This document shows positions 1 to 64,000 of a stretch of 64,000 nt of DNA, in pieces (positions within the stretch are counted from its first letter, which is position 1; the number at the start of each line of letters is the position of its first letter). The notes beneath the pieces are model-generated. The model saw nothing but the letters and a program-made list of their open reading frames with translations, searched no databases and was not told the DNA's origin. This DNA is from Muribaculaceae bacterium. GTDB lineage: Bacteria > Bacteroidota > Bacteroidia > Bacteroidales > Muribaculaceae. The position numbers were made by a program, and so were the translations under genes. The DNA is taken from positions 1,532,267 through 1,596,266 of the forward strand of contig JAMPAK010000001.1 of the NCBI GenBank assembly GCA_023667285.1, read 5' to 3'.

Positions 1-300
1 TTTGAGGAGCAGATGATGCCACGCAACATCGTGATGAAAAATCTTCCGGTCACCATCAGCAGCAAGGGATTCTCAGTTGAGACTGCTGAGGGGGAGACAA
101 TCCAGATCTACAATCAGGTTGACAATGCCCTCCCTGACTGGACGGCCACAAATCTGAAGTTTGACTATGATGTGGCCACCGGAAACACCACCCTCACCGC
201 TCACTTCAAACTATTCAATCAGGTAGGGATGGACGATCTCATGAAAGAATATGATGTCAAGATTGAGGCCGGATATTTCTTTGATGTCGATGCCAACTAA
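1..300 (+). CDS. C-terminal fragment of an unrecognised protein (5' truncated by window edge)
   Basis: The frame is open from base 1 and ends at TAA 298-300, so only about the last 99 residues are visible and the true start lies outside the window. The fragment is rich in alternating polar and hydrophobic residues with many Thr, Asn and Asp, as in extracellular or lipoprotein beta-sandwich or calycin-like domains of Bacteroidota. I do not recognise the family with confidence. It lies 38 bases upstream of the pectin methylesterase on the same strand with no terminator between, so the two may be cotranscribed. That would suggest a cell-surface or secreted role, but this is inference from position. 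Confidence 0.6.
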   Translation, partial: FEEQMMPRNIVMKNLPVTISSKGFSVETAEGETIQIYNQVDNALPDWTATNLKFDYDVATGNTTLTAHFKLFNQVGMDDLMKEYDVKIEAGYFFDVDAN

Positions 301-338
301 ACCAGAATCACATTAATACCATACAACAACACCTTACC

Positions 339-3300
339 ATGAGACAGAAATTACTCTGTTTGTCGATGTTGCTCATATGTCTGCTCGGGGGCGCCCGGGC
401 GTGGGCACAGACGACATTCAACAACGCTGAAGCGTCGGCGGTCTGGGCTTTCAACTCAGAGAACTTCATGCAGGATGTCACAACGTCGCCCGATGGAGCC
501 ATCTCCCAGGCAAGTTTCGACATCAATGGACAGAACTACACTGGCATCATCAGCACTACGATGTGTCCGGACATCAAGTTTGTGAAGATCAATGCGGCCA
601 ATGGCGCCACAGACATCATGAAATGGTGTGTCAAGCCGGCCAAGGGTCTGACATTCACGCCTACAAAAATTTCGTTCTATGTGGCTCGCTGCGGTACAGA
701 CGGCTCTGTGGGTTGTGTGAGTGTACAGGGTGAGGTCAACGGCGGCACTCCGATAGAGTTCAGCAAGATCACACCTCACCGCAATAACAAGACTCAGGCC
801 GACGACAAGCATGGAAGCGATCCGTCGTACACGGTGCACTATGAGTATACCCTCACCGCTGAGCAGCAACAGCAGCTCACATCGGGCAATGGGTTCAATC
901 TTGTGGTCAACAATGGGTTTGCGGCTGACAAGGGTGTGGCCTATTCAGATGTCCGCATCATCGGCAAAGTGAACGGCACCTCTGTCCCCGTGAACAAATA
1001 TACTCTCACAGCCAAGGCTAACCCTGAGGGGAGCGCACAGATTACTGTGAATCCCCAACTCGACCAGTATGAGGACGAGACAGTGGTGACGCTGACCGCC
1101 ACACCTGAGTTCGGATATCGCTTTGTGAACTGGACGGATGCCTCAGGCAAGGAACTGGGCAATAAGACAACGCTCAACTATACTGTCAAAGCCAACTCAG
1201 AGATTACTGCCAATCTATCAAAGGTCAACACCTATGAGTTGAAATATAGTGTTGAGGGTGGCGCTAACCCCTATCAGATACAGCCCTCGCCAGCACCCAC
1301 TGTTGTAGACGGCAAGATGATGTATGAGGAAGGGATCAAGGTGACACTGACAGCCATCTCCAACGACGTGATGACCTTCACCAACTGGAGCGACGGTCAG
1401 AGTTCAAGCGAGATAACCTTCACCATGGACAGCAACAAGGAGTATAAAGGCATCTTCTCAGCCGCAGATTTCGTGGCTGCATGGGACTTCTATCTCTCAG
1501 GCAACAATGGACGTCCAGCTGACTTCTATGCAGAGGACAATGACGCCGTGACACTTGTGCTTCGCGATGAGGCAGGCAACACTATCGGATGGCTCGACAA
1601 GAGCCAGGAGGCAGCCGGAGGCTATGAAGGCGCACCGGCGGCTGTCAACTGGAACACTGAGGGCCTGGGCAAATACTACTGGCAGACCACTGTCAATGCA
1701 ACCGCCTTCACCTCAATGAGCGTGAAGGGCTCTATGCTCTACAACTACAATGCCTATTCAAAATATAACGTTGAGGCATCAGTGGATGGCAGCCAGTGGA
1801 CCAAACTCGGGACGGTGACCCTTGAGGGAGCCAAGTCATGGACGACCTACAACTTCACCCTTCCCTCCTCGTTCGACAACAAGGCAAGCGTGTCCATCCG
1901 CTGGATTGCCGACAAGTCATCGAGTGTCAATGGCACACAGAGCAACAATGACGGCATAGCGCTTGGCGCAGTCTATATCTTCGGCACACCTCAACTCATC
2001 AACGACGGCACGGCTCCCGTGCTTGTAAGCCAGGTGCCTGTTGAGGGGACCGACAACGCCTCCATCGCAGGCAAGATTGTGCTCAACTTCGATGAGAAGG
2101 TGAAAGTGAAGAGCGGTGTCAAGGGTAATCTCAGCGGCATCGAGCTCGAGTCCTCAGTGACAGGCAAGACAGTAATGTTCAACTATTCCAACCTCTCCTA
2201 TGGAACGAACTACACATTCACACTCCCGGCAGGAGCGGTGATGGACCTCTGTGACAATGCCACTAACCAGGAGATAAAGATTTCATTCAAGACACGCACC
2301 AAACCCGCAGTGTCAAGATTCCTCTATGATTTCGTTGTGCCCGACGACGGAACGCTCAACGATGCAATAGCGGCTTCAGAGGCTCGCACTGATGCCTCAA
2401 AGCGTTTCCGCATATTTATAAAGAACGGCAACTACAAGCTGGCATCATCAGCTACAGCGACCAAGACTGGCAGCGACGGGAAATCTTATCCTGACCCCAC
2501 TACCTATATCAATAAGGGGAATGTCTCCTTTATCGGTGAGAGCATGGATGGCGTAGTCATCAGCAATGATATCGTCGATGTCTATGTGGACGGTCAGTAT
2601 GGGAAGGCACATGTGCTTGAAGGGATTGGCAACGGCGATGTCCTGAGAATCAACAAGAGCGCCACAAACTGCTACTTCCAGAACCTGACGCTGAAGTCGT
2701 CCATGGGAGATTCGCGAGGCCGCGACATCGTGCTCAACGACAATTCAGACAGGACAATCTTCAAGGATGCATGTCTATGGGCATATCAGGACACTTATGT
2801 GTCAAACAACAAGAACGGCAAGTTCTACTTTGAGGGAGGTGTCCTCCGCGGCACCACTGACTTCCTCTGCGGCAAGGGAGACGTCTACTATCAGGGGGTT
2901 AAACTCCAGCAAGCAGACACCAAGGGTTATATCTGCGCACCTTCAGACGCGCGCAAATATGGCTATGTGTTTAACGAGTGTGAGATTGTAGGCGAGAAGA
3001 GCGGGACAGACGGCAAGTTCACTTTGGGACGTCCCTGGGGCGAAGGTGTCCCCTCAGCCCTCTTCATCAACACCAAGATGACCTGCAAGCCCTCAGCCGC
3101 CGGATGGAGCGAGATGTCAGACGGGTGGCCGGCACGTTTCGCAGAGTATAACTCGACCACAGCGGGAGGCACAGTAATCGACCTAAAGGACCGCAAGAAA
3201 ACTTTCGGCAATGGCCACACCAACAATCCTATCCTCGCCAAGGAGGAGGCCGACGCTCTCACCATAGCCAATGTGATGGGGGATGGGGATGACTGGGATC

Positions 3301-3713
3301 CTACACTTGCCACAGAGCAGGCTCCCGAGCCCTCGAATGTAGTGACCGACGGTGTCACCATGACATGGGACAACTCCGACTATGCACTCCTCTGGGCCAT
3401 CTGCATGAACGGCAAGGTAATCGACTTCACTACCAATCCCTACTATGTCTTCAACACGACAATGGATGCATCAGCGGCCACGGCATATTCGGTACGCGCA
3501 GCCAACGAGATGGGCGGCCTGGGCAAAGCAATCTCTGCTAAGAGCGGCACACCATCGTCAATCACCTCAACGATTGCTGACAAGGAAGTTCTCTCCACTG
3601 CATACTATAGCCTGCAGGGAATCCGCGTGACTGAAGAGACCAAGGGAATCATCATCAAGGTGGTGACCTATACAGACGGCTCCACCTCGACAACCAAGAC
3701 TCTGGTGAAGTGA
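339..3713 (+). CDS. Large secreted multidomain pectin methylesterase (carbohydrate esterase family 8)
   Basis: Expected to de-esterify methyl-galacturonate in pectin outside the cytoplasm. Residues 1-24 form a signal peptide (basic start, Leu-rich core, AWAQ end). Two InlB-type B-repeat-like modules (Gly-Tyr-x-Phe-x-x-Trp pattern) span about 225-375. A beta-sandwich region follows, then a Big_5 (SbsA Ig-like) module at about 556-657 opening APVLVSQVPVEG. The CE8 beta-helix occupies about 660-985. Family residues are visible: YQDTY (Gln817-Asp818), TTDFLCG (Asp841) and LGRPWG (Arg898), matching the family QDTL, DFIFG and LGRPW motifs. A fibronectin-like module follows. The last ~45 residues (YYSLQGIRV ... 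TKTLVK) resemble the C-terminal sorting domain of type IX secretion cargo. At 1124 residues it is about three times a single-domain enzyme. Enzyme class is well supported; the secretion route is inference. Confidence 0.88.
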   Translation: MRQKLLCLSMLLICLLGGARAWAQTTFNNAEASAVWAFNSENFMQDVTTSPDGAISQASFDINGQNYTGIISTTMCPDIKFVKINAANGATDIMKWCVKPAKGLTFTPTKISFYVARCGTDGSVGCVSVQGEVNGGTPIEFSKITPHRNNKTQADDKHGSDPSYTVHYEYTLTAEQQQQLTSGNGFNLVVNNGFAADKGVAYSDVRIIGKVNGTSVPVNKYTLTAKANPEGSAQITVNPQLDQYEDETVVTLTATPEFGYRFVNWTDASGKELGNKTTLNYTVKANSEITANLSKVNTYELKYSVEGGANPYQIQPSPAPTVVDGKMMYEEGIKVTLTAISNDVMTFTNWSDGQSSSEITFTMDSNKEYKGIFSAADFVAAWDFYLSGNNGRPADFYAEDNDAVTLVLRDEAGNTIGWLDKSQEAAGGYEGAPAAVNWNTEGLGKYYWQTTVNATAFTSMSVKGSMLYNYNAYSKYNVEASVDGSQWTKLGTVTLEGAKSWTTYNFTLPSSFDNKASVSIRWIADKSSSVNGTQSNNDGIALGAVYIFGTPQLINDGTAPVLVSQVPVEGTDNASIAGKIVLNFDEKVKVKSGVKGNLSGIELESSVTGKTVMFNYSNLSYGTNYTFTLPAGAVMDLCDNATNQEIKISFKTRTKPAVSRFLYDFVVPDDGTLNDAIAASEARTDASKRFRIFIKNGNYKLASSATATKTGSDGKSYPDPTTYINKGNVSFIGESMDGVVISNDIVDVYVDGQYGKAHVLEGIGNGDVLRINKSATNCYFQNLTLKSSMGDSRGRDIVLNDNSDRTIFKDACLWAYQDTYVSNNKNGKFYFEGGVLRGTTDFLCGKGDVYYQGVKLQQADTKGYICAPSDARKYGYVFNECEIVGEKSGTDGKFTLGRPWGEGVPSALFINTKMTCKPSAAGWSEMSDGWPARFAEYNSTTAGGTVIDLKDRKKTFGNGHTNNPILAKEEADALTIANVMGDGDDWDPTLATEQAPEPSNVVTDGVTMTWDNSDYALLWAICMNGKVIDFTTNPYYVFNTTMDASAATAYSVRAANEMGGLGKAISAKSGTPSSITSTIADKEVLSTAYYSLQGIRVTEETKGIIIKVVTYTDGSTSTTKTLVK

Positions 3714-3740
3714 CCTGAGGTCTGACAAACGGACAATAAG

Positions 3741-3777
3741 AAATCCCGCCCTGCCGCATTGTAGACAGGGCGGGATT
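3741..3777. terminator. Bidirectional hairpin terminator between convergent genes
   Basis: AAATCCCGCCCTG (3741-3753) pairs with CAGGGCGGGATT (3766-3777) around a 12-base loop. It lies between the pectin methylesterase stop and the end of the minus-strand topA-rluA run, so it can serve both. The flanking T/A tracts are short. Confidence 0.75.
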
Positions 3778-3803
3778 CCTTATCCTATCGTTTAAGAGTC
3801 TGG

Positions 3804-4073
3804 TCAGAATTTGAACCAGGGAGTAAAAATGCGTATCGTATTGCCGACAAGGCGCATTATCCTCGACTTGATGTCGTCATGATTCCGTGAAAAGGACATG
3901 GCTGAGATGACATGGCCGGCTGCACCACCCAGATGCGGCTCCCGGTCGAATCTAACAGACGCTGAACCTCTGTCAAGACGCTTAACCATTCGGAACATGA
4001 CATGCTCGAGAAGACCCTCAGGGATACGGTCGTCGAATTCAGGCAAAAGAGGGATTTTCCTTTGAGCCTTCAT
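3804..4073 (-). CDS. Small hypothetical protein downstream of the RluA-type synthase
   Basis: An 89-residue reading frame begins with ATG at 4073, two bases after the stop of the upstream pseudouridine synthase, and ends at 3804, just before the shared terminator. Its position in the operon and the clean fit between neighbour and terminator argue that it is real. It is basic and Arg/Phe-rich with no signal peptide, membrane segment or motif I recognise. A TTG at 4079 would be an alternative start overlapping the upstream stop. The function is unknown, and it could be a chance frame. Confidence 0.45.
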   Translation of the reverse strand: MKAQRKIPLLPEFDDRIPEGLLEHVMFRMVKRLDRGSASVRFDREPHLGGAAGHVISAMSFSRNHDDIKSRIMRLVGNTIRIFTPWFKF

Positions 4074-4075
4074 GG

Positions 4076-5020
4076 TCAATTGCGGGCGCCTCCGGAAACC
4101 ATTTTCAAGAATGAGGCAGGGATTGGGGTTGAGAAGTTCATATCCTTGCGCGTCATGGGATGGACGAAGCGGAGTGTCTGTGCATGGAGAGCCATGCGGT
4201 GTATTGGTGATGATCCGGCGCCATAGCGGCGGTCTCCTGAGATGGGATGGCCAAGATCCTTCATGTGGACACGTATCTGGTTCTTACGTCCGGTGTCGAG
4301 CTCAACCTCCATGAGAGAGTATCCCTTGGCGCTCTTGAGTGTCCGATAACGTGTCACCGCGAGCTGTCCCTCGCCGGGCTTGTCCGTTGAATAGACCTCA
4401 TATCGGGAGTTCTCGGCCAGATAACTGCGCACCTCTCCTTCGGCCGGGTCAGGCTCACCCTCGACCACTGCAAGATACTTGCGTGAGAGCACCATGTTGT
4501 TCCAGTTGTGCTGCAGCCGGTTCTTGGCCTCCTCAGACTTAGCAAACACCATCAGACCTGATGTGTCGCGGTCAAGTCGGTGGACAATGAAAATCTTGTT
4601 TCGAGGATCTTTCCATTTCAGATAGTCCTTCAGGATGCTGTATGCCGTCCCGTCGCTCACCTTATCGTTGCCCATGGAGAGGAGTCCATAACCCTTGTTG
4701 ACTACAATGATGTCATCATCCTCATAGACAATCTTGAGCCTGCGGTTATAAAACACGCGGAACTCGCGCGTAAGGTTGGCCTTCACCTCATCGCCAGGGG
4801 CGAGGGGTGTGTCAAACTGTGTCACCGGAATGCCGTTGACTGCTATCTGGTGGTGGGCAAGGAGATTCTTGACAGCCGTGCGCTTGCGCTGTGGCATGGA
4901 CTCGAAGAGAAACTCCAGGAGGGGCTTCTCATCTGTCGCATGATATGTCTCGATGACATCAGGCTTGAAAGGGTTGCGCTCGGCACCCGGTTTGGTGTTA
5001 TATATCTTACGTGGCGACAT
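4076..5020 (-). CDS. RluA-family RNA pseudouridine synthase
   Basis: Converts specific uridines in 23S rRNA or tRNA to pseudouridine in the cytoplasm. An S4-like RNA-binding domain is visible at about residues 40-85 (PQRKRTAVKNLLAHHQIAVN). The catalytic domain carries HRLDRDTSG at 147-155, where Asp150 is the family nucleophile, plus the later motifs GRKNQIRVH and GHPISGDRRYG. At 314 residues it is normal for RluA/RluC/RluD-type enzymes; sequence alone does not fix the target uridine. Its ATG overlaps the topA stop by one base (TAATG), which implies translational coupling within one operon. Confidence 0.9.
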   Translation of the reverse strand: MSPRKIYNTKPGAERNPFKPDVIETYHATDEKPLLEFLFESMPQRKRTAVKNLLAHHQIAVNGIPVTQFDTPLAPGDEVKANLTREFRVFYNRRLKIVYEDDDIIVVNKGYGLLSMGNDKVSDGTAYSILKDYLKWKDPRNKIFIVHRLDRDTSGLMVFAKSEEAKNRLQHNWNNMVLSRKYLAVVEGEPDPAEGEVRSYLAENSRYEVYSTDKPGEGQLAVTRYRTLKSAKGYSLMEVELDTGRKNQIRVHMKDLGHPISGDRRYGAGSSPIHRMALHAQTLRFVHPMTRKDMNFSTPIPASFLKMVSGGARN

Positions 5021-7341
5021 TACTTGCGTGTGCGTTTGGGTTTCTTAGGGGCTGCGTCCTGAGCGGCTATTATCTGTTTCACCTCCTCCAGAGTGAGGGC
5101 AGAGGGGTCCTCGACGGTCTTAGGAATCTTATAGTTCGACTTGTTGTAAGAGATGTAGACACCATAGCGGCCATTGAGGATGCTGACATCAGGATCGTCA
5201 GTGAATGTCTTGACAACCTTGTTAGCCTCGGCCTGACGCTTGGCTTCGATAAGCCCAATGGCCTCCTCAATGGTTATGGATGAGGGGGACATGGACTTTG
5301 GAATGCTCACGAACTTGCCGTCGTGGCGTATGTAGGGGCCGAAACGTCCGATGGCGGCTGTCACCACCTTATCCTCATATGTTCCGACCTGACGAGGGAG
5401 ATCGAAGAGTTTGAGAGCCTCCTCAAGAGTGATGTCGAAGACGCTCTGGTCCTTACGCAGTGAGGCGAAACGAGGTTTCTCCTCAGCATCGGCCGATCCA
5501 ATCTGGGCGATGGGGCCAAAACGTCCAATCTTGACATAGACTGGCTCACCGGTCTTGGGATCGTTACCGAGCAGACGCTCACCGACTTTGCGCTCAGTGC
5601 GGCTCTCGTTGGCCTTCTCGACCTCAGGATGGAAGAGTGTGTAGAATGTGTTGATCTCATTCTTCCAGTTGGCATCGCCCTCAGCAATGCGGTCAAACTT
5701 GGCCTCCATCCCGGCTGTGAAGTCATAGTCGAGGATATCGGGAAAATGCTCGGTTAGAAATTCATTGACAATCACGCCGGTGTCTGTAGGGATGAGTTTT
5801 CCCTTATCGGCGCCTGTGTTCTCAGAGCGGACAGTGTCTGTGATCTTCCCCTTTGAGTCGAGGGTCATCACATCATAGTCTCGCTTGACACCTGCCTTAT
5901 CCCCTTTGACAATATACTCGCGGTTCTGGATGGTCGAGATAGTTGGTGCATATGTCGACGGACGGCCTATGCCCAGTTCTTCCATCTTCTTGACGAGCGA
6001 GGCCTCAGTGTAGCGCGGCGGAGCCTGTGTGAAGCGCTCTGTTGCGGTGATGTCTCCCAGGGATAGGGCCTCGCCAATCTTCATGGGAGGGAGTGTGGCC
6101 TCGCCCGGGAGGGTCTCGTTCTCATCATCTGTCCCCTCTAGATATAGCCGGAGGAAACCGTCAAACTTCACGACCTCGCCTGAGGCAGTGAAATGTTCCT
6201 TGCGGCCGTCTACAAAGATCTCGACAGTGGTCTTCTCAAGTTCTGCATCGGCCATCTGAGAGGCCATGGTGCGGAGGCGTATGAGACGATATAGTTTTTT
6301 CTCACGGTCAGTGCCGTCGATTGTCTCGCGGTCAATATATGTGGGTCGGATGGCCTCGTGAGCCTCCTGAGCGCCCTTGGAAGATGTGTGGTACTTGCGC
6401 ACCTTCAGATACTTCTCGCCAAGCTCGTTCTTGATGAGGTCAGAGGTAGTCCCGATGGCAAGCGATGAGAGATTGAGTGAGTCAGTACGCATGTATGTGA
6501 TGTAGCCATCCTCATAGAGGCGCTGGGCTATCATCATGGTCTGAGACACTGAGAAGCCGAGCTTGCGACCGGCCTCCTGCTGAAGAGTGGAGGTGGTGAA
6601 AGGGGGGGCCGGTGATTTCTTAAGCGGCTTGACGGTGATGTCGCCCACTTTGAATGTGGCCTTTGAGCAAGCCTCGAGGAATGAGCGGGCGCTCTCAGCG
6701 TCTGGGAGACGGCGTGAGAGCTCGGCATGGAGCGGGGCTCCGCCTGGAAGTTCGAATCGGGCTGTCACTCTGTAATATGGCTCGGACGTGAAGGAGTTTA
6801 TCTCATTCTCTCGGTCGACAATCAGACGCACGGCCACAGACTGGACACGCCCGGCTGAGAGGGATGGCCTGATTTTTTTCCACAGCACGGGGGAGAGTTC
6901 GAAGCCTACGAGACGATCCAACACACGACGGGCCTGCTGCGCGTCAACAAGATTGATGTCGATGTCGCGCGGATTCTCAATGGCATGGAGGATGGCGTTT
7001 TTCGTAATCTCATGGAAGACAATGCGGCGGGTCTTCTCGGGCTTGAGTCCAAGCACCTCAAAGAGGTGCCAGGCAATGGCCTCACCCTCACGGTCCTCAT
7101 CAGAAGCGAGCCATACGATGTCAGCGCTCTTGGCGGCTTTCTTCAAGTCAGCCACAAGCGACTTCTTTTCAGCGGGTATTTCATAGACCGGCTCAAAATC
7201 TCCCTCACCCTTGATGGAGAGATCCTTCTTGCCTAAATCGCGGATATGCCCGTAACTGGACATCACCTTATAGTCCTTGCCGAGAAACTTTTCAATAGTC
7301 TTTGCCTTGGCGGGAGACTCTACTATAACGAGATTCTTCAT
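5020..7341 (-). CDS. topA: DNA topoisomerase I (type IA)
   Basis: Relaxes negatively supercoiled DNA by transient cleavage of one strand. The N-terminal TOPRIM domain shows VESPAKAKTI (Glu8) and DEDREGE (81-87). The active-site segment is GYITYMRTDS with catalytic Tyr283. Three repeats of the topoisomerase C-terminal type (GRFGPIAQIG, GRFGPYIRHDG, GRYGVYISYN) follow, ending in a Lys/Arg tail. No zinc-finger cysteines are present, unlike the E. coli enzyme but as in other Bacteroidota. At 773 residues it is typical for the phylum. It heads an operon with the pseudouridine synthase, and a -7-like element lies 65 bases upstream. Confidence 0.97.
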   Translation of the reverse strand: MKNLVIVESPAKAKTIEKFLGKDYKVMSSYGHIRDLGKKDLSIKGEGDFEPVYEIPAEKKSLVADLKKAAKSADIVWLASDEDREGEAIAWHLFEVLGLKPEKTRRIVFHEITKNAILHAIENPRDIDINLVDAQQARRVLDRLVGFELSPVLWKKIRPSLSAGRVQSVAVRLIVDRENEINSFTSEPYYRVTARFELPGGAPLHAELSRRLPDAESARSFLEACSKATFKVGDITVKPLKKSPAPPFTTSTLQQEAGRKLGFSVSQTMMIAQRLYEDGYITYMRTDSLNLSSLAIGTTSDLIKNELGEKYLKVRKYHTSSKGAQEAHEAIRPTYIDRETIDGTDREKKLYRLIRLRTMASQMADAELEKTTVEIFVDGRKEHFTASGEVVKFDGFLRLYLEGTDDENETLPGEATLPPMKIGEALSLGDITATERFTQAPPRYTEASLVKKMEELGIGRPSTYAPTISTIQNREYIVKGDKAGVKRDYDVMTLDSKGKITDTVRSENTGADKGKLIPTDTGVIVNEFLTEHFPDILDYDFTAGMEAKFDRIAEGDANWKNEINTFYTLFHPEVEKANESRTERKVGERLLGNDPKTGEPVYVKIGRFGPIAQIGSADAEEKPRFASLRKDQSVFDITLEEALKLFDLPRQVGTYEDKVVTAAIGRFGPYIRHDGKFVSIPKSMSPSSITIEEAIGLIEAKRQAEANKVVKTFTDDPDVSILNGRYGVYISYNKSNYKIPKTVEDPSALTLEEVKQIIAAQDAAPKKPKRTRK

Positions 7342-7405
7342 AAATTGTGCTGTATGTGCATGCGCCGGATAGCCTTGTCAGGGGGCCAATTTGCTTTTCA
7401 GTCGG

Positions 7406-7413
7406 CAAAGTTA
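7406..7413 (-). promoter_or_regulatory. Bacteroidota -7 promoter element for topA
   Basis: On the minus strand this reads TAACTTTG followed by C, matching TAnnTTTG. No well-placed -33 TTG was found, so support is partial. Confidence 0.45.
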
Positions 7414-7481
7414 GCGAAAAACCGCCAACTAATCACCAAAATTTCAACAAAAACAATCCGTCAGATGTTCGATGACACCTC

Positions 7482-8258
7482 TTATATATAACCAACGATG
7501 GAGTAGACTATATTTCCAATGATTTCGTTGAATATTCCCTCCCACTGGACAGCATTGTCCCACCGGGGATAGAAATCTCTGTGGCTCAGGGCATCTCTCT
7601 GAGGTGGGACGGTGACGGGATAAGGGACAGGATTCATCCCGACACGCTTGAAACAACTCATGGAGCGCTTCATGTGGATGGCCGAGGTGACGAGCAGACA
7701 GTCATCGCCGTCAATCCCGAGGGAATCGAGCATCTCTTTAGAGTATACGGCATTCTCGCGTGTGTTGATGGACTTCTGGTCGATGAGCAGGAGTGAGTCA
7801 GGGACACCGAATGTGCTCATGTATGCCCTGAAGGCCGGGGCATTGTCGTGGCCACCGGAAGTAATGTTGCAGCAGGCGTCGCCTGAGATGAGAAGCCGCT
7901 TGACACGTCCCTCCTTCAGGAGTCTGACGGCCTCCCAGAGGCGGTCGCCGTTGTCGCCTATGAAGACGAGACCTCCTGTCTCAGGGTTCAATGACGAGAA
8001 GCCGCCAAGCACTATGGCTGTGTCATATGTATGACTCTTTTGGATCTCGGGGACTGTATAAGGGCCGATGTAAGCGCGCCTGGCCCATTCGAGGAAAAGA
8101 GGGTTGGTGAAGAGGAGAAACACCACGGCGGCTGCCACGAGAAGCGCACACCTCAACACGCGCTTCCTGACAAGGAATCCCGCTATAAGCAATCCTGCCG
8201 TCCATGTGATGGGCGACAGGATGAAGAATTTGACAAACTGGGCTATTTCAAAAAACAT
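7482..8258 (-). CDS. YdcF/ElyC/SanA-type (DUF218) membrane protein
   Basis: Two hydrophobic segments at about residues 10-28 and 35-52 anchor the protein in the inner membrane. A DUF218 domain follows, with TYDTAIVLGG, GDRLWEAVRLLKEG and SINTRENAVYSKEML. E. coli members of this family (ElyC, SanA, YdcF) act in envelope maintenance or undecaprenyl-phosphate-linked steps, but the biochemical activity is not settled, so no reaction is assigned. At 258 residues the length matches ElyC. It lies three bases downstream of nth in the pheS-nth direction, suggesting cotranscription. Some members bind S-adenosylmethionine; this one cannot be judged by eye. Confidence 0.85.
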   Translation of the reverse strand: MFFEIAQFVKFFILSPITWTAGLLIAGFLVRKRVLRCALLVAAAVVFLLFTNPLFLEWARRAYIGPYTVPEIQKSHTYDTAIVLGGFSSLNPETGGLVFIGDNGDRLWEAVRLLKEGRVKRLLISGDACCNITSGGHDNAPAFRAYMSTFGVPDSLLLIDQKSINTRENAVYSKEMLDSLGIDGDDCLLVTSAIHMKRSMSCFKRVGMNPVPYPVTVPPQRDALSHRDFYPRWDNAVQWEGIFNEIIGNIVYSIVGYI

Positions 8259-8261
8259 TTT

Positions 8262-8912
8262 TCACTTGGGGCTTTTCGAGGCTTTGCTGTAGTATCTACA
8301 CACGGATGTGAGGCCGCAGTTAAGGCAGTCAGGTCGGCGCGCCTTGCATACATACCGCCCGTGGAGGATGAGCCAGTGGTGAGCCTTGGGGATGAGTTCC
8401 TCGGGGATATTACGCACGAGCGCTTTCTCTGTGGACAGCGGTGTCTTGGAGTTTGTGGTCAGTCCAATGCGCTCACTGACGCGAAAGACATGGGTGTCCA
8501 CAGCCATAGCGGCGCGGTCGTAGACGACAGCGAGAATCACATTAGCAGTCTTGCGCCCCACACCCGGAAGTCTCATGAGGGAGTCGATGTCTGATGGCAC
8601 CTCTCCACCAAACTCTTCGACGAGCATACGCGCCATTCCGGCGAGGGAACGGGCCTTATTGTTGGGGTATGAGACAGATTTTATATAAGGGAATATCTCC
8701 CTGTCAGAGACGGCTGCCATTGACTGAGGCGTGGGAAATGCCTCGAACAATGGGGGTGTGACGATGTTGACGCGCTTGTCAGTGCACTGTGCGGAGAGTA
8801 TCACAGCGACAAGGAGATGGAATGGGGAGTCGTAGTGAAGTTCTGTCTCGGCTACAGGCATGGCGTGGCCGAACCATTCCAGCACGCGGCTGTATCGTTC
8901 CTTGACGGTCAT
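8262..8912 (-). CDS. nth: Endonuclease III, DNA glycosylase/AP lyase
   Basis: Removes oxidised pyrimidines and cleaves at abasic sites in base excision repair. The helix-hairpin-helix is LPGVGRKTANV at 115-125 with catalytic Lys121. The catalytic Asp139 lies in AVDTHVFRVSER. The iron-sulfur cluster ligands follow the C-x6-C-x2-C-x5-C spacing at Cys189, 196, 199 and 205. The 216-residue length is standard. It sits 21 bases downstream of pheS and three bases upstream of the DUF218 gene, so it is probably part of that operon. Confidence 0.97.
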   Translation of the reverse strand: MTVKERYSRVLEWFGHAMPVAETELHYDSPFHLLVAVILSAQCTDKRVNIVTPPLFEAFPTPQSMAAVSDREIFPYIKSVSYPNNKARSLAGMARMLVEEFGGEVPSDIDSLMRLPGVGRKTANVILAVVYDRAAMAVDTHVFRVSERIGLTTNSKTPLSTEKALVRNIPEELIPKAHHWLILHGRYVCKARRPDCLNCGLTSVCRYYSKASKSPK

Positions 8913-8933
8913 CTCTGTCTACGTGAGTCTAAA

Positions 8934-9953
8934 TCAGTGGGCCGCTGTGAACTGTCGGAGGAAGCGCACATCGTTCTCCGAGAACATACGGAGATCCTTG
9001 ACCTGATATTTAAGGTTTGTGATGCGCTCAACGCCCATTCCGAGGGCAAAGCCTGAATATTTCTTAGAGTCAATTCCACATGCCTCGAGGACATTGGGAT
9101 CCACCATTCCGCAGCCCAGAATCTCTACCCAGCCTGTGTGTTTGCAGAAACTGCACCCTTTTCCGCCACAGAGATTGCATGAGATGTCCATCTCAGCTGA
9201 AGGCTCGGTGAAGGGGAAGTAACTGGGGCGGAGACGTATCTTGGTGTCGGGGCCGAACATCTCGCGGGCAAAGTAGAGAAGCGTCTGGCGCAAGTCGGCA
9301 AACGAGACATTCTCAGCCACATATAGTCCTTCGACCTGGTGGAAGAAGCAGTGGGCGCGGGCTGTGATGGCCTCATTGCGATATACGCGGCCGGGACAGA
9401 GGACACGGATGGGCGGCTGGGTTTTCTCCATGACACGCGCCTGAACGGATGATGTGTGGGAGCGGAGAAGCACCTCGGGGTTGCGCTGGATGAAGAAGGT
9501 GTCCTGCATGTCGCGTGCGGGATGGTCCTCGGCAAAGTTGAGGGCTGAGAAGACATGCCAGTCGTCTTCAATCTCAGGGCCTTCTGCAATGGTGAAGCCG
9601 AGGCGTGAGAATATGGCTACAATCTCTTCTCTGACAAGTGATAGAGGATGGCGTGTCCCGAGGGGGAATGGGATGGCTGTACGTGTGAGGTCGAGGTCTG
9701 AGTCGATGGTATCGGCATTCTCGAGGGCCTCACGGAGGGCAGCGAGCCGCTCAGTGGCGAGTTCTTTGAGCTCGTTGAGTTTCTGACCCAACTCGCGTTT
9801 CTGCTCGGCAGGCACCGAACGGAAATCCTGCATGAGCGCGGGGATGGCGCCCTTCTTGCTGAGATATTTTATGCGGAGGGCCTCCACCTCCTGGACGTTG
9901 GCCGCGGAGAGGGTCTCTATCTCGGCCTTGAGTTGATTTATCTTGTCAATCAT
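8934..9953 (-). CDS. pheS: Phenylalanyl-tRNA synthetase alpha subunit
   Basis: Catalytic subunit of the alpha2-beta2 enzyme that charges tRNA-Phe. An N-terminal coiled coil covers about residues 1-90 (Glu/Lys/Leu-rich). The class II catalytic core follows, with HPLSLVREEI, VYRNEAITARAHCFFHQVEG and the FTEPSAEMDISC motif, then a CxxC...CxxC segment usual in this family, ending in GMGVERITNLKY. At 339 residues it is full length. The beta subunit gene pheT is not adjacent, which is common in Bacteroidota. A -7-like element lies 24 bases upstream of the start. Confidence 0.96.
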   Translation of the reverse strand: MIDKINQLKAEIETLSAANVQEVEALRIKYLSKKGAIPALMQDFRSVPAEQKRELGQKLNELKELATERLAALREALENADTIDSDLDLTRTAIPFPLGTRHPLSLVREEIVAIFSRLGFTIAEGPEIEDDWHVFSALNFAEDHPARDMQDTFFIQRNPEVLLRSHTSSVQARVMEKTQPPIRVLCPGRVYRNEAITARAHCFFHQVEGLYVAENVSFADLRQTLLYFAREMFGPDTKIRLRPSYFPFTEPSAEMDISCNLCGGKGCSFCKHTGWVEILGCGMVDPNVLEACGIDSKKYSGFALGMGVERITNLKYQVKDLRMFSENDVRFLRQFTAAH

Positions 9954-9976
9954 AAGGATTCTGTGCTTTCAGAGTG

Positions 9977-9984
9977 CAAAGTTA
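9977..9984 (-). promoter_or_regulatory. Bacteroidota -7 promoter element for pheS
   Basis: On the minus strand it reads TAACTTTG then C, the same octamer seen upstream of topA. No -33 TTG was found at the expected distance. Confidence 0.45.
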
Positions 9985-9995
9985 GTGAATTTCCG

Positions 9996-10850
9996 TCATT
10001 TTTTAGCCGGTTCGTCGGCAAAACGGTTTGGAAAATCTATCTTCTGGCGTGGATGGCTCATGGCATACCACACGAGGATACAGCCGGCTAGGATGAAGGG
10101 GATGCTGAGCCACTGGCCCATGTTGAGTGTCATGGTCTGCTCAAACTCAACCTGAGGGTTCTTTATAAATTCTATCAGGAACCTCGGAAGGAAGATGCCT
10201 ATGAAGAAGACGCCGAATATCAAGCCGGGCCGTTCCTCGGCATTTTTCTTCCAGTACATCCACATCAGCAGGGCGAAGAGGGCAAAGTAGCACAGGGCCT
10301 CATAGATCTGTGTGGGGTGGCATGCCTGACCTAGGTAGAGTTCGTGCCACTCGCGCGAGCGCACAAACATGAAGCCCCATGGGAGTGTGGTGGCGTGGCC
10401 GAATATCTCGCTGTTGGCCAGATTGCCCAGACGGATGAGTCCGCCCACCAGGGCTATGGGGATGACGAGGCGGTCGAAGGTCCAGAGGGGATTGCGCTTG
10501 GTGGTGATGAGCGAGTATAGAATCACACCCAAAATGATGCCGATGGTGCCTCCATGACTTGCCAGGCCGCCGTGCCAGACATAGAGTATCTCAATGGGGT
10601 TCTGGCTGTATTGGTCCCACTCATAGAACAGCACATGTCCCAGACGGGCTCCAATGATGGTGCCGGCCACGGTCCACAATAACAGCACTCCAAGCCAACG
10701 CTCGGGCGCGCCCTCATGGCGATATATGCGCGACTCAATCTCGTAGCCGACGAGAAAACCCACCATGAAGGCGAGGCTATACCAGCGGATGGCAATGGGG
10801 CCGATGTGAAACCACACGGGGTCTGCGTTCCAGATGATGTAATCCAGCAT
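9996..10850 (-). CDS. lgt: Prolipoprotein diacylglyceryl transferase
   Basis: Inner-membrane enzyme that moves diacylglycerol from phosphatidylglycerol to the lipobox cysteine, the first step of lipoprotein maturation. About seven hydrophobic helices are visible. The family signature appears as RLGNLANSEIFG, followed by HPTQIYEAL and PRFLIEFIKNPQ, with the conserved HGGLASHGG loop earlier. The 284-residue length is normal. It acts on the lipoproteins of the surface and PorW-like loci elsewhere in this window. Its promoter region is shared divergently with the DUF695 gene. Confidence 0.96.
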   Translation of the reverse strand: MLDYIIWNADPVWFHIGPIAIRWYSLAFMVGFLVGYEIESRIYRHEGAPERWLGVLLLWTVAGTIIGARLGHVLFYEWDQYSQNPIEILYVWHGGLASHGGTIGIILGVILYSLITTKRNPLWTFDRLVIPIALVGGLIRLGNLANSEIFGHATTLPWGFMFVRSREWHELYLGQACHPTQIYEALCYFALFALLMWMYWKKNAEERPGLIFGVFFIGIFLPRFLIEFIKNPQVEFEQTMTLNMGQWLSIPFILAGCILVWYAMSHPRQKIDFPNRFADEPAKK

Positions 10851-10885
10851 TGTGAGAATGGTAACAGTTTAGGGGTTTAAGGTCA

Positions 10886-10916
10886 CAAAATTACTTCAAT
10901 TATGGGTCAATGTCAA
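10886..10916 (-). promoter_or_regulatory. Promoter for lgt
   Basis: Minus strand: -33 TTG at 10916-10914, a 20-base spacer, and -7 TAATTTTG at 10893-10886. Both elements and the spacing fit the Bacteroidota housekeeping consensus. Confidence 0.6.
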
Positions 10917-10926
10917 AAAACTTAAG

Positions 10927-10934
10927 TAATTTTG
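10927..10934 (+). promoter_or_regulatory. -7 promoter element for the DUF695 gene
   Basis: TAATTTTG followed by C, 26 bases before the ATG at 10961. It supports that start over an earlier in-frame ATG at 10910, which would lie upstream of the promoter. It is back to back with the lgt promoter. Confidence 0.5.
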
Positions 10935-10960
10935 CGAAAATTAACAACCACAGACAGACA

Positions 10961-11404
10961 ATGGACACAGATACAGGCATCTGGTGGACTGCTCCCGCTG
11001 AGAGCGAGGAGACAGGTCGCACCATACTCGTGACGGGACGCAAGGATATAAGCAAATTCAGGTCCAACCCCCGCTTCAACATCCGTGTGGAGGTGACATG
11101 GAAATATGACTCCCCCACCCCTTCAGGAATGCCGTCAGAGGCGGAGGCTGAGGAGATGGAGGCTGTGCAGGAGTCTCTGATGAAGGAATTCAGGAAGGAT
11201 CCGGTGGCTGTCTTGACGGGTATTTTCACCGGCGACGGCAAGAGGGACTGGGTTTTCTACACGCTGTCGACCCACATCTTCGGCCGCAAACTCAACGAGG
11301 TGCTTGCTCCGTTCCGCCTGCTCCCCATAACGGTCTATTGCGAGAATGACCCGGACTGGAAGGAGTATGATGAGATGGCCGAGGCTGAGATAAAGATGGA
11401 TTAA
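10961..11404 (+). CDS. DUF695-like domain protein, function unknown
   Basis: A soluble 147-residue protein without signal peptide. Features include an early ETGRTILVTGRKDISKF segment, RVEVTWKYD, an acidic Glu-rich helix (EAEAEEMEAVQES) and WVFYTLSTHIFGRKLNEVL, which together resemble the DUF695 fold found in many Bacteroidota. The biochemical role is unknown. The start at 10961 was chosen because the -7 promoter element lies between it and the only upstream in-frame ATG. Its stop overlaps that of the convergent histidine kinase gene: the four bases TTAA at 11401-11404 give both stop codons. Confidence 0.75.
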   Translation: MDTDTGIWWTAPAESEETGRTILVTGRKDISKFRSNPRFNIRVEVTWKYDSPTPSGMPSEAEAEEMEAVQESLMKEFRKDPVAVLTGIFTGDGKRDWVFYTLSTHIFGRKLNEVLAPFRLLPITVYCENDPDWKEYDEMAEAEIKMD

Positions 11405-12861
11405 TCGCCCGTCCACTTGGGGAGGGAGAAAATGAACTCGAGGCCTCCGGTTGAGCGGTTGTGGACAGAGATTGTGCCGCCGTGAGTGGTGATGGTGCTC
11501 TTGATGATGGAGAGACCGAGGCCGGTGCCTCCCTGCTTGCGCGAACGTCCGGTGTCCACACGATAGAAGCGCTCGAAGAGGTGAGGGATATGCTCATCGG
11601 CCACACCTGAACCGTCGTCATAGAAGGCGAACACATAGAAGCGGTCGTTCTCAGAGATGAGTTTCAGGCCTATCTTTGTTCCGCCTGAATACATGGCTGC
11701 GTTGCGTATGAGGCCACATATCATTCCCTGGATCAGGCCCGGGTTGCCCGACACATTGCAGTCGAGAGGGATGTCGTAGGTGAACTCCATTGAGCCGGCC
11801 ATGCGGTTGACATCCATATCATAGTCAATCTGAAACACAAGGTCGTACATATCCACCTTTGTGACGGCAATCTTGTCGCCTCCGTTCTCGAGGCGAGTCA
11901 TTGTGGAGACATCGTTGAGAAGGTTGGAGAGACGCTCCACATTTGTCAACATCCTCTGGAGAAAACGTTTGCGGGTCTCCTCATCCATGTCAGGGTCGCT
12001 TAGGATTGACTCGAGATAGCCCCTGATGATGCCGACGGGGGTCTTGATCTCATGGTTGATATTGTTGGTCATCTGGCGCGTCACGCGAGCCTTTTCCTCA
12101 AAGGCATGCACGGCGGCCTTGCGCTCCTTCTTGATCTGCTCTATGGCTGCGACACGCTCGCGATAGAGTGTGATGATCTCGCGCGAGATATCGCCGAGCT
12201 CGTTCTTGGGGAACTCATTTATGCCGGTGAACCGGCTTCCGCTCACGGCCCTGTAGACGAAGTCTCTGAGCAGACGGACATTACGCGCCAACATACGGGT
12301 GAAGTAGAAGGTGACGAGGAGCGTCAGCACCATACAGCCTATGATGACGAGCCAGACGGTGGTGTCGATGCTCATGGCGTCGTCGATTTTCTCGCTATAT
12401 GGGATGCCTGTCACAACCTTTATCCGGCCGTCGGGACTGATGGCTGAGGCGAGTAGATAAACGTTGCCATCGCTGCTGCGCTGGACGTAGCATGGCTGAC
12501 CGTTGCTGTCGTTGATGACGCGGACTGTATTTGAGGGGTCGGGGGAGAAGGAGAGGGGGACACCTAAGGAATATCTAAGCATGCCGTCGTCGGCATAGAC
12601 TGACATTCGCGCTCCGTCAAACTGGGTTCCCTGATAGAAGTCGGAGATGGTCGACATGAACTGCCGCGGGTCCTGGTCACGCTCGTATGAGCGTATGATG
12701 TGGCGGTTAATGTTGTTGAGACGCCATGCAATAGTCTCGGTGCGGTAGTCAGCCTCACGTTTATACTGATACCACACAATCACCCCGAACACCAGACACA
12801 GCACTGTGGCTATGGGGATGAATAATTGCCAATGGAAATTAATCCTTCTCTTTAAATCCAT
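11401..12861 (-). CDS. Membrane sensor histidine kinase of an OmpR-type two-component system
   Basis: Senses an extracytoplasmic signal and phosphorylates the regulator encoded just upstream. A membrane segment at about 12-31 is followed by a periplasmic sensor region of ~135 residues and a second membrane segment at about 168-187. A HAMP-like linker leads to the dimerisation domain NNINHEIKTP, with phospho-acceptor His270. The ATPase domain has the N box (GLIRNAAMYSG), G1 (YDDGSGV) and G2 (GGTGLGLSI). The 486-residue length is standard. Its start overlaps the regulator gene by 23 bases, so translation is probably coupled. It resembles RprX-type kinases of Bacteroides, but the signal is unknown. 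Confidence 0.93.
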   Translation of the reverse strand: MDLKRRINFHWQLFIPIATVLCLVFGVIVWYQYKREADYRTETIAWRLNNINRHIIRSYERDQDPRQFMSTISDFYQGTQFDGARMSVYADDGMLRYSLGVPLSFSPDPSNTVRVINDSNGQPCYVQRSSDGNVYLLASAISPDGRIKVVTGIPYSEKIDDAMSIDTTVWLVIIGCMVLTLLVTFYFTRMLARNVRLLRDFVYRAVSGSRFTGINEFPKNELGDISREIITLYRERVAAIEQIKKERKAAVHAFEEKARVTRQMTNNINHEIKTPVGIIRGYLESILSDPDMDEETRKRFLQRMLTNVERLSNLLNDVSTMTRLENGGDKIAVTKVDMYDLVFQIDYDMDVNRMAGSMEFTYDIPLDCNVSGNPGLIQGMICGLIRNAAMYSGGTKIGLKLISENDRFYVFAFYDDGSGVADEHIPHLFERFYRVDTGRSRKQGGTGLGLSIIKSTITTHGGTISVHNRSTGGLEFIFSLPKWTGD

Positions 12862-13567
12862 AGCCGAACCCCTGGCGTGTCTCTATGTTGTTGCCATAGA
12901 CACCTATCTTCTTGCGGAGGCGTGTGATGTTCGTGTCGATGGTGCGGGTGGTGACGATGACGTCGTCGGCCCAGACACGGCGGATGATCTCCTGGCGCGA
13001 GTAGATGCGGTTGCGGTGGGTAAGGAAGAAATACAGTATCTCAAACTCAGTCTTGGTGAGAGCCACGCGCTCGCCGTCGAGATAGACCTCCTTCTGGTTA
13101 GGGTCGATTGAGAGACCCTTATACTCCACCCTAGCCTCAAGAGGCTCTGAGTCAGCCTGCTCGGCGACCAGTTCGACTCCGGCAGCCTTTCGGGCCATCT
13201 GTGTGCGGCGCAGCACGGCATTGATTCTGGCTATCACCTCGCTCATTTTGAAGGGCTTGGTTATGTAGTCGTCGGCACCGATGTTGAGGCCCATTACAGT
13301 GTCGTCCTCGCCGTTGAGGGCTGAGCAGAATATAATTGGGGCGTCCTCGGTGCGCTCGTTGTTGCGGACTCGCTTTGCAAAGTCAAAGCCGCTGAGATTC
13401 TCCATCATGATGTCTACGACAAAAAGGTCGTAGACGCTGAGGTCTTTCTCAAGAGCCTCCTCCGCACTGTAGGCAGTGTCTACCTCATAACCCTCCTTTC
13501 GCAGGTTGTATTTAAGTATTTCGCAAATCGACTCTTCGTCGTCGATGATAAGGAGTCTTGTACTCAT
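12839..13567 (-). CDS. OmpR/PhoB-family response regulator
   Basis: Receiver domain at about 1-120 with acidic residues Asp9-Asp10, phospho-acceptor Asp52 (VVDIMM) and the conserved Lys in ITKPF. A winged-helix DNA-binding domain at about 150-242 carries LTKTEFEILYFFL, RRVWADD, RTIDTNITRLRKKI and GFGYGF. An Ala/Glu-rich linker joins the two. The 242-residue length is typical. It is the first gene of the pair with the overlapping kinase. An 18-base perfect palindrome lies 136 bases upstream and is a candidate operator, possibly for autoregulation. Confidence 0.95.
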   Translation of the reverse strand: MSTRLLIIDDEESICEILKYNLRKEGYEVDTAYSAEEALEKDLSVYDLFVVDIMMENLSGFDFAKRVRNNERTEDAPIIFCSALNGEDDTVMGLNIGADDYITKPFKMSEVIARINAVLRRTQMARKAAGVELVAEQADSEPLEARVEYKGLSIDPNQKEVYLDGERVALTKTEFEILYFFLTHRNRIYSRQEIIRRVWADDVIVTTRTIDTNITRLRKKIGVYGNNIETRQGFGYGFKEKD

Positions 13568-13810
13568 GGATGCTCTGTGATTTTATGATTGGCAGGCTCG
13601 GTCCGAAGTGTCACAGGATTGTAACACATTGAGCCATAAGGGTTGTTTTTGATATCGGGGGTAAAATTACAAAGAAATTCCTGACCTCTATAGTTAACAG
13701 ATGTTAAAATTAATTTTAACCCTGAACTTTTCTTCAGGCCCGGGAGTTATAGAGATGTAGTTACTATTATTTGCACTGTGTTTTCATGGTATTAGATTAA
13801 GGTTAAAGAA
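13568..13810. other. AT-rich intergenic region between the response regulator and the mfd-side terminator
   Basis: No reading frame or RNA gene is convincing here. It must hold the minus-strand promoter of the two-component pair, but I see no clean TAnnTTTG element. The one clear structure is the palindrome at 13703-13720. Confidence 0.5.
13703..13720. promoter_or_regulatory. Perfect 18-base palindrome, candidate operator
   Basis: GTTAAAATTAATTTTAAC is identical to its own reverse complement, with another GTTAAC just before it. It lies in the upstream region of the response regulator gene. Symmetry suggests a dimeric regulator site, but in AT-rich DNA chance is possible. Confidence 0.35.
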
Positions 13811-13841
13811 CAACAGGGTTGTCGAGATGACAACCCTGTTG
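13811..13841. terminator. Strong bidirectional hairpin terminator after mfd
   Basis: CAACAGGGTTGTC (13811-13823) pairs perfectly over 13 base pairs with GACAACCCTGTTG (13829-13841) around the loop GAGAT. TTTTTG follows on the plus strand and TTCTTT on the minus strand. It ends the minus-strand ctp-mfd operon. Confidence 0.85.
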
Positions 13842-13888
13842 TTTTTGTATACAGTCAGAATTCAGTTGACTGCGGCCTTTTTCACCTA

Positions 13889-16800
13889 TTATGCCTTTTC
13901 AGCGAGGATTTCGGTGAGGATGGAGAGGGCTGACTCGACAGTGGGGACATTGCCAATGGCGAATGAGCGGCGACCGTCGCGCTCTCGAATCTGGACTCTG
14001 CGCGGATGAGATGTGAGGTAGGAGACCATGCGACCGAACATCTCGCTCTGATAGTATGCCTTGTTGGTGTCGTCGACAAAGTATGTGAACATCTTACGCT
14101 GTTTCAGCACCACCTTCTCTATGCCCAGACGGCGTGCCAGCCTACGCAGTGAGGGGATGCGGAGGAGTTCGAGCGTGACATCGGGGATGTTGCCGAAACG
14201 GTCGGAGAGACGCGACTTGAAATCGTCGAGCTCGGCCTCGCTCTCGATGCCGTCGAGCTCACGATAGAGGGCTATGCGCTCGCTCTCAGTGGGGACATAG
14301 TCAGCCGGGAGGAGGAGCTCCATGTCGCTCTCGACTGTGCAGTCTGCCACATAGTCGTCCTCATCGGCGCGGTCAGCCGTGGTCTCGGCTGAGAGGTCGG
14401 CAAATTCCTGTGTGCGGAGTTCGGTGACTGCCTCCTTGAGTATCTTCTGATAAGTCTCATAGCCAAGGTCGGCTATGAATCCGCTCTGCTCGGCGCCGAG
14501 GAGATTGCCTGCGCCGCGGATGTCGAGGTCCTGCATGGCAATATGAATGCCGCTGCCGAGTTCGGAGAAACTCTCAATTGCCTGCAGGCGTCGGCGTGCC
14601 ACAGGGGTTAGGGGGATGTGGGGAGGCACGAGAAGATAGCAGAATGCCTTGCGGTTGCTGCGGCCCACACGGCCGCGCAACTGGTGGAGCTCGCTCAGTC
14701 CGAAGTTCTGGGCATTGTTGACGATGATGGTGTTGACATTTGGCATGTCGATGCCGCTCTCGATGATGGTTGTCGCTATCAGGACGTCATAGTCATGGTT
14801 GGCAAAGTCGATGATGGTCTGCTCGAGTTTGTCGGGCGCCATCTGGCCGTGGCCCACCACTACGCGAGCGTCAGGGACAAGGCGACGCACTTGCGCCTCG
14901 AGGTCGTAGAGGCCCTCGATGCGGTTGTTGACGATGAAGACCTGGCCGTTTCGCGAGAGTTCGAAGTTGATGGCCTCCGAGAGGATGTCGTCGCCGCCGG
15001 CATTGACGGAGGTGACGATGGGATAGCGGTTTGGGGGCGGAGTGTTGATGGCAGAGAGGTCTCTGGCTCCCATGAGTGAGAACTGCAGTGTGCGGGGGAT
15101 GGGGGTGGCACTCATGGTGAGAGTGTCGACATTGACCTTGAGCTGCTTGAGTTTCTCCTTGACCGCCACTCCAAATTTCTGCTCCTCATCGACCACCAGG
15201 AGTCCGAGGTCCTTGAACTTCACATCCTTACCGATGATTTTGTGAGTGCCGATGAGGATATCTATCTTTCCTTCAGCCAGGTCTCTGATGATGGCCTTGA
15301 CCTGCTTGGGGGTGCGGGCGCGGCTGAGATAATCGACACGCACCGGGAGGTCCTTGAGGCGCTGGGAGAAGGTGTTGTAATGCTGATAGGCCAGGACGGT
15401 GGTGGGGACAAGGACTGCGGTCTGTTTTCCGTCGACGGCGGCCTTGAAGGCGGCACGGATGGCAATCTCAGTCTTTCCGAACCCCACGTCGCCGCATATA
15501 AGGCGGTCCATGGGGCGCTCGCTCTCCATGTCGGCTTTGACGGCCTTTGTGGCCGTGAGCTGGTCAGGGGTGTCCTCATAAATAAATGAGGCCTCGAGTT
15601 CCTGCTGCAGATATGAGTCAGGGGCAAAGGCATGTCCCTTCTCCTCCTTACGGGCGGCGTAGAGACGGATAAGGTCGCGGGCAATGTCCTTGAGTTTCGA
15701 TTTTGTGCGTTCCTTGAGGCGATTCCATGCGCCTGTGCCAAGTTTGTTCACCTTTGGAGGCACACCCTCCTTGCCTCTGTACTTGGCCAGTTTATGGAGG
15801 GAGTGGATGGAGACAAAGATGATGTCGTCGTTGGCATAGACGAGCTTTATCATCTCCTGTGTACGGCCGTTGACATCAGTGCGGAGAAGGCCTGCAAACC
15901 GGCCCACACCGTGGTCGACATGCACGATATAGTCTCCCGGCTCGATGGCTGAGAGTTCCTTGAGCGAGAGGGCGAGCTTGCCTGAGCGGGCACGGTCGCT
16001 TTTGAGAGTGTATTTGTGGAAGCGGTCGAAAATCTGATGGTCGGTGAAGAGACAGACCTTGCGCTCATGGTCGATAAAGCCCTCATGGATCGTGGGTGTG
16101 ACAGGTGTAAAGCGAATGTCGTCGCCACGATCCTCGAAGATGGCCTTGAGGCGGTCAAACTGGTTCTCGCTGTCGGAGAGGATGTCGATGACATAGCCCT
16201 CTGAGAGGAAATTGACAAACGAGGAGGCTATGAGCTCGAAGTTCTTGTGGTAAAGCACCTGAGGGGAGCATCCGAAGTCGATTGAGGCACCTTCAGCCTT
16301 CTCAGACATGGCGGCGGCCGTGAAGCGTATGCGGCGGAAGGATGTCAGCGCACGCTCAAACTCTGTGGGGTCTACGATGCGGTCGAGAGCCGAGATGTCG
16401 CCCTCGCCCGCTATGAGCGCGCTCTGCGAGAAATCGGTCTCCGAGATGGCCTTGATGCGTTCTATAGTATAGGCATCATCGCGCACGGCAATGATGGTGG
16501 AGGGGTCGATAAACGATAAGAGCGACTCTCCCCCACCCTCCCCGGCAATACCGGAGGTGACGGAAACGCTCTGCAACTTGCGCTCTGAGAGTTGGGTCTC
16601 GATGTTGAAGAGCCTGATGGAGTCTATCTCATCGCCAAAGAAGTCTATGCGCAGGGGCAGCTCGCTGCTGTAGCCGAAGATGTCTATGATTGAGCCGCGC
16701 ATGGCAAACTGTCCGGGCTCATAGACATAGTCGACCGGCGAGAATCCATTCTCACGCAGCCATTTCACCGCCTCAGTCATGTCGAGTTCCATCCCGGTGT

Positions 16801-17248
16801 TGAGACGGAGCGTATGGGCATCTATGGCTGTGCGTGATGCCACCTTCTCAGCGAGCGCCTCAGGATATGTCACCACATATTGCGGAGCATCCTTTCCCGA
16901 GTGCCAGTGGTTGAGGGCCTCTGTGCGGAGAATCTCTGAGGGGGGATCAGGCTGACCATACTTGATGTCGCGCTTGAAGCCTGAGGGGAACATCAGCACA
17001 CGCTCCTCGCCAAGTATGCGCGAGAGGTCGTGATAGATATATCCGGCATCGTCGAGCGAGTCGGCTATCACCAGTGTCGGCACTTTGCGTGGGGCCATGG
17101 CTCCCAGCAGCATGGCCGGCGCAGAGCCTGCAAGGGAGAAGAGGTTGAGTGTGGCCAAGCGTCCGCGCAGCCACTTGTCGATAGCCTCACGGCGTGTGGG
17201 TGAGAGAAATTCCTGGGAGAGTTGCTGTAGTGACGTTGTGGTTGTCAT
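13889..17248 (-). CDS. mfd: Transcription-repair coupling factor
   Basis: Displaces RNA polymerase stalled at DNA lesions and recruits UvrA. The 1119-residue protein has a UvrB-like N-terminal region, a CarD-like RNA polymerase-interacting domain (GDYIVHVDHGVGRFAGL, about 430-450) and a RecG-like translocase. The translocase has Walker A GDVGFGKTE near 586, the Walker B box VVDEEQKFG near 687, SATPIPRTLQ and QLRGRVGRSNRKA. A C-terminal TRCF domain follows, beginning near VADCTVESDMELLLP. Length and motif order are canonical. Its ATG overlaps the upstream peptidase stop as ATGA, implying coupled expression. Confidence 0.97.
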   Translation of the reverse strand: MTTTTSLQQLSQEFLSPTRREAIDKWLRGRLATLNLFSLAGSAPAMLLGAMAPRKVPTLVIADSLDDAGYIYHDLSRILGEERVLMFPSGFKRDIKYGQPDPPSEILRTEALNHWHSGKDAPQYVVTYPEALAEKVASRTAIDAHTLRLNTGMELDMTEAVKWLRENGFSPVDYVYEPGQFAMRGSIIDIFGYSSELPLRIDFFGDEIDSIRLFNIETQLSERKLQSVSVTSGIAGEGGGESLLSFIDPSTIIAVRDDAYTIERIKAISETDFSQSALIAGEGDISALDRIVDPTEFERALTSFRRIRFTAAAMSEKAEGASIDFGCSPQVLYHKNFELIASSFVNFLSEGYVIDILSDSENQFDRLKAIFEDRGDDIRFTPVTPTIHEGFIDHERKVCLFTDHQIFDRFHKYTLKSDRARSGKLALSLKELSAIEPGDYIVHVDHGVGRFAGLLRTDVNGRTQEMIKLVYANDDIIFVSIHSLHKLAKYRGKEGVPPKVNKLGTGAWNRLKERTKSKLKDIARDLIRLYAARKEEKGHAFAPDSYLQQELEASFIYEDTPDQLTATKAVKADMESERPMDRLICGDVGFGKTEIAIRAAFKAAVDGKQTAVLVPTTVLAYQHYNTFSQRLKDLPVRVDYLSRARTPKQVKAIIRDLAEGKIDILIGTHKIIGKDVKFKDLGLLVVDEEQKFGVAVKEKLKQLKVNVDTLTMSATPIPRTLQFSLMGARDLSAINTPPPNRYPIVTSVNAGGDDILSEAINFELSRNGQVFIVNNRIEGLYDLEAQVRRLVPDARVVVGHGQMAPDKLEQTIIDFANHDYDVLIATTIIESGIDMPNVNTIIVNNAQNFGLSELHQLRGRVGRSNRKAFCYLLVPPHIPLTPVARRRLQAIESFSELGSGIHIAMQDLDIRGAGNLLGAEQSGFIADLGYETYQKILKEAVTELRTQEFADLSAETTADRADEDDYVADCTVESDMELLLPADYVPTESERIALYRELDGIESEAELDDFKSRLSDRFGNIPDVTLELLRIPSLRRLARRLGIEKVVLKQRKMFTYFVDDTNKAYYQSEMFGRMVSYLTSHPRRVQIRERDGRRSFAIGNVPTVESALSILTEILAEKA

Positions 17249-18909
17249 TTCTTGCTTTCTGCTTTAGGCTTGAGCAGTTGTTTGTATCGCGGGGCGGTGA
17301 GAGCATTGAGGGCAGAGTCGAGGTCTGCATCGGTGTGAAGCGAGTTCTCTATCTGACCCCGAGTGAAATAGTAACGGCTCATGATCTCACCTGCCAGATA
17401 TGGCGAAATAGCCTTGCGGTTGATGTCGAGGTCGTGACCTAGATCGTGCTTGAGCATTGAGGCGAGGATGTCGAGCTGGGTCTTGACGGAGTCGTTCATG
17501 TAGCCTTCGGACTCAGCGAGGTCGCGCATGGCCTTGACAGCTGACTCGCAGACCTTATCGTAGTCGAACCGTTCAGGGTCGATGAACGACTTGAACTCCT
17601 CATAGATTGTGTCCGTGATCTCAAAGTCAGCTGGAGCCGGGACGGTGGGATGAGTGGCGGCATATCGAGTGGCGAAGTCAAAGGCCCAGTTGTCGCGCAC
17701 GACATTGTAGGTGAGTCGGTTCACCTCGGGGAGCGTCACTTTGATGTCGGGGGTGATTCCGCCTCCGTCTCTCACCTCACGGCCTCCGGCTGTCTTGAAC
17801 ACAGAGGTCAGAGAGTCAGGGATGCGGGCCACAGAGCCGTCAGGGTTGCGGTGTGAGTAGTCGATGGCCTGGATGAGACGGCCTGATGGGATATAATATT
17901 TTGCCACTGTAACCTTGAGGAGACCGTCGTAGGGGAGTTGGCGTGTGGACTGGACAAGCCCCTTGCCAAAGGAGCGGTTGCCTATGATGACTGCACGGTC
18001 AAGATCCTGGAGGGCGCCTGAGACAATCTCGCTTGCGGAGGCCGATGATCCGTCGATGAGCACAGCCAGGGGTATCTCAGTGTCGACAGGCTGGACAGAT
18101 GTCTTGTAGGTCTTCTCATTGAGGACACCTTTGCCCTTGGTGTTGAGGACGGTAGTTCCCTTGGGGAGAAAAATGCCCAAAATCTGCACGGCGCTCTCAA
18201 CGAGACCGCCGCCATTGCCACGCAGATCCAGCACAAGACGCTTGGCGCCCTGCTTCTTGAGCGACTCGACAGCCGCCCTCACCTCAGGATAACTCTTCTC
18301 TGAGAATGTGTTTAGGGCGACATATCCGGTGGAGTCATCTCGTACGATGCCCCAGTAAGGCACAGAGGGAATCTGGATTTTCTGACGTTTTATCTCAAAA
18401 GTCTTAATGGAGTCTGTGGTGTATGGGCGATTCACAGTCACATTGACCGTGGAGCCGCTCTGTCCTTTGAGGCGCTCGCTCACCTTGGCGGAGCGCCATC
18501 CGGCAGTCGAGTCTCCGTCGATCATTACAATGAGGTCGCCGGCCCGGAGACCTGCGACAGCCGCGGGGCTGTTCTCATAGGGCATGGAGATTATCACCCC
18601 CTTGGGAGTCTCCTGAATCAGGGAGCCTATGCCGCCATATTCACCGGAAGTCATGGTGCGGAACTGTTCTTGCTCCTTGGCGGGGATATATTCGGTGTAT
18701 GGGTCGATGTCGTCGAGCATGGCCGCGATGGCCGTGTTGATGCTTTTCTCAGCGTCTATGGAGTCTACATAAAATGTCTGCAGTTCCTTGTAGAGGGCGT
18801 TGAATATGTCGAGGTTGCGCGAGATGTCGACCTTGCGGCTGCTTGTGGCAGCCGACGAGAGGAGCGCCAGGGCCACCAGGGAGGCGGCGAAGATGGTGAG
18901 TTTTTTCAT
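17245..18909 (-). CDS. C-terminal processing peptidase, S41 family
   Basis: Periplasmic serine protease of the Prc/CtpA type that trims or degrades exported proteins. A signal peptide covers about residues 1-20. A PDZ domain (GIGSLIQETPKGVIIS ... GLRAGDLIVMIDG) spans about 92-165. The S41 catalytic core has SSASASEIVSGAL with probable nucleophile Ser289 and FGKGLVQ with general base Lys316. A C-terminal helical region extends to 554 residues, which is usual for Bacteroidota members. It is the first gene of the ctp-mfd operon, with a -7 element 84 bases upstream. Confidence 0.93.
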   Translation of the reverse strand: MKKLTIFAASLVALALLSSAATSSRKVDISRNLDIFNALYKELQTFYVDSIDAEKSINTAIAAMLDDIDPYTEYIPAKEQEQFRTMTSGEYGGIGSLIQETPKGVIISMPYENSPAAVAGLRAGDLIVMIDGDSTAGWRSAKVSERLKGQSGSTVNVTVNRPYTTDSIKTFEIKRQKIQIPSVPYWGIVRDDSTGYVALNTFSEKSYPEVRAAVESLKKQGAKRLVLDLRGNGGGLVESAVQILGIFLPKGTTVLNTKGKGVLNEKTYKTSVQPVDTEIPLAVLIDGSSASASEIVSGALQDLDRAVIIGNRSFGKGLVQSTRQLPYDGLLKVTVAKYYIPSGRLIQAIDYSHRNPDGSVARIPDSLTSVFKTAGGREVRDGGGITPDIKVTLPEVNRLTYNVVRDNWAFDFATRYAATHPTVPAPADFEITDTIYEEFKSFIDPERFDYDKVCESAVKAMRDLAESEGYMNDSVKTQLDILASMLKHDLGHDLDINRKAISPYLAGEIMSRYYFTRGQIENSLHTDADLDSALNALTAPRYKQLLKPKAESKK

Positions 18910-18992
18910 ATCGGGTCTTGTCTGTTTGCCCGTAGGCTTGGAAACGTGGGACGAAATCTGAAATAAAGGAGAGCAAACATCGTTTCAAACGG

Positions 18993-19000
18993 CAAATTTA
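18993..19000 (-). promoter_or_regulatory. -7 promoter element for the ctp-mfd operon
   Basis: The minus strand reads TAAATTTG then C, a perfect TAnnTTTG. A possible -33 TTG (minus strand of 19023-19025) lies 22 bases further upstream, slightly wide of the usual spacing. Confidence 0.5.
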
Positions 19001-19151
19001 CTCAATTATTATAACAATCGAACAATGAAAAGGTCAAAAGATGTGGTGTGAATAGTTGTTACAGGGGGATTGAGCGAACAAAAGAAGGCTGGAGAAAGGG
19101 ACGCGGAATCTGAAATCTTTCATAGCGGCTGAAATTTTTCGATAAAAATTC

Positions 19152-19182
19152 TTGCACGTTAAAAATTTTTGGTGTAATTTTG
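19152..19182 (+). promoter_or_regulatory. Promoter of the tRNA-Asn pair
   Basis: -33 TTG at 19152-19154, a 20-base spacer and -7 TAATTTTG at 19175-19182, followed by C. This is one of the two best matches to the Bacteroidota consensus in the window. The first tRNA begins 24 bases downstream. Confidence 0.75.
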
Positions 19183-19205
19183 CAGCGCAAAAAGGCAAAA
19201 AACAT

Positions 19206-19279
19206 GCTTCAGTAGCTCAGTTGGTTAGAGCACCTGACTGTTAATCAGGGGGTCGTTGGTTCAAGCCCATCCTGAAGCG
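19206..19279 (+). tRNA. tRNA-Asn (anticodon GTT)
   Basis: A full cloverleaf of 74 bases. The acceptor stem GCTTCAG pairs with CTGAAGC (19272-19278), with discriminator G. The anticodon stem CCTGA/TCAGG encloses loop CTGTTAA with anticodon GTT at 19240-19242. The T arm contains GGTTCAAGCC. CCA is not encoded. Confidence 0.97.
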
Positions 19280-19309
19280 CGAATTTTCATAAAACAAGCA
19301 TACACTAAT

Positions 19310-19383
19310 GCTTCAGTAGCTCAGTTGGTTAGAGCACCTGACTGTTAATCAGGGGGTCGTTGGTTCAAGCCCATCCTGAAGCG
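19310..19383 (+). tRNA. tRNA-Asn (anticodon GTT), second identical copy
   Basis: Identical over all 74 bases to the copy at 19206-19279, anticodon at 19344-19346. A 30-base spacer separates them. Both are read from the upstream promoter and end at the strong hairpin three bases downstream. Confidence 0.97.
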
Positions 19384-19385
19384 CA

Positions 19386-19424
19386 CAAAAATCTCTGCAA
19401 TCGCCGCGATTGCAGAGATTTTTG
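19386..19424. terminator. Intrinsic terminator of the tRNA-Asn unit
   Basis: An 18-base-pair perfect stem (19386-19403 with 19407-19424) around a 3-base loop. The arms carry A and T runs, so it is self-contained as a terminator in either direction. Confidence 0.9.
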
Positions 19425-19489
19425 TTTAGAGTGTGTCTCATAAAGGATGTCCTGAAGGGCAATAATCGCCCCTGCCGGACGTTGAAATA

Positions 19490-22400
19490 ATGATGGGACT
19501 TTTCTCCTTATTCTCCCGCAGGGGATTGCCGGGGGCAATTGCCCTTGTGGCCATGGCTGTCGTCATGGCTCTCTCGTCATGTTCAAACAAGAAGAACACC
19601 GCCGCCAACCGCAACTATCAGGCCTTCATCACCCGATATAACGTCTATTTCAACGGCGACCAGCACTATAAGGAGATACTCAAGGAGATGGAGCGCGCCT
19701 ATGAGGACGACTATACGGCACGTCTCTTCATGCATCCGGCCGAGGCTTATGCAGTCGAGACCGCACCCCGCCCCTCCGGCTCCTTCACTCGCTCAATCGA
19801 GAAAGCACAGAAGGCCATCCAGCTCCACTCCATTAAGAAGAAGCCTAAGCGCAAGTCGGGCAAAGGGAACGACCCCGAGTATAAGCAATGGATGAAGCGT
19901 GATGAATATAACCCCTTCCTCCACAACGCATGGATGATGATGGGCCGCAGCCAGTATTTCAACGGCGACTTCCTCGGGGCTGCATCTACCTTCTATTACG
20001 TTGCCAAGCACTTCACATGGCTTCCGGCCACTGTGACTGAGGCCAAACTGTGGCAGGCGCGCTCATATTGTGCGATGGACTGGCTCTATGAGGCAGAGAT
20101 CATCCTGACGCGCATCAAGCCTGAGGAACTCACGTCGTCGACCCTCAAGGAGCTCTACAACTTCACATATGCCGACTATTATATCCGCTCGCACGACAAT
20201 GAAAAGGCCATCCCCATGCTCAAGGAGGCAGCCCAGTATGCAAGCGGGGCTCAAAAGAACCGCCTGTATTTCCTTCTGGGACAACTCTATGCCGCTGAGG
20301 GAGAGAAATCTCTTGCGTATGAGGCATATAAGAAAGCCGGGGGACGCGGCGCGGAATATCGCACAAAGTTCAATGCCCGCATCAAGCAGAGCGAGGTCTA
20401 TGAGGGGAGCGACATCGAGCCTGAGGTCAAGGCTCTCAAGCGCATGGCGCGCTATGGCTCCAACCAGCAGTATCTGGACCAGATCTATTATGCCATCGGC
20501 AATCTCTATCTGTCGCGGCGCGACACTGTCAATGCCATAGAGAACTATGAACTGGCGGCCCAGAAGTCAGAGCGCAACGGGATTGACAAGGCCATAGCCC
20601 AGGTGACCCTCGGCGGCCTCTACTACGACTTGGGCAAATATGATAAGGCTCAACCCCCATATGCTGAGGGTGTGCCGCTGCTTCCCTCCACCTATCCGGG
20701 ATATGAGGCTATGCGCCACCGCTCAGATGTGCTGGACGAACTGGCCATATACGCCCAGAATGTGGTGCTCAACGACTCGCTGCTGCGGCTCTCTGAACTT
20801 CCTGAGGAGGAGCAACTCAAGGTGATTGAGAAGATTATCGACGACCTTAAGAAAAAGGAGAAGGAAGAGGCTGAGAATGCCCGCCGTGAGGAATATCTTG
20901 CAGAGCAGGAGGCCGCGGGATCAAACCTGCAGGGCGGGAATGCCAATGCCCCCACCCAGTTCTCGCTGAACACGGACAAATCCTGGTATTTCTACAACAC
21001 TGCCACACGCAATGCCGGGCGCACTGACTTCCAGAAGCGCTGGGGGTCGCGCAAACTTGAGGACAACTGGCGCCGCCACAACAAGGCATCCTTCTCGCTC
21101 GAGGGGGACAGCGACGATGAGGAGGATGATATGGCCTCTGACAGCACAAGGCCTGATGATGAGCCGGATCCGCTCGAGGATGAGGAGACCAAGAAGGCTC
21201 GTGAGCGTGAACAGGACCCTCACTATCCCGAATACTACCTGCGCCAGATCCCCAAGACCGAAGTGGAGAAAACCACCGCCAACGAGGTGATACAGGAAGG
21301 CCTCTACAGTTCCGGCCTGATTCTCAAAGATAAACTCGAGGATTTCCCGGCCGCTACCCGTGAGTGGAACAAACTCATGGAGCGATATCCTGAGAATGTC
21401 TATCGCCTCGACATATATTATAATGAGTATCTCATGGCCATGCGCAGCGACCATCCGGGCGACGCTGAGAAGTGGCGGCAGTTGATTCTGCGTGAGTTTG
21501 CCGACTCAAAGTATGGGAAGGCTATGGCTGATCCCAATTATATCGAGAATCTCCGGGCCATGGAGCTTAGACAGAACTCGCTCTACGACCAGGCATATGA
21601 GGATTATCTTGCCAACCGAAATCAGGCTGTACATAAGGCTTATGAGGATATAAACCGCGAGTTCCCGATGTCGCCGCTGATTCCGAAGTTCATGTTCCTG
21701 CATGCGCTGGCATATGTGACTGAGAACAAGCCGGAGGAGTTTGGTGCCACTGTGCGCAATCTTCTGGAGCGCTACCCTGACACCGACCTCTCCACCATAG
21801 CATCGTCATGGCTCACCGGACTTGAACAGGGACGCAAACTCCACTCTTCAGGCTCAAACACCCGAAGCATGTTGTGGGACATACGTCTCACAAACGACTC
21901 ATCGGCCATGAGACGTCCGGGCGAGGAACTTGAGTTCACGCTCGCGCCTGACGATCCGCACTATCTGGTGCTTCTATTCTCGACAGATGCGCTCTCACCC
22001 AACCAGCTCCTCTATGAGGTGGCCAGACATAACTTCTCGACATATGTAGTGCGTGACTTCGACCTCGAACTTATGAATTTTGGACGTCTTGGACTTCTGA
22101 TAATCAAAGGGTTTGAGAATGAGCGCGAACTAGCGCACTACCGTCAGCTCCTGTCGCGCGACGGGACATTCTCTATGCCTCAGGAAGTGAGGCCGGTTGA
22201 GATCAGCAAGTCCAACTTCGACATATTGCTCCAGGGAGCCGGATCGTTTGACGATTACTTCCGCTTCAAAGGTGAGGAATCGATCCGTGAGACCCATGAG
22301 AGCGTGCTTCCACCTGAGGAATATCCTTCGGCCGAAGAGATGTATGCTCAGCCGGAGGAGGTCGAGGTGGAGACTGACATGGAGGTTGAGCCTGTGGTAG

Positions 22401-22669
22401 AGCCTGCTGTAGAGCCACTGATTGAACCAAAGACTGAACCGGAGTCAGAACCTGTGGCTGAACCGGTGGCTGAACCGGTGGCTGAACCGGTGACTGAACC
22501 GAAGGTTGAGCCAAAGACTGAGCCGAAAGTTGAGCCGAAAGTTGAGCCGAAGGTTGAGCCGAAGGTTGAACCAAAAGTTGAGCCGAAGGTTGAACCAAAG
22601 ACCGAGCCAAAGGTTGAACCTATACTCCCATCTTATCCCCTCGGCTCTGAAGGAGACGAGGAAGACTGA
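19490..22669 (+). CDS. porW: Large TPR lipoprotein of the PorW/SprE type with a Glu-Pro repeat tail
   Basis: Residues 13-31 form a lipoprotein signal ending at lipobox LSSC (Cys31), so it should be membrane-anchored. The segment after the Cys (NRNYQAFITRYNVYFNGDQHYKE) matches the start of PorW/SprE proteins, which support type IX secretion and gliding in Bacteroidota. TPR-like helical repeats fill about 100-480 and 610-770. An acidic stretch (DSDDEEDD) lies near 545. The tail from about 955 is made of some 20 Glu-Pro units (VEPK, TEPK, AEPV). At 1059 residues the length fits the family. It starts the porX-tsaE-birA-xseA operon. The family call is moderately sure; whether a full type IX system exists in this genome cannot be seen here. 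Confidence 0.7.
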   Translation: MMGLFSLFSRRGLPGAIALVAMAVVMALSSCSNKKNTAANRNYQAFITRYNVYFNGDQHYKEILKEMERAYEDDYTARLFMHPAEAYAVETAPRPSGSFTRSIEKAQKAIQLHSIKKKPKRKSGKGNDPEYKQWMKRDEYNPFLHNAWMMMGRSQYFNGDFLGAASTFYYVAKHFTWLPATVTEAKLWQARSYCAMDWLYEAEIILTRIKPEELTSSTLKELYNFTYADYYIRSHDNEKAIPMLKEAAQYASGAQKNRLYFLLGQLYAAEGEKSLAYEAYKKAGGRGAEYRTKFNARIKQSEVYEGSDIEPEVKALKRMARYGSNQQYLDQIYYAIGNLYLSRRDTVNAIENYELAAQKSERNGIDKAIAQVTLGGLYYDLGKYDKAQPPYAEGVPLLPSTYPGYEAMRHRSDVLDELAIYAQNVVLNDSLLRLSELPEEEQLKVIEKIIDDLKKKEKEEAENARREEYLAEQEAAGSNLQGGNANAPTQFSLNTDKSWYFYNTATRNAGRTDFQKRWGSRKLEDNWRRHNKASFSLEGDSDDEEDDMASDSTRPDDEPDPLEDEETKKAREREQDPHYPEYYLRQIPKTEVEKTTANEVIQEGLYSSGLILKDKLEDFPAATREWNKLMERYPENVYRLDIYYNEYLMAMRSDHPGDAEKWRQLILREFADSKYGKAMADPNYIENLRAMELRQNSLYDQAYEDYLANRNQAVHKAYEDINREFPMSPLIPKFMFLHALAYVTENKPEEFGATVRNLLERYPDTDLSTIASSWLTGLEQGRKLHSSGSNTRSMLWDIRLTNDSSAMRRPGEELEFTLAPDDPHYLVLLFSTDALSPNQLLYEVARHNFSTYVVRDFDLELMNFGRLGLLIIKGFENERELAHYRQLLSRDGTFSMPQEVRPVEISKSNFDILLQGAGSFDDYFRFKGEESIRETHESVLPPEEYPSAEEMYAQPEEVEVETDMEVEPVVEPAVEPLIEPKTEPESEPVAEPVAEPVAEPVTEPKVEPKTEPKVEPKVEPKVEPKVEPKVEPKVEPKTEPKVEPILPSYPLGSEGDEED
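22380..22622 (+). repeat. In-frame 12-base tandem repeat encoding Glu-Pro units
   Basis: Successive units such as GTTGAGCCGAAG and GTGGCTGAACCG repeat with third-base changes through this stretch and encode the x-Glu-Pro tail of the TPR lipoprotein. It is a coding minisatellite likely to vary in copy number by slippage. Confidence 0.85.
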
Positions 22670-22688
22670 CATTCACCTTCACATCCCT

Positions 22689-24236
22689 ATGCCAAAGATA
22701 CTCTGGGCTGATGATGAGATAGATCTTCTGAAGCCCCACATAATGTTTCTGAAAGCCAAAGGCTACGATGTCGATGCCGTATGCAGCGGTGCCGATGCTC
22801 TCGACATGGCCAATGAGACTGAGTATGACCTCATCATCCTCGATGAGAATATGCCCGGCCTCACGGGACTTGAGACACTGCAGCGTGTCAAGATAAGCAA
22901 GCCGCATATCCCGGTGATCATGATCACCAAGAGCGAGGAGGAGAACATCATGGACCAGGCTGTCGGAAACAAGATAGCCGACTATCTGATCAAGCCTGTC
23001 AACCCAAACCAGATTCTGCTCTCCATCAAGAAGAATCTGCATTCAGAGGAACTCGTGAGCCAACAGGCTTCGACAGACTACAGGCAGGAATTCTCGCGCA
23101 TCAGCGGGATGATTGCCTCGGCCTCCTCTATGAAAGAGTGGATGGACCTTTACCGAATCCTCACTCACTGGGAGATGCAACTTGCACAAGCCGGGACCTC
23201 GATGGATGAGATGCTGGCCATGCAGCGCGATGAGGCAAACATAACGTTTGCCAAGTATGTGAGACGCCACTATGAGGACTGGGTGACGGCGCCGGGTGAT
23301 GACCCTTCGATGCCGCTCATGTCTCCCAAGGTGTTCAAGAGCCACGTCTTTCCTCTGCTTGATGATGGCGGACCTCTGTTTTTCATTCTGATCGACAACT
23401 TCCGCCTCGACCAATGGGCGGCCATAAAGCCTCTGCTTACAGACTCCTTCACCATGCGTGAGGAACTGTATTGCTCCATACTCCCTACTGCCACCCAGTA
23501 TGCCCGCAATGCCATCTTCTCGGGCCTGATGCCCATAGATATAGAGAAGATGTTTCCGGACCTGTGGGTAGACGAGGATTCCCCTGAAGGGAAGAATCTC
23601 AATGAGTCGCCCTTGATAGCCACGCAGTTTGAGCGTTATCGCCGCCACTGCAAGTTCTCTTACACGAAGATCAACGACTATACGGGTGGTGAGCGGCTGC
23701 TGCGCGAGTTCTCAAATCTGCTCGACAATGACCTCAATGTGATTGTCTTCAACTTCATCGACATGCTCTCACATGCGCGCACGGAGTCGAAGATGATACG
23801 CGAGCTCGCGGCCAACGATGCCGCATACCGCTCCATCACGGAGTCGTGGTTCCGACACTCACCGGCTATCGAGATATTCCGCCGCATAGCCTCGAAGGGG
23901 TGCAGGATTGTGTTGACCACCGATCATGGCACCATCCGTGTGGACCGCCCTGTGAAAGTGGTGGGCGACAGAAACACCAACACCAATCTCCGCTATAAGA
24001 TAGGCAAGAATCTAGCCTACAAACAGAAGGATGTCTATGAGATTAAGACACCTCAGCGGATGGGTCTCCCCTCCCCCAATGTGTCAAGCACATATATCTT
24101 TGCAACAGGGAGAGATTTCTTCGCCTATCCCAACAACTACAATCATTACGTCCAATATTATGACGGGACATTCCAGCATGGAGGCATCTCGATGCAGGAA
24201 ATGCTCGTCCCACTCATCACATTGTCACCGAAATGA
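22689..24236 (+). CDS. porX: PorX-type response regulator with PglZ/alkaline phosphatase-like effector domain
   Basis: An N-terminal receiver domain (1-120) carries Asp8-Asp9, phospho-acceptor Asp52 ([10 protein letters not shown]) and Lys in LIKPVNP. A helical linker follows. A PglZ/alkaline-phosphatase-superfamily domain has [27 protein letters not shown] with probable nucleophile Thr267, [11 protein letters not shown] and TTDHGTIRV. PorX proteins control type IX secretion and act as phosphodiesterases on nucleotide signals. The ATG at 22689 was chosen because it directly precedes the receiver strand PKILWADDE; the frame extends upstream only through the repeat of the previous gene. It lies 19 bases after that gene and overlaps tsaE as ATGA. 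Confidence 0.92.
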
Positions 24237-24688
24237 CACGCACCATCACCATTCCCTCGCTTGAGGCGCTTCCTGAGGCTGCCCGCGAGTTCATGTCGCT
24301 TATGGGCGACGCTACGGTCTTTGCCTTCAACGGTTCCATGGGGGCGGGGAAGACCACATTCATCAACGCACTTTGCCGCGGGCTGGGTGTCCCGGAAGAC
24401 GAGGCCACAAGCTCACCCACATTTGCCATCATAAATGAGTATCGCTCAGACACCACAGCCGAACTCATCTATCACTTTGACCTCTATCGCATCGAGAACC
24501 TCGAGCAGGCGTTCGACATAGGGATTGAGGACTATCTGGACTCCGGGGCTCTCTGTCTCATCGAATGGCCTGACAGAATCGAGGATATTCTCCCTGACGA
24601 CACTGTCACAGTCACCGTAGAGGAGCAGCCTGACGGCTCGCGCCTACTCACTCTCGAGAATCTCAGCGAGGAAGGGGACGAGGACTGA
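24233..24688 (+). CDS. tsaE: tRNA threonylcarbamoyladenosine biosynthesis ATPase TsaE
   Basis: ATPase partner of TsaB/TsaD in forming t6A at position 37 of ANN-decoding tRNAs. A P-loop [11 protein letters not shown] lies at about 36-46, and the family motifs [20 protein letters not shown] and [13 protein letters not shown] follow. At 151 residues it has the usual length. It overlaps porX by four bases and birA by one base, so it belongs to the same tightly coupled operon. Confidence 0.96.
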
Positions 24689-25413
24689 TGGCACTGATCC
24701 AACTCGACATTATAGGCTCGACCAACACCTATGCCGCCTCGATAGCTGACACCCTCAACCACGGCGACATTATCCGCGCCATAGCGCAGACCCGGGGACG
24801 TGGACAGCGAGGCAACTCGTGGGAGTCTGAACCGGGAAAGAATCTCACCTTCTCGCTCATGCTGCGACCTGAGGGCATAGAGGCGGCTGAGCAGTTTCTG
24901 GTGTCGGAGGCTGTGGCCATCGGTGTGGCCCGCGTGTTGGGACGCCATCTTCCTGAGACTGAGGTCACCGTCAAATGGCCCAACGATATCTATGCCGGCG
25001 ACTGCAAGATATGTGGCATTCTCATTGAGAATGTCATAAACGGGCGCATGCTTGTCCGCTCGATTGCCGGAATCGGAATAAACGTGAACCAGAAGGAGTT
25101 TCACTCTGACGCTCCAAATCCTGTCTCAATGTTTCAGATTGAGGGTCGTGAGTTTGCACTGCTTCCGCTCCTTGATGAGGTTGTGGCTGAGATTCTCAGT
25201 CTACTCACTCTCCCCGGTGCTACTCTGGAGGCTGAATATGCATCACGTCTGTGGCGCCGCGAGGGGATGCATCCGTTCATTGACCGTAAGCGCGACAATC
25301 TCCGGTTTGATGCCTCGATAACATCGGTAGCCCCTTCCGGATATCTCACACTCACAGATATAGATGGTGACAGCCATACTTTTGCATTTAAGGAAGTAGA
25401 ATTTGTGTTGTAA
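24688..25413 (+). CDS. birA: Biotin--[acetyl-CoA-carboxylase] ligase
   Basis: Attaches biotin to carboxyl carrier proteins by way of biotinyl-AMP. The catalytic domain shows STNTYA, the biotin-binding loop RGRGQRGNSWES, NLTFSLML and the KWPNDIYAG motif, followed by GIGINVNQ. No N-terminal DNA-binding domain is present, so it is a ligase only, not a repressor. The 241-residue length matches. One-base overlaps (TGATG upstream, TAATG downstream) couple it to tsaE and xseA. Confidence 0.95.
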   Translation: MALIQLDIIGSTNTYAASIADTLNHGDIIRAIAQTRGRGQRGNSWESEPGKNLTFSLMLRPEGIEAAEQFLVSEAVAIGVARVLGRHLPETEVTVKWPNDIYAGDCKICGILIENVINGRMLVRSIAGIGINVNQKEFHSDAPNPVSMFQIEGREFALLPLLDEVVAEILSLLTLPGATLEAEYASRLWRREGMHPFIDRKRDNLRFDASITSVAPSGYLTLTDIDGDSHTFAFKEVEFVL

Positions 25414-26732
25414 TGTCCATCACACTCAAACAGTTTGCCGACAGGATAGCCTCCCTTGTCAACACGGATGAGTCGCTCAGGGGCGAGTGGGTCACGGCTG
25501 AGACCTCTGATGTGAGGCGCAGCGGCCACTGCTATCTGGAACTAGTGCAGAAACATCCTGTCACCGGAGAAATACAAGCACGACTGAGAGGCACCATCTG
25601 GCGCAATGCGCTAGGGAGAATCGATGCCGACTTTGAGGCAGCGACGGGCCAGCGGCTCGCATCGGGGATGAAAGTGATGGTATTTGCTTCCGCATCTTTC
25701 CATCCGGCCTATGGGCTGTCTGTCAACATTACCGGAATCGACCCCTCATACACAATGGGGGACCTCCTCAGGAGGCGCATGGAGATTGTGGCCCGTCTGA
25801 AGGCTGAGGGTGTGCTCAATCTGAACCGCGAACTTGAATGGCCTGAGCCGCTGCAGCGCATCGCCATAATCTCGGCTCCCGGAGCGGCCGGATATGGGGA
25901 TTTTGTCCATCAACTGTTCACTACCCCCTCCCATCTGCGCTTCAGGGCCGAACTCTTCCCTGCAGTGATGCAGGGAGCGGCAGCGCCAGACTCAATCATT
26001 GCAGCGCTCGAGCAGATTGCCGCCGATGAATCGTCGTGGGACTGTGTGGTGATTATCCGCGGAGGTGGCGCCACCTCAGATCTTGCCTCATTTGAGAGTT
26101 ATGAGCTTGCAGCGAACATAGCCCAGTTTCCACTCCCGGTCATCATAGGCATAGGCCATGAGAGGGACATCACAGTGCTTGACTATGTGGCGGCCATGAG
26201 AGTGAAGACCCCCACTGCGGCTGCAGAGTGGCTGATTGAACAAGGGATGACGCTGCTCAACAGCATTGACACTCTCGCCGGGGAGATTCATCGCACAGCC
26301 TCGGCCCTTCTATATGGCTCGCGTGAGCAACTGGCACGCTACAGCGCCCTGCTGCCTCACCTGCCACTCTCGGCCATTGAGCGCGCCTCCAAGCGAATGG
26401 AGCGCTGCCTTATGGGGGTCTCGGAGATTGCATCGCGCCGCATCGCGCCTGCCCGTCTCAAACTGTCGACGCTGCGGGCCAACATAGAGGCGGCCTGCAG
26501 CATGGCCATTGAGAGGCGCCGCACACGACTCACATCTATTGCTGAACTTCTAGAGGTGCTATCCCCGCAGGCCACCCTGAGGCGCGGCTATTCAATCACA
26601 AGAGTGGACGGCCATGCCGTCACAGACGCCTCTGTCCTGACTCCCGGCACGCGCATAGAGACCACCCTCGCCTCGGGGGCCATAGCATCTACTATCGACT
26701 CATGCACGACATCAGCCGAGCAGGACATCTAA
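25413..26732 (+). CDS. xseA: Exodeoxyribonuclease VII large subunit
   Basis: Large subunit of the enzyme that degrades single-stranded DNA in both directions. An N-terminal OB-fold (GEWVTAETSDVRRSGHCYLEL) is followed by the catalytic domain with RIAIISAPGAAGYGDF, VIIRGGGATSDLASF and IGIGHERDITVLD, then a coiled-coil region and the C-terminal RRGYSITRVDG segment. At 439 residues it is full length. The small subunit gene xseB is not downstream; the next gene is convergent and overlaps the last 21 bases. It closes the porW-porX-tsaE-birA-xseA run. Confidence 0.95.
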   Translation: MSITLKQFADRIASLVNTDESLRGEWVTAETSDVRRSGHCYLELVQKHPVTGEIQARLRGTIWRNALGRIDADFEAATGQRLASGMKVMVFASASFHPAYGLSVNITGIDPSYTMGDLLRRRMEIVARLKAEGVLNLNRELEWPEPLQRIAIISAPGAAGYGDFVHQLFTTPSHLRFRAELFPAVMQGAAAPDSIIAALEQIAADESSWDCVVIIRGGGATSDLASFESYELAANIAQFPLPVIIGIGHERDITVLDYVAAMRVKTPTAAAEWLIEQGMTLLNSIDTLAGEIHRTASALLYGSREQLARYSALLPHLPLSAIERASKRMERCLMGVSEIASRRIAPARLKLSTLRANIEAACSMAIERRRTRLTSIAELLEVLSPQATLRRGYSITRVDGHAVTDASVLTPGTRIETTLASGAIASTIDSCTTSAEQDI

Positions 26733-27491
26733 CACCATCATGAGCAGGAAGCCGATGGTGAAGCCGATGGTTCCTATGTTTGAGTGCTGTCCATGCTGAG
26801 TCTCGGGTATGAGTTCCTCAACGACAACATACATCATGGCTCCCGCCGCAAAAGCGAGCAGGTAAGGGAGAACCGGAATAATCAGAGAGGCCAACAAGAT
26901 TGTCAGGACAGCGCAAATCGGCTCGACAATGCCACTCATGGCGCCAATAATAAAAGATTTCACACGTGAGTTTCCGGCTGAATGGAGCGGCATGGACACG
27001 ATGGCACCTTCAGGGAAGTTCTGGATGGCAATGCCAAGCGAGAGAGCCAATGCAGAGGCCATGGGCATATAGGCACTATGCTCGAGCGCAGCGGCAAAGG
27101 CCACTCCGACGGCCATTCCTTCAGGGATGTTGTGAAGAGTGACGGCAAGTGTGAGTTTGGAGGTGCGCGACAGGTGTGAGCGAGGGCCTTCGCTCTGAGA
27201 GCTCTCTATGTGCTGGTGGGGGATTATCTCATCAAGGAAAAGCAGGAAGATAATTCCGACCAGAAACCCAATCACGGCAGGGAGGACTGACATGAAACCC
27301 TCCTTGCCGGTCATTTCCATGGAGGGGATGAGCAGCGACCACACTGAGGCTGCAACCATGACTCCGGCGGCAAACCCGGTGAGAGCCTTCTGGAGTCTAG
27401 GGGCCATCTGCTTACGCATCAGGAAGACGCAGGCGGCGCCGAGAGCTGTTCCTAAGAATGGGATGGCAATTCCTACTACAAGTCCGTTCAT
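26712..27491 (-). CDS. ZIP-family metal (zinc) transporter
   Basis: Inner-membrane importer of divalent metals of the ZupT/GufA type. About eight hydrophobic segments are visible. The two central helices carry the metal-site motifs HNIPEGMAVGVAFA and QNFPEGAIVSMPLH. A His-containing cytoplasmic loop (IIPHQHIESS) lies between early helices. The 259-residue length is usual for the family. Zinc is the most common substrate, but iron or manganese cannot be excluded. The 3' end overlaps that of xseA by 21 bases in convergent orientation. It lies 46 bases upstream of the DUF4421 gene stop. Confidence 0.92.
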   Translation of the reverse strand: MNGLVVGIAIPFLGTALGAACVFLMRKQMAPRLQKALTGFAAGVMVAASVWSLLIPSMEMTGKEGFMSVLPAVIGFLVGIIFLLFLDEIIPHQHIESSQSEGPRSHLSRTSKLTLAVTLHNIPEGMAVGVAFAAALEHSAYMPMASALALSLGIAIQNFPEGAIVSMPLHSAGNSRVKSFIIGAMSGIVEPICAVLTILLASLIIPVLPYLLAFAAGAMMYVVVEELIPETQHGQHSNIGTIGFTIGFLLMMVLDVLLG

Positions 27492-27537
27492 AAGTCGTAA
27501 TTGTTTAGGCTAATGTATGTCGGTTTGCAATCCCTCA

Positions 27538-28650
27538 TCAGAATCTCATTCCGACGATGAGAGTGAATGAGGGATATGTGTTGAAGTGAGTATATCGCGT
27601 ATTATAGTTGAAGTAGCCGAATATCTTTGCTGTAAATGCGGCAAAGAGAGCGCGGTGATTGTAGACAGCGGCAAGGTTGAGGTTGAAATTGTTGGATATG
27701 AGCGAGCGGAAATCATGGCCCTCTCGTGTGCCGAAGAGCCGGCGGTAACCCATGGCCACTGTGCCATAGCCGTTGATGAGCCATTTGCGTGGCTTAAGCA
27801 CCCAGTTGTAAGAGTAACCGCCGGACAGATTATAGGAGCAATAGTGAGAATTGTATAGCGGATTCTCAAGCGGCAGATAGTAGAGCATATCTGTCGGGAG
27901 ACCACTGAAATCCATCTGAATCTTCTGCTCCACAAAATTGAAACCCACAAGAGCTGTCCCTGCGCTGCGGAGTTGATATTTAGAATAACTGTAAGCCGCC
28001 GCATGCGAGTATTTATGAGGATTGAAGAAGAAGAGAGCCTCAACGGACTTCGACTCCATATTCACATCATCGAAATGATATCGGAATGAGTGTCCGTCCA
28101 TATAATCGCCCAGACGTGTGAGAATCATTCCTCCCTCGCTGCGCAGATACTGATATGAGAGAGAGAAACGTGAGGTGGTGAAGGCAAAGTCGAAGGTGTG
28201 GCGCGATGTGGGATGTGAGAATATCTTGTTCATATTCCACATGTAGCCGATGCTCACGGCCATGAAACTGAGACGGAAACCGGCATCGCTGAAGAGGGTG
28301 GAGTGCATGTCGAGGGTGGCATCCTCAGGGAAGAGCAGAGTCGATGTCTCCATCCAATTGTAGCTCTTGCCCATGAGTTTCCAGTTCTTTCCGGTCCCAA
28401 TTACATAATCGGGGTCGTAGGAGTTGAATGTCTTATCACCCCAGTTATATACCTTTAGTGCAAACCGCGGGAAGGCGGGATAGCAGATGGCAGAGTCGTT
28501 GAGACGGAAATTATTGTGGAACAACTGGCTTATCCAATGTGTCTTGGAGACATTATCGCAACTGCATGAGTCAGCAGTGGCAGCCTCTGCTCCATGAATC
28601 GGGACAGAGGCAGCAATAAGAATAGTCAGGATAAACAGAGTTGTTCTCAT
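27538..28650 (-). CDS. DUF4421 outer-membrane beta-barrel protein
   Basis: A signal peptide covers about residues 1-23 (MRTTLFILTILIAASVPIHG). The mature part is rich in aromatic residues in alternating strands and ends in Phe (VGMRF), typical of outer-membrane barrels. Segments such as KVYNWGDKTFNSYDPDYVIGTGKNWKL are hallmarks of DUF4421 proteins, found across Bacteroidota, whose function is unknown. At 370 residues it is full length. It is the last gene of the surface cluster, starting 15 bases after the PCMD lipoprotein. Confidence 0.85.
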   Translation of the reverse strand: MRTTLFILTILIAASVPIHGAEAATADSCSCDNVSKTHWISQLFHNNFRLNDSAICYPAFPRFALKVYNWGDKTFNSYDPDYVIGTGKNWKLMGKSYNWMETSTLLFPEDATLDMHSTLFSDAGFRLSFMAVSIGYMWNMNKIFSHPTSRHTFDFAFTTSRFSLSYQYLRSEGGMILTRLGDYMDGHSFRYHFDDVNMESKSVEALFFFNPHKYSHAAAYSYSKYQLRSAGTALVGFNFVEQKIQMDFSGLPTDMLYYLPLENPLYNSHYCSYNLSGGYSYNWVLKPRKWLINGYGTVAMGYRRLFGTREGHDFRSLISNNFNLNLAAVYNHRALFAAFTAKIFGYFNYNTRYTHFNTYPSFTLIVGMRF

Positions 28651-28665
28651 CTATAATCGTGAACG

Positions 28666-30243
28666 TCAATAGTCGTAGAGAAGTTCAAGGTCATCGAGAT
28701 AGAGAATCGATCCATTGCCACCGGTGAAGTAGTCTCCGAGCCAAGAGGCAGAGGATGTGCAAAGAATATAGTGTGGGACTCGAGAGGTGGAGTTGTATGT
28801 GAGCGTCAGTTCAAACTGCGACCATTCTGTGACATCTGAGTCCCACATCACCTCGCCATAGGCCACGACATCAGGAGCGTCACGGTCGAAAAGCTTGCGG
28901 TTTTTTGGATTGGTGCGGAGTTCGAAGGGTTCATCGGCATCGATGAGTGCAACCCAGATTATGCCCTTGTCAGTAGTCCCCTTGAGATCTTCAAATCCGG
29001 TAGTTGTGCTGGAGATGGGAGCCGGATGATACTTGAACCAGCCGCGCAGACGTGTGGGGCGCAGGTTGAATTCACGACCGAAGGAGAGGACGCCGTTTGT
29101 GCCATCCGTGCGGAGATAACTTCCGGCAAATATATTGCCAGCGGCGAGTTTACCAATCATGCCTATGCCCACAAAGCGGGTCTCTAGACATGCGGAGCGC
29201 CCTCTTCCGGTAGGTGTGTCATCAGAAGGATAAGTGTTGCTTGAGCCGAGAGTTGTGGCACCCTTGTTGCCTGTGTCCCAGTAAGGGGTTCCACCCTCGC
29301 TCCATGGATCCCAGACCTTCCCGTCTAGCCACCAGTTCTCAAAGTCGCTGTTTGGCATCTGGGCCACGCCCTGAGTGGTGAACTCAATCTCAGCGCCATA
29401 GTCGTTGCCGCTATATGCACGAGCCACATATGAGGTCTCAGGCGAGAGGCCGGTGAGGCGTCCGGTGAAGGCTCCGCCGTCGTGAGTGACGGCCGAAGCG
29501 GGGAGTCTAGTCCATTCTGTCGAGGATGTGAGGCGATATTCAAAGCCGTTATCCTTGCCGGCCTCACCCGAACCGTAGAGCCAAGCCACACAACTCCACG
29601 GGTCGACGCTCTCAGTGGTGACAGCGCTCTCTGTGGTGAGTACATATATTGTCCAAACGACAGTGCGACCGTGATCCGTCACAGAGACTTCGACAGGTGA
29701 TGAAAAGTCATATTTCCTCCCCTCAAGGTCAGGCTCCATGACTGAGCCTGTAGCACCAAGTTTGATTGAGGTGACGGTGAGGTCGGAAATAGGTGCAGAG
29801 GCCGAGACATAGGCTATGACGCGGCGCCCCGGGACATCTATGACCGCTGCACCTACCTGCTGCTCGACGGTGAAGTATCTCTCTATTTCCTGCACGGCTG
29901 AGATGGTCCAGGAATAGTCCTGATAGAGTGACAGTGTAGTGACGACCGGTTCCGACAGATTAACGCCGTTAAGAAACTTCACGGAGTCAGACCAGACAGC
30001 ATCTGAGGGTGAAATGGTGAATCCATTGACAACGACATCCTCTATGTCGGCACTCTCATCGAGACGGAAGGTGACGGTTCGGGCTATCGTATCGATGGCA
30101 GCGGGTTCGAGCAGACCTTCCACCTCGAAGGATGTGAACGACACCTTGAGATGGGGATAAGGGATATTGTTCTTTATACACCCGGTCATGGCTGTCAGGA
30201 TGACAGCGGCAAGAAGGGGGAAAATGCGTTTATATGCAGACAC
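28666..30243 (-). CDS. PCMD-domain surface lipoprotein
   Basis: A lipoprotein signal ends at Cys22 (TAMTGC). Two Ig-like beta modules (about 30-130 and 135-210) and a fibronectin type III-like module (about 215-290) precede a PCMD (putative carbohydrate metabolism) domain at about 293-525, opening PNSDFENWW and containing RGWFKYHPAP and LYLDDLELLYDY. PCMD proteins are thought to bind or process glycans at the cell surface, but no activity is proven. The 525-residue length fits. It overlaps the upstream barrel gene by 14 bases, so translation is coupled. Confidence 0.87.
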   Translation of the reverse strand: MSAYKRIFPLLAAVILTAMTGCIKNNIPYPHLKVSFTSFEVEGLLEPAAIDTIARTVTFRLDESADIEDVVVNGFTISPSDAVWSDSVKFLNGVNLSEPVVTTLSLYQDYSWTISAVQEIERYFTVEQQVGAAVIDVPGRRVIAYVSASAPISDLTVTSIKLGATGSVMEPDLEGRKYDFSSPVEVSVTDHGRTVVWTIYVLTTESAVTTESVDPWSCVAWLYGSGEAGKDNGFEYRLTSSTEWTRLPASAVTHDGGAFTGRLTGLSPETSYVARAYSGNDYGAEIEFTTQGVAQMPNSDFENWWLDGKVWDPWSEGGTPYWDTGNKGATTLGSSNTYPSDDTPTGRGRSACLETRFVGIGMIGKLAAGNIFAGSYLRTDGTNGVLSFGREFNLRPTRLRGWFKYHPAPISSTTTGFEDLKGTTDKGIIWVALIDADEPFELRTNPKNRKLFDRDAPDVVAYGEVMWDSDVTEWSQFELTLTYNSTSRVPHYILCTSSASWLGDYFTGGNGSILYLDDLELLYDY

Positions 30244-31342
30244 CTAAGCCGAAATTGATGTTAAAGATATTGAACTTGAAATTGGCTCCTGAGGATATGC
30301 GGCTACCCTCGTCAATGCCATTGGTATACTGGCGGTCGTGGGTGTAGTGGATGCCGAACACACCGAAAGAGACATTGAAGCAGACGTTGTCCATAAGAAA
30401 CATGGTGACTCCGGGCGAGAAGTTGAGACTCCATTTGGAGGTGAGAGTCTTGGTGTCTCGCACATCGCCGTCATAACTGCGCTTGAATCGCGAGGAGCCG
30501 CTGCCAAACGCGAGGTCAATCTCATTGAATATGGCAAAACGTTTCTCCGTCCCCAGGCCCACATAGTTGCGATAGAAGACAGAGGCGGTATACATCTGCG
30601 AGTAATAACTTATATCACTTAAAGTGAAGTTGATGTCGTCATCAAAATCCACTGCGAGACCGCCGAGGTCAGCAATGCCGCGCGAGTATACAAACTTCAT
30701 ACCCACGGCCTGATTGTTTCGGAAGAAGTAGCCGAAAGTAGGACTGACGGAATACATCTTGCCCTTGAAGTTGAAGTCTTTGATGAGCGATAGTATCTGG
30801 ACATCATCTGAGTTGAACTCACCGTAACTTGCCGTAAGCCCGAACAGCCACTGTCCGCGCGGGATGAACAGGAAGTTGAAGAGGCCACGGTCATAGCGTC
30901 CGTAGTTTGGAGCATGGAGGATGATGGGGACTGTGTCGCTGCCGACAACCACACGCTCCTGCAGGAGTTTCGGGTCGATGGTGGCAATGACAATCTTTCC
31001 ATCCTCGTTGACAGGATAGCCGTTAATGGTGTCAATATAGTGAGCAGAGGGGAGTGGAGCGACGTCAGGGACAACATAAGGAGCCTCGACTTCGGTGCGG
31101 AGAGGGGTCGAGGGCCTGACGGCTCTGACCGTGTCGACGAGCGACACGGAATCGCGTCGTGAGCGATACCATGTGGTGCGGGTAACGGTGGTGACGGTAG
31201 TGACGGTGGTGACTGAGTCAATATCCTCAGGTACACCGTCTGGGATGGAGGGTGCGGGCTTCGAGGACTGTGCAGGTGACATCCCTGCGCAGACTACTGT
31301 CAGCAGTGTCAGCAGTGTCAGGCGAATGACTGAGATTTTCAT
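30230..31342 (-). CDS. Outer-membrane beta-barrel protein with Thr/Val-repeat linker (paralogue A)
   Basis: A signal peptide covers about residues 1-24. A low-complexity stretch of VTT repeats at about 43-55 and a Pro-rich linker precede a barrel of about 220 residues. The barrel begins with FNFLFIPRGQWLFGL and ends NFKFNIFNINFGLGVCI. It is a clear paralogue of the next upstream gene, which shares IPRGQW, the SVSP/KVSP strand, a YR/FRNYxxLG strand and the final NFKxNxFxIxFG strand. Function is unknown. In this setting it may be the membrane partner of the lipoproteins. Confidence 0.8.
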   Translation of the reverse strand: MKISVIRLTLLTLLTVVCAGMSPAQSSKPAPSIPDGVPEDIDSVTTVTTVTTVTRTTWYRSRRDSVSLVDTVRAVRPSTPLRTEVEAPYVVPDVAPLPSAHYIDTINGYPVNEDGKIVIATIDPKLLQERVVVGSDTVPIILHAPNYGRYDRGLFNFLFIPRGQWLFGLTASYGEFNSDDVQILSLIKDFNFKGKMYSVSPTFGYFFRNNQAVGMKFVYSRGIADLGGLAVDFDDDINFTLSDISYYSQMYTASVFYRNYVGLGTEKRFAIFNEIDLAFGSGSSRFKRSYDGDVRDTKTLTSKWSLNFSPGVTMFLMDNVCFNVSFGVFGIHYTHDRQYTNGIDEGSRISSGANFKFNIFNINFGLGVCI

Positions 31343-31357
31343 TGCGTAGGGATGATT

Positions 31358-32110
31358 TTAGAGATAGAATGCCACTCCAAAGGAGATGGAGAAAAGATTT
31401 ATTTTGAAATTGGCGCTTTTGGTGTTATAGTCAGCTATATAGATCTGATCTGTGATGGAATGGGTCTTGTGATAGCTGAAACCTAGGACGCCAATGCTGA
31501 CTTCGATGGCCGAGTAGTTGTTCAGGAACATTATGAAACCCGGTGTGAGACCAACGTCGAGCGAGAAGTTGCGCGAGTATGTGCCGGTTAGGTCCTCATC
31601 CTCGCCGTTCACAATCTTGGATTGTCCGCCTCCAAGTTGGAGCTGCACCTCATTGAAGAATCCAAATCTCATTGACTGGCCCAGAGAGATATAGTTGCGG
31701 AAGGCGGCTGTCCCGTAATAGTTCTGAGAGATGGAATAGAGTTGTCCCGGCTCGTAGTCTGTCTCAGAGTCAATGACCACACGTGCATTGTCGAGGCGTG
31801 TGCGCGAACGTGAGTAGGCGAATCGGCCACCAGCCGCGAGATTGTCGTGGAAACAGTACATCAGCATGGGGCTCACCTTGAAGTTGTATGTGTCACCACC
31901 AAGATTCTCTATGATGAGGAACTGATAGTTGTCAAAACTGCTCTGTGAGTAACTGACGTTAACGCCTGTGATCCACTGTCCGCGCGGGATGAAGGATATT
32001 TGCTCCAATCCACGGCTGAATTTCTCCTGGGCCATGGCCTGAAGTGAGGCCATACAGAACAAGAGAAGAAGAATGATATGTCGCAGTCTGTCTTTCATTC
32101 TAATAAGCAA
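31358..32110 (-). CDS. Outer-membrane beta-barrel protein (paralogue B)
   Basis: A signal peptide (about 1-27, LLLLFCMASLQAMAQ) leads almost directly into a barrel of about 220 residues: ISFIPRGQWITGVNVSYS, AFRNYISLGQSMRFGFF and a terminal NLFSISFGVAFYL ending in Leu. It matches paralogue A through the barrel but lacks its Thr/Pro-rich N-terminal extension. Such 250-residue barrels are widespread in Bacteroidota and functionally undefined. It overlaps the preceding DUF4493/PCMD lipoprotein gene by 11 bases and lies 15 bases before paralogue A. Confidence 0.8.
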   Translation of the reverse strand: MLIRMKDRLRHIILLLLFCMASLQAMAQEKFSRGLEQISFIPRGQWITGVNVSYSQSSFDNYQFLIIENLGGDTYNFKVSPMLMYCFHDNLAAGGRFAYSRSRTRLDNARVVIDSETDYEPGQLYSISQNYYGTAAFRNYISLGQSMRFGFFNEVQLQLGGGQSKIVNGEDEDLTGTYSRNFSLDVGLTPGFIMFLNNYSAIEVSIGVLGFSYHKTHSITDQIYIADYNTKSANFKINLFSISFGVAFYL

Positions 32111-34598
32111 GGGTTATATTGTCAATCCACAGACGCCCACCGATAGAGGTGGCTGTGACAGGGTCAGAGTCTGTGACTATTCGCGCTGTCTCCTCAGCGA
32201 TGGTTCCACACTCTGAGGAGGATGAGAACATCACCTTGATACCGGTGGCCTTGACGCCAAATCGGGAATATGTGAGGGGGACGTTGAAGGCTGTGAAATC
32301 GGATGCGAGCGGGAGACGCACCTCGTTGTGGGCTATGGCTATCTCCTTGCCGTCCACCATTCCTGTAAGTTCAACGATGACCAGACCTGAGGCAGAACGG
32401 TCAGCCGCCGGGGGGAGGAAACGATAGAAACCGTTGAGTGAACGTGGACGTGTCGACCATCCAATCCCCTCTTTATAAGTTTCTTCCATGGTTTTTGAAT
32501 TGAATGAGTAGGAGCCAAGGAATAGTTTGCCTGCGGCCCTATATTTGATATTGGGGACTATGGGCGAATAGTCGAGATAAGGTGTCCCGTTCTGGACATA
32601 GTCTTCAATCTCCTCACCGTCAGGGTCAAACCCCACGGATGTCAGCAGTGCGGAGTAGGAGTTGCTCACAGCCGCCTTGCGAGTGAGAATGACAGAGGGT
32701 TGCATATACCAGGTGTTGTGATTGGAGGACTTTCGACAGAAGGTCTTGTCGTTTGTGGTGGCCCACCCTTCCGGAGACTCTGTCTCAAAGGTGGTGTGAT
32801 GCTGCCAATTGAATATCTCGACTGTAGTCTGCGAGTATCGGCCGCCGGACGGGAGTCCGGGATAGATGATTCCGTTTTCCCGCTCCTCGAAGTCGGCATT
32901 TGGGAGTTGTTTTGTCGACTCAGTGCGGACTGAGACGGGAAGTGTGAACACCTTGTCTGTCACACCGCTCATCATTGTGGCAGTGAAGGTGTAAGATGTG
33001 GAGGGAGAAAGGCCGATGATGGCCACAATGCCATCTTCAGGAAAGCGCTGATATGTGGGGGCCTCATGTCCGTTGATGTATATGTCCACCTCAGAAGTTA
33101 TGACACCGGTGAGTGATGGATCCTGAGGGATTATCCTCACACCTGCGGTGCTTGCGAAAGCATCAACCTCAATGGTGAACTCCGGCTGTGAGCGCTCAAT
33201 GACAACGTTGGCTCTCACCTCATTGCAATAAAGCACGTTGACATCGACAGGTGAACTCCCCTCGGGGACGGCGAACTCAACGTCATATGTGCAGTCTCCT
33301 GTCGAAACAACAGTGACAGGGACACGCTCATAGAGACCCGTGACTGAATTGAATACTTCTATGTCAACATGAGAGGCAAACCCCGGTGCGCCACAACTTA
33401 TGTGGACAACAGCCTTGTTGACTCCGATTAGAGCGCTCTCAGACCCTGTCACTTCTATCTCCACAGGGGTTGTCTCAATGACAAGTGGAAGCGGTCTCGC
33501 CGATATGCCAGCTATGTCGACGGCCTCGAGGGTCATGACACTGGTGGCTGTTGACTGAGTGAGGAATATGAGTCCAGACACGAATTTTGTGAAATCAACC
33601 TGTCCCCCCTCGTCTGTCACGTCAAACTCCAGGCCATTGGATATGAGGAATTCTCTCTGTTGAGGTGTCAAGTTGAGCAGATCTACCTGAGGTGTGAAGC
33701 CGGGAAGAGTTGAGAGAGAGTGAGAGGCAAGAGACAGGTTGAGGTGAGCGAGCGGACGGCCACCACAGTCTATATCGGCCACAAGCGGGATATCGGAGAT
33801 GTCACCCTCTGGGATTGTCATGATTCCGTTCCATGTGCCTTCAAGAGCGGGAGCCATTTCACTAAAGAAATCATCTGTGAGGGCTATCTCTCTATCCTTG
33901 CCTCCGCATGAGACCTTGAGAATTCCATCGCTCACAGAGGCCGTGAGCTGATAGAGCGCTCCTGCTATTGTGGTCACGTTCATCACCTCGACTCTCAGGG
34001 GGTCTTCCCCATTGCTGCTCAATGTGGCATAGACCGATGTCTCTCCGGGTCTGAGACAAAGATAGCTGTCAGGAGCAGCCTCAGTGTCTACGCTGTGATA
34101 CACACCACCGGGGGTGTGAAGATCGAGCTGCTCAATGGTCACCCCGTCAGATGTTTTAGACGTGATTCTTCCATCGACAAAGGCCACCAGTGGCGTTAGA
34201 TTGACCACTGCATCTGTCCTCTCGCCCTGCCTTACACAGGTCTCAGCAGTGCCTTTGAAGGATGGGCAGTCATAGCCCTCCATCCCATCGACACCGGCGA
34301 GGGCGGTAATGGTGTATTCCCCAACAAAATATTCCTCAGCCTGAGGAAACTGACTGAAGTCAGTCCATGTGTGGGAATAATCTCCGCCAATGGCACTCAG
34401 TGTCAGTGTCACCTCTTCAGAGGAGGGGAGATATGGTATCTCCGCGGCGGAAGGTTTCCCGTCGGGGGTGAGCATAGTCGACTGCATCTCAAGGCTCACT
34501 GCGAGCGAGCCAATGCCGGGCACAACAGACTCGCTCCCCGTGGAACAAGCCCCCAGCAGCAAACCAATGGTCGGATATATGAGATGCCTGAGTTTCAT
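32100..34598 (-). CDS. Large DUF4493/PCMD surface lipoprotein
   Basis: The start at 34598 (MKLRHLIYPTIGLLLGAC) gives a lipoprotein signal with Cys18. An upstream in-frame ATG at 34721 would add 41 residues lying inside murI and spoil the signal. A DUF4493 domain covers about 24-210 (SLAVSLEM, EYTITALAG). Ig-like modules follow. A C-terminal PCMD domain at about 560-832 opens LPNADFEE and ends GRLWIDNITLAY. The protein is 832 residues. Domain make-up suggests a glycan- or matrix-binding surface protein; nothing in the sequence shows catalysis. It begins eight bases after murI and leads the five-gene surface cluster. Confidence 0.85.
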   Translation of the reverse strand: MKLRHLIYPTIGLLLGACSTGSESVVPGIGSLAVSLEMQSTMLTPDGKPSAAEIPYLPSSEEVTLTLSAIGGDYSHTWTDFSQFPQAEEYFVGEYTITALAGVDGMEGYDCPSFKGTAETCVRQGERTDAVVNLTPLVAFVDGRITSKTSDGVTIEQLDLHTPGGVYHSVDTEAAPDSYLCLRPGETSVYATLSSNGEDPLRVEVMNVTTIAGALYQLTASVSDGILKVSCGGKDREIALTDDFFSEMAPALEGTWNGIMTIPEGDISDIPLVADIDCGGRPLAHLNLSLASHSLSTLPGFTPQVDLLNLTPQQREFLISNGLEFDVTDEGGQVDFTKFVSGLIFLTQSTATSVMTLEAVDIAGISARPLPLVIETTPVEIEVTGSESALIGVNKAVVHISCGAPGFASHVDIEVFNSVTGLYERVPVTVVSTGDCTYDVEFAVPEGSSPVDVNVLYCNEVRANVVIERSQPEFTIEVDAFASTAGVRIIPQDPSLTGVITSEVDIYINGHEAPTYQRFPEDGIVAIIGLSPSTSYTFTATMMSGVTDKVFTLPVSVRTESTKQLPNADFEERENGIIYPGLPSGGRYSQTTVEIFNWQHHTTFETESPEGWATTNDKTFCRKSSNHNTWYMQPSVILTRKAAVSNSYSALLTSVGFDPDGEEIEDYVQNGTPYLDYSPIVPNIKYRAAGKLFLGSYSFNSKTMEETYKEGIGWSTRPRSLNGFYRFLPPAADRSASGLVIVELTGMVDGKEIAIAHNEVRLPLASDFTAFNVPLTYSRFGVKATGIKVMFSSSSECGTIAEETARIVTDSDPVTATSIGGRLWIDNITLAY

Positions 34599-34606
34599 AT
34601 GACAGA

Positions 34607-35422
34607 TTAAAGTTCGGTGCGCTTCACACTGACAGGCTCTTCCATGAATATTGAAGCCATCTCTGTGAATTTTTCGGGATTCTCCGTGGTGAGGTACTCG
34701 ATGGTGCCCCCCTTCGAGCATTTTGATTCCATCTCTGGGTGGCGTTTAAGATAGTTCTTGAGGCTCTTGGCCACTAGAGCACCCTGAGTGACCACGGTGG
34801 CCCTGTCTCCTACCTGTGCCTTGATCTTGTCGAGAAGGAGGGGGTAGTGGGTACAACCCAACACCACGGTGTCAATCTCAGGTTCCTCCGCAAAGAGTGC
34901 CTCGACATATTTCTTGACGAAATAGTCTGCACCGGGAGAGTCATACTCCCTGTTCTCCACGAGGGGAACCCACATGGGGCAAGCCTCAGAGACTGTGCGG
35001 AAACGGGGGAAGAATTTTGCTATCTCGATGTCATATGTCCCGGACGAGATGGTGCCGGGAGTGCCGAGGACACCAATGTTGCCGGTCTTGGAGATTTCTC
35101 CGAGAGCCTCGACCGTCGGGATGACCACACCCAGCACCCGGCGGTCTGGATCTAGATGTGGAAGGTCTTTCTGCTGAATTGATCGGAGAGCCTTGGCAGA
35201 CGCTGTGTTGCAGGCAAGAATGACAAGGGGGCATCCGGCAGCAAAGAGTTTCTTGACAGCCTGAAGGGTGAACTCATAGACAATGTCAAAGGATCGAGTG
35301 CCATATGGCGCACGGGCATTATCGCCGAGATATATGTAGTCATATTCAGGGAGCTCACGACGGATCTCCTTCAGAATCGTCAGGCCGCCATAGCCTGAGT
35401 CGAAAACGCCTATTGGTGACAT
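34607..35422 (-). CDS. murI: Glutamate racemase
   Basis: Supplies D-glutamate for peptidoglycan. The start at 35422 places Met directly before the family opening SPIGVFDSGYGG; another in-frame ATG at 35449 would add nine residues. The two catalytic cysteines are visible: Cys71 in LACNTASA and Cys190 in VLGCTHYP. GDNARAPYG and GVVIPTVEA are also typical. The 271-residue length is normal. It lies 88 bases downstream of nuoN and eight bases before the DUF4493/PCMD gene, so it may be transcribed with the surface cluster. Confidence 0.96.
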   Translation of the reverse strand: MSPIGVFDSGYGGLTILKEIRRELPEYDYIYLGDNARAPYGTRSFDIVYEFTLQAVKKLFAAGCPLVILACNTASAKALRSIQQKDLPHLDPDRRVLGVVIPTVEALGEISKTGNIGVLGTPGTISSGTYDIEIAKFFPRFRTVSEACPMWVPLVENREYDSPGADYFVKKYVEALFAEEPEIDTVVLGCTHYPLLLDKIKAQVGDRATVVTQGALVAKSLKNYLKRHPEMESKCSKGGTIEYLTTENPEKFTEMASIFMEEPVSVKRTEL

Positions 35423-35451
35423 AGCAGTAAAAGAGTTTTTAAGACACAATC

Positions 35452-35480
35452 CCGGCTGCAGGAGTTTTTCCCGCAGCCGG
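35452..35480 (-). terminator. Possible hairpin terminator after nuoN
   Basis: CCGGCTGC (35452-35459) pairs with GCAGCCGG (35473-35480) around a 13-base loop, 30 bases downstream of the nuoN stop. There is no U-tract directly after it, so it may be only a weak or partial terminator before murI. Confidence 0.4.
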
Positions 35481-35510
35481 AATGAGTCTCCTATGTTGTC
35501 TGTAGATTTA

Positions 35511-36956
35511 TCAACCCACTACTACATTAAGAAGATAGTCATAGAAATAGCTTATGATACCGAGACCTATGATGCCTGCAGTGCATACCCACATTCCCAG
35601 TCTCTCAGAGCATGCCGAGCGGAATGTGGCGATGGGGTTGTCTGAGGGATTGATGAACATGGCCTTCACCACCAGGAGATAGTAGTAGAGGGAGATGATG
35701 GTGTTGATGAGTGCAATGAGGACCAGCACGTAGAGCGCGGCTGACCCGGTGCCGTTGAGTGCCGATGTGAACACGAAGAACTTGCTGAAGAATCCGGCAA
35801 ACGGGGGAATTCCGGCAAGCGAGAACATGGCCAGCATCATTGTGAACGACAAGCGGGGATTTGTAGTGTAGAGGGCATTGTAGTCTGTCATGTTCACCTT
35901 GCCTGTGGCATTCTCTATCGCTCCGATAACACCGAAAGCTGCGAGGTTTGAGAAGACATAGACAAGCACATAGAACATCAGAGCCGACACTCCCATGGGG
36001 TTATCGCCAACGATGGCGAGCATGATGTAGCCGGCCTGTGAGATGGACGAGAAGGCAAGGAAGCGCTTCATGTTGACCTGACGCATGGCAAAGAGGTTAC
36101 CGACTGTGATGGTGAGGATAATCAAAGCATAGAGCATCCACTCCCATGCACCCTCATAGAGTGTCCCGAACACCTGGGTCAGCACTACAAGAAATGCAAA
36201 TGCCGCAGAACCCTTTGAGATGACCGAGAGGTAAGAGGTGACTGACGTTGGAGCGCCTTGATATACATCTGCTGTCCAAAGGTGGAAGGGGACGAGCGAG
36301 AGCTTGAAGCCGAATCCGGCGATGAGGAATGCCAGGCCAATCACCATGGCCACACCCATGTTGCCCTGGACCGTAGAGGCCATGATGCTATAGTAGAGCG
36401 AGCCACACATGCCATAGACTATCGAGAGTCCCATCAGAAGAATGGCCGATGAGAAGACGGCTGTCAACACATATTTGATGGCTGCCTCATGGCTCTCATA
36501 GCGGTTCTTGTCAAAGGCTACAAGCGCACAGAGGGGGAGCGAAGCTGTCTCCAGGCCAATGATGAACATGAGGAAGTGACGGCTCGAAATCATGAAATAC
36601 ATGCCTAGGAGCGTGAGCATGATAAGTTCATAGAACTCACCGCGGCGGATGGCGACGAAGTCAGAGTTGGCCCACTTGATGGACTGTATCAGCACGATAA
36701 GGGCGCCTACGTTGAGAATATTCTTGATGGCAACGATTGTCGCATCTGTCTCATACATACCCGAGAAGGCGATGGCGTCGGCCTTGACGGAAGGGCAGAA
36801 GCCCAGAAGGGTTACAATTCCCATCAACACACACGAAACCACCGGAAGGGCTCCCTGAGCCTTGCGAGAGGCGAAGGTGTCATAGAAGAACACCAGGAGG
36901 AAGGCGATTAACAATCCGATTTCCTGCTTCAGACTTAAAAACTGTGAGTAATCCAT
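35511..36956 (-). CDS. nuoN: NADH-quinone oxidoreductase subunit N
   Basis: One of three antiporter-like proton-pumping subunits of complex I in the inner membrane. About 14 hydrophobic helices are visible over 481 residues. Family segments include KYVLTAVFSSAILLMG, FKLSLVPFHLWTADVYQGAPT, AYIMLA-type helix and GIPPFAGFFSKF. It is the last gene of the nuo-atp block, 27 bases after nuoM. A hairpin follows before murI. Confidence 0.96.
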   Translation of the reverse strand: MDYSQFLSLKQEIGLLIAFLLVFFYDTFASRKAQGALPVVSCVLMGIVTLLGFCPSVKADAIAFSGMYETDATIVAIKNILNVGALIVLIQSIKWANSDFVAIRRGEFYELIMLTLLGMYFMISSRHFLMFIIGLETASLPLCALVAFDKNRYESHEAAIKYVLTAVFSSAILLMGLSIVYGMCGSLYYSIMASTVQGNMGVAMVIGLAFLIAGFGFKLSLVPFHLWTADVYQGAPTSVTSYLSVISKGSAAFAFLVVLTQVFGTLYEGAWEWMLYALIILTITVGNLFAMRQVNMKRFLAFSSISQAGYIMLAIVGDNPMGVSALMFYVLVYVFSNLAAFGVIGAIENATGKVNMTDYNALYTTNPRLSFTMMLAMFSLAGIPPFAGFFSKFFVFTSALNGTGSAALYVLVLIALINTIISLYYYLLVVKAMFINPSDNPIATFRSACSERLGMWVCTAGIIGLGIISYFYDYLLNVVVG

Positions 36957-36983
36957 TGCTGTTTATTTCCGTTGCTTTCGTGA

Positions 36984-38495
36984 TTAGTGGAGACCGAGGA
37001 CGGTGAATATCTCGGGGCTGAATGTGAACTTGATGAGGTCGGCAAAGAAGTTGGGGAAGAAACCTATGCAGGCCACACAGACAATGAGAGTGGCTGTCGA
37101 GAGGCGCTCCCACCACTTGGCGTCGGTGAGGGACATGTGGTGCTGGTCGTAGACAGGGCCATAGAGCAGCTTGCCGACAACGCGGAGGATGTAGACCGCT
37201 GTTGTGACAATTGAGGAGCAGGCCACAATGACAAACACACGGTGGAAGAGGTCAGCATGCTGGAATGAGCCGACAAAGATTGTCATCTCGGCTACGAAAC
37301 CGGAGAGACCGGGGAGACCCAGCGAGGCCATGCCCGCTATGACGTAGCAGACAGAGAGGTAAGGCAAAATCTGCATCATGCCACCCATCTCGCGGATGTC
37401 GCGTGTGTGGGTTCGACCGTAGATCATACCGATGAGAGCAAAGAAGAGAGCAGTCATCAGGCCGTGTGAGAGCATCTGCATGATGGCGCCTGTCATCGCT
37501 GTGGTGTTGAGCATGAGGATGGCGAAGAGCACCAGGCCGCAGTGGCTCACGGATGAGTAGGCGTTGATATACTTGAGGTCGTTCTGCACACAGGCTGAGA
37601 AGGCTCCGTAGACAACCGAGATGCCTGTGAGGATGATGAAAATCCATGCAAGTTCGTTGGCAGCCTGAGGCATCAGATAGATGGCCACACGGAAGCATCC
37701 GTAGCCTCCGAGTTTCATCAGCACACCGGCATGGAGCATTGAGACGGCGGTGGGGGCTGAGGCGTGGCCGTCAGGCGACCATGTGTGGAAGGGGAACATG
37801 GCGCCCAGCACACCGAAGCCCACGAATGTCATGGGGAACAGGAACTGTTGCCAGCCATGGGGGATGGCCTCGTAGGCTGCAATCTCAAGGATGTTCCATG
37901 TGTGAGGCATCCCCTCGGGTGCTGAGTGATAGTATATGCCGATAAGACCGAGCATGAGGAAGGCAGAGCCCCCCATGAGCATCAGCGTCAGCTTCATGGC
38001 CGAGTAGTTCTTGTTGCCCGAGCCCCAGACTCCGATGAGGAGATACATGGGGATGAGAGCCACCTCATAGAACATGAACATGGTGAACAGGTCTATTGAG
38101 ATGAAGAAGCCATATACGCCTGTGGATAGGAGTATCAGCCAAAGGAAGAACTCTTTGGGCTGGGGAATCTCCCATGAGGCGAAACTGCCGGTGATGAGGA
38201 TGAAACCGGTGAGAATGAGCATTGCGATGGAGATGCCATCGACACCCACTGCGAGATGGATGTTGAGCGGTGTGAACCAACTCCACGACCCGACGTAGAG
38301 CATGGGGTCGGTGACGCCGGCTGCGCGGATGGCGAGATAGTCGATGAGAAGCCACACCGAGAGAGCCGTCAGAGCCACTGAGCCGGTGACGGCCACAGCG
38401 CGGATCTGCTTGATGTCGCGGCAGAGGAACAACCCCAGAAGCATGACAACGGGGATGACCACAAAGTAGATGAGTATATTGGAGAACATATCCAT
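36984..38495 (-). CDS. nuoM: NADH-quinone oxidoreductase subunit M
   Basis: Antiporter-like proton-channel subunit of complex I. About 14 transmembrane helices over 503 residues. Family motifs seen are FMFYEVALIPMYLLIGVWG, MFPFHTWSPDGHASAPTAVS, KLGGYGCFRVAIYLMPQA and GLPGLSGFVAEM. The conserved Glu of the MFYE helix and Lys of the later helices are retained. It lies 33 bases after nuoL and 27 before nuoN. Confidence 0.97.
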   Translation of the reverse strand: MDMFSNILIYFVVIPVVMLLGLFLCRDIKQIRAVAVTGSVALTALSVWLLIDYLAIRAAGVTDPMLYVGSWSWFTPLNIHLAVGVDGISIAMLILTGFILITGSFASWEIPQPKEFFLWLILLSTGVYGFFISIDLFTMFMFYEVALIPMYLLIGVWGSGNKNYSAMKLTLMLMGGSAFLMLGLIGIYYHSAPEGMPHTWNILEIAAYEAIPHGWQQFLFPMTFVGFGVLGAMFPFHTWSPDGHASAPTAVSMLHAGVLMKLGGYGCFRVAIYLMPQAANELAWIFIILTGISVVYGAFSACVQNDLKYINAYSSVSHCGLVLFAILMLNTTAMTGAIMQMLSHGLMTALFFALIGMIYGRTHTRDIREMGGMMQILPYLSVCYVIAGMASLGLPGLSGFVAEMTIFVGSFQHADLFHRVFVIVACSSIVTTAVYILRVVGKLLYGPVYDQHHMSLTDAKWWERLSTATLIVCVACIGFFPNFFADLIKFTFSPEIFTVLGLH

Positions 38496-38528
38496 GGGGT
38501 TACTATATAGTTGCTGTCATTGGGATTA

Positions 38529-40499
38529 TCAGATGATGCAGAGGGCTGTGATCACACCGAGAAGGACGGCTCCGATGAGATACCACCAGATATACATCTG
38601 GACACGCCCGCTCTGGAGGCCCTTGATGGCCTGAGATGCGGAGTTGGTGACATAGGCCAGACCATTCATGGCTCCGTCGATGATATGGCGGTCAAACCAT
38701 GCTATGGGCTTGCAGATTCCGTCGAAGATTATATTGTGTGTCACCCAGAGATAGAGTTCATCCCAGTAGAAACGATGGAGAGCGGCGGTCCAGAGCCAGC
38801 GGCAGGAGTCGGCCATGCGTGTGGGCTTGTCGTTTTTCTTCATATACAGCCAAGCAGCGAAACCTATGGCGACAGCGGCCACAGCGAGGCTCATGCCGGC
38901 GACAGTCCAGTCGATGTGGATGTGATACTCGTGGCCGTCAAATGTGACAAGCTCACCGAAGGGCACCCATCCGCAGCAGAAGGACACGGCTGCAAGGAAT
39001 ATGAGGGGAATGGTCATGGTGAGAGGTGACTCATGTGGCATTGATGCGTGGTGTCCGTGAGCCTCCTGCTCCTTGACGCGCGCAGCATAGTCGGGATTGT
39101 CCCACCAGAAGATGAGGAAATACATGCGGAACATGTAGAACGATGTCATGCCGGCCACCATCATCATCCACACGCCCCAGAAGGTGTTGCAGGCGAAGCA
39201 GGCGGCGAGAATCTCATCCTTTGAGAAGAATCCGGCCCAGGGCCAGATGCCTGCGATGGCGAGACAGCCGAAAAGGAATGTGATGTGAGTGATGGGCATA
39301 TATTTCCTGAGGCCACCCATGGCGGTGTAGTTGTTGGAGTGAACTGCATGGATGAGCGAGCCGGCGCCAAGGAAGAGAAGTGCCTTGAACATGGCGTGGG
39401 TGAACAGGTGGAACATGCCAGCCATGAAACCGAGACCCTCGTGGATGGGTTCGTTGTGGCGTGAGGCCACGCCGAGAGCAACCATCATGAAGGCTATCTG
39501 AGATATGGTCGAGAAGGCGAGGATGCGCTTGATGTCTATCTGAGCGCAGGCCACACAAGCCGCATAGAATGCAGTGACAGCGCCCACGACGGTGATGAAT
39601 GTCAGCGCGGCGTCCTCGAGCATATATAGCGGGAAGAGACGTGCGACGAGATATACACCTGCCACAACCATGGTGGCGGCGTGGATAAGGGCCGACACAG
39701 GTGTGGGGCCTTCCATGGCGTCGGGGAGCCAGATGTGGAGGGGAAGCATGGCTGATTTACCCATACCGCCGGTGAAGATGAGCACCAAGGCCCATGTGAG
39801 CACTGAGGCACCCATAAATGTGGCTCCTCCAAACGAGGCCATCACATCCTGGGGATGGAGGGTCATGGGGAGGAAGTCGAGCTGATGGGTGTAGAAACTC
39901 AGGACGAGGATGCCGATCAGGAAGCCAAGGTCGGCGAAGCGGGTCACAATAAATGCCTTCTTACAAGCCGAGACGGCCGATGGGAGGGTGTAGAAGAAAC
40001 CGATGAGGAGGAAGGATGAGGCACCCACGAGCTCCCAGAAGATATACATCTGGAAGATGTTGGTGGCGACAACCAACCCGAGCATCGAGAAACTGAACAG
40101 AGACAGAAAAGCATAGTAGCGCTGGAATCCCTTCTCACCCTTCATATAGCCCAACGAATAGAGATGGACCATGAATGAGATGGTGGGAATGACTACCAGC
40201 AGAAGGGCTGTGATGGGGTCGAGGAGGAAACCTATCTTAATGGCAAGCACATCTGTGAACTGCAGCCAGGTCATGTTGAAGAGTTCGACCGGCAGACGGT
40301 ATGTGCCGTCAGAGAAGAGAGGATTTCCTGAAAACCAATAGTTGAAGGCGGTGTAGTAACACAGGCAGAGGACGGTGCCCATGCCGAGGGTGCCGAGGAT
40401 TCCGGCAAACTTATGGCTCATCTTCATGCCCACAAGCCCCAGCAGGAGGAACATGAAGAATGGGATGGCCAGAATAAGGACGGGTATTGTAATATCCAT
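38529..40499 (-). CDS. nuoL: NADH-quinone oxidoreductase subunit L
   Basis: Distal antiporter-like subunit of complex I with the long lateral helix. About 16 hydrophobic segments over 656 residues. Motifs include FWELVGASSFLLIGFFY, GKSAMLPLHIWLPDAMEGPTPVSALIHAATMV, DIKRILAFSTISQIAFMM and HLFTHAMFKALLFLGAGSLIHA. A His-containing loop (EAHGHHASMPHES) lies near residue 485. It lies 15 bases after nuoK. Confidence 0.97.
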   Translation of the reverse strand: MDITIPVLILAIPFFMFLLLGLVGMKMSHKFAGILGTLGMGTVLCLCYYTAFNYWFSGNPLFSDGTYRLPVELFNMTWLQFTDVLAIKIGFLLDPITALLLVVIPTISFMVHLYSLGYMKGEKGFQRYYAFLSLFSFSMLGLVVATNIFQMYIFWELVGASSFLLIGFFYTLPSAVSACKKAFIVTRFADLGFLIGILVLSFYTHQLDFLPMTLHPQDVMASFGGATFMGASVLTWALVLIFTGGMGKSAMLPLHIWLPDAMEGPTPVSALIHAATMVVAGVYLVARLFPLYMLEDAALTFITVVGAVTAFYAACVACAQIDIKRILAFSTISQIAFMMVALGVASRHNEPIHEGLGFMAGMFHLFTHAMFKALLFLGAGSLIHAVHSNNYTAMGGLRKYMPITHITFLFGCLAIAGIWPWAGFFSKDEILAACFACNTFWGVWMMMVAGMTSFYMFRMYFLIFWWDNPDYAARVKEQEAHGHHASMPHESPLTMTIPLIFLAAVSFCCGWVPFGELVTFDGHEYHIHIDWTVAGMSLAVAAVAIGFAAWLYMKKNDKPTRMADSCRWLWTAALHRFYWDELYLWVTHNIIFDGICKPIAWFDRHIIDGAMNGLAYVTNSASQAIKGLQSGRVQMYIWWYLIGAVLLGVITALCII

Positions 40500-40514
40500 T
40501 GTGACTCTCTCTGT

Positions 40515-40826
40515 TTAGTATTTCATTTGAGTGGTGTCGCGGACATCGATGTTCTTGCTCACTCTGAAGAGGTTGATGATGATGGCAATGGCGAGCGCCG
40601 TCTCGGCGGCGGCGATGGCTATGCCGAAGAGTGTGAACATCCAGCCGTCCATCGAGCCGGGATAGAGATAGCGGTTGAAGACAACGAAGTTGATGTCGAC
40701 GGCGTTGAGCATGAGTTCGAGCGATATGAGCATCGCAATCATGTTGCGGCGTGTGAGGAAACCATAAACGCCGCAGCAGAACATCACCAGCGCCGGCAGG
40801 AGATAGTAGATCATTGTAAGTTCCAT
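40515..40826 (-). CDS. nuoK: NADH-quinone oxidoreductase subunit K
   Basis: Small membrane subunit of complex I with three helices and two conserved glutamates. The Glu in LISLELMLNAVDINFV and the one in AAAETALAIAIIINLF are both present. At 103 residues it matches the family length. It lies 15 bases downstream of nuoJ. Confidence 0.97.
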   Translation of the reverse strand: MELTMIYYLLPALVMFCCGVYGFLTRRNMIAMLISLELMLNAVDINFVVFNRYLYPGSMDGWMFTLFGIAIAAAETALAIAIIINLFRVSKNIDVRDTTQMKY

Positions 40827-40841
40827 GTCTGTCTTTCTGTT

Positions 40842-41357
40842 TTAGCGTTTGCGGGCGATGACTACGCCACCGATTATACATGCGAGAAGGAGAATGCTGA
40901 CAGCCTCGAAGGGTAGAAGATACTGCTCGTGACCGGTGCCCAGCATCTGCTCGCCTATCAGCCTCATGTCAGGGTTTGACATTGAGGGAAGCGAGTAGAA
41001 CATCTCGGTGCCTCTCGAGAGGAGGGCCCATCCTGCTGCACACGCGGCAGCGACGGCGCCGAGGAGTCCCAGAATCTGTTTGCCGGACTCAAGTTTGGCG
41101 GTATTGTCGCCGGGACGTGTTGTCAGGAGTATCGAGAACACAAACAGCACCACGATGCCTCCCGCATAGACTGCAATCTGGACAGTGCCCAGAAACTCAT
41201 AGTCGAGCTTGAAATAGAGGGCGGCCGTTGCAAACAGCACGAAGAGCAGATAAGTGGCGGCGCGCAGAATCTTGCGCGTGGTGACAGTCAGCACGGAGAA
41301 GATGACAATCGCAAGTGCGATTATCCAGTAACAAATTATACTTCCTACTGATTCCAT
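40842..41357 (-). CDS. nuoJ: NADH-quinone oxidoreductase subunit J
   Basis: Membrane subunit of complex I with five helices, forming part of the proton path near the quinone end. The segment YLLFVLFATAALYFKLDYEFLGTVQIAVYAGGIVVLFVF is the family signature region, including the Tyr-Ala-Gly-Gly-Ile motif. The 171-residue length is standard. It lies 29 bases after nuoI. Confidence 0.96.
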   Translation of the reverse strand: MESVGSIICYWIIALAIVIFSVLTVTTRKILRAATYLLFVLFATAALYFKLDYEFLGTVQIAVYAGGIVVLFVFSILLTTRPGDNTAKLESGKQILGLLGAVAAACAAGWALLSRGTEMFYSLPSMSNPDMRLIGEQMLGTGHEQYLLPFEAVSILLLACIIGGVVIARKR

Positions 41358-41386
41358 ATATTGTAAAAGGGTAATGTTTTTCCTTG

Positions 41387-42118
41387 TCAGTTGGCGCCCT
41401 TGGCCTTCTCGGCCTTGGCTTTGAGGGCCGCGAGGATTTTTGCTTTTTTCTCGGGGTCGCCTGCCACGGCTGCAAGTGCCTTACGCCCCTTCTCGTCTAT
41501 TTCAAAGCCATAGTCCTCCTCTGCAGGGGCTGCCGGCGCAGCAGGGGCTCCGGCCCCGGCGGCTGAAGCCTTTTTTGCCTCAGCGGCTGCCTTGGCGGCT
41601 GCCAGTTTGGCCTCTTTCTCGGCCTGCAGTTTTGCTATCTGCTCAGGAGTGGGCTTTGGTTCTTCTTTCTCAGGAAGGTAATTGAGTTGTTTGACAAGTT
41701 TGCCGCGGGTGAACACTGACTGCTCGAAGTCATTGCTGAACTCGAGGGCGTCGGTGGGGCAGTTGACCACACACAACTGGCAGAAGGTACAGGAACCCAG
41801 GTCGTAGATATACTTGTCGAGTTTCTTTTTCTTCTTTCCGTCCCAAGTCTCTACTGTGCGTCCCTTGAGGGTGATAGTGCCGTTGGGACACACTCGTTCA
41901 CATGTGCCACACATGATGCACTTGTGGTTGCCTTGGTCATCATATTTCAGCGACAGGACGGCGCGGAAACGGTCAGCCACAGGGAGGTTGTCTCGGTTGT
42001 CGGGATACTCTTCGGTAATCTTGGGTGTGACAAACTCCTTGCCGGTCACTGCCATGCCCTTGAGGAGCGTGCCTATGCCACCGGCAAGGTTAGAGAAATA
42101 TTCTTTTACACTTCCCAT
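41387..42118 (-). CDS. nuoI: NADH-quinone oxidoreductase subunit I with long Ala/Lys-rich tail
   Basis: Carries two 4Fe-4S clusters in the electron path of complex I. The ligands are Cys67, 70, 73, 77 (CIMCGTCERVCP) and Cys110, 113, 116, 120 (CTFCQLCVVNCP). The core ends near residue 150. About 90 extra residues follow, made of an Ala/Lys/Glu helix, an Ala-Pro-Gly stretch and a second Lys/Ala-rich helix to residue 243, whereas typical NuoI is 160-180 residues. It is the first nuo gene after the inserted atp genes, 26 bases from atpG. Confidence 0.96.
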   Translation of the reverse strand: MGSVKEYFSNLAGGIGTLLKGMAVTGKEFVTPKITEEYPDNRDNLPVADRFRAVLSLKYDDQGNHKCIMCGTCERVCPNGTITLKGRTVETWDGKKKKKLDKYIYDLGSCTFCQLCVVNCPTDALEFSNDFEQSVFTRGKLVKQLNYLPEKEEPKPTPEQIAKLQAEKEAKLAAAKAAAEAKKASAAGAGAPAAPAAPAEEDYGFEIDEKGRKALAAVAGDPEKKAKILAALKAKAEKAKGAN

Positions 42119-42144
42119 ATCTGGAGGTTGAAAAATTTGGTTTA

Positions 42145-43029
42145 TCAGTTGTTCACCTGGCCTCCCAGGATGTCGAGCAACTCGTTTGTGATTCCCTGCT
42201 GGCGCAACTTGTTGTATTCAAGCTGCAGCTGCTCGAGGAGGTTCTTTGCATTGTCGTTGGCGCTCTGCATTGCCATGATTCGCGCTGCCTGCTCTGATGC
42301 GCGGTTCTCGGTGAACACCTCCTGCATTGTCGATAGGAGATACATGGGGATTACTGAGCGGAAAATTGTGGGGGCATCCGGCTCAAAGATGCATGGACGG
42401 CAGAGGGATTTCACGCCGTCAGAGTTGAGAGCGGAGGCGTCGAGCGGCAGGAATGCATCTGAGCGGAGGCGCTGGCGGCTGACTGTCTGGAAGTTCATGT
42501 ACAGGAGGTCTACTCTGTCGAGTTCTCCTGAGAGGAATTTCTGCTGGATGTCGGTACAGAAGCGCTTCACGTCTGCCCCGCTCGACTTAGATGACACACC
42601 TGAGGCTGGCTCGCATGCGATTCCGTCAGCTACCAGTTTGCCACAGGCCTTAATCATCTTGCGGCCCACGGGGATAATCACTACCTGGACCCCGGCGCCA
42701 TATGTGTTGCGCAGGGCGGCAATCTTCTGGAGCAGGCCCTTGAAGATGTTTATATTGTAGCCGCCACAAAGCCCGTCGTCCGAGCCGAAGACCACGATAC
42801 CGGCTTTCTTCACCTCTCTCTCGTCAGTGAGAGGGGTGGTGAACTCTGCATCAGAACTGAGCAGATTGCCGATAATTGTCTCAATCTGTCTGCGGAAAGG
42901 GAGAAGGCGTCTCAAATCGGCCTCGGCACGGTGCATCTTTGCCGATGAGATCATCTTCATGGCTCCAGTGATTTTCTCGCTGGAGGCCACGGAGCCTATG
43001 CGTCCCTTGAGTTCGCGTAGTGTTGCCAT
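42145..43029 (-). CDS. atpG: ATP synthase gamma subunit
   Basis: Central rotor stalk of F1. The N-terminal helix MATLRELKGRIGSVASSEKITGAMKMISSAKM and the C-terminal helix EQLQLEYNKLRQQGITNELLDILGG are the coiled-coil signatures, with the Rossmann-like middle domain between. At 294 residues it is normal for Bacteroidota. It is the last ATP synthase gene, and nuoI follows after 26 bases. Confidence 0.96.
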   Translation of the reverse strand: MATLRELKGRIGSVASSEKITGAMKMISSAKMHRAEADLRRLLPFRRQIETIIGNLLSSDAEFTTPLTDEREVKKAGIVVFGSDDGLCGGYNINIFKGLLQKIAALRNTYGAGVQVVIIPVGRKMIKACGKLVADGIACEPASGVSSKSSGADVKRFCTDIQQKFLSGELDRVDLLYMNFQTVSRQRLRSDAFLPLDASALNSDGVKSLCRPCIFEPDAPTIFRSVIPMYLLSTMQEVFTENRASEQAARIMAMQSANDNAKNLLEQLQLEYNKLRQQGITNELLDILGGQVNN

Positions 43030-43035
43030 GGGTTA

Positions 43036-44607
43036 TTACTTATAAGCAGCTGCGACCTCGGCGGCGGCCTCGGTGAGGGCTGCGGTTATGGTGTCGTCAA
43101 GTTTGCCCGCGCGGATGCTGTCCATCACGTCGGGGTGCTTGGCGTGCATGAGCTGGAGGAAATTCTTCTCAAACTCGGCCACCTTGTCGAGAGGCACGGC
43201 TTCGAGAAGTCCGCGTGTGCCACAGAATATCACGGCCACCTCATCCTCTACGGCCATAGGTGAGTACTGTGGCTGGATGAGCAGGCGCTCGTTCTTGCGG
43301 CCCTTGTCGATGACGCGGGCGGTGACGGCGTCGATGTCGCCGCCGAATTTGGTGAACGACTCAAGCTCTCGGAACTGAGCCTGGTCAATCTTAAGTGTAC
43401 CGGCCACCTTCTTCATTGACTTGATCTGAGCGTTGCCACCCACACGCGACACGGATATACCCACGTTGATGGCGGGGCGGATGCCGCGGTTAAATAGGGC
43501 TGTCTCAAGGAAGATCTGACCGTCGGTGATAGAGATGACGTTTGTGGGGATGTAGGCTGAGACGTCGCCGGCCTGTGTCTCTATGATGGGAAGTGCTGTA
43601 AGGGAGCCACCACCCTTCACCTTGTCTTTGATCGACGCGGGGAGGTCGTTCATGTGAGAAGCCACCTCCTGGTTGTCGATAATCTTAGCGGCGCGCTCGA
43701 GCAGGCGGCTGTGGAGATAGAAGATATCGCCAGGATATGCCTCACGGCCAGAGGGGCGCTTTAGGATAAGTGAGATCTCACGATAGGCGACGGCCTGTTT
43801 TGAGAGGTCGTCATAGATGATGAGGGCATCGCGTCCGGTGTCTCGGATGTACTCGCCTATGGCCACACCCGCAAATGGTGCATAGTAGCGCATAGAGGCG
43901 GAATCTGAGGCGGTGGCAGCCACAACAACCGTATAGTCGAGGGCGCCGTGCTGACGCAGGGTCTCTACTGTGGCCGCAACGCTCGAAGCCTTCTGGCCAA
44001 TGGCCACATAGATGCAATAGACGGGGTTGCCCTCTTCAAAGAACTTACGCTGGTTGATGATGGTGTCAATGGCGATGGCGGTCTTACCTATCTGTCGGTC
44101 GCCGATGATGAGCTCGCGCTGTCCGCGGCCTATGGGCACCATCGAGTCAATGGCCTTCAGACCTGTCTGGAGGGGCTGCTTGACGGGCTGACGGAAGATG
44201 ACACCGGGAGCCTTGCGCTCAAGGGGCATCGGGAAGAGGTCGCCCTGGATGGGCCCGCGGCCATCAATGGGTTCGCCCAAGACGTTGATTACTCTGGAGA
44301 ACACACCTTCGCCCACATGGATTGAAGCGATCTCGCCTGTGCGCTTTACGGACATGTTTTCCGACACTTTGTTGACATTGTTGAGCAGGATGACACCGAC
44401 GTTGCTCTCTTCAAGGTTGAGGGCCACGCCTTTTACGCCATTTTCGAACTCCACGAGTTCGTTGGAGCGCACGTTGTCGAGGCCATAGACATGAGCCACG
44501 CCGTCGCCCACCTCCAGGACGGTGCCTGTTTCCTCAAAGGATACCTTTGAGTTGACGTTCTCGAGTTGCTGTCTGAGTACCTGAGAAATCTCGCTTGGGT
44601 TTATCAT
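43036..44607 (-). CDS. atpA: ATP synthase alpha subunit
   Basis: Non-catalytic nucleotide-binding subunit of the F1 hexamer. The P-loop GDRQIGKT is at 169-176. The arginine-finger region lies in the [11 protein letters not shown] segment, and the beta-barrel N-terminus [15 protein letters not shown] is typical. The 523-residue length is standard. It lies six bases before atpG and 46 bases after atpH. Confidence 0.98.
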
Positions 44608-44653
44608 TGGTGATGAGAAGGATTGTAAGGGTTGTGGGTGAGTGAGGGGGAGA

Positions 44654-45202
44654 TTATTTGCTTAATAAAGAGAGACGGAGTTGCTTGAGTTCGTTAGCCA
44701 CAGAGGCGTCAAGTTTCTCATTGTCAATCTTGACCGTGAAGCCGCCGATGAGCTCGGGGTCGATAGCGGTCTGATATTCCATGGTTGCGTCGCCCAGATG
44801 GGACTGCACCAGTGAACGGAGTCTCTGCTCCTCGGCCGGGTCAAGAGGCGCGGCCGAGGTGACAGTGACAAGACGGATGTTATGTTCCCGGCGATAAAGG
44901 CCGATATATGAGAGGGCGATTTCGCGGACCATGTCGAGGCGTCCGTTTTCAACCAGCAGCCCGAGAAACCGTTCAAAAGGCTTGCACCCGGCGGCATCGG
45001 GGCCGGCGGCGGTTGTGATGAGCGCCACCTTCTCCTTAGCGGCGACAAAGGGATTGGCCATGACCTTCTGTAGACCCGGCTCGGCGGCAAACGACGCCGT
45101 GAGGGTCTGCATGAGGCTGAAAACGTTCTTGTCGTCGCCACTCTCCGTAGCAAACTCATAGAGAGCCTTGGCGTAGCGTGCGGGAATTAAGCCTTGATTC
45201 AT
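44654..45202 (-). CDS. atpH: ATP synthase delta subunit
   Basis: Connects the peripheral stalk to the top of F1. The family opening [13 protein letters not shown] and the C-terminal region with [17 protein letters not shown] and [31 protein letters not shown] are clear. At 182 residues it is full length. It lies between atpF and atpA, the usual Bacteroidota order. Confidence 0.96.
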
Positions 45203-45244
45203 TTGGGTGAATGATGAGCGGGGTTGATGGGATTTCGGTTGGGT

Positions 45245-45742
45245 TTAGTTCTGTTTCTCCATATCGTCGAGCAGGGAGTTGACGAGCTGTTTCTGCGCGT
45301 TCTCCTGCTTGAGCTGGTTGCGGACAACCTTCTGGGCGATGTCGAGGGCAAAGGTTGAGACCTCGTTGCGGAATTGCTGCTGTGCAGCCTTGCGTTCCTG
45401 CTCGATGGAGACCTTGGCAGCGTCCATGACCTTCTTGGCCTCGGACTGAGCGGCCACACGTGCCTCCTCGATTATCTGGGTCTTCATTTTCTCTGCCTCC
45501 CGGAGGGTCTCGGCCTGCTGGCGGCGGGCCTCTGCTATCTGTCTATCCGCCTCTTCGCGGGCATGGTCAAGTTGTTCTTTGGCATTTTGAGCATACTCCA
45601 CACCCTTGTCGATGAGGTCGGCACGGTCAGAGACTCCTTTCATGATCGCGGGCCAGCCCCATCGCCACAGTATGACAAAGAGGATGGCAAAGGACACGAA
45701 CATCCAGAAGACCAGACCGAAATCAGGCGTGAATAGTTCCAT
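45245..45742 (-). CDS. atpF: ATP synthase b subunit
   Basis: Peripheral stalk protein. A single N-terminal membrane helix (LVFWMFVSFAILFVILWRW) is followed by a long charged helix rich in Ala, Glu, Gln and Arg over about 35-150, ending near LVNSLLDDMEKQN. The 165-residue length is typical of Bacteroidota. It lies 41 bases after atpE and 42 before atpH. Confidence 0.96.
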   Translation of the reverse strand: MELFTPDFGLVFWMFVSFAILFVILWRWGWPAIMKGVSDRADLIDKGVEYAQNAKEQLDHAREEADRQIAEARRQQAETLREAEKMKTQIIEEARVAAQSEAKKVMDAAKVSIEQERKAAQQQFRNEVSTFALDIAQKVVRNQLKQENAQKQLVNSLLDDMEKQN

Positions 45743-45783
45743 AGCTTACTGACGGGTGAGTGAGTCGAGTTTAGAGCCGTGGA

Positions 45784-46029
45784 TTATACGAACATTGCAA
45801 GGATGCAGACGATGACGGCGAAAAGAGCCACACCCTCGATGAGGGCTGCAATCACAATCATGTTGCTTCGGATATCGCCGGTAGCCTCAGGCTGGCGAGC
45901 GATAGCCTCCATGGCTGAGCCGCCGATTTTGCCGATACCGATACCTGCGCCGATGGCTGCGATGGCTGCGCCGATGCAGGCGCCGAGACCGAGGATACCT
46001 TCGATTGCTGCTAAAATCATTGCTAACAT
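45784..46029 (-). CDS. atpE: ATP synthase c subunit
   Basis: Forms the membrane rotor ring. Two hydrophobic helices flank the polar loop ARQPEA. The ion-binding carboxylate is Glu65 in AALIEGVALFAV; Gly rather than Ser or Thr follows it, and no helix-1 Gln/helix-2 Ser pair of sodium-type rings is apparent, so proton use is more likely. The start at 46029 gives 81 residues; an in-frame ATG at 46107 would add a 26-residue polar tail that overlaps atpB and is atypical. Confidence 0.95.
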   Translation of the reverse strand: MLAMILAAIEGILGLGACIGAAIAAIGAGIGIGKIGGSAMEAIARQPEATGDIRSNMIVIAALIEGVALFAVIVCILAMFV

Positions 46030-46103
46030 AGTTGTAGTAGTTTTATTGGTGATTAGTTTTAGAGTTCTGTTTATTCTGTTGAGTTGAGAGTTTTGAGAGT
46101 GGT

Positions 46104-47300
46104 TCAATGAGCCGGGGTGACCACGGGGGCTTCCTTATGTCCATCGTCGGCTTTCTCCTCATGCCCGCTGTGTTCCTCCTTCTCATGATGCTCCTCCTCC
46201 TGCCCGAGGGCTATGAATAGGGTGGAGAGCATGGTGAACACATATGCCTGGATGAAACTTACCAGGACGTCGATGCAGAGCATGAATATCGAGAAGAGTA
46301 CCGAGACTATGGCAGTGGCTCCGGTGACAACCGGCCCCATAAAGGCAAAGATGAATATGAGCAGTGTGAGCACGATGACTATCATGTGTCCACCCATCAT
46401 GTTGGCAAACAGACGGACTGTCAAAGCGGCCGGTTTAGTGAAGATGCCGAATATCTCAATGACAGGCATGATGGGGATGGGCCATTTGAGCCACCAGGGT
46501 ACGTCGGGGTTGAATATCTCCTTCCAATAATGCTTTGTAGCACATATATTGGTGATGAAGAATGTCAGCAGTGCCATCACGAGGGTCACGGCGATGTTGC
46601 CTGTAAGGTTGGCACCACCTGGGAAGACCACGATGAGCCCCATCAGGTTCATGATGAGGATGAAGAAGAAGGCTGTGAGCAGATAGGGGGCGAATTTCGG
46701 CGCCTTGTCCTTGAGCGTGGGCTTGATGACTCCGTCATAGATGAAGAATATCAGGAACTCGATCGCACCTGTCATTTTCCTCGGAGCCTTCATCCCTTTG
46801 GTCTTATGCCAACGGGCCACATCCAGGATACACCATATGCAGATAATCACGGCTATGAAGAGCGCACAGACATTCTTGGTGATGGATATGTCCAGCATAG
46901 GCTTGACCTCCTTGCCGTCGATAATCTCGACGACTTTCCCCTTGTAGGGTGAGTGGTGGCCGGCAATGCGAAACTCCGTGTTGCCGTCGCGCCATGTCTG
47001 GCCGTCCGTCACACGAGCCGATGAAAAGACGTGGAGTCCGTCAGACCCCCAGACGATCACCGGGAGAGGGATGCGCTTGTGGTGGTTGAAGGGGTATTCC
47101 CATCCGTAAGCATCTCCAAGGTGTTCAAAGATAATATCCTTGACGCTTTCCTCTTTCTCAGCCTCCTGAGTGGCCTCTTTCCCCGTTTCGTTGCCAGTGT
47201 CATTCCCCATAATGGAGGCTGACACCCCCACGGGCATCAGCAAGGCTGCAAGCCCGAGGACGATTGCTGTGAAGATTCGTTTGATTGTCTCCATGGTCAA
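46104..47300 (-). CDS. atpB: ATP synthase a subunit with periplasmic N-terminal and His-rich C-terminal extensions
   Basis: Stator half-channel of Fo. A signal-peptide-like segment (about 8-28) is followed by about 110 polar residues before the first core helix. The core holds the essential Arg in RLFANMMGGH (near residue 295) and the usual amphipathic helices. The final ~35 residues are His/Glu-rich (EEEHHEKEEHSGHEEKADDG) and lie beyond the last helix. At 398 residues it is much longer than the ~270 of E. coli. N-terminal extension is known in Bacteroidota; the acidic His tail is less usual. It lies 11 bases after atpC. Confidence 0.95.
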   Translation of the reverse strand: MTMETIKRIFTAIVLGLAALLMPVGVSASIMGNDTGNETGKEATQEAEKEESVKDIIFEHLGDAYGWEYPFNHHKRIPLPVIVWGSDGLHVFSSARVTDGQTWRDGNTEFRIAGHHSPYKGKVVEIIDGKEVKPMLDISITKNVCALFIAVIICIWCILDVARWHKTKGMKAPRKMTGAIEFLIFFIYDGVIKPTLKDKAPKFAPYLLTAFFFILIMNLMGLIVVFPGGANLTGNIAVTLVMALLTFFITNICATKHYWKEIFNPDVPWWLKWPIPIMPVIEIFGIFTKPAALTVRLFANMMGGHMIVIVLTLLIFIFAFMGPVVTGATAIVSVLFSIFMLCIDVLVSFIQAYVFTMLSTLFIALGQEEEHHEKEEHSGHEEKADDGHKEAPVVTPAH

Positions 47301-47311
47301 TATCGAGGGGA

Positions 47312-47548
47312 TTAATAGATGCAGACTGAGACGACATCCTTATCGACGTCTACCACACCTCCCTCAGTGTCAGTGGAGTGTTCCTCGCCGTCAGTGGCAG
47401 TGTAGCGTATCTGGCCGGGAGTGAGAGTTGAGATGAGCGACGCATGGCCGGGAAGCACCGTGAAGGCGCCTGAGGCTCCTGGCAGATGCACTGCCTTGAC
47501 CTCACCTTCAAAGAGAATGTCCTCAGCCGATATAATCTTGAGTGTCAT
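47312..47548 (-). CDS. atpC: ATP synthase epsilon subunit, short form without C-terminal helices
   Basis: Only the N-terminal beta-sandwich domain is present (LKIISAEDILFEGEVKAVHLPG, FTVLPGHASLISTL). The protein stops at 78 residues, so the two-helix C-terminal domain that inhibits ATP hydrolysis in E. coli and Bacillus is missing. Short forms are seen in other Bacteroidota. It lies 34 bases after atpD. No AtpI-like gene lies between it and atpB. Confidence 0.94.
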   Translation of the reverse strand: MTLKIISAEDILFEGEVKAVHLPGASGAFTVLPGHASLISTLTPGQIRYTATDGEEHSTDTEGGVVDVDKDVVSVCIY

Positions 47549-47582
47549 TGGTCTGCTTTATGGAGTTAGTTGAGGATTGAGG

Positions 47583-49124
<1,542 letters not shown>

Positions 49125-49160
49125 CTAAGGTAATATTGTGAGATATGAGAGATAATTTCT

Positions 49161-50237
49161 TTATAGATAAAGACCGAATGTCACCACAATCACCATCAGC
49201 ACAAGGTTGAAGAGATTGATGGGGAGCAGGTATTTCCACTCGAGGGTGAGGAGCTGGTCAATGCGCAGACGGGGGAATGTCCACTTGAACCAAATGATGA
49301 CAAACGATAGAGCCACGGCCTTGGCGAGAAACCATATCACAGAGGGTATATAGTCCATGATATTGTTGAATGCATCAAATCCGGGGATGTGGAGCGGCAT
49401 CCAGCCTCCGAAGAACAAAAGCGCCGCAACACCTGAGACGATGAAGAGATTAAGATACTCAGCCAAGTAGTAGAATCCGAAGTGGATGCCTGAATACTCT
49501 GTATGATATCCGGCGGTAAGCTCGCTCTCAGCCTCTGGGAGGTCAAAGGGACCGCGATTTGTCTCGGCTGTGCCTGCTATCATGAAGATGACAAAGGCGA
49601 TGATGGCCGGGATATGGCCTGAGAAGATGAACCAGAGATGTTCCTGAGCCATGCAGATGTCATGGACATTCATTGTTCCTGCTATGACTACCATGGTGAC
49701 GACACAGAGTCCCATGGAGAGCTCATAGCTCACCATCTGTGCGCCTGAGCGGAGGGCTCCGATGAGGGTGAACTTGTTGTTTGACGACCATCCGGCCAGC
49801 ATGATGCCGAGGACTCCGATGCTCGAGACAGCGAGAAGGAAGAAGATGCCGACATTGAAGTTAATGATCTCCAGACCGTTGCCCCACGGGAGGACTGCAA
49901 AGGCAAGCATCGACGCTATGATGACCAGGAAAGGAGCCAACTCAAAGAGGAACCTGTCGACATGGTTGAGGTGGATGAGCTCCTTTATGAGAATCTTGAA
50001 CATGTCGGCACAGCTTTGGAGCAGACCCCAGGGGCCTACACGGTTAGGGCCAAGTCGACACTGGAACGCCGCACAAACCTTACGCTCAAATAGAATATAG
50101 AACAGAGCAAGGAGAGCGTAGAGGAGCAACAGCCCCACGCCCACGAGCAGACACTCGAGAGTGACCGCTGCCCACTCGGGGATATATCCGAGCAGCAAGG
50201 AGTGGAACCATGATGTCGCTACTGATAAGTCTTGCAT
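49161..50237 (-). CDS. nuoH: NADH-quinone oxidoreductase subunit H
   Basis: Membrane subunit at the quinone-binding junction of complex I. About eight helices over 358 residues. Family segments are FERKVCAAFQCRLGPNRVGPWGLLQ, GWSSNNKFTLIGALRSGAQMVSYE, GPFDLPEAESELTAGYHTEYSG and WTFPRLRIDQLLTLEWKYLLP. Nearly every charged residue of these loops is kept. It is the last nuo gene before the atp genes. Confidence 0.97.
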   Translation of the reverse strand: MQDLSVATSWFHSLLLGYIPEWAAVTLECLLVGVGLLLLYALLALFYILFERKVCAAFQCRLGPNRVGPWGLLQSCADMFKILIKELIHLNHVDRFLFELAPFLVIIASMLAFAVLPWGNGLEIINFNVGIFFLLAVSSIGVLGIMLAGWSSNNKFTLIGALRSGAQMVSYELSMGLCVVTMVVIAGTMNVHDICMAQEHLWFIFSGHIPAIIAFVIFMIAGTAETNRGPFDLPEAESELTAGYHTEYSGIHFGFYYLAEYLNLFIVSGVAALLFFGGWMPLHIPGFDAFNNIMDYIPSVIWFLAKAVALSFVIIWFKWTFPRLRIDQLLTLEWKYLLPINLFNLVLMVIVVTFGLYL

Positions 50238-50299
50238 AATCGCTTATGGTGATTGGTGTGAATGTTGAGACTGTGATGTTTTATGGAGGACAGAGGGGG

Positions 50300-51928
50300 T
50301 CAACGGTCGATGTCGGGGACGATATAGTCCATCGAGCCACCGATGGTGATGAGGTCGGCGATTTTCTGGCCCTCTGTGATAAGGTCGACCACGGCCGCCG
50401 CAGGCAGACAGGGGGGCGCAATCTTTAGACGATATGGCATTGTCCCGCCATCGCTCTCGAGATAGAGGCCGAATGTGCCTCGACATCCCTCGACCATCCT
50501 GAACCAATGGCCTGCGGGAATCTTTAGCATCTTTGGGACCTTCACCTGGAACTCACCTTCGGGGATATTGTCGATGAGCTGGGCTATGATGCGGGCACTC
50601 TGCTCCATCTCCAGGACACGCAGTTTGAAGCGGGCCATGGCGTCGCCCTCCTGAAGGACAATCTCATCGAACTCGACCTCGTCATAGACGGCATAGGGGA
50701 AGTTCTTGCGGACATCGCAGGCCCAGCCGGATGCTCGGCCGTTGGGGCCGGAGACAGCCCATGAGATGGCCTTGTCGCGTGAGAGGACACCGACATTCTC
50801 CATGCGGTCTCGTGCGATGACGTTGCCGGTGAAGAGTGCATTGTATTCCTTGATATTGGCGGGAAGCACATCGAGAAGAGCGTGGACATCCTTGACGAAG
50901 TCGGGGTGAAGGTCGGCCATCAGGCCTCCGATTGTGGAGTAGTTGAAGGTCATGCGTGCACCACATGTGCGCTCGAATATGTCAAGTATCTGCTCGCGCA
51001 CTCTGAGAGCATAGAATAGCATCGTTGTGGCTCCGAGGTCCATGCAGTAGGTGCCGATAAAGAGGCAGTGTGACGCTATACGCGAGAGTTCATCCATGAG
51101 GACGCGGATGGTCTCGATTCGTTTGTTCACCTGGATTCCGGCGGCTTCCTCATAGAGCATGCAGAGGGCATGGTGATAATTCTGAGCCGAGAAATAGTCG
51201 AGACGGTCCATGAAGTGGAGTGTCTGCTGGTAGGTGTCCTCCTCACATATCTTCTCCACACCGCGGTGGATATATCCCAGATAAACATCTATCTTTTTGA
51301 TTGTCTCGCCGTCGACAGCGGTGCGGAAGCGGAGCACACCGTGGGTGGCGGGGTGCTGCGGGCCAATGTTGACCACAAAGTCATCGGGCTGGAAGATGCG
51401 GCGCACTTCCTTCTCGACTTTGCCATCCTTTTCCACCCACATGTCGGTGAAGTCGGTCTGGCGCTCGTTCTGGATTGAGACAGGGTTGAGGGCCGGATCG
51501 GCGTCATAGTCCTTGCGCAGTGGATAGCCTTTCCAGTCGATATTGAGGAAGAGGCGGCGCATGTCGGGGTTGTTGATGAAGATGATGCCGAGGAAGTCAT
51601 AGACCTCGCGCTCATATATTGTTGCTATGTCCCAGATGTCATAGACGGAGTGGACCATAGGCTTCTCGCGGTCACCGGTGGCAAGCACCTTGACAGAGAG
51701 ACACTCGTTGCGGTCTGTGGCCACCATATAGTAGACACATCCCATGCCGTTCTCTTTCCAGTCCATGCCGACGATGGTGACCAAGAAGTCGAATCCCAGG
51801 TCGTGGCACAGGACTGAGGCCACATTGTGCCAGTCCTTATCGGCCACGGCCAGTTCGAGGCCGGCGTTACCGGTGGCTATTGTCACTTCCGGGAAGAGTT
51901 TTGCAATCGTTTCCTGTGTATTGCCCAT
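50300..51928 (-). CDS. nuoCD: NADH-quinone oxidoreductase fused subunit C/D
   Basis: A single 542-residue protein. The NuoC part (about 1-160) has YEREVYDFLGIIFINNPDMRRLFL. The NuoD part (about 178-542) begins VVNIGPQHPATHGVLRF and ends with the IVPDIDR segment typical of this subunit. NuoD helps form the quinone site. C/D fusion is common in Bacteroidota and gamma-proteobacteria. It lies 49 bases after nuoB and 62 before nuoH. Confidence 0.97.
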   Translation of the reverse strand: MGNTQETIAKLFPEVTIATGNAGLELAVADKDWHNVASVLCHDLGFDFLVTIVGMDWKENGMGCVYYMVATDRNECLSVKVLATGDREKPMVHSVYDIWDIATIYEREVYDFLGIIFINNPDMRRLFLNIDWKGYPLRKDYDADPALNPVSIQNERQTDFTDMWVEKDGKVEKEVRRIFQPDDFVVNIGPQHPATHGVLRFRTAVDGETIKKIDVYLGYIHRGVEKICEEDTYQQTLHFMDRLDYFSAQNYHHALCMLYEEAAGIQVNKRIETIRVLMDELSRIASHCLFIGTYCMDLGATTMLFYALRVREQILDIFERTCGARMTFNYSTIGGLMADLHPDFVKDVHALLDVLPANIKEYNALFTGNVIARDRMENVGVLSRDKAISWAVSGPNGRASGWACDVRKNFPYAVYDEVEFDEIVLQEGDAMARFKLRVLEMEQSARIIAQLIDNIPEGEFQVKVPKMLKIPAGHWFRMVEGCRGTFGLYLESDGGTMPYRLKIAPPCLPAAAVVDLITEGQKIADLITIGGSMDYIVPDIDR

Positions 51929-51977
51929 TATCTTTATAATAATGTGTATGTGGTATGATCAGAATGTGTGTCGGCCG

Positions 51978-52646
51978 TTAGTTCTGTGAGGGTGCGATGT
52001 CCTCAGACTTCTCTATATTAGACACTGTGCTCACTGCGAGCTCGGTATCGTCATCTATGGGATGCGCGGCCAGGAACTCCTCCTGCTTCTGCTTGCGGTT
52101 GACACCTCCGAAGAAGCGCTCCACCTTAATCTTGCGCGAGAGCTGCATGATTCCATATATCATGGCCTCAGGGCGAGGAGGACAGCCGGGGACAAAGACA
52201 TCGACGGGGACAATGTCCTCGATGCCCATGGCCACACAATAACTCTTCTTGAAAGGGCCGCCTGAGATAGCGCAGCTGCCGCAGGCTATCACATATTTAG
52301 GTTCGGAAAGCTGGTCGTATAGACGACGGAACACGGGCACCATCCTGTGGACGATGGTCCCGGCCACCATCATGAAGTCAGCCTGACGGGGCGAGGCGCG
52401 GGCCACTTCCCATCCGAAACGCGCCATGTCATAGCGCGCGGCTCCAAGCGACACAAATTCAATGCCGCAGCAACTGGTGGCGAAGGTGAGGGGCCAGATG
52501 GAGTTAGACCGCCCCCAGTTGATGAGTTGGTCAAGCGAGCCGACGACAACGTTTGTGCCGTTGTCCTGCAGTTCCTTGACAAGTTTCTCTATATACTCGT
52601 TGTCCTTCCATGCCTCATAGGGCATGCCCTTTGTAGTTATTTCCAT
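51978..52646 (-). CDS. nuoB: NADH-quinone oxidoreductase subunit B
   Basis: Carries the terminal N2 iron-sulfur cluster next to the quinone site. The ligands are Cys59-Cys60 (TSCCGIEF), Cys125 (CGSCAISGG) and Cys155 (VPGCPPRPE). A polar C-terminal extension of about 45 residues (KQKQEEFLAAHPIDDD ...) follows the conserved core, giving 222 residues. It overlaps nuoA by ten bases. Confidence 0.97.
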   Translation of the reverse strand: MEITTKGMPYEAWKDNEYIEKLVKELQDNGTNVVVGSLDQLINWGRSNSIWPLTFATSCCGIEFVSLGAARYDMARFGWEVARASPRQADFMMVAGTIVHRMVPVFRRLYDQLSEPKYVIACGSCAISGGPFKKSYCVAMGIEDIVPVDVFVPGCPPRPEAMIYGIMQLSRKIKVERFFGGVNRKQKQEEFLAAHPIDDDTELAVSTVSNIEKSEDIAPSQN

Positions 52647-53005
52647 TCGAGCGCTCCTTTCCGCCAGGCATAGACAAGGCCCAGCACTATGATTGCGAAA
52701 AACACTGCGATGGCTGTCAGTCCCTGTGCACCTATCTCCTTGACCCTAACGGCCCAGGGATAAAGGAATACAGTCTCGACATCAAACATAAGGAAGAGGA
52801 TGGCAAAGAGGTAGTAGCCCACCTTGAAACGTGCCATCGACTCTCCGCGTGTGGGGATGCCGCACTCATAGGCTTCTCCCTTCTGCGGATTGTAGGAACT
52901 CGGCGAGATCAACTTCGCAATCACCAGCGCGGCTGCCACGAGAGCGATGCCCGTGATAAGCGCCGTGACGGCGAGGGTGACATTTTGAATTTCTAAAGCT
53001 ATCAT
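52637..53005 (-). CDS. nuoA: NADH-quinone oxidoreductase subunit A
   Basis: Small membrane subunit of complex I with three helices. The loop YECGIPTRGESMARFKVGYYLFAILFLMFDVETVFLYPWAV is the family signature, with the quinone-site Cys and the conserved Asp-Val-Glu. At 122 residues it is standard. It is the first gene of the nuo-atp block, about 90 bases downstream of a TATATTTG element. Confidence 0.97.
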   Translation of the reverse strand: MIALEIQNVTLAVTALITGIALVAAALVIAKLISPSSYNPQKGEAYECGIPTRGESMARFKVGYYLFAILFLMFDVETVFLYPWAVRVKEIGAQGLTAIAVFFAIIVLGLVYAWRKGALEWK

Positions 53006-53104
53006 ATATAGTTTGAAACAATTTTCCGGATGTGTTTCGCTGTGTCACAACCAATTAGACCTCCGGTCGGCGCACAATGCCCCCGGAGACAGGTTTTCAC
53101 ACTG

Positions 53105-53112
53105 CAAATATA
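53105..53112 (-). promoter_or_regulatory. -7 promoter element for the nuo-atp operon
   Basis: The minus strand reads TATATTTG then C, a perfect TAnnTTTG. No -33 TTG was seen at the usual spacing. The leader to nuoA would be about 90 bases and contains a CTCCGG/CCGGAG hairpin (53061-53088). Confidence 0.55.
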
Positions 53113-53206
53113 GAAATTTTTCTTCAATTTCGTTCACTTTTCCTTACACTCATTTAGAGTTTTAGTAAAAATTTCCTTCGCTCCGAGGGGAGGGCGCTAC
53201 ACTACA

Positions 53207-53248
53207 AGCGGAGGGTGTGTCCTTCTATCCAGGGACACACCCTCCGCT
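53207..53248. terminator. Hairpin terminator downstream of gpmI
   Basis: The 16-base arms 53207-53222 and 53233-53248 (core GGAGGGTGTGTCC) pair perfectly around a 10-base loop, 28 bases past the gpmI stop. There is no U-tract, but the stem is strong and separates gpmI from the nuo promoter. Confidence 0.6.
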
Positions 53249-53275
53249 ATGGGTCATCACACGACACCTCCGTGG

Positions 53276-54790
53276 CTATGAGATGAGGGGCTTGCCGGTC
53301 ATCTCTGTGGGCTGGGGAAGGCCCATGATTTTGAGTATTGTCGGAGCCACGTCAGCCAGACGGCCGTCGCTCACGGTGGCGTCCTTGCGGTCTGTGACAT
53401 AGATGCAGGGGACGGGGTTGAGGGAGTGGGCTGTATTGGGAGTCCCGTCTGCGTTGATGGCGTTGTCGGCATTGCCGTGGTCTGCGATGATAATCACCTC
53501 ATATCCGGCAGACTTGGCAGCCTCGACGGTGTCACGGACACACTCATCCACAGCCTTGACTGCCTTGCAGATGGCGTCGTAGACCCCCGTGTGGCCCACC
53601 ATGTCGCCGTTGGCATAGTTGACCACGATGAAGTCATATTTCTCCTTTTTGATTGCCTCGACAAGTTTGTCCTTGACCTCATAGGCGCTCATCTCAGGCT
53701 TGAGGTCGTAGGTGGCCACCTTGGGAGAGGCGACGAGGATGCGCTCCTCACCCTCATAGGGAGCCTCGCGGCCGCCGTTGAAGAAGAAGGTGACGTGGGC
53801 ATACTTCTCAGTCTCGGCTATGTGGAGCTGCTCCTTGTCGAGGCTTGAGAGATACTCGCCCAGGGTGTTCTCGACATTCTCCTTCGGGAAGAGGATATGC
53901 ACGCCGGTGAACGATGCGTCATAGGGGGTCATGCAGTAATACTGCAGTCCGGGTACCACCTTCATCCCTGCCTCGGGGATGTCGTGCTGAGTCAGGGCTA
54001 TGGTGAGTTCCTTTGCGCGGTCGTTGCGGTAGTTGAAGAAGATTACTGCGTCCCCTTCCTTGATGGTTCCATCGACAGCGTCGTTGACAATGGGCTTGAT
54101 GAACTCATCGGTCACACCCTCATCATAACTCTCCTGGACAGCGGCAGGCATGTCGGAGGCCTTCTTTCCATCGCCGTTCACAAGCATGTCATAGGCCACC
54201 TTCACGCGCTCCCAGCGCTTGTCGCGGTCCATGGCGTAATATCGGCCTATGATTGAAGCTATCTTGCCTGCGCTCTTGTCGCAATGGTCTCCAAGGGCCT
54301 CAATGAAACCCTTGCCTGAGTGTGGGTCAGTGTCGCGGCCATCCATGAAACAGTGGATATACACCTTTTCAAGTCCATATTCCTTAGCGATATCGCACAG
54401 GGCATAGAGATGGTCAAGCGATGAGTGGACGCCCCCATCACTCGTGAGGCCCATGAAATGTATGGCTTTGCCGTTGTCGCGGGCATAGGTGAAGGCATTG
54501 ATGATCTCAGGATTCTTGAGGATCGAGCCGTCGGCACACGCTTTGTTGATTTTGACAAGGTCCTGATACACCACACGGCCGGCACCAATGTTGAGGTGAC
54601 CCACCTCAGAGTTGCCCATCTGTCCATCCGGAAGCCCTACATTCTCGCCCGAAGCCTGAAGCTGACTGTGGGGATATGTCTTCACAAGAGAGTCCCAATA
54701 GGGGGTGGGAGTGCTGTAGATGGCATCACCCTTCGAGTGGTTGCCTAATCCCCAGCCATCCAGAATCATTAACAATGCTTTCTTAGCCAT
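53276..54790 (-). CDS. gpmI: 2,3-bisphosphoglycerate-independent phosphoglycerate mutase
   Basis: Interconverts 3- and 2-phosphoglycerate in glycolysis. An alkaline-phosphatase-type fold with Mn-binding Asp11 (LMILDGWG) and phospho-acceptor Ser61 in [40 protein letters not shown] and [10 protein letters not shown] are also in place. The 504-residue length is standard. It is a single gene with its own promoter and a downstream hairpin. Confidence 0.98.
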
Positions 54791-54821
54791 TATGAATTGT
54801 GTTGATTGTTGTTTTCCGGTA

Positions 54822-54851
54822 CAAAATTACACATAATTTTCCAAATCCCAA
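54822..54851 (-). promoter_or_regulatory. Promoter for gpmI
   Basis: Minus strand: -33 TTG at 54851-54849, a 19-base spacer and -7 TAATTTTG at 54829-54822. It starts transcription about 25 bases upstream of the ATG. Confidence 0.6.
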
Positions 54852-54882
54852 CAATCAAAACTCATCAGCGCTTGACAGACAG

Positions 54883-55392
54883 TCATCTTCCCAAGGCTTC
54901 TTTTACGGCATCAGGTCGAGATGTTCCAATGACATATTTACTTGATTTTGTCTCAATGAGAAGCAATGGCTGTGATTTGTCAGTGATTATTGACTCATAG
55001 TCCCCAATGATCGGGCTCTTGAAAAGACCTGTATATCCGCCAAAACCGCCGCTGCCGTTTTCTCTGGTCACCTCACCAAGGTCTGAGTAAGAAATGACCT
55101 TTAAACTTACGATGCTTTCCACTGGGATAACAACCGATGTGAAAATTTCTTTTACTTTTATTCCCTGCCGACTAACCGTCATTGACAACGGAACACCGCG
55201 GATCAGACAAATTGCACAAAAAATCACTATTACTACACCTAACAAGTTATATGTCAACATAGAAAAAGGCTTTGCAATAAAATATTTTACTGTAAACCAC
55301 ACCAACAATACCGTCAGCAACAGAAGCGTCACAATCGTGGTACATATCACCGATGTACTCCATTCAAACGGAAATGTCATATGCGTCATCAT
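54883..55392 (-). CDS. Small membrane protein with PH-like domain, function unknown
   Basis: Two hydrophobic segments at about residues 14-35 and 45-68 are followed by a beta-rich soluble domain (LSMTVSRQGIKVKEIF, VVIPVESIVSLKVI, YVIGTSRPDAVKEAL) that resembles bacterial PH domains. The 169-residue protein has no further motif. Codon use is A/T-rich compared with its neighbours, as is the DNA on both sides up to 55647, so transfer from another source is possible. No promoter or operon partner is visible. The family call is tentative. Confidence 0.6.
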   Translation of the reverse strand: MMTHMTFPFEWSTSVICTTIVTLLLLTVLLVWFTVKYFIAKPFSMLTYNLLGVVIVIFCAICLIRGVPLSMTVSRQGIKVKEIFTSVVIPVESIVSLKVISYSDLGEVTRENGSGGFGGYTGLFKSPIIGDYESIITDKSQPLLLIETKSSKYVIGTSRPDAVKEALGR

Positions 55393-55647
55393 TTATGAAT
55401 TGATCCGTCTTAGTCATAATTATAACAATCATATTCCATGATTTTACTTTAAATGTAAAACCTATAACAGCAAAAGAATGTTTGAAGACACCCATTAAAA
55501 GCATGTTAATAAAAAGCATAAGCATAGAGCAGTTAAGGCAAATGGAAGAGCCGTGCAATTTATTATATCTTTCATTCTTAATGAAGGGAAAAACATTCAA
55601 CTTTCGAGGGGGGATATGTGTTGAAATGATAACCACGTTTAAAACTA

Positions 55648-57099
55648 ATGATTATGAGACGATTGATTTGTATAGCCATTATGGCATTCCTGACAGCGAC
55701 TGTTGCCATGGCCGACTCGCAGGCCGACTTCAACCGTTACATCAAGGCATACAACTCGCAGGTAGCCTCGCGCCAGTATCTGCCGGCGGCAAAGTCTGCG
55801 GCGGCCGCATCCATGATTTGTGCCGAGGCCAAGAATTATGACGGAGCCTTCAAACTCCTCTCCGGATTTGAGAAAATAATGAGTGAGAGAGGGATAAAGG
55901 CCGACTCACTCCCCCTGCCCTACTTCTATACGGCCAAGGCCCGCTTCGACCTTTATGACAAGATGAACAATACCGGGCAGGCCGAGGCATGGCTCAGGAA
56001 GATGGCCGGATATGCCCGCAGTTCAGGCTCGAAGGATATGGCCACCGACATGCTCTTCACGGAAGCAAAGTTCTATTACGGCACCAATCGCCCCAAGCAG
56101 GGAGACCAATGCATTGCCCGATTGATCAAGCAGTTTGAGACCTCTAACGACTATGCCGCAGCCGACAAGGCATATAGGGAACTTATCAACAAGGCCGTGT
56201 CGGCCAATGATGCGGTGCTTGTCGACCGTACTTACGAGCAATACATCAAATGGTCTGACTCCATTGAGGCTGCCAATGAGGCATCGGCCATAGCCAAGGC
56301 AAAGCAAGAAGTGGCCGAGGCTGACACAATCATAGCAGGCAAGAACCACACCATCATGACGCGCACATCGCTCATGACAATCTTCATAGCCCTTTTTGTC
56401 GTGGCACTGGGATGTCTGGCTGTAGGCACTTATTTCTATCAGCGCATACGCGCCAAGAACCAACGCATTAAGAAGGAGGCTGAGGAGGCCGACCGCAGGA
56501 CAGCCGAGAAGAGCGCCATGATGCAGAACATGTCATCGACCATCGCCCCGGCCCTGGGCAAACTTGACCCTGATAATCCGGCCGTCCGCGAGATCAAAGA
56601 CTATGTGAAGAAAGTCGAGGAGTTTTCTGAGGTTGACGCTGCTCCGGTCAAGGAGAAGGAAGGGTTTGAGCAGGTGGCCCTGGAGCCGTTTTGCGACTCA
56701 ATAGTATCAGAGTTCAGATCTCTTCTGAAACGGGGAGCGACCATCCATATAGATGGTGCCAAAGGATATGCCCTCATCAACCCGACGGAGGTGAGAAAGA
56801 TCCTGGAGCACCTCATAGACAATGCTGTCAAGTTTACCCCCGAGGGGGGCCGCATAACCCTGTCGTGCAAAAAGCGATCAGCCACGACCAGCCAGTTCAT
56901 AGTCACCGACTCAGGCCCCGGCATCCCGGAGAATGAGCGTGAGAACCTGTTCAAGGCGTTCAATGCCTCACGCGACATCTCAGACGGCGACGGCCTTGGG
57001 CTCCCCATCTGCGCCCTCAGGGCCGAGAAGATGGGCGGCTCACTGACAATCGATGCATCCGTCAAAGGAGCCTGCTTCATATTGACAGTCCATGCATAA
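55648..57099 (+). CDS. Membrane protein with periplasmic repeats and histidine-kinase ATPase domain lacking the acceptor His
   Basis: A signal peptide (about 1-22) is followed by a helical, TPR-like periplasmic region (about 25-235), a membrane helix at about 240-264 and a charged coiled coil. The segment MMQNMSSTIAPALGKL (291-306) aligns with the usual NMSHEIRTPL box, but Ser297 replaces the phospho-acceptor His. The ATPase domain is otherwise intact: N box EHLIDNAVKF (Asn392), G1 DSGPGIP (421-427), G2 DGDGLGL (446-452). It is therefore either a pseudokinase or an ATP-binding sensor. The gene stands alone and ends with a hairpin. The start may be ATG 55648 or 55654. Confidence 0.8.
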   Translation: MIMRRLICIAIMAFLTATVAMADSQADFNRYIKAYNSQVASRQYLPAAKSAAAASMICAEAKNYDGAFKLLSGFEKIMSERGIKADSLPLPYFYTAKARFDLYDKMNNTGQAEAWLRKMAGYARSSGSKDMATDMLFTEAKFYYGTNRPKQGDQCIARLIKQFETSNDYAAADKAYRELINKAVSANDAVLVDRTYEQYIKWSDSIEAANEASAIAKAKQEVAEADTIIAGKNHTIMTRTSLMTIFIALFVVALGCLAVGTYFYQRIRAKNQRIKKEAEEADRRTAEKSAMMQNMSSTIAPALGKLDPDNPAVREIKDYVKKVEEFSEVDAAPVKEKEGFEQVALEPFCDSIVSEFRSLLKRGATIHIDGAKGYALINPTEVRKILEHLIDNAVKFTPEGGRITLSCKKRSATTSQFIVTDSGPGIPENERENLFKAFNASRDISDGDGLGLPICALRAEKMGGSLTIDASVKGACFILTVHA

Positions 57100-57104
57100 G
57101 ACAA

Positions 57105-57156
57105 GAGAATGGGGAGAGTGAGCCGGTGAAAATTCCAGTCTCGTCTCCCCACTCTC
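57105..57156 (+). terminator. Probable terminator after the kinase-like gene
   Basis: GAGAATGGGGAGA (57105-57117) pairs with TCTCCCCACTCTC (57144-57156) in 12 of 13 positions. The loop is long (26 bases), and CTCTTTTTTTG follows some ten bases later. Confidence 0.5.
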
Positions 57157-57170
57157 GTTGACTCTCTTTT

Positions 57171-57201
57171 TTGTCCGTCTCATATATTTTGCGTATTTTT
57201 G
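57171..57201 (+). promoter_or_regulatory. Promoter for the aspartate aminotransferase gene
   Basis: -33 TTG at 57171-57173, a 20-base spacer and -7 TATTTTTG at 57194-57201 followed by C. Both elements fit the Bacteroidota consensus. The ATG at 57223 lies about 15 bases past the expected start of transcription. Confidence 0.75.
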
Positions 57202-57222
57202 CAGAAAAATATGCATATATAG

Positions 57223-58428
57223 ATGACTATGACTACCCATGTATCTGAGCGGGTGCAGACACTCGCGCCGTCGGCCACACTGGCCATGTCACAGAAAAGC
57301 AATGAGCTCAAGGCTCAGGGCGTGGATGTTATCAATCTCTCAGTGGGCGAGCCTGACTTTGAGACCCCCCGTCACATCAAGGAGGCGGCCAAGGAGGCTA
57401 TCAACGAGAATTTTACCTTCTATACCCCCGTGGCCGGATATATGTCGCTGCGCAAAGCCGTGAGCGATAAACTCTCGCGCGAGAACGGAGTGGTCTTCAC
57501 TCCTGAGCAGATTGTGGTCTCCAACGGCGCCAAGCAGGCTCTCTGCAACGTCATCCTAGCCACCATCAATCCCGGTGATGAGGTGATAATCCCGATGCCG
57601 GCATGGGTAAGCTATGTAGAGATGGTGAAACTCGCCGGAGGCATCCCGGTGGCCGTCAACGCAGACATCTCGCAGGACTTCAAGATAACCCCCGCACAAC
57701 TCGAGGAGGCCATCACCCTAAGGACACGCATGATTCTCATATGCTCCCCCTCAAACCCCACCGGGAGCGTCTACTCTCACGACGAGCTCCAAGGGCTGGT
57801 CAATGTCCTTGTCAAACATCCCGACATCATCATCCTGGCCGATGAGATCTACGAGCACATCAACTTTACCGGCTCCTTCACATCGCTGGGCTCATTTGCC
57901 GAGACAGCAGACCGCACAGTCATCATTAACGGCGTCTCCAAGGCTTATGCCATGACAGGATGGCGCATAGGCTACTGCGCCGCTCCTCTCTGGCTCGCCA
58001 AGGCCGTCACCAAACTCCAGGGCCAATACACATCCAACGCATCCTCCATTGCCCAGAAAGCAGCCGAGGCAGCATATACTGGCCCGCAGGAATGTGTCGA
58101 AGAGATGAACGAGGCTTTCCGCAGGCGCCGCGACCTTGTCGTGGAGCTCGCGTCAGCCATCCCCGGGCTGAAAGTCAACCTGCCTCAGGGAGCCTTCTAT
58201 CTATTCCCTGAAGTGAGTGCATATATAGGCAAGTCGACCCCCGAGGGCCGAAAGATAGCCTCGTCAGCCGACCTGGCCATGTATCTGCTCGAGGAGGGAC
58301 ATGTGGCAACCGTCGACGGCGCAGCCTTCGGCATGGATGGCTACATAAGGCTCAGTTATGCCACCTCCGACGACAATATCCGCGAGGCCATGGCCCGTAT
58401 ATCCAACGCTCTCTCACGGCTGGGATAA
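57223..58428 (+). CDS. PLP-dependent aspartate aminotransferase (class I, subgroup Ib type)
   Basis: Transfers the amino group between aspartate and 2-oxoglutarate, linking oxaloacetate to amino-acid synthesis. Motifs include INLSVGEPDFETPRHI, SNGAKQAL, SNPTGSVYS and LADEIYEHINF. The PLP lysine is Lys240 in NGVSKAYAMTGWRIGY. A C-terminal RLSYATSDDNI segment carries the substrate Arg. The 401-residue length fits AspB/AspC2-type enzymes. Substrate range beyond aspartate cannot be judged. ATG 57229 is an alternative start. Confidence 0.92.
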   Translation: MTMTTHVSERVQTLAPSATLAMSQKSNELKAQGVDVINLSVGEPDFETPRHIKEAAKEAINENFTFYTPVAGYMSLRKAVSDKLSRENGVVFTPEQIVVSNGAKQALCNVILATINPGDEVIIPMPAWVSYVEMVKLAGGIPVAVNADISQDFKITPAQLEEAITLRTRMILICSPSNPTGSVYSHDELQGLVNVLVKHPDIIILADEIYEHINFTGSFTSLGSFAETADRTVIINGVSKAYAMTGWRIGYCAAPLWLAKAVTKLQGQYTSNASSIAQKAAEAAYTGPQECVEEMNEAFRRRRDLVVELASAIPGLKVNLPQGAFYLFPEVSAYIGKSTPEGRKIASSADLAMYLLEEGHVATVDGAAFGMDGYIRLSYATSDDNIREAMARISNALSRLG

Positions 58429-58482
58429 GCGGGGATGAGATTGAAAACATAGAAAACTACAAAAACATACGATATAATCCCG

Positions 58483-59778
58483 ATGGACTTCATTGAAGAA
58501 CTTACCTGGCGCGGCATGATCCACCAGATGATGCCCGGAACAGACGAACAACTCAAGAAAGAAATGACAGTGGCCTACCTGGGCATCGACCCTACGGCTG
58601 ACTCTCTCCATATAGGCCACCTCGTGGGAGTGATGATGCTCAAGCACTTCCAGCGCGCGGGCCACAAGCCCATAGCCCTCGTGGGAGGTGCCACAGGCAT
58701 GATAGGCGACCCCTCCATGAAAAGCCAGGAGCGCAAGCTCCTCAGCGAGGAGACCCTGCGCCACAACCAGGAGGCAATCAAGAAACAGCTCTCAAAGTTT
58801 CTTGACTTTGACTCAGACGCCCCCAACGCAGCCGAGATGGTCAACAACTACGACTGGATGAAAGAATTCTCATTTCTCGACTTCATCCGCGATGTGGGCA
58901 AGCATATCACCGTCAACTACATGATGGCCAAGGACTCCGTGAAGAAGCGCCTCAGCGGTGAGTCACAGCAGGGCATGTCGTTCACAGAGTTCTCATATCA
59001 GCTTTGCCAGGGTTACGACTTCCTGCATCTCTACAAGGAGAAAGGGTGTCGCCTTCAGCTCGGCGGCTCCGACCAGTGGGGCAACATCACAACCGGCACT
59101 GAACTTATCCGCCGCACACTCGGCGGCGAAGCATATGCCCTCACCTGCCCTCTCATCACCAAGGCAGACGGCGGCAAGTTTGGCAAGACCGAGAGCGGCA
59201 ACGTGTGGCTCGACCCGCGATATACATCCCCCTACAAGTTCTATCAGTTCTGGCTCAATGTCTCAGACGCTGATGCCGAGAAATATATAAAGATCTTCAC
59301 ATCGCTCACACGCGAGGAGATTGAGGAACTCGTCAAGGCCCAGGCCGAAGACCCCGGACAGCGTCCGCTGCAGAAGCGTCTGGCCAAAGAGATCACCACC
59401 ATGGTGCACTCTGAGGAAGACTATCAGATGGCAGTGGAGGCATCGCAGATACTCTTCAGCAACAAGGCCGGCGACACTCTGCGCAAGATAGACGAGGCCA
59501 CGCTCCTTGCTGTCATGGAGGGAGTGCCGCAATACTCCATCCCGCGCACAGCCATCGACGAGGGGATGAAACTTGCAGACCTCCTCACCGATGTCGCCCC
59601 GGTCTTTGCCTCGAAGGGCGAGATGCGTAAGCTTGTGCAAGGTGGCGGTGTCTCTGTCAACAAGGAGAAGATCGCAGACCCCTATATGGCCATCTCACCC
59701 ACGATGCTCATCGCTGATAAATACATCCTTGTCCAGAGAGGCAAGAAGAACTACTACCTTCTCATTGTCAACGATTGA
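58483..59778 (+). CDS. tyrS: Tyrosyl-tRNA synthetase
   Basis: Class I synthetase that charges tRNA-Tyr. HIGH motif at 43-46 (SLHIGHLVG). The KMSKS-like loop is KFGKTESG near residue 232. [16 protein letters not shown] is the family's tyrosine-site segment. A C-terminal S4 domain ([14 protein letters not shown]) binds tRNA. The 431-residue length is standard. It lies 54 bases downstream of the aminotransferase gene with no terminator between. Confidence 0.97.
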
Positions 59779-59826
59779 CATCCACTCTCTCCTCTCCACC
59801 TGCTCTAATACCAAAAAACCGATATC

Positions 59827-60729
59827 ATGCTGAAATCACTTAACCAACTTATAGAAGAAGCCCGGAGCCGTGGGCCACGCCGTCTGGCCGTGGCCTACGG
59901 CCAGGACTCCCACACGCTCCGCGCAGTCAGCGATGCTGCTCGTCAAGGGATTGTCACACCCGTAATCTATGGAGATAAATCCGTAATCCTCTCCGTCTGC
60001 GAGGAAGAAAGCATTGACACTGAGGGGATGGAGATCATCGACATAAAGGGGGATGTGGCCTGTGTGCGCGCTGCCGTTGCCGATGTCGCTTCGGGCAAAG
60101 CCGATGTGCTGATGAAGGGTCTGGTGAGCACCGACAAATACATGCGCGGCATCCTCGACAAGGAGGCCGGTCTGTTCCCTCAGGGAGGCCTGCTGAGCCA
60201 TGTCTCGGTGTTTGAACTGTCAGGGCGCGGGAAGCTCCTCTGTGTCGGAGATGTGGCGGTGATTCCTCAGCCTGATTTCAAACAGAAGGTCAAGATAACA
60301 GGCTATCTCGCCACTACAGCACGCTCACTGGGGATTGAGATACCTAAGGTGGCCTTCATCGCCCCATCGGAGCAGGTGTTGCCCCAGGTCACATCATCAT
60401 CAGAGGCCGCTGTGCTCGCCAAGATGGCAGACCGCGGCCAACTGGGAAGAATAGAGGCCGACGGGCCTCTGTCGCTCGATGTGGCGCTCTGGCCTGAGGT
60501 GGCTCAGGAGAAGGGAGTGAAAGGCTCGCGTGTAGCCGGCGACGCTGACTGCCTCTTGTTCCCCAACATTGAGAGCGGGAATGTCTTCTTCAAAGCAGCC
60601 ACACATCTGGCAGGTGCAGAGGTGGCCGCAATGGTCGTAGGCACAAGAGTGCCATGCGTGTTGACCTCTCGCGGAGACACCCCTCTCACCAAACTATATT
60701 CCATCGCCTTAGCCTGTCTGAATGCATGA
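59827..60729 (+). CDS. ptb: Phosphate butyryltransferase-type acyltransferase
   Basis: Converts an acyl-CoA (butyryl-, isobutyryl- or similar) and phosphate to acyl-phosphate. Family segments are AYGQDSHTLRAV, ADVLMKGLVSTDKYMRGIL, LSHVSVFEL and GNVFFKAATHLAGAEVAAMVVGTRVPCVLTSRGD near the C-terminus. At 300 residues it is typical. Its stop overlaps the butyrate kinase start as ATGA. The pair generates ATP from acyl-CoA. In Bacteroidota the natural substrate may be branched-chain acyl groups from amino acids rather than butyrate. Confidence 0.93.
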   Translation: MLKSLNQLIEEARSRGPRRLAVAYGQDSHTLRAVSDAARQGIVTPVIYGDKSVILSVCEEESIDTEGMEIIDIKGDVACVRAAVADVASGKADVLMKGLVSTDKYMRGILDKEAGLFPQGGLLSHVSVFELSGRGKLLCVGDVAVIPQPDFKQKVKITGYLATTARSLGIEIPKVAFIAPSEQVLPQVTSSSEAAVLAKMADRGQLGRIEADGPLSLDVALWPEVAQEKGVKGSRVAGDADCLLFPNIESGNVFFKAATHLAGAEVAAMVVGTRVPCVLTSRGDTPLTKLYSIALACLNA

Positions 60730-61952
60730 ACAGAATCCTTGCCATAAATCCCGGCTCAACATCTACGAAGATAGCCGTATATGACGACACTGAGCCGATT
60801 TTTACAGTCTCCCTACACCATTCCCCCGAGGAACTGGCCAACTTTGACAGCATCCCCTCACAATTCTCTTGGCGCAAGGGTCTGATTGAGAAGGCGCTCA
60901 ATGAGAAGGGAATTCCCATGAGCTCACTCTCAGCCGTGATTGGGCGCGGAGGGATAATCTGCCCCGTGGAGAGCGGGACTTATGAGGTGAACGATGAACT
61001 GGAGCGCGACCTCATCCATGCGCGCATGCAGCATGCCTCAAACCTCGGAGGACTCATTGCGCGCGACATTGCCAACGGCCTTGGCGTAAAAGCCTATATC
61101 GCCGATCCGGTGGTGGTGGATGAGATGATTCCCTATGCGCGCCTCAGCGGAGTCCCCGAACTGCCGCGCGAGTCAATCTTCCATGCCCTCAACCAGAAGG
61201 CCATCGCCCGTCGGTATGCAAAAGAGACAGGCCACGACTACGACAACCTCAACCTCATCGTCTGCCATATGGGTGGAGGGATCACTGTGAGCGCTCATCG
61301 AAAGGGACGTGTCATCGACACCACAAATGCACTGGACGGCTGTGGGCCATTCTCGCCCGAGCGGTCCGGTTCACTCCCTCCCGGTCCTCTGGTCAGGCTC
61401 TGTTTCTCCGGCAAATACACGGAGGAGGAACTTATAAAGATGGTGCATGGCAAGGGAGGAATGATGGCACATCTCGGCATAACCTCAGTCCCCGAGGTGC
61501 TTGACCGCATTGACAACGGCGACCTCCACGCCACACTCGTGCTGCGCGCCATGATCTACACTGTCTGCAAGGAGATTGGAGCCATGGCGACAGCCCTCAA
61601 GGGTGACATTGATGCCATCCTCCTCACCGGCGGCATGGCTCAGAGCCGCCGCATCACAGATTTCATGGCCGAGCATATATCGTTCATCGCACCTATATTC
61701 GTATATCCGGGCGAGGATGAGCTTAAATCGCTTGCAGAAAATGCCCTTGCCGTCATCACCGGCGAGCAGGAGGTGAAGGTTTATCACAGTGAGGCCGCTG
61801 AGGACCCGGCTCAGATCAATGACCGCGACAAGCCCTCCAAACTCCGAGACATCCTGCAGGCGGCCATCACGCCTCCGTTCACAGGAGAGAAGACCATGAG
61901 TGCAATCCGTAAATACCTGCGCCGCTGGTCGGTGCCCGGTCAGAGAAAGTGA
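60726..61952 (+). CDS. buk: Butyrate kinase-type acyl kinase
   Basis: Transfers phosphate from acyl-phosphate to ADP, the ATP-yielding step after ptb. ASKHA-fold motifs are visible: AINPGSTSTKIAVY at the N-terminus, CHMGGGITVSAHRKGRVID and ILLTGGMAQSRRI. The start at 60726 directly precedes NRILAINPGS; the longer frame from 60654 runs inside ptb. At 408 residues it is about 50 longer than usual: after GEQEVKVY a Lys/Arg-rich tail ending RRWSVPGQRK is added. Its stop overlaps the GTG start of the next gene. Confidence 0.93.
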   Translation: MNRILAINPGSTSTKIAVYDDTEPIFTVSLHHSPEELANFDSIPSQFSWRKGLIEKALNEKGIPMSSLSAVIGRGGIICPVESGTYEVNDELERDLIHARMQHASNLGGLIARDIANGLGVKAYIADPVVVDEMIPYARLSGVPELPRESIFHALNQKAIARRYAKETGHDYDNLNLIVCHMGGGITVSAHRKGRVIDTTNALDGCGPFSPERSGSLPPGPLVRLCFSGKYTEEELIKMVHGKGGMMAHLGITSVPEVLDRIDNGDLHATLVLRAMIYTVCKEIGAMATALKGDIDAILLTGGMAQSRRITDFMAEHISFIAPIFVYPGEDELKSLAENALAVITGEQEVKVYHSEAAEDPAQINDRDKPSKLRDILQAAITPPFTGEKTMSAIRKYLRRWSVPGQRK

Positions 61953-62566
61953 CAGAGAGCGAACTGATTTACTTCATCATCGAGGTGCTTGGCACACTCG
62001 CCTTTGCCGTCAGCGGCATCCGTCTGGCCGCCCGCAAGCGGTTTGACTGGTTCGGGGCATATACCATCGGTGTCATCACGGCTATTGGAGGAGGCACCAT
62101 CCGCGACATCCTGCTGGAGGCTCCGGTGTTCTGGATGTCATCGTGGATGTATCTGGCCGTCACAGGTCTTGGATTCCTGATTGTGTGTCTGTTCAAGCGT
62201 GTGCTCACCTCCTCGTCGAGGTCGTTGTTCATGTTTGATGCCATAGGCCTGGCGTTGTTTGTCATCACTGGCGTGGAGAAGAGCCTCATCTATGGCTATC
62301 CCATGTGGGTGGCAATCGTGATGGGCATGGTGACAGGCTCTTTTGGAGGAATACTCAGGGATGTGCTGATCAATGAGGAGCCATTGTTCTTCCGCAAGGA
62401 CATATATGCCACAGCCTGTCTTGCCGGAGGTCTGGTCTACTGGATCACGGAGGTCTTCGGCGGCTCACCGCTCCTCTGCGAAGGATTTTGCGCTCTTACC
62501 ATCCTAATATTGCGCTGGGGCGCTCTCCACTACGATTGGCATCTTCCCCAGATGAAAGAATCATAA
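61949..62566 (+). CDS. TRIC-type (UPF0126) cation channel family membrane protein
   Basis: Seven hydrophobic segments over 205 residues with a two-fold repeat: AFAVSGIRLAARKRFDWFG ... GGGTIRDILL in the first half and ALFVITGVEKS ... GSFGGILRDVLINEEPLFFRKDIY in the second. These are the hallmarks of the UPF0126/YicG family, homologous to trimeric intracellular cation channels. The start is GTG at 61949, sharing GTGA with the buk stop, so it is translationally coupled to ptb-buk. Its physiological ion and any link to acyl-phosphate metabolism are unknown. Confidence 0.9.
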   Translation: MTESELIYFIIEVLGTLAFAVSGIRLAARKRFDWFGAYTIGVITAIGGGTIRDILLEAPVFWMSSWMYLAVTGLGFLIVCLFKRVLTSSSRSLFMFDAIGLALFVITGVEKSLIYGYPMWVAIVMGMVTGSFGGILRDVLINEEPLFFRKDIYATACLAGGLVYWITEVFGGSPLLCEGFCALTILILRWGALHYDWHLPQMKES

Positions 62567-62575
62567 GACTGACAC

Positions 62576-63037
62576 ATGGATACTCCCGGACTCCCTGCCG
62601 ATGAAAGATACATGTCTCTAGCACTCATCGAGGCCGAGCAGGCCTTCGACGCTGGTGAGGTGCCAATCGGAGCAGTCATCGTCTCTCCGAAAGGACGTGT
62701 GATCGGCCGCGGCCACAATCTCACAGAGGCTTTGACAGACATATCGGCCCACGCTGAGATGCAGGCGATAACCGCGGCAGCCCTGACCATAGGGGGCAAG
62801 TATCTCTCCGGCTGCACCCTCTATGTCACAGTAGAGCCATGCCTGATGTGTGCCGGAGCCATCGGGTGGGCACAGATCAGCCGCATCGTGTATGGCGCGT
62901 CCGATCCAAAACGCGGCTACAGGCGTTTTACCAGGGAGATATCCCCGTTCCATCCTCGAGCCACGGTCACCTCAGGGGTTCTCTCAGACCAATGCGCATC
63001 ACTCATACAAACCTTCTTCAAACAAAAACGACTATGA
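62576..63037 (+). CDS. tadA: tRNA-specific adenosine deaminase
   Basis: Deaminates A34 of tRNA-Arg to inosine. The zinc site is His59-Ala-Glu61 (SAHAEMQAI) with Cys89 and Cys92 in VEPCLMCAGAI. The following segment RIVYGASDPKRGYRRF and the C-terminal VLSDQCASLIQTFFKQKR fit TadA better than guanine or cytidine deaminases. At 153 residues it is standard. It starts nine bases after the TRIC gene and overlaps the sirtuin gene as ATGA. Confidence 0.9.
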   Translation: MDTPGLPADERYMSLALIEAEQAFDAGEVPIGAVIVSPKGRVIGRGHNLTEALTDISAHAEMQAITAAALTIGGKYLSGCTLYVTVEPCLMCAGAIGWAQISRIVYGASDPKRGYRRFTREISPFHPRATVTSGVLSDQCASLIQTFFKQKRL

Positions 63038-63726
63038 GAAAGAAACTAGTCATCTCGACCGGCGCGGGCATAAGCGCCGAGAGCGGCATCACCACTTTCC
63101 GCGATGCCGGCGGGCTCTGGGAAAACTATCCTGTGATGGATGTAGCCTCTGCCGAGGGTTTTGCCAGAAATCCGGCACTCATTCACAAATTCTATAACGA
63201 GCGCCGCCGTCAGCTCATCACCGCCAGCCCCAACGCCGCTCATCTCGCGCTTAAGGAACTCGAGAAATGGTATGACGTGTATGTGATAACTCAGAACGTC
63301 GACAACCTCCATGAGAAAGCCGGGTCGAACAACATCCTGCATCTTCACGGCGAGTTGATGAAGGTACGTTCCATCCCTCATCCCGAGCGTGTCTATACAC
63401 TGGACGAGGAGCATCTCGAAACCTCAACCGAGACACGCGACAAGTATGGCGACCCTGTCAGGCCGCATATAGTATTCTTCCAAGAGGCTGTTCCCAACAT
63501 AGAGCGAGCCATCGAGTGGGCTTCCGAGGCAGACATCTTCGTGGTCATAGGGACGTCGCTCGCCGTCTATCCGGCTGCCTCCCTGCTCCACTATGTCCGA
63601 CCCGGAGTTCCAGTCTTTTACATCGACCCGCGTCCGGCTCCGGTCCCGGCCTCAGTCACCGTCATCCCCAAGACCGCATCAGCCGGGATGGAGGAACTTA
63701 CGAAAATCCTCAAACCAAAGGATTGA
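63034..63726 (+). CDS. NAD-dependent sirtuin deacylase lacking the zinc-binding cysteines
   Basis: SIR2 family with GAGISAESGITTFRDAGGLW (10-29), TQNVDNLHEKAG (86-97) and catalytic His105 in HLHGEL. Tyr54 and Arg57 (KFYNERRRQ) match the pair that favours succinyl/malonyl-lysine in E. coli CobB. The four Cys of the usual zinc module, expected between about 110 and 150, are absent; that region reads SIPHPERVYTLDEEHLET. VRPHIVFFQEAVP follows. The start at 63034 overlaps the tadA stop; the longer frame from 62839 lies within tadA. The 230-residue length is normal. Confidence 0.92.
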   Translation: MRKKLVISTGAGISAESGITTFRDAGGLWENYPVMDVASAEGFARNPALIHKFYNERRRQLITASPNAAHLALKELEKWYDVYVITQNVDNLHEKAGSNNILHLHGELMKVRSIPHPERVYTLDEEHLETSTETRDKYGDPVRPHIVFFQEAVPNIERAIEWASEADIFVVIGTSLAVYPAASLLHYVRPGVPVFYIDPRPAPVPASVTVIPKTASAGMEELTKILKPKD

Positions 63727-63776
63727 TTTTAATTATTTTTAACAATCGGGGGGGGGGTAAATTTCAAATTTATTAG

Positions 63777-63784
63777 TAATTTTG
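63777..63784 (+). promoter_or_regulatory. -7 promoter element upstream of the possible small RNA
   Basis: TAATTTTG followed by C, a perfect match. No clear -33 TTG is visible upstream in the AT-rich stretch. Confidence 0.5.
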
Positions 63785-63790
63785 CAATAG

Positions 63791-63878
63791 TTAAAACGCG
63801 TGTGGTTTTAACATCAAGACAAATACTAAGAAAAGTTAGGTTACGGAGGAGATGACTGGGAAGTTATCTCCTTTTTTT
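63791..63878 (+). ncRNA. Candidate small RNA or leader (promoter to terminator, about 90 bases)
   Basis: The stretch between the -7 element and the terminator has no convincing reading frame. It begins with a possible hairpin, TTAAAAC (63791-63797) with GTTTTAA (63805-63811), and ends with the intrinsic terminator. It may be an independent small RNA or an attenuated leader of a gene beyond the window. I recognise no known RNA family. Confidence 0.4.
63847..63878 (+). terminator. Intrinsic terminator
   Basis: AGGAGATGACT (63847-63857) pairs with AGTTATCTCCT (63862-63872) over 11 base pairs with one G-T pair and a GGGA loop, and a run of seven T follows (63872-63878). Confidence 0.8.
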
Positions 63879-64000
63879 GTCTATAAGCCGGATGTCTCTA
63901 GGATGGATTGATTATCCGCTGATTACTCACAACCTATGCATATTTTTGGGACACTCGCAAATGTCCGTGGGGGGGGCTAACCAAAACAGCACCTTGACAC

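Follow-up and report, generated by a model that had tools for sequence, protein, structure and literature searches.

The presence of an F-type ATP synthase inside a complex I locus was described in 2016 by Ormerod et al., who reported it for 'Ca. Homeothermaceae' (S24-7, now Muribaculaceae) together with a complex I that occurs in 25 of 30 genomes with 11 of the 14 subunits and without NuoEFG (PMC4936053). The available text of that account does not give the insertion point, the junctions, the distribution in other families or a promoter analysis (PMC4936053), and we found no second description in the openly licensed PMC literature. In Bacteroides fragilis, a nuo operon of the 11-subunit type (BF638R_0850-0841) is contiguous; according to the available part of that study, NADH:quinone activity of this complex was not measurable and the authors propose an unknown donor, the set is dispensable for NADH:quinone activity and for mouse colonisation, and it is poorly expressed in rich medium (PMC7002350). 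Finally, other Bacteroidales carry a free-standing atp operon of the order atpD-C-(x)-B-E-F-H-A-G (loci L245-L255, L258 and L259), which holds wherever the operon is unsplit and includes a short epsilon gene.

The window (the whole stretch of 64,000 nucleotides that was analysed) carries a locus like that of Ormerod et al. (PMC4936053), with a complex I without NuoEFG and the atp genes within it, probably of the same clade. It shares the missing nuoEFG and probably the single operon with B. fragilis, but in the latter the atp genes are not inside, as far as that source documents (PMC7002350). The 18 genes were typed singly with NCBIfam and Pfam profiles. The first-pass annotation had placed a complete atp set between nuoH and nuoI, and all identities, the order, the strand and the coordinates hold: the minus strand reads nuoA-B-CD-H, atpD-C-B-E-F-H-A-G, nuoI-J-K-L-M-N from 53005 to 35511. 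The features are as follows.

53105 to 53112, minus strand: -7-like promoter motif TATATTTG, 107 bp before nuoA
52637 to 53005, minus strand: nuoA (PF00507)
51978 to 52646, minus strand: nuoB (TIGR01957, above cut-off)
50300 to 51928, minus strand: nuoCD, fused (PF00329 and PF00346)
49161 to 50237, minus strand: nuoH (PF00146)
49095 to 49160, minus strand: junction 1, 66 bp between nuoH and atpD, free of promoter-like and terminator-like signals
47583 to 49094, minus strand: atpD, beta (TIGR01039, above cut-off)
47312 to 47548, minus strand: atpC, epsilon, 78 aa, with only the N-terminal domain (PF02823)
46104 to 47300, minus strand: atpB, a (TIGR01131, above cut-off)
45784 to 46107, minus strand: atpE, c (TIGR01260, above cut-off)
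45245 to 45742, minus strand: atpF, b (TIGR01144, above cut-off)
44654 to 45202, minus strand: atpH, delta (TIGR01145, above cut-off)
43036 to 44607, minus strand: atpA, alpha (TIGR00962, above cut-off)
42145 to 43029, minus strand: atpG, gamma (TIGR01146, above cut-off)
42119 to 42144, minus strand: junction 2, 26 bp between atpG and nuoI, free of promoter-like and terminator-like signals
41387 to 42118, minus strand: nuoI (TIGR01971 at 98.5 bits, under the cut-off of 113, plus 4Fe-4S domains)
40842 to 41357, minus strand: nuoJ (PF00499)
40515 to 40826, minus strand: nuoK (PF00420)
38529 to 40499, minus strand: nuoL (TIGR01974, above cut-off)
36984 to 38495, minus strand: nuoM (TIGR01972, above cut-off)
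35511 to 36956, minus strand: nuoN (TIGR01770, above cut-off)
35449 to 35483, minus strand: terminator-like hairpin 3' of nuoN, 15 pairs of which 9 are G-C, weak T tail

The remaining intergenic gaps of the set range from -10 to 62 bp. A phosphoglycerate mutase gene lies 5' of the nuoA block, and a glutamate racemase gene follows nuoN beyond the hairpin. Both sets had been called complete at first, which stands for the ATP synthase, with all eight F-type subunits encoded (a, b, c, alpha, beta, gamma, delta and epsilon), but not for complex I, since neither open reading frames nor profile searches revealed nuoE, nuoF or nuoG in the nuo set at the locus. A search of the whole genome (assembly 93.8% complete) with PF01512 (Complex1_51K) gave a single match and no NuoF; the matching protein also has an RnfC_N domain and is RnfC. 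The same genome holds two NQR2/RnfD matches, one at an Nqr locus that also encodes NqrA, the other at an Rnf-like locus. The product of the nuo genes would thus be a complex I without its NADH module, with ferredoxin or flavodoxin as a conceivable donor.

The nested order is the norm in the family and not special to this genome. It fits all 74 sampled genomes of the window's family (f1, probably Muribaculaceae), the window's own included, and in 68 of them (counted by eye) NuoH and AtpG are encoded on the same contig and strand, 6.7-7.9 kb apart. In five of the other six (G350, G297, G329, G336 and G337), the region is truncated by a contig end; each of these shows nuoH-atpD, and four also show atpG-nuoI, the contig of G329 stopping beside atpG. 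In the sixth (G357), NuoH and AtpG fall on separate contigs, with the break within atpF and both junctions present; the two pieces end at 100-base N runs and an identical 55-base stretch adjoins the break, so that a scaffolding error is likely. Moreover, in G207 no nuoJ-N was seen past nuoI, which itself contains a 100-base N run. Although gaps and contig ends of this kind interrupt the region in several relatives, an assembly artefact in the window is next to impossible: the window contains no N, and many separately assembled genomes, isolates among them, show both junctions as well. This recurrence excludes a chance arrangement as well as the assembly join at the junctions that the first-pass annotation had considered.

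Comparison of the junctions across Bacteroidales, which the first-pass annotation had proposed, was extended to the order. A total of 295 genomes were searched, 278 of which gave any match, and only strong NuoH matches were followed. NuoH regions were compared in 80 genomes of 53 families (the 40 top NuoH scorers besides the window's genome, and 40 picked by hand to add families). The nested order was found at 25 of the 80 loci, which comprise every locus sampled in seven families (f1, f18, f24, f54, f61, f80 and f99). As had been expected, nuo is contiguous in the rest: the remaining 46 families contributed 55 loci, at 54 of which nuoI directly follows nuoH, while at one the contig ends after nuoH, and B. 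fragilis agrees as far as its source goes (PMC7002350). By family, this amounts to 7 of 53 nested, 45 contiguous and one cut off, and no independent nesting was seen among the 46. Among named relatives (the best 80 of at least 554 confirmed), 76 are nested, a share that tilts to nesting because the lead query comes from a nested family. These include Barnesiella, Coprobacter secundus, Duncaniella muris and Paramuribaculum intestinale; in the NCBI taxonomy, Coprobacter and Barnesiella belong to Barnesiellaceae and Duncaniella to Muribaculaceae. The four contiguous ones are two Butyricimonas, one Sanguibacteroides and one environmental Bacteroidales. Thus, an arrangement initially thought to be undescribed is real, conserved, known since 2016 (PMC4936053, as far as available) and normal, and we see the nested order as a derived trait that seven sampled Bacteroidales families have in common. 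A paper of this kind was among the findings that the first-pass annotation had named as grounds to reject its view. As far as the literature found allows us to say, the insertion point across relatives and the spread over seven families extend that earlier description, as do the single clade and the missing promoter signal reported below.

To trace the origin of the arrangement, two trees were built from 41 genomes, 25 of them nested, one from NuoB, NuoCD, NuoH and NuoI and the other from AtpD, AtpB, AtpE, AtpA and AtpG (LG+F+G4, ultrafast bootstrap). The nested genomes form one clade in both, with support of 95 in the nuo tree and 93 in the atp tree, and f80 is its first branch; some inner nodes are weak (48-89). 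A single relocation of atp into nuo is the simplest reading of these trees. However, the sister group of the nested clade differs: in the atp tree it is f96 (97), while f96 falls together with f20, f53 and f9 in the nuo tree (88). Such a conflict could arise if the atp block had been acquired from another lineage and had landed in the nuo operon, an origin that we regard as highly improbable, because the main branches within the nested clade are the same in both trees, G+C is even over the blocks (0.541 for nuoA-H, 0.556 for atp and 0.541 for nuoI-N), and an OSCP search of the window's genome found a single match, the atpH of the 18-gene set, and hence no second ATP synthase. The free-standing operon of f96 is the one most similar to the nested set (AtpD 79-80%). 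In most free-standing operons, atpC and atpB are separated by a gene for a small membrane protein, which is missing from nested sets, and f96 has no gene there either; in its genome G096, about 24 kb separate the operon from nuoH, which is on the opposite strand.

We then looked at signals that could start or stop transcription within the set. On the minus strand, neither junction gap contains a promoter-like or terminator-like site, in agreement with the first-pass annotation. Over the whole region, both kinds of sites are near expectation (18 promoter-like sites, where shuffled sequence gives 13.5 with sd 3.5, and 15 terminator-like sites, where it gives 12.5 with sd 3.9). Within nuoH, at 49531-49503 and about 410 bp upstream of atpD, there is one promoter-like site (9 of 12). 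The motif TAnnTTTG, which we take to be the -7 consensus of Bacteroidales promoters, was sought in the 250 bp upstream of start codons at 151 distinct loci (91 nested, 58 contiguous and 2 undetermined), with the expectation given by first-order shuffling; only loci with 250 clean bases were kept, and as the loci are related they do not yield independent counts. Nested loci show enrichment of the motif before nuoA (55 of 79; shuffled 18%); it is found there in 33 of 56 contiguous loci (20%), and is enriched before the free-standing atpD (18 of 25; 20%; five of 30 loci fetched were dropped by the filter rules), a point in which the free-standing operons differ from the nested ones. There is no enrichment before the nested atpD (8 of 90; 13%) or the nested nuoI (3 of 71; 5%). 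At ten other internal starts, the motif is under expectation in eight and about equal to it before nuoH (6% against 5%); before nuoL it exceeds expectation (16 of 69 against 9%), which makes an internal promoter possible there. A -33-like partner accompanies the nuoA motif in 25 of 79 nested loci; none was found for TATATTTG in the window, and among the sequences listed no conserved leader before nuoA was apparent by eye beyond the motif.

Enrichment at nuoA and at the free-standing atpD, and not at the nested junctions, fits a single transcript and the loss of the atp promoter on the move into nuo; these comparative data favour reading from the nuoA promoter, and hence the one transcript that had been thought possible. 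The terminator-like hairpin after nuoN also counts for a single transcription unit. It could be argued instead that the genes are neighbours in order only, atp and/or nuoI-N having promoters of their own outside the consensus and being regulated separately. The motif before nuoL and the site within nuoH would suit this, and so would the spacing, since the atpG-nuoI gap of nested loci (median 68 bp, maximum 201, often 40-115; n=82, duplicates included) is longer than the nuoH-nuoI gap of contiguous operons (median 15 bp; n=58, duplicates included) and leaves room for a start site; the nuoH-atpD gap has a median of 48 bp (n=102, duplicates included). However, the motif at or below the shuffled level before nested atpD and nuoI, its enrichment before the free-standing atpD and the junction gaps free of terminator-like sites make separate promoters unlikely.

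We consider it probable that the 18 genes form one 17.5 kb transcription unit, in which atp moved once into nuo, lost its promoter and is read mainly from nuoA. In the common ancestor of the Muribaculaceae/Barnesiellaceae clade, the resident atp operon would have moved as one block into the interval between nuoH and nuoI, losing its own promoter; since then, the whole set would have been inherited together and be read mainly from the promoter upstream of nuoA, with transcription running through both junctions. If so, synthesis of the H+ pump and of the H+-driven ATP synthase would be tied at transcription. The fixed ratio of the two machines suggested in the first-pass annotation does not follow, since a single transcript would tie transcription only, and translation must still set protein amounts gene by gene because the subunit numbers per complex differ. 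As the lone nuo operon of B. fragilis is reported to be poorly expressed in rich medium (PMC7002350, available part), the level of ATP synthase in the nested clade becomes a testable question.

Why the arrangement has persisted is a separate matter. It may be a frozen accident, a single transcript without advantage that is kept since any break would sever two essential gene sets, and we give this slightly less than an even chance. A single origin requires no repeated selection, no other sampled family of the order has nested independently, and the B. fragilis set can be dispensed with in the assays cited above (PMC7002350, available part). Yet no reversal was seen among the 74 family members or in the nested families sampled, whereas elsewhere in the order some atp blocks are split or rearranged. 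Selection could conversely keep the nesting if a single message served to synthesise both complexes together at the membrane, and perhaps to assemble them jointly, so as to yield a pump-synthase unit in this gut clade. We hold this to be very unlikely; if it were true, the site of insertion, between nuoH and nuoI, would have a function and not be an accident.

Finally, the ATP synthase itself was examined. When the c subunit is aligned to the sodium-specific chain 1yce, Q is replaced by I and S by G next to the carboxylate. We presume that these Q and S residues are Na+ ligands, so that the enzyme would be of the H+ type. The epsilon subunit scores 66.0 bits against the TIGR01216 cut-off of 67.25, yet it is above that of PF02823. 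The annotated TTG start of atpE is probably too early, an ATG lying 26 codons in.

A gene for a small hydrophobic protein (∼120–160 aa) lies between atpC and atpB in ten of the atp operons located outside nuo:

Loci L247–L250, L252–L255, L258 and L259: free-standing atp operons with the additional gene

This gene was not seen between atpC and atpB in the nested sets checked, in the two loci of the non-nested family f96 (L245 and L246) or in the f9 locus (L251), and its product can be called AtpI-like by gene position only. In the f96 genome G096, ∼24 kb of contig C8 separate the free-standing atp operon (L245) from nuoH (L060), the two being on opposite strands. This proximity, observed in one f96 genome, perhaps represents a state close to the one that preceded nesting, or it is perhaps due to chance.

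Among the public assemblies, G357 (L233/L234) and G207 (L199), which looked like exceptions to the nested order, contain 100-base runs of N inside the nested gene set, where scaffolding errors are probable. In the 3′ part of nuo, the motif TAnnTTTG is present ∼183 bp upstream of nuoL in 16 of 69 nested loci, compared with 9% expected from shuffled sequence, and may be an internal promoter. In L200 (G026, family f26), the 11 kb that follow nuoL gave no match to nuoM or nuoN; in L201 (G083, family f83), the 12 kb downstream of nuoK gave none to nuoL, nuoM or nuoN.

The epsilon subunit of the window is reduced to its N-terminal domain:

47312–47548, minus strand: atpC, 78 aa

All 24 loci measured, nested and non-nested alike, have a short epsilon (77–90 aa), indicating that this form is ordinary here. 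Elsewhere in the window, two tRNA-Asn(GTT) genes lie in tandem, 29 bp apart (19206–19384).

Finally, rnf genes were located on contig C11 of the window's own genome (G000):

L196, 8225–10433: rnf locus near 614 kb
L197, 6392–9129: rnf locus near 1.104 Mb

RnfC is adjoined by a polyferredoxin (RnfB-like), and an RnfD-like protein and another Rnf-Nqr membrane subunit are encoded ∼490 kb away from this pair, so that the rnf set looks split into two separate parts.
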